A DNA stretch of 10,375 nucleotides from Pseudarthrobacter sp. (GTDB taxonomy: Bacteria > Actinomycetota > Actinomycetes > Actinomycetales > Micrococcaceae): NCBI GenBank assembly GCA_013362385.1, contig JABFWC010000399.1, positions 1 through 10,375 of the forward strand. Direction: 5' to 3'. Shown piece after piece: positions 1-10,375 of this stretch (position 1 is its first letter; each line of letters starts with the position of its first letter). The notes beneath the pieces were generated by a model. The model had not been told where the DNA came from, did no database searches, and saw nothing but the letters and a program-made list of their open reading frames with translations. The position numbers were made by a program, and so were the translations under genes.

Positions 1-418
1 CTGCACCCACAATATGGGGAAGGGGGATGGACAGCGTGCTCATGGCCGCCACGAGCTTCCCGCACCACCTGCCCTGCATAATGATCAGCGCTGCGGTGAA
101 GCCGATCAGGCAGGCCAGGAGCGTGGACGTGACCGCGATCGCCAGGGAGAGCCCCGCTCCAACCAGAAGGTCACCGTGGGCCGTGTAGGCCGCCGTCGAC
201 AATTCCGGGCGGCCAACCAGCGGCATCAGCCCCAGGCTCTGGGCCGCGACCATGGCTGATCCGCCAACCACGACGACGGTGACCAGCACGACAGCGGGGA
301 CCGCCAGTAACACTCCCGGCATACGGGGCTTCAGCGACGGGCCCGCCGCTGTCCGCTGCCCGGACCGGGTTGCCAGGACCTCACTTTCCGGCAAGGATCT
401 GTCTCCGCCAGAGCTCAT
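1..418 (-). CDS. ynjC: ABC transporter permease, YnjC-like (5' part; 3' end beyond window)
   Basis: This is the N-terminal 139 codons of an inner-membrane ABC permease; the rest lies beyond the left edge. A basic, hydrophilic N-terminus is followed by a first membrane segment (VLLAVPAVVLVTVVVV). After an extracytoplasmic loop comes a hydrophobic stretch (LLVGAGLSLAIAVTSTLLAC) typical of the start of a binding-protein-dependent permease domain, and then the segment LSIPLPHIVGA. It directly follows the YnjB-like binding protein, so it should be that protein's permease. E. coli YnjC is a fused two-domain permease; whether this one is fused cannot be seen. The start is uncertain. ATG at 418 overlaps the upstream gene by 38 bp and has no clear ribosome-binding site. 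TTG at 394 has GGAGA 8 nt upstream and overlaps by 14 bp. The ATPase (YnjD type) would be expected further left. Confidence 0.8.
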   Translation of the reverse strand, partial: MSSGGDRSLPESEVLATRSGQRTAAGPSLKPRMPGVLLAVPAVVLVTVVVVGGSAMVAAQSLGLMPLVGRPELSTAAYTAHGDLLVGAGLSLAIAVTSTLLACLIGFTAALIIMQGRWCGKLVAAMSTLSIPLPHIVGA

Positions 419-1622
419 CCAGCGCGGATACCCAGGCCGCGGCAAGCTCATGATTCGCGTTCTTCGACAACACCTCGTAGCCGGGCACCACGGGAGAGGA
501 CGGGAGGCGGCCGAACAGGGCACGCCCTTCAGGGCTGAGCGCACCCGGGTTCAGGACCGGGAATTGTCCCCAGATCCCGGGATCGGCTTTTCGGGCCTGT
601 TGCTCTTCGGACAAGGCCAGGTTGGCCACGACCATCGCGGCGGATCGGTGACCGGATGTTGAGGGTATGCCGAGGAAGCTGGCGTTTCCCACGGTTCCCT
701 CGTCCAGAGTGAGGACTTTGGTCGCGGCGGGGTATGTCCCGTCTGTCACCAGTTTCGTTAGTTCCGCCGGGCCGTAGGTCATGGTGAAATCCACCTGCCC
801 TCCTGCGTAGAGCGCGTTCAGCTCGCTGGAGGATTTCGGGTACGTTGATCCTTCCCGCCACAGTGAGGGCTTCAGGTCCTGAAGTTCGGTCACGAGGGCG
901 GGGGTGAGCCCGTCAAAAGCGCCCAGGTCGCACGCCAGCGGCACTTTCGTGTAGCCGCCGGAGACGCTGTAGAGCACTTCACGGGTAAAGACGGAACCTG
1001 TGAAGTCCGGCGGCGCCGGGTACGTGAATCGTCCCGGGTGTTCTTTGACCCAGTCCAGCAGGCCGGCGAGGGTTTTCGGAGGCTCCGGGACGGCGGCGGA
1101 GTTGTAGGCGATGGTGAACTGCGCTTTGCTCCACGGGGCTTCGCAGCCGTCCACGGGGGTGCCGAAGTCCTCTGAGAGCAGCGGGTCTGACGGGTTGGTG
1201 AGGCCCATGTTAGGCAGCAGGGAAGTCCAGCCGCAGGCCCACGCCCCGGCCGCTTTACCGGTGCCGAAGTTGTCGCCGTTGACCCAGACGAGGTCCACCT
1301 GGCCAGCTGTGGTGCCGGACTGCTTCTCGGTCAGGACCCGGTTGAGCGCGTCTTTGGTGTCGGCCACCGGCACGCGTTTGAGTGTGACGCCCTCCTTGGC
1401 CGCGGCGGGGACGAGATAGTCGTCCACGTAGGCGTTGCCCTGCGTGTCGCCGCCATACATCCACAGTTTGACGGTCTGTCCCCTCGCGTCGGAGCTGATC
1501 TGCTCCCAGCTCCCCGCTGCGGGCTGTGCTGCCGGCGAAGCCGCACAGCTGCTCAGGAACAACACCCCGGTTACAGCTGCCATCAGGAGAGTCCGGCCGC
1601 CGGCGGGCCGCGGTGTTTTCAT
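381..1622 (-). CDS. ynjB: ABC transporter substrate-binding lipoprotein, YnjB family
   Basis: This is the extracytoplasmic solute-binding component of an ABC importer, 413 aa. It has a lipoprotein signal peptide with a hydrophobic core (about residues 11-23) and lipobox L-S-S-C, making Cys26 the lipidated residue. The mature protein carries segments I associate with the YnjB family: LWMYGGDTQGNAYVDDYL near residue 53, DLVWVNGDNF, EAPWSKAQFTIAYNS and GRFTYPAPPDFTGS. The length is close to the family norm. The start codon overlaps the radical SAM stop (ATGA, 1622-1619), with AGGA 7 nt upstream, so translation is probably coupled. The stop overlaps the downstream permease. The ligand of YnjB is not known; loose similarity to thiamine and iron binding proteins does not settle it. 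The family call is strong, the substrate open. Confidence 0.9.
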   Translation of the reverse strand: MKTPRPAGGRTLLMAAVTGVLFLSSCAASPAAQPAAGSWEQISSDARGQTVKLWMYGGDTQGNAYVDDYLVPAAAKEGVTLKRVPVADTKDALNRVLTEKQSGTTAGQVDLVWVNGDNFGTGKAAGAWACGWTSLLPNMGLTNPSDPLLSEDFGTPVDGCEAPWSKAQFTIAYNSAAVPEPPKTLAGLLDWVKEHPGRFTYPAPPDFTGSVFTREVLYSVSGGYTKVPLACDLGAFDGLTPALVTELQDLKPSLWREGSTYPKSSSELNALYAGGQVDFTMTYGPAELTKLVTDGTYPAATKVLTLDEGTVGNASFLGIPSTSGHRSAAMVVANLALSEEQQARKADPGIWGQFPVLNPGALSPEGRALFGRLPSSPVVPGYEVLSKNANHELAAAWVSALDELWRRQILAGK

Positions 1623-3121
1623 TGTTCGGTCCTGACTTTGGGGGTGAGGGGGAGCAGTTTGCGCAGGCCGGCGTTCTCGGCCGGGTCCAGCACCGAATGC
1701 TGGACGCAGGCGGGGACCAGGTGGCCGGTGTCGGGGTGGCTCATGGTGTACATGCAGGCGCCGAGCCGTTCCTGGACCTCCCGGGTTTTCGGGTCCTCAC
1801 CAACCACGCCCTTCTCCATCAGCTCCCAGGCCGGTGCGACGTCGGCCGCATCCATAAAGTTGTGCACCACGAAGGTCCGGAAGGATAGTTTTCCCGCACG
1901 TGCGGCGGCGAAGATGTGGCGCAGCCCACCGGCACGTTTGGCCACACGGAACCCGAAACCAAGAATCACGGGGACATCGCGGGAGTGGGCCAGCAGGGCC
2001 CTGATGACTTTCAGAGCAACGATCCAGCGGGGTGTCCCGCCGAAAAACATTCCGCCGAAGTGGGCGAGCAACCTGTCCCTGGCCGCCACGTCCTTCGGGT
2101 CGGCCGGGTCCAGCAGCGGCGCCATCGTTTCTCCGGTCCGCAGGACCACGGCGCTACGGTTGCAGCGCGGGTCACCGAACTGGGCGCCCTGCCAGGGGAT
2201 GGGCTGGCCCGCGCCGGCCTCGATCCGGTCCCAGACCGCGTCGATGCTCACATCACTGTAGGCCTTCCCCCATCGCCTGGCATCCCCGATGTATGCCGCG
2301 GGCTGGAAGGAGAGCATGTCGAACGGCATATTCAGTACCGCTGCGGTCACCCGGGCCACCTGATCAACGTTCGCGGGGGTGACCGTCATGTTGTGCGCGA
2401 TGTAGGACCTGACGCCGTGGTCCCGTCGAAGGTCCGTGAACATGGCGGCGAACCGTTCACGGAACGGGTTCAGTTCCTCCTCTGTCCGGGGACGGGGCGC
2501 TCCCCTGCGTCCACGCATGAGCGAATCAAAATGCCCGGCGAATGAAACCCGTCCGAACCGGGACTTGCCGGTGTGATCGAGCGCCACGTCGAGAAGATAC
2601 TGGTAATCGAAGTCGCCGTGGGTCATGGACATCGGTTCGCGTCCGGCGGCACGCATGGCCTGCAGCGCGGCCGCGTGGTCCTGCGCGGGCAGCAGACTGA
2701 CTTCCCCGCCGATGAGCTGGGCGTGGGCACGGGGGCCGCGGAGACGGCGGAGGAACGCCAGCTGGTCCTTCACGGCCGTCACGGTGTGGCCGCCGTCGAT
2801 CGGTACCTTGTTAGCGTCCGCCGAGTGGTAGCACGGGGTGCAGGTGAGGTTGCATTTGGGAAAAACCCCGTGGGTTCCTTCGCAACCCACCGCTGCCCTG
2901 CCCAGCAGTTGGGCCGGGGTTTTGACCTGCTCCGGAAGCCCGGACCAGCGCCGGTCCAGGGCCTCCCGGCTCTCGGGATGGATGGGCCTGGTTGCCAGTT
3001 CAAGGCCTCGAAATACCGCGGCGATCTTCCTCGCAGACATTCCTCCCCAGGACACGCTGCCGGTACGGCCGCCCCGCCCTGGAAGGCTCCCACTGTCTGG
3101 GGCACTGGCTCCCGCGTCCAT
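1619..3121 (-). CDS. radical SAM protein of the ynj-type locus, function unknown
   Basis: A 500-aa radical SAM enzyme. The cluster-binding motif is CNLTCTPC, with Cys90, Cys94 and Cys97 (CX3CX2C), and the GGE motif that contacts SAM is at 138-140. Four further cysteines (Cys80, Cys320, Cys456, Cys472) lie outside the motif. Three of them are in the second half; Cys456 and Cys472 sit in a tail with conserved-looking segments (ACMYTMSHPDTG, VPACVQHSVLDP). They could bind an auxiliary Fe-S cluster or the substrate; this is inference. The start at ATG 3121 has AAAGG 5 nt upstream. An internal ATG (residue 28) is less likely because the GGAGGA there abuts it. Its 3' end overlaps ynjB by 4 bp, so it heads an operon with the importer. 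The substrate is unknown. It does not look like the shorter arsenosugar enzyme ArsS. Confidence 0.88.
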   Translation of the reverse strand: MDAGASAPDSGSLPGRGGRTGSVSWGGMSARKIAAVFRGLELATRPIHPESREALDRRWSGLPEQVKTPAQLLGRAAVGCEGTHGVFPKCNLTCTPCYHSADANKVPIDGGHTVTAVKDQLAFLRRLRGPRAHAQLIGGEVSLLPAQDHAAALQAMRAAGREPMSMTHGDFDYQYLLDVALDHTGKSRFGRVSFAGHFDSLMRGRRGAPRPRTEEELNPFRERFAAMFTDLRRDHGVRSYIAHNMTVTPANVDQVARVTAAVLNMPFDMLSFQPAAYIGDARRWGKAYSDVSIDAVWDRIEAGAGQPIPWQGAQFGDPRCNRSAVVLRTGETMAPLLDPADPKDVAARDRLLAHFGGMFFGGTPRWIVALKVIRALLAHSRDVPVILGFGFRVAKRAGGLRHIFAAARAGKLSFRTFVVHNFMDAADVAPAWELMEKGVVGEDPKTREVQERLGACMYTMSHPDTGHLVPACVQHSVLDPAENAGLRKLLPLTPKVRTEQ

Positions 3122-3412
3122 GGCCGCCTTTCATCCTGCGCGAAGATAGTCATTGGTACCGGACCACCCTACGGCCCGAGCGGCCCAGGTTAAGTAACCT
3201 GGGGCACACAGTGGCAGCCTATTTTCGCGGCGCCGCCGGACCGTCGTGAGCGTAAGCAGTGCCGCCGTACCGGCGGGATGCCAGGGAAAGCGCCTCCGCG
3301 CGCCGCCGCAGCCTGGGATGGCGTCCGGAACCGGGCGCAATCCAATCCAATGCGCTGCTGTCTCGGTCGCTTCGGGCCGCGGGCCCGGTGTGGTCATCAG
3401 GGATCCGTTGTT
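3122..3412. other. intergenic/leader region upstream of the radical SAM operon
   Basis: A 291-bp stretch without a supported gene lies between the methyltransferase stop and the radical SAM start. ORFs here on both strands are low-complexity Arg/Pro/Gly-rich shadows. It holds a perfect palindrome (3184-3203) and a 10-bp GC palindrome (3227-3236). I see no clear -35/-10 pair on the minus strand, though AT-rich patches near 3221-3226 could belong to a promoter. I see no terminator after the methyltransferase. Confidence 0.6.
3184..3203. promoter_or_regulatory. perfect 9-2-9 inverted repeat, candidate operator
   Basis: The arms CCCAGGTTA and TAACCTGGG are exact reverse complements separated by AG. 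The nearer edge lies 62 bp upstream of the radical SAM ATG. A 20-bp dyad with a 2-bp centre fits a dimeric repressor site (TetR, MarR, GntR and similar) better than a terminator, because the loop is too short and no T-run follows on either strand. No regulator gene is present in the window, so the protein is unknown. Confidence 0.55.
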
Positions 3413-4096
3413 CTACTTTCCGCTGGCGGCGCGCCCGGCATTCCGGCGGCCGGCCTGCGGCAGTGTGCCCGCGCGGATCTGCAGGTGTCCTGCCCGGGCC
3501 GAGTCCCGGACGATGCTGTTGCATGTTTGCTCCACGGCCTGCCAGGGGTGTGCAGTGATGTCCGCGCCGCCCAGAGAACATGCCGCGCGCGCCAAGGGAG
3601 TGAGGACCCGGGCCCACCCGACTGGGTCCTGCATGTCTACCACGGCGACTCGGGCCTCGTCGCGCAGCAACTCCGTCAGATGGGCCCAGGTTTTCCGCCA
3701 TTCCGGCATCAATGAGAGCGCGTAGGTTGCCAGGGCTGCGTCGGAGAGGCCCTTTCCGCCTTGGCTTTCGATAATGGCAGCAATGGTTGCGGGGTCCGTT
3801 TCCGCGGCATCTGCCTGGATGAGAATCGTGTTGTCCCATCCGGCTTTGGCGGCGCGCCGGCGGGCCAGGTCCAGCATCCGGGCGCTCCGGTCGATTCCTA
3901 CGATGGTCCCCGACGGGCCTGTTCTTTGCTGGAGCAGCGGAAAGTTGAGCCCGGTTCCGCATCCGAGGTCCAGGACCTGCTGCCCCGGCGCGGGCGCCAA
4001 TGCGGTGATGCCGAGCACCCTTCCGGCCCGGTACACGGGATATTCTCCGGAGAGGGCGTCGTAAAACGGCGCGAATGCTGTGTACTTGTCTGGGAT
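3413..4096 (-). CDS. class I SAM-dependent methyltransferase
   Basis: A soluble Rossmann-fold methyltransferase of about 227 aa. The SAM-binding motif I is VLDLGCGTG, with the acidic motif II segment IVGIDRSARMLDLA after it. An N-terminal lid-like segment (YTAFAPFYDALSGEYPVYRAG) is typical of small-molecule or lipid-type methyltransferases. The conserved N-terminus has no ATG, GTG or TTG before it in frame. A strong Shine-Dalgarno AAGGAG (4107-4102) lies 5 nt before ATC at 4096, so an AUC start is proposed. The alternative GTG at 4036 would remove the lid segment. The frame stays open far upstream, but that part is only the mirror of the divergent reductase gene. The substrate is unknown. The neighbours (lipid synthase, reductase, radical SAM) suggest a joint pathway but do not name it. 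Confidence 0.82.
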   Translation of the reverse strand: MPDKYTAFAPFYDALSGEYPVYRAGRVLGITALAPAPGQQVLDLGCGTGLNFPLLQQRTGPSGTIVGIDRSARMLDLARRRAAKAGWDNTILIQADAAETDPATIAAIIESQGGKGLSDAALATYALSLMPEWRKTWAHLTELLRDEARVAVVDMQDPVGWARVLTPLARAACSLGGADITAHPWQAVEQTCNSIVRDSARAGHLQIRAGTLPQAGRRNAGRAASGK

Positions 4097-4101
4097 AACC
4101 G

Positions 4102-4107
4102 CTCCTT
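4102..4107 (-). promoter_or_regulatory. Shine-Dalgarno AAGGAG for the methyltransferase
   Basis: AAGGAG on the minus strand is followed by the spacer CGGTT and then ATC CCA GAC. It is the only good ribosome-binding site near the conserved protein start, and it fixes translation initiation close to 4096 even though no standard start codon is present. Confidence 0.5.
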
Positions 4108-4159
4108 GGCTGAATGAATACGCTGGCAGCAGCCGGCAACGAACGTAAGGATCTTCATC

Positions 4160-5620
4160 ATGGCATCCAGCGAGGCAATGATTGACTTTCTGGTCCTCGG
4201 CGGAGGCACAGCAGGAATTGTCGGTGCCAAGACGGCCGCCGGTTTCGGTGCCCGCACCGTCCTGGTGGAGCAGCAACGCACCGGCGGGGACTGCCTCTGG
4301 ACCGGCTGTGTTCCCTCCAAAACGCTCCTCTCCGCCGCCGCGCAGGCCAAAACGCTGCGGGAGCACACCGGCCGGGAAGCTGACTTCCCGGCTATCCGGG
4401 AACGCATCGCCGCGGCCATTGGCACCATCGAACCCGTAGACACCCCGCGGGCCCTGGAACGGGCAGGTGTCAAAGTCCTCTCCGGCCGGATCACCTTCAC
4501 CGGACCAGGGACCGCCGAACTGGACGGACTCCCCCTCCGGTTCCGGCAGGCGCTGATAGCCACCGGCGGCGAACCCGTCAACCCCGGCGTCCCTGGCCTG
4601 GACCCGGCCCGAACCGTCACCTCCGAAACGATCTGGGACCTGCCCGGGCTGCCGGCCCGGCTCGCCATCGTCGGCGGCGGACCGATTGCCTGCGAACTGG
4701 GACAGGCCTTGGCCCGGCTCGGCTCCGATGTCACCATGATCGTCCGTTCTCGGATCCTTGCAAAGGAAATCCCGGAAGCTGTCGACATTATCCGGGAAAG
4801 CCTCAGAGCCGACGGCGTGAAAATCCTGGAGAACTCCCGCATCACGAGGGCAACGAGCCACCCGGAAGGGGTCCTGCTGGAACTGGGGGACGGGGCAGCT
4901 GTGGACGCTTCCACCGTGCTCCTGGCAACCGGCCGCATTCCACGGACCACGGGCCTCGGGCTCGAACACGTCGGCGTGAACACCGACGGGCGAGGGCATG
5001 TCGTCACTGATTCCCGCATGCGGACTTCCAATCCTCGGATCTGGGCGGCAGGAGACGTCACGGCGTATCCGCAGTTCACTCATCTGGCAGGTGTCCACGC
5101 CAGCGTGGCAGCATCCAACGCGGTCCTCGGTTTCCGGCGCCGGATCAGCACAGCCGTCCCGCGCGTCACCTACACCTCACCGGAAATCGCCGCGGTGACA
5201 AGCACCGACGGCGGTGAGCCAGGGATGTCCAGGACGTCCAGGACAGTGTGGCACTCCCACCTGGACCGGGCCATCACCGAGGACAGGACCGAGGGTTTCA
5301 CACGTCTGCTGGTGGACCGCGGGGGCCGTGTTACCGGGGGCACCATCGTGGGCCCCCGGGCAGGGGAATCCCTTGCCGAGTTGTCCCTGGCCGTGCACAA
5401 GAAGATGCGGACCTCAGACATCGCCGGCGCCACCCACGCATACCCCACGTACTCCGACGGTGTGTGGAACGCCGCCGTCCTGGATGTCCGCGAACGGCTG
5501 GGTTCTCCTGTTACGTCGACGGCCATCAAGGTGTTGGCCAGGATCCGCCGGCTGGCCATGGACATGCGCCGGCTCAGCTCAAAGCCCGGTACCCTGCCAG
5601 GATCCGGTGGGCAGCACTGA
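4160..5620 (+). CDS. FAD-dependent pyridine nucleotide-disulfide oxidoreductase (MerA-like, not a true mercuric reductase)
   Basis: A cytoplasmic flavoprotein, 486 aa. The N-terminal FAD fold has GGGTAG (residues 14-19). The redox disulfide is GGDCLWTGCVPSK with Cys45 and Cys50. The NAD(P)H fold has IVGGGPIACELG (170-181), and the second FAD contact is ATGRIP and IWAAGDV (294-300). The dimerisation domain carries THAYPTYSD (425-433). In lipoamide dehydrogenase the matching position is the catalytic His of HAHP; here it is Tyr428, a replacement I also associate with mercuric reductase. It lacks the N-terminal metal-binding domain and the C-terminal Cys-Cys pair of MerA, so Hg(II) reduction is not supported. 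A basic tail follows from residue 455. TAAGGA lies 8 nt before the ATG. It is divergent from the methyltransferase and its 3' end overlaps the phosphatidyltransferase gene by 47 bp. The substrate is unknown. Confidence 0.92.
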   Translation: MASSEAMIDFLVLGGGTAGIVGAKTAAGFGARTVLVEQQRTGGDCLWTGCVPSKTLLSAAAQAKTLREHTGREADFPAIRERIAAAIGTIEPVDTPRALERAGVKVLSGRITFTGPGTAELDGLPLRFRQALIATGGEPVNPGVPGLDPARTVTSETIWDLPGLPARLAIVGGGPIACELGQALARLGSDVTMIVRSRILAKEIPEAVDIIRESLRADGVKILENSRITRATSHPEGVLLELGDGAAVDASTVLLATGRIPRTTGLGLEHVGVNTDGRGHVVTDSRMRTSNPRIWAAGDVTAYPQFTHLAGVHASVAASNAVLGFRRRISTAVPRVTYTSPEIAAVTSTDGGEPGMSRTSRTVWHSHLDRAITEDRTEGFTRLLVDRGGRVTGGTIVGPRAGESLAELSLAVHKKMRTSDIAGATHAYPTYSDGVWNAAVLDVRERLGSPVTSTAIKVLARIRRLAMDMRRLSSKPGTLPGSGGQH

Positions 5621-6200
5621 CCCCCACGAGAAGGGCCCAGACGGCAGCTATCACCCAGGCGCGGTCCGGGAAGATCAGCCACAGGCTGTGCACGACCACG
5701 GTCTCAGCCCCCTCGGCCAGTCCGCCCAGAAAGGACAGCGACCTTCCGTCGTCGAGCTGGCGGCCGGTTTTCTCGGCGATGGAGGAAAACGCGAGGAGCA
5801 CCGCCCCGTTGATGTAGTAGCTGAACAGGACCAGCAGGAATGGCAGCCAGGGGGCGCCGAAGGCCGCCGTGGCGCCCACTGCCACACCGACGACGGTGGC
5901 GCCGTAGACGACGAAGTCGGCGCTGATGTCCCAGAACCCGCCCCGCCCGGGATCTTCCTGCCCCGACCGGCCGCGCCTGAGGCGGCCAAGCGGGCCGTCC
6001 AGACCGTCAGCGAGCCTGCACAACAGCCATGCAGCCAAGGCCGGAAACCACCACTGGGCTGCGGCGAGGCCTGCGCTGCCCAGGCCCATCACCAGGTTCA
6101 GGCCGGTCAGCCGGTCGGGGGTGACCCATGGCCGGTCCACTGCTGAAGCCATCCGGTCAAGAAGGGGCGAAGTCCGTGGCCGCAGCATGGCATCAAACAT
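5574..6200 (-). CDS. CDP-alcohol phosphatidyltransferase family membrane protein (YnjF-like)
   Basis: An integral membrane enzyme of 208 aa, predicted to transfer a phosphatidyl group from a CDP-alcohol to an alcohol acceptor. The family signature is present in slightly altered form: D65-G-L-D68-G69-P-L-G72-R73, then G87-x3-D91-x3-D95. Gly72 replaces the usual Ala, and the gap between the halves is a few residues longer than usual. All metal-binding aspartates are kept. Several hydrophobic helices surround the motif. The start at ATG 6200 is preferred over an upstream in-frame ATG at 6254 because GGGAAAGA lies just before it and because it overlaps the TVP38 stop by 8 bp. The product (phospholipid or other) is not predictable. 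Its resemblance to YnjF is judged from family and context. Confidence 0.85.
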   Translation of the reverse strand: MFDAMLRPRTSPLLDRMASAVDRPWVTPDRLTGLNLVMGLGSAGLAAAQWWFPALAAWLLCRLADGLDGPLGRLRRGRSGQEDPGRGGFWDISADFVVYGATVVGVAVGATAAFGAPWLPFLLVLFSYYINGAVLLAFSSIAEKTGRQLDDGRSLSFLGGLAEGAETVVVHSLWLIFPDRAWVIAAVWALLVGVSAAHRILAGYRALS

Positions 6201-6861
6201 TCTTTCCCGCCCTTTTCCGCCGCCGCTTACGTACAGCCACCACCAGTCCGGCAATGGTCAGCAGGCCCAGAACGACGGCGGCGGCCTGAACCTGCCATCC
6301 CAGCTTCGCGCCGAAGGCACCCAGGGTCACGTAGCTGAGAGTCCCGGGCAGGATACCCAGCGCCGTGCCCAGAATATAGGGCCACCAGCCAGCAGAGGTC
6401 AGGCCGGCCAGATAATTGATGGCGGTAAACGGAAGGACCGGCACCAGGCGTACCCCGACCACCGCGGCGAAGCCTCTGCGTTGAAGGAGATGATCCAGCT
6501 TCTCCACTCTCGCTCCCGTGAAGGCCTCCACCGCCTCCCGCCCCAACCAGCGGCCCAGCCAAAAAGCCGCCGTAGCTCCCAACAGGGCCGCTGCCACCAC
6601 CACTCCTGTTCCGCCGGCGAAACCAAAAACCACCCCGGCGCCAATGGACAGGACGTTCTTCGGCACCGGGGAAAGAGTCAAGGCAGCATAGCCCAGGACG
6701 AAAACAACCGCGCCCCACGGGGTGCCCGTGAAGTACCGCTGCAGATCATCCACCGTCGGGAGGGGGAACAGAAGCACGGCCACAGCAGCAACAGCAATGA
6801 ATGCCACCAGCAACACCAGACGGATCAAGGCCCGGTGGCGGGCAGGCAATGATCGTGTCAT
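6193..6861 (-). CDS. TVP38/TMEM64 family membrane protein (VTT domain, DedA superfamily)
   Basis: A 222-aa inner-membrane protein with about six hydrophobic segments, ending in a strongly basic cytoplasmic tail (RKRRRKR). The VTT-domain hallmarks are present: a re-entrant-type stretch with SPVPKNVLSIGAGVVFGF (64-81), the helix GATAAFWLGRWLGRE, and the second half RLVPVLPFTAINYLAGLT (138-155) followed by GTALGILPGTLSYVTLG. Related DedA/VTT proteins act in lipid transport or scrambling and membrane homeostasis; TVP38-type members are less understood. AAGG lies 7 nt upstream of the ATG. It is translationally coupled to the downstream phosphatidyltransferase. In E. coli, YdjX and YdjZ of this family sit beside ynjA-F. 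Confidence 0.9.
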   Translation of the reverse strand: MTRSLPARHRALIRLVLLVAFIAVAAVAVLLFPLPTVDDLQRYFTGTPWGAVVFVLGYAALTLSPVPKNVLSIGAGVVFGFAGGTGVVVAAALLGATAAFWLGRWLGREAVEAFTGARVEKLDHLLQRRGFAAVVGVRLVPVLPFTAINYLAGLTSAGWWPYILGTALGILPGTLSYVTLGAFGAKLGWQVQAAAVVLGLLTIAGLVVAVRKRRRKRAGKNV

Positions 6862-6864
6862 CGG

Positions 6865-7124
6865 TTAACCTTGCGAACCGCTGTTGGGCGGCCTTTCAGG
6901 CCCCGGGCTTTTTTCTTCTGCCTTGCTGATCGCCCAGGCAGCGTTGACCAGCCCGATATGGCTGAAGGCCTGCGGGAACCGCTGCCGGGGTCCGCTTCTT
7001 CCGAGAGGAGGCCAAGATCCGTCGCGAAGGCGGCCGCGGATTCAAACACGTCCCGGGCGCGTTCGACGGACCCGGCCAGGGCCAGGGCGTGGGCGAGCCA
7101 GAACGTGCACAGCAGAAAAGTCCC
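6865..7124 (-). pseudogene. C-terminal remnant of a GH15-type glucoamylase/trehalase-like protein, frameshifted
   Basis: The minus strand encodes the end of a glycoside hydrolase family 15 protein in two frames. The first part reads GTFLLCTFWLAHALALAG, then VERARDVFESAAAFATDLG, then LLSEEADPGSG. The frame then shifts near 6978-6986, and the other frame continues FPQAFSHIGLVNAAWAIS to a TAA at 6867-6865. These are the conserved last helices of the (alpha/alpha)6 barrel. Only about 85 of the usual roughly 600 residues remain, and the catalytic glutamates are absent. The unshifted frame runs on to a TGA that overlaps the TVP38 ATG. No function is expected. It could instead reflect a sequencing slip in the frame, but the missing 5' part is real. 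Confidence 0.75.
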
Positions 7125-7159
7125 ATGTCGCTGGGCCGGGATCCCGGTGCCAGCCTCTC

Positions 7160-7216
7160 CTAACTTGCTGCAAGATGTTTCTGCTTCTTGGGTCCGGCCA
7201 GACTGTCCGCACTCAT
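7160..7216 (-). CDS. 18-codon ORF with a strong ribosome-binding site, probably the stub of a lost gene
   Basis: ATG at 7216 is preceded by GGAGG with a 10-nt spacer and opens a reading frame beginning MSADSLAGPKKQKHLAAS, then TAG. The hydrophilic, Lys-rich start looks like the N-terminus of a normal protein. The frame ends where the GH15 remnant begins, so this is plausibly the 5' end of a different gene joined to the GH15 tail by a deletion. It could also be a short leader peptide. I do not recognise it. Confidence 0.3.
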   Translation of the reverse strand: MSADSLAGPKKQKHLAAS

Positions 7217-7289
7217 ACTTGCATCACCTCCGTGAACATGCACAGTTCCGTTAGTCACTGCCGGTGTCCCGCAGGAATCCCGGGTCGTG

Positions 7290-7739
7290 TCAATGTGTGC
7301 CGCTCCGGTGCCGGGCTTTGAGTCCGATGGCCAGGGCGCTGACCAATGCGGTTGCCTCGGCTGTGATCGCCACCACGCCAAGGGGTTCCAGCCAGTTGTC
7401 GATGTCGTCGCCGATTTGGGGCAGCCCTACGGTGCGGGAGATGACGTAGGCGAGGAGGGCCAGCCCCATCACTGCTGCGGTACTGAGGTAGGCCGCTGCG
7501 ACGTCGCCGAGGGCGAGCACGGCAGCCAAGGCGAAGCTGGCAACGGTGAGGACGATGAAGAGGACCCCGATGTAGGGGGCTTCGCGGAGATGGGCCGGAA
7601 TCACGGGTATATGGGCTGCACCGGCCACCACCAATGCGAGCACGGGAAGTGCCCGCAGCGGGTGTTTGATGGGAGGACCGAGCAGCGCGCCATGCCTCAC
7701 GTGTGAGCGATGGCGCGTCGTTTTTATTTCCGTTGCCAT
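7290..7739 (-). CDS. four-helix integral membrane protein, unknown function
   Basis: A 149-aa protein with a hydrophilic, His/Arg-rich N-terminus and four predicted membrane helices (about residues 30-46, 56-78, 81-103 and 120-142). Features that look conserved are AAHIPVIPAHLREAPYIGVLFI at the end of helix 1 and into helix 2, and SRTVGLPQIGDDIDNWLEPLG between helices 3 and 4. The second helix 1-type His and the P..G...W.EP loop recur in the four-helix protein at 8886-8389, so the two appear to be distant paralogues. No catalytic motif is recognised. The start at 7739 has only a weak ribosome-binding site and overlaps a doubtful small ORF by 16 bp, which would suggest coupling if that ORF is real. 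Confidence 0.75.
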   Translation of the reverse strand: MATEIKTTRHRSHVRHGALLGPPIKHPLRALPVLALVVAGAAHIPVIPAHLREAPYIGVLFIVLTVASFALAAVLALGDVAAAYLSTAAVMGLALLAYVISRTVGLPQIGDDIDNWLEPLGVVAITAEATALVSALAIGLKARHRSGTH

Positions 7740-7957
7740 GGATCTTGGCCAATCGTGTCACGGCGCCCCGAGGATGGTCCGCCTGGAGAAATGCTGCCCG
7801 CCGACTCGTTTCGGGAACATAAGCAATTCGTTGCCCGGAGCGCTTCGGCTGGGTCCGGAAGCGGTTCAGTATCGATAAGTGTCCCGCTCTGGGCATCCTT
7901 GGCCAATTCGTCGAAGGACAGGGATTCTCTCCTCTTACGGCGTCCCGTGATATTCAT
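7724..7957 (-). CDS. hypothetical small protein (doubtful)
   Basis: A 77-aa ORF with a basic start (MNITGRRKRRES) and a plausible hydrophilic first half (SFDELAKDAQSGTLIDTEPL). The second half is low-complexity and unlike a folded protein (SAGSISPGGPSSGRR). There is no clear ribosome-binding site. The stop overlaps the start of the membrane protein at 7739. It may be a real gene with a frameshift near 7830, a remnant, or chance. No family is recognised. Confidence 0.3.
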   Translation of the reverse strand: MNITGRRKRRESLSFDELAKDAQSGTLIDTEPLPDPAEALRATNCLCSRNESAGSISPGGPSSGRRDTIGQDPWQRK

Positions 7958-8388
7958 TCGCTAACCGGGACGTTCCAAAGTGGCCGACCTGGCGAGGGGA
8001 ACCATCCCTCCCAGCCTGGTGAGGATGAGGGAGGCGGTCCGGATGGCCGTGGGTATTGCCAAGGTCAGCGGCTGGGTGGAATCTGCATCGATCTCTCCGG
8101 AGCCTCCCCGTTCAAGCGCGGTCTCCGACAGTTGTTCATTGGCTTCGGTCCAGCCACCATTACATACCGGCTCGCGCTTCTGTTCAGCGCCGGAACCGCC
8201 CAGACCGTAACAAAAGGCTCCTTCCGCTCCGACTTAGCCCTTTGCGTAGGACAACGACCCCGATCCATAGCGCCAGCTTGGCCGTTTCGTGAACGGGCGT
8301 TTGAGGTAATTCCGGGAGAGGTTCAGCTGGGTATTCCGGCCTAACCGTTGCATGGGCCGGCACAGGTGCCTGATCCCGGGCGGAGCGG
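7958..8388. other. stretch of about 430 bp with no convincing gene
   Basis: Short frames on both strands here have poor start sites and mixed codon use. The best is a minus-strand frame open from 8233 to the TAG at 7961, with a plausible composition (GGWTEANEQLSETALERGG, later IPTAIRTASLILTRLGGMVP). It has no start codon before its last third, despite AAGGAG near its 5' end. It may be a decayed gene. A nested inverted repeat lies at 8341-8392. No RNA gene is seen. Confidence 0.5.
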
Positions 8389-8392
8389 TTAG
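8341..8392 (-). terminator. nested inverted repeat after the four-helix membrane protein; weak terminator candidate
   Basis: An outer pair CTAACCG (8341-8347) and CGGTTAG (8386-8392) encloses an inner pair GGCAC (8359-8363) and GTGCC (8366-8370). The outer arm includes the TAA stop of the membrane protein gene. No T-run follows on the minus strand and the outer loop is long, so Rho-independent termination is not well supported. The inner 2-nt loop is also poor. Confidence 0.25.
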
Positions 8393-8886
8393 AGGTCGCA
8401 TCTGGTCTGGTCGGGGCGGGTGTTCTGGTGGAGTACCAGCGCGATGTTTGCGAGGAGGGTCGCGAGGCCCTGGGCGAGGGCGGTGAGGGTTTTGTCGAAG
8501 AACCAGACCGGTTCATACATGGCCGGGAAGGGCCCGAACGCGGGGATGTCGATGTAGCGGTAGAGGACCAGGACGGCGAGTCCGCCGCCGGCGGTGAGCA
8601 GGGCAAGGATCCAGGCTGGCCTGCTTCCGCGGATCAGGACGTAGAGCCCGGCCATCGCAGCGGCCGCAGCTTCGGCGAGGAAGAGATTGCCCTCGCCGAA
8701 CCCTTCGGGTGCGGCGGCCTGGTACCCGGGGGCAAGGCGGAAGTGTACGCCGGCGTCCACGGCCAGGGCGGCCGCGGCCAGGACCCGCAGGACCAGGCGC
8801 GTGGCCCTGCTCCGGAGGGCGCGGTTCAAAGGTTTTGTGTTCCCTGTGTCACCGGTGGCGCGGCCGGGGCCCTGGTCGGGAATCAT
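8389..8886 (-). CDS. four-helix integral membrane protein coupled to the cupredoxin gene
   Basis: A 165-aa protein with a hydrophilic basic N-terminus and four predicted helices: about residues 31-47 (LVLRVLAAAALAVDAGVHF), 68-84, 90-110 and 131-153. A His closes helix 1, and the loop YIDIPAFGPFPAMYEPVW resembles the matching loop of the protein at 7739-7290. Its ATG overlaps the cupredoxin TGA (ATGA, 8886-8883), so it should be made together with the copper protein. A role in copper handling or electron transfer at the membrane is inference from this context; no metal-binding motif is evident beyond scattered His and Met. Confidence 0.8.
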   Translation of the reverse strand: MIPDQGPGRATGDTGNTKPLNRALRSRATRLVLRVLAAAALAVDAGVHFRLAPGYQAAAPEGFGEGNLFLAEAAAAAMAGLYVLIRGSRPAWILALLTAGGGLAVLVLYRYIDIPAFGPFPAMYEPVWFFDKTLTALAQGLATLLANIALVLHQNTRPDQTRCDL

Positions 8887-9371
8887 TTGACGGTCAGCGT
8901 TCCATGCATGTTGGAGTGGTAGGTGCAGTGGTAGGTGTAGGTACCGGGCTTGGCGGGTGCGGTGAAGGTGACACTGGTGCCGGCCTTGACCACCGCGTCG
9001 AAGGATCCGTCGTCAGCGGTGACCGTATGGGCGACATTGTCCATGTTCATCACCGTCACCGTTGACCCGGCCCGGACGCTCTCGGCGCCGGTGTAGGCGA
9101 AGGATTTGATGTGGAGCGTCGCTTCGGCCGCCATCCCGGTGGACCCAGTTGTGGTACCGGTCGTTGCTGCCATCGATGGCGGCATTGAGGAGGGCATCGG
9201 AGAACCGCTCATGCTCATGCCCGGATCCATGGACGCCGTTGACGCGGCCGTCGTGGACGGCGCGGTTGATGAGCCTGTCCCGGTCCCGGCGGTGCCGCAG
9301 GCGCTGGCCCCAATGATGGTCGCAGCCCCTATCAGGGTCAGGGTGAGGCGCTGGCGGGTCGTGGTCTTCAT
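8883..9371 (-). CDS. cupredoxin-domain lipoprotein (type 1 copper, amicyanin/plastocyanin-like)
   Basis: A 162-aa exported blue-copper protein. The signal peptide (1-24) ends in a lipobox-like A-S-A-C with Cys25 as lipid anchor. A long Ser/Thr/Pro/Met-rich linker follows (about 30-80), with Met at 48, 52, 54, 59, 63 and 67. The cupredoxin domain (about 83-162) shows all four type 1 copper ligands: His115 (NVAHTVT), then Cys149, His152 and Met155 in HCTYHSNMHG. The C-x2-H-x2-M spacing is that of amicyanin. It acts outside the membrane in electron transfer or copper binding. AAGGGG lies 8 nt before the ATG. The stop overlaps the start of the downstream membrane protein, and a sortase gene lies upstream. 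Confidence 0.92.
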   Translation of the reverse strand: MKTTTRQRLTLTLIGAATIIGASACGTAGTGTGSSTAPSTTAASTASMDPGMSMSGSPMPSSMPPSMAATTGTTTGSTGMAAEATLHIKSFAYTGAESVRAGSTVTVMNMDNVAHTVTADDGSFDAVVKAGTSVTFTAPAKPGTYTYHCTYHSNMHGTLTVK

Positions 9372-9442
9372 GGTGCTGGCCCCTTGGGGATCGGTGGCGG
9401 AAAGCCTGGAGGCTGGCCGTGAACCAGCGGGTGCTGCAGGCT

Positions 9443-10153
9443 TCAGGAAGCGGGGTGGCTGGAGGTCAGGTGGGCGTAGACGACGGTGTTGTCCAGGTAC
9501 TCCCGGGTGGCCCGGTCATAGCCGCCGCAGGTGATGAGGCGGACCTCGGGGCGGTCCGCGTTCCGGTAGACCTCGATCGTGGGGAAGGTGGCTTTGTGGT
9601 AGACATCGACTTTGTCCACGGTGAACACGGCAGCGGTGTGGTCGGCGCGGGTGACAGTGATGGTCTGGCCCGGGGTGAGTTCGTGGAGCCGGTAGAACAG
9701 CCCGATGTCACTGTTGGTGGCGTTCACGTGGCCGAGGATGACCGCGGACCCCGTCTGGCCTGGGGTGGGCGAGTCCTGGTACCAGCCCGCGGGTGAACCG
9801 GGTTCACCGGAAGGGGTTTGGACTTCCCCGTTGGCTTGTTTGCCCAGCGGGGTCAGGGCCGCGTCCACGCCAATGGTGGGGACCTCGATCCGGACCGGCA
9901 TGGACGCCGGCAACGCCGCGTCTGGCACGGAAGGAACTGGCGCAGCCGGTGTGGAACCGGTCGCTGCCGGACCCGCGGCTGTCTCGGGGGATGGTGCCGG
10001 GACCGGTGCCGCAGACACGCTGCTGGTTGGGCCTGGTGTGGGTGGTTCGGCGTGCAGGCCCAGGCCGATGGTGGTGACGCCGCCGGCCAGGAGCAGCGCG
10101 GCCGCCGCGGAGGCGATAACGCGTCCGCGGCGGCTGCTGTTCTCAGTTCCCAT
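9443..10153 (-). CDS. class F-like sortase
   Basis: A 236-aa membrane-anchored cysteine transpeptidase. A basic N-terminus and one membrane segment (about 13-33) are followed by a Pro/Ala/Ser-rich linker (36-85) and the sortase barrel (about 86-230). The catalytic residues are His142 (VILGHVN), Cys209 (LITCGGYD) and most likely Arg217, in TREYLDNTVVYAHL. The compact domain and the TCGGYD...YLDN end match class F (also called class E/F) sortases of actinobacteria. AGGA lies about 6 nt before the ATG. The gene just upstream ends in a membrane anchor and basic tail, making it a candidate substrate. The next gene downstream, 71 bp on, encodes the cupredoxin. Confidence 0.92.
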   Translation of the reverse strand: MGTENSSRRGRVIASAAAALLLAGGVTTIGLGLHAEPPTPGPTSSVSAAPVPAPSPETAAGPAATGSTPAAPVPSVPDAALPASMPVRIEVPTIGVDAALTPLGKQANGEVQTPSGEPGSPAGWYQDSPTPGQTGSAVILGHVNATNSDIGLFYRLHELTPGQTITVTRADHTAAVFTVDKVDVYHKATFPTIEVYRNADRPEVRLITCGGYDRATREYLDNTVVYAHLTSSHPAS

Positions 10154-10188
10154 TAGGGTTCCTGAAATTCCCTCTGGCTTCTCAGGCC

Positions 10189-10375
10189 TTAGGCTGCGAT
10201 CTTCTTGCGGAGGGCGTAGGCTCCGCCGGCTGCCAGGACGAGGCCGCCGCCCGCAGCGAGCAGGCCCAGGTCAGGTCCTGCCGGCGCAGGGGTGGTGATG
10301 CCAGTGCCAGGCGCTCCGGCGGGCATGGCCTTCAGGGTCCCGCACAGGGCCGGTGAGGTAGCGGCCAGGTTCGCC
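10189..10375 (-). CDS. C-terminal end of a membrane-anchored surface protein, possible sortase substrate (5' end beyond window)
   Basis: The last 61 codons of a longer gene. A Pro/Ala/Gly/Thr-rich stretch (MPAGAPGTGITTPAPAGPD) leads into a hydrophobic helix (LGLLAAGGGLVLAAGGAYAL) and a short basic tail RKKIAA. This has the shape of a cell-wall sorting signal. I see no canonical LPxTG or LAxTG; APGTG or TPAPAG are the only nearby candidates. One Cys lies upstream of the linker (SPALCGTL). The gene ends 35 bp before the sortase start and was probably co-transcribed with it. The ectodomain cannot be identified from what is visible. Confidence 0.7.
   Translation of the reverse strand, partial: ANLAATSPALCGTLKAMPAGAPGTGITTPAPAGPDLGLLAAGGGLVLAAGGAYALRKKIAA

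What the first reader, a model, noticed from the sequence alone, without database searches (positions are those of the whole stretch)
1..6861. Actinobacterial counterpart of the uncharacterised ydjXYZ-ynjABCDEF locus, with extra enzymes
TVP38/TMEM64, CDP-alcohol phosphatidyltransferase, YnjB and YnjC-type genes occur within 7 kb, with a radical SAM protein, a methyltransferase and a MerA-like reductase among them. E. coli keeps TVP38-family, YnjB, YnjC and YnjF genes side by side, and their joint role is unknown. Retention of the same families in a distant phylum suggests one pathway: uptake of a small compound, reduction and modification (radical SAM, methylation), and attachment to or movement with a lipid headgroup. 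The pathway itself is inference.
Basis: partly seen in the sequence, partly recalled or inferred. Interest (0 to 1): 0.72.

Follow-up and report, generated by a model that had tools for sequence, protein, structure and literature searches.

The report
Conserved membrane-lipid gene cluster, function unknown
A set of genes that E. coli also keeps together, and whose job is unknown, turns out to travel as a unit through several bacterial phyla; in these soil bacteria it often carries an extra enzyme that looks most like one that stitches membrane-lipid tails, which points to an undescribed membrane-lipid pathway.

The parts
2..394 (-). ynjC-type ABC permease, 5' part only, runs off the contig (open frame 2-544; start codon uncertain, TTG at 394 or ATG at 418 possible)
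   Evidence: (73% and 93% to the homologues in L023 and L031); no significant direct match to E. coli YnjC
381..1622 (-). ynjB: ABC substrate-binding protein
   Evidence: NF008633 428 bits over cut-off 203; 38% to E. coli YnjB
1619..3040 (-). radical SAM enzyme of a Tes/TrsS-like family (frame open to 3121; homologues start near the ATG at 3040)
   Evidence: fold; C90-x3-C94-x2-C97 plus invariant C80, C320, C456, C472
3413..4114 (-). SAM-dependent class I methyltransferase; start codon not resolved (no ATG/GTG/TTG in frame between 4060 and 4180)
   Evidence: Pfam Methyltransf_31 and others over cut-off; the NCBIfam models shown are all below cut-off
4160..5620 (+). MerA-like FAD/NAD(P)H oxidoreductase with C45-x4-C50 redox pair and no cysteine after residue 178
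   Evidence: Pfam Pyr_redox_2 199.7 bits
5574..6200 (-). CDP-alcohol phosphatidyltransferase (YnjF relative), convergent overlap with the flavoprotein gene
   Evidence: 35% to YnjF; motif residues D83, D86, G87, G105, D109, D113 (numbered in the 226-aa frame from 6254) kept in 103 of 103 homologues
6193..6861 (-). TVP38/TMEM64 membrane protein of the YdjX/YdjZ kind
   Evidence: Pfam VTT 93.8 bits; 33/30% to YdjX/YdjZ

Best explanation
A membrane-lipid tailoring locus. SHOWN here: the gene families, their recurrent co-location across phyla, the intact CDP-alcohol phosphatidyltransferase motif, and the Tes-like fold and cysteine pattern of the radical SAM enzyme. INFERRED: (1) YnjBCD imports a small alcohol-bearing compound; (2) the YnjF-type enzyme joins it to CDP-diacylglycerol, giving an unusual phospholipid (the general chemistry of this family is established knowledge); (3) the Tes-like radical SAM enzyme activates a carbon of that lipid (tail or head group) next to its C-terminal Fe-S cluster; (4) the methyltransferase methylates the product; (5) the MerA-like flavoprotein, often fused to TVP38, supplies reducing equivalents or keeps an intermediate reduced; it has no counterpart in the E. 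coli locus, where YdjY may stand in; (6) TVP38 moves the lipid between leaflets. The imported compound is unknown. That the genes form a functional unit: about 0.97. That the product or substrate is a membrane lipid: about 0.6. The whole scheme: about 0.35.
Confidence: 0.38

Rival explanations
1. Organoarsenic (or similar metalloid) lipid pathway: the locus is a cousin of arsenosugar biosynthesis. A metalloid compound is methylated, adenosylated by radical SAM chemistry, and attached to a phospholipid by the YnjF-type enzyme.
For: Distant relatives of the radical SAM enzyme in the plasmid collection (47 records, 45 of them Burkholderia; three loci read) sit by arsenosugar genes. Cupriavidus L021: an ArsM-like piece at the locus edge, AhpD-like, ArsS over its cut-off, MerA-like, TVP38, both arsenosugar glycosyltransferases over cut-off, a MTAP-like phosphorylase, the radical SAM gene, DUF547, and an arsC-like gene (below cut-off) further on. 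B. glumae L022: ArsS and DUF547. Roseomonas L195: one arsenosugar glycosyltransferase, no ArsS over cut-off. ArsS loci in Acinetobacter and Pseudanabaena carry TVP38 and the flavoprotein. The flavoproteins of the Cupriavidus and Acinetobacter ArsS loci nest inside those of YnjB loci (SH-aLRT 93-98).
Against: ArsS over its cut-off in 0 of 22 actinobacterial genomes with YnjB or the radical SAM gene; the weak hits found in all 22 are at most 56 bits against a cut-off of 300. The window's methyltransferase is not ArsM by the model (45 of 263 bits), and of its three cysteines one lies in the general SAM motif, one is 88% and one 35% conserved. No ArsS-like gene was scored in the 80 named actinobacterial YnjB loci. 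The ArsS locus of Thiodictyon has neither TVP38 nor flavoprotein within 9 kb. E. coli has the core locus and is not known to make arsenolipids (recalled).
Confidence: 0.12
2. Nutrient salvage: YnjBCD imports a nucleoside-, thiamine- or choline-like compound, and the neighbouring lipid genes are a separate unit that merely sits next to it.
For: A second type of YnjBCD locus has an APH/choline-kinase-like gene (10 of 31) and a nucleoside hydrolase (9 of 31; also Peptoclostridium L015), and none of those 10 has YnjF or a flavoprotein hit (15 of the other 21 have one of them, 12 have YnjF; Fisher p 2.5e-4 for the first comparison, not corrected for kinship). One of the 15, L157, is counted on a flavoprotein that the tree shows as a paralogue. 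Falsirhodobacter L017 has thiamine salvage genes about 2.4 kb away. The window's own genome has a second TVP38-YnjF-flavoprotein-methyltransferase-radical SAM block that is followed not by ynjB but, further on, by the start of a gene for an OpuAC-type binding protein.
Against: Does not explain why YnjF and TVP38 stay with YnjBCD from Actinomycetota to Bacillota and Proteobacteria.
Confidence: 0.22
3. Metal or oxidant detoxification: the flavoprotein is a metal or disulfide reductase and the rest are accessory membrane genes.
For: Nearest solved sequences are mercuric reductases (1zk7, E 6e-59); Crp/Fnr-type and ECF sigma genes recur nearby (24 and 21 loci).
Against: 319 bits against a MerA cut-off of 454; no cysteine after residue 178, so no C-terminal pair; a substrate-binding protein implies import.
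Confidence: 0.1
4. Chance clustering in this lineage without functional link.
For: Only 11 of the 31 sampled loci, many on short contigs, show YnjF, TVP38 and the flavoprotein together.
Against: Control counts and recurrence in distant phyla.
Confidence: 0.02

Closest known systems
E. coli K-12 ydjXYZ-ynjABCDEF
   Same: YnjB, YnjC/D-type ABC importer (YnjD seen in relatives), YnjF, TVP38 (YdjX/YdjZ) together
   Different: No MerA-like flavoprotein, radical SAM or methyltransferase in the E. coli locus; no YdjY, YnjA or YnjE match in the window; permease apparently two genes in relatives of the window, one fused gene in E. coli; the E. coli operon is listed as directly activated by FNR (PMC3688515, passages)
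Tetraether lipid synthase Tes / GDGT-MAS (7tol, 7tom)
   Same: Closest fold by a wide margin; CX3CX2C; C-terminal Arg-x3-Cys ... Pro-x-Cys motif aligns weakly
   Different: 14% identity; window enzyme lacks the rubredoxin domain and the N-terminal Fe-S cluster; bacterial host
TrsS radical SAM (seleno)protein family NF045646
   Same: Only NCBIfam family that the window enzyme reaches at E 0.001 (18 bits); 107 and 100 bits for the Cupriavidus and Roseomonas relatives
   Different: Far below the cut-off of 490 bits
Arsenosugar loci (ArsM-ArsS-TVP38-MerA-like-DUF547)
   Same: TVP38/flavoprotein unit, in two cases of the same subfamily; distant relatives of the radical SAM enzyme
   Different: No ArsS scored beside the 80 named actinobacterial YnjB loci; ArsS over cut-off in 0 of 22 genomes tested
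TVP38/flavoprotein fusions of Todor et al. 2023 (PMC10127716)
   Same: TVP38-class protein fused with a pyridine-nucleotide-disulfide reductase
   Different: YnjB and YnjF are not mentioned in the parts read

Membership tests
ydjXYZ-ynjABCDEF-type locus | YnjB-family binding protein | tested here: met
   NF008633 428 bits, cut-off 203
ydjXYZ-ynjABCDEF-type locus | YnjF-type CDP-alcohol phosphatidyltransferase | tested here: met
   35% to YnjF, E 7e-26; motif intact; Pfam 21.4 bits just under cut-off 22
ydjXYZ-ynjABCDEF-type locus | TVP38 (YdjX/YdjZ) gene | tested here: met
ydjXYZ-ynjABCDEF-type locus | YnjC and YnjD | tested here: inconclusive
   contig ends inside ynjC; in the 80 named loci C in 78, D in 77
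ydjXYZ-ynjABCDEF-type locus | YdjY, YnjA and YnjE | tested here: not met
   no match below E 0.1 in the window with tblastn; AhpD-like genes (the class of YnjA) lie in 19 related actinobacterial loci
ydjXYZ-ynjABCDEF-type locus | anaerobic (FNR) regulation | not testable with these tools
   PMC3688515 for E. coli only
Tetraether lipid synthase (Tes) | fold of GDGT-MAS | tested here: met
Tetraether lipid synthase (Tes) | C-terminal auxiliary cluster cysteines | tested here: inconclusive
   C456 and C472 align with Tes in a weak C-terminal segment; C80, C320, C456, C472 invariant in 93 sequences; cluster binding not tested
Tetraether lipid synthase (Tes) | N-terminal rubredoxin domain and N-terminal Fe-S cluster | tested here: not met
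   only one cysteine (C80) before the CX3CX2C motif; ligands of Tes from PMC9433317
Tetraether lipid synthase (Tes) | NCBIfam NF045702 cut-off 450 bits | tested here: not met
   window protein does not reach E 0.001; relatives 27-90 bits where reached
TrsS | NF045646 cut-off 490 bits | tested here: not met
   18.2 bits
Mercuric reductase MerA | TIGR02053 cut-off 454 bits | tested here: not met
   319 bits
Mercuric reductase MerA | C-terminal cysteine pair (recalled) | tested here: not met
   cysteines only at 45, 50 and 178 of 486
Arsenosugar biosynthesis | ArsS (TIGR04167) in the genome | tested here: not met
   0 of 22 genomes over cut-off, the window's own 64%-complete genome among them
CDP-alcohol phosphatidyltransferase | D-x2-D-G ... 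G-x3-D-x3-D active-site motif (motif recalled) | tested here: met
   these Asp and Gly positions in 103 of 103 homologues

The most novel reading that the evidence does not exclude
Actinobacteria make an undescribed phospholipid: an imported alcohol is put on diacylglycerol phosphate by the YnjF-type enzyme, and a Tes-like radical SAM enzyme then forms a carbon-carbon or carbon-heteroatom bond on that lipid. The E. coli ydj/ynj locus would make the unadorned form of the same lipid, and arsenosugar lipids would be a third variant built with the same TVP38/flavoprotein unit.
Probability: 0.17. Interest if true: 0.88.

Novelty: new variant of a known kind. Interest (0 to 1): 0.58.

Why it matters
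The joint role of ydjXYZ-ynjABCDEF in E. coli K-12 is unknown: of the papers listed (7 papers; 40 of 65) none has a title or opening abstract about the function of the locus, though some treat YnjE as a sulfurtransferase, and the passages seen in three of them are regulon tables and operon lists. The survey gives the locus a phylum-crossing core (YnjBCD, YnjF, TVP38, flavoprotein), a lipid-pointing partner whose nearest solved relative has a known lipid substrate, and two natural contrasts (arsenosugar loci and kinase/nucleoside-hydrolase loci) that make the function testable. If the scheme is right, it would add a bacterial phospholipid and a bacterial relative of tetraether synthase.

Tried and rejected
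Tried without result. PDB sequence searches with narrow profiles found nothing for YnjB (E 0.01) or the radical SAM family (E 1). The first structure model of the radical SAM enzyme, from 19 close sequences, was poor (pLDDT 59) and was not used. A tblastn of the window's YnjF against plasmids at 1e-8 found nothing, although YnjF-type genes are there beside YnjB, so that search was too strict. Literature searches: no paper holds TVP38, mercuric reductase and radical SAM together or TVP38 and CDP-alcohol phosphatidyltransferase; none holds two of slr0303, slr0304, slr0305 and arsenosugar. PADLOC gave one match, of the methyltransferase to a Mads-type model (54 bits), not followed up.

Considered and rejected. 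Mercuric reductase (below cut-off, no C-terminal cysteines). Arsenosugar biosynthesis proper (ArsS over cut-off in 0 of 22). Independent scatter (controls). Families not listed by VIA are not excluded by it.

Weak points of the counts. The 80 named loci are the best 80 of 260, one query, one scan. Of 35 other YnjB-positive genomes in the phylum sample 28 were fetched at length and 7 (G166, G209, G220, G306, G354, G407, G423) were not. The 18 plasmid loci were chosen by hand, for variety, from 75 records. Families were called by BLASTP bit thresholds against one or a few references; rows over 97% identical were left out of the conservation counts; the flavoprotein threshold also lets in paralogues (2 of 40 controls; L157, L019, L066 and others in the tree). 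Four of the eight control genomes have no YnjB of this family. Fisher values ignore kinship. The flavoprotein tree is a quick one, SH-aLRT only, with some long branches; the Pseudanabaena ArsS-locus enzyme falls just outside the mixed group.
Full report
What is there. The window is contig C288 of a draft genome (2.46 Mb in 494 contigs, 64% complete), by its protein hits of the Arthrobacter/Pseudarthrobacter group; the nearest YnjB with a name is that of Pseudarthrobacter sp. Fe7 (96%). On the minus strand, read from 6861 down, come TVP38, a YnjF-type CDP-alcohol phosphatidyltransferase, a methyltransferase, a radical SAM gene, ynjB and the start of ynjC; a MerA-like flavoprotein gene lies on the plus strand between the phosphatidyltransferase and the methyltransferase.

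Is it more than chance. I fetched the 80 best YnjB loci from named genomes (260 matches in all) and scored neighbours by BLASTP. With at least 7 kb on both sides (64 loci): permease 64, ATPase 64, YnjF 63, flavoprotein 61, TVP38 59, methyltransferase 46, radical SAM 35. Forty spaced 20-kb stretches of eight genomes, scored in the same way, gave no YnjF, TVP38, methyltransferase or radical SAM gene; two held a flavoprotein-type hit and eight an ATPase hit. In the evenly drawn phylum sample 36 of 396 genomes have YnjB and 10 of 396 the radical SAM gene, at E 1e-40 and the window's own among them. Of the nine others with the radical SAM gene, five also have YnjB (G050, G176, G272, G325, G406) and four do not (G136, G179, G320, G417). 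In G320 the radical SAM gene still sits by YnjF and a flavoprotein, in G417 by TVP38 and a flavoprotein, in G136 7 kb from a flavoprotein; in G179 none of these was scored. So YnjBCD, YnjF, TVP38 and the flavoprotein form the core of the lipid-type locus; the methyltransferase and radical SAM genes are common additions in the closer Actinobacteria (50 and 43 of 80 named loci) and rare in the wider sample (1 and 4 of 31).

Other phyla. Of 18 plasmid-borne YnjB loci (hand-picked from 75 records), 14 have YnjF, 12 TVP38 and 11 a flavoprotein hit: Klebsiella, Metabacillus, Pseudoalteromonas, Falsirhodobacter, Paracoccus, Catenovulum, Pseudooceanicola and others. Three have YnjBCD alone (L012, L015, L018). 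In several, TVP38 and the flavoprotein are one protein, a fusion already noted for this class by Todor et al. (PMC10127716; parts read). None of the 18 has the radical SAM or the methyltransferase gene. A gene resembling YdjY was scored near YnjB outside E. coli K-12 only in L020 and L163, both without the flavoprotein, so YdjY and the flavoprotein may stand in for each other; the number is too small to test.

Arsenosugar loci. Distant relatives of the radical SAM enzyme in the plasmid collection occur in 47 records, 45 of them Burkholderia; three loci were read. The Cupriavidus one lies in an arsenosugar locus with an ArsM-like piece, an AhpD-like gene, ArsS, a MerA-like gene, TVP38, two arsenosugar glycosyltransferases, a MTAP-like phosphorylase, the radical SAM gene and DUF547; the B. 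glumae one is near ArsS and next to DUF547. The Roseomonas one is beside DUF547 and an arsenosugar glycosyltransferase, a second radical SAM gene and a phosphonate-type ABC importer, with TVP38 and a flavoprotein nearby. ArsS loci of Acinetobacter and Pseudanabaena also carry TVP38 and the flavoprotein; that of Thiodictyon does not within 9 kb. In a tree of the flavoproteins, the ArsS-locus enzymes of Cupriavidus and Acinetobacter fall inside those of YnjB loci, and that of Pseudanabaena just outside. The unit is therefore shared between two locus types. But ArsS passes its cut-off in 0 of 22 actinobacterial genomes, while 10 of 22 have the TIGR04282 family above its cut-off, which by itself is not specific enough to count.

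What is imported. Unknown. In the 31 sampled loci a second type of YnjBCD locus has an APH-type kinase gene (10 of 31) and a nucleoside hydrolase (9 of 31), and none of those ten has YnjF or a flavoprotein hit, against 15 of the other 21; Peptoclostridium has the nucleoside hydrolase too. One of the ten, L163, has TVP38 and YdjY. One reading is that the same imported alcohol is phosphorylated or cleaved in one setting and put on a lipid in the other. The window's own genome holds a second block of TVP38, YnjF, flavoprotein, methyltransferase and radical SAM genes, 75-82% identical, on two contigs; past the radical SAM gene come a protein without family match, a Crp/Fnr regulator, an AhpD-like protein and the start of an OpuAC-type binding protein instead of ynjB. 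That the two contigs hold one radical SAM gene is inferred from their ends and identities.

Verdict. The co-location is real and recurrent, and no paper found explains it, as far as listings and the passages read go. A membrane-lipid pathway is the best guess, mainly from YnjF, TVP38 and the Tes-like radical SAM enzyme. Substrate, product and order of steps are inference.

Noticed in passing
window 6868-7145 (-): Remnant of a gene: about the last 97 of 636 residues of the open frame upstream of TVP38 in L023, in two pieces with a break near 6978. By eye the L023 protein looks like a GH15-type glycoside hydrolase (recalled, not tested); the frame recurs in 8 related loci.
   Followed up: partly
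window 8883-9371 (-) and 9443-10153 (-): Cupredoxin-like gene (Pfam 46.1 bits) and a class F sortase (NF033748 183.5 bits, cut-off 166), apparently unrelated to the cluster.
   Followed up: no
window 7290-7739 (-) and 8389-8886 (-): Two proteins, membrane-like by eye, without Pfam or NCBIfam matches at E 0.001.
   Followed up: no
L145 (G000 contig C67) and L146 (contig C208): Second copy of the TVP38-YnjF-flavoprotein-methyltransferase-radical SAM block in the same draft genome, not followed by ynjB.
   Followed up: partly
L148 7262-8959 (+); L195 10242-11189 and 13435-14268 (+): Beside the radical SAM gene lies a second radical SAM protein, fused to a calcineurin-type phosphoesterase in L148 and, in Roseomonas, in one gene row with a separate one. 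A possible partner enzyme.
   Followed up: partly
L013 and L197: The Klebsiella YnjB locus and the Acinetobacter ArsS locus share the flanking trio carboxymuconolactone decarboxylase, haloacid dehalogenase type II and sigma-70 factor.
   Followed up: no
actinobacterial loci, between ynjC and ynjD: A gene found in 55 loci matches the C-terminal half of E. coli YnjC weakly (best E 9e-9), so the permease seems to be split in two genes there.
   Followed up: partly
L031, 6310-7853 (-): The flavoprotein of Pseudarthrobacter sp. Fe7 is read as two frames, perhaps broken or a sequencing error.
   Followed up: no
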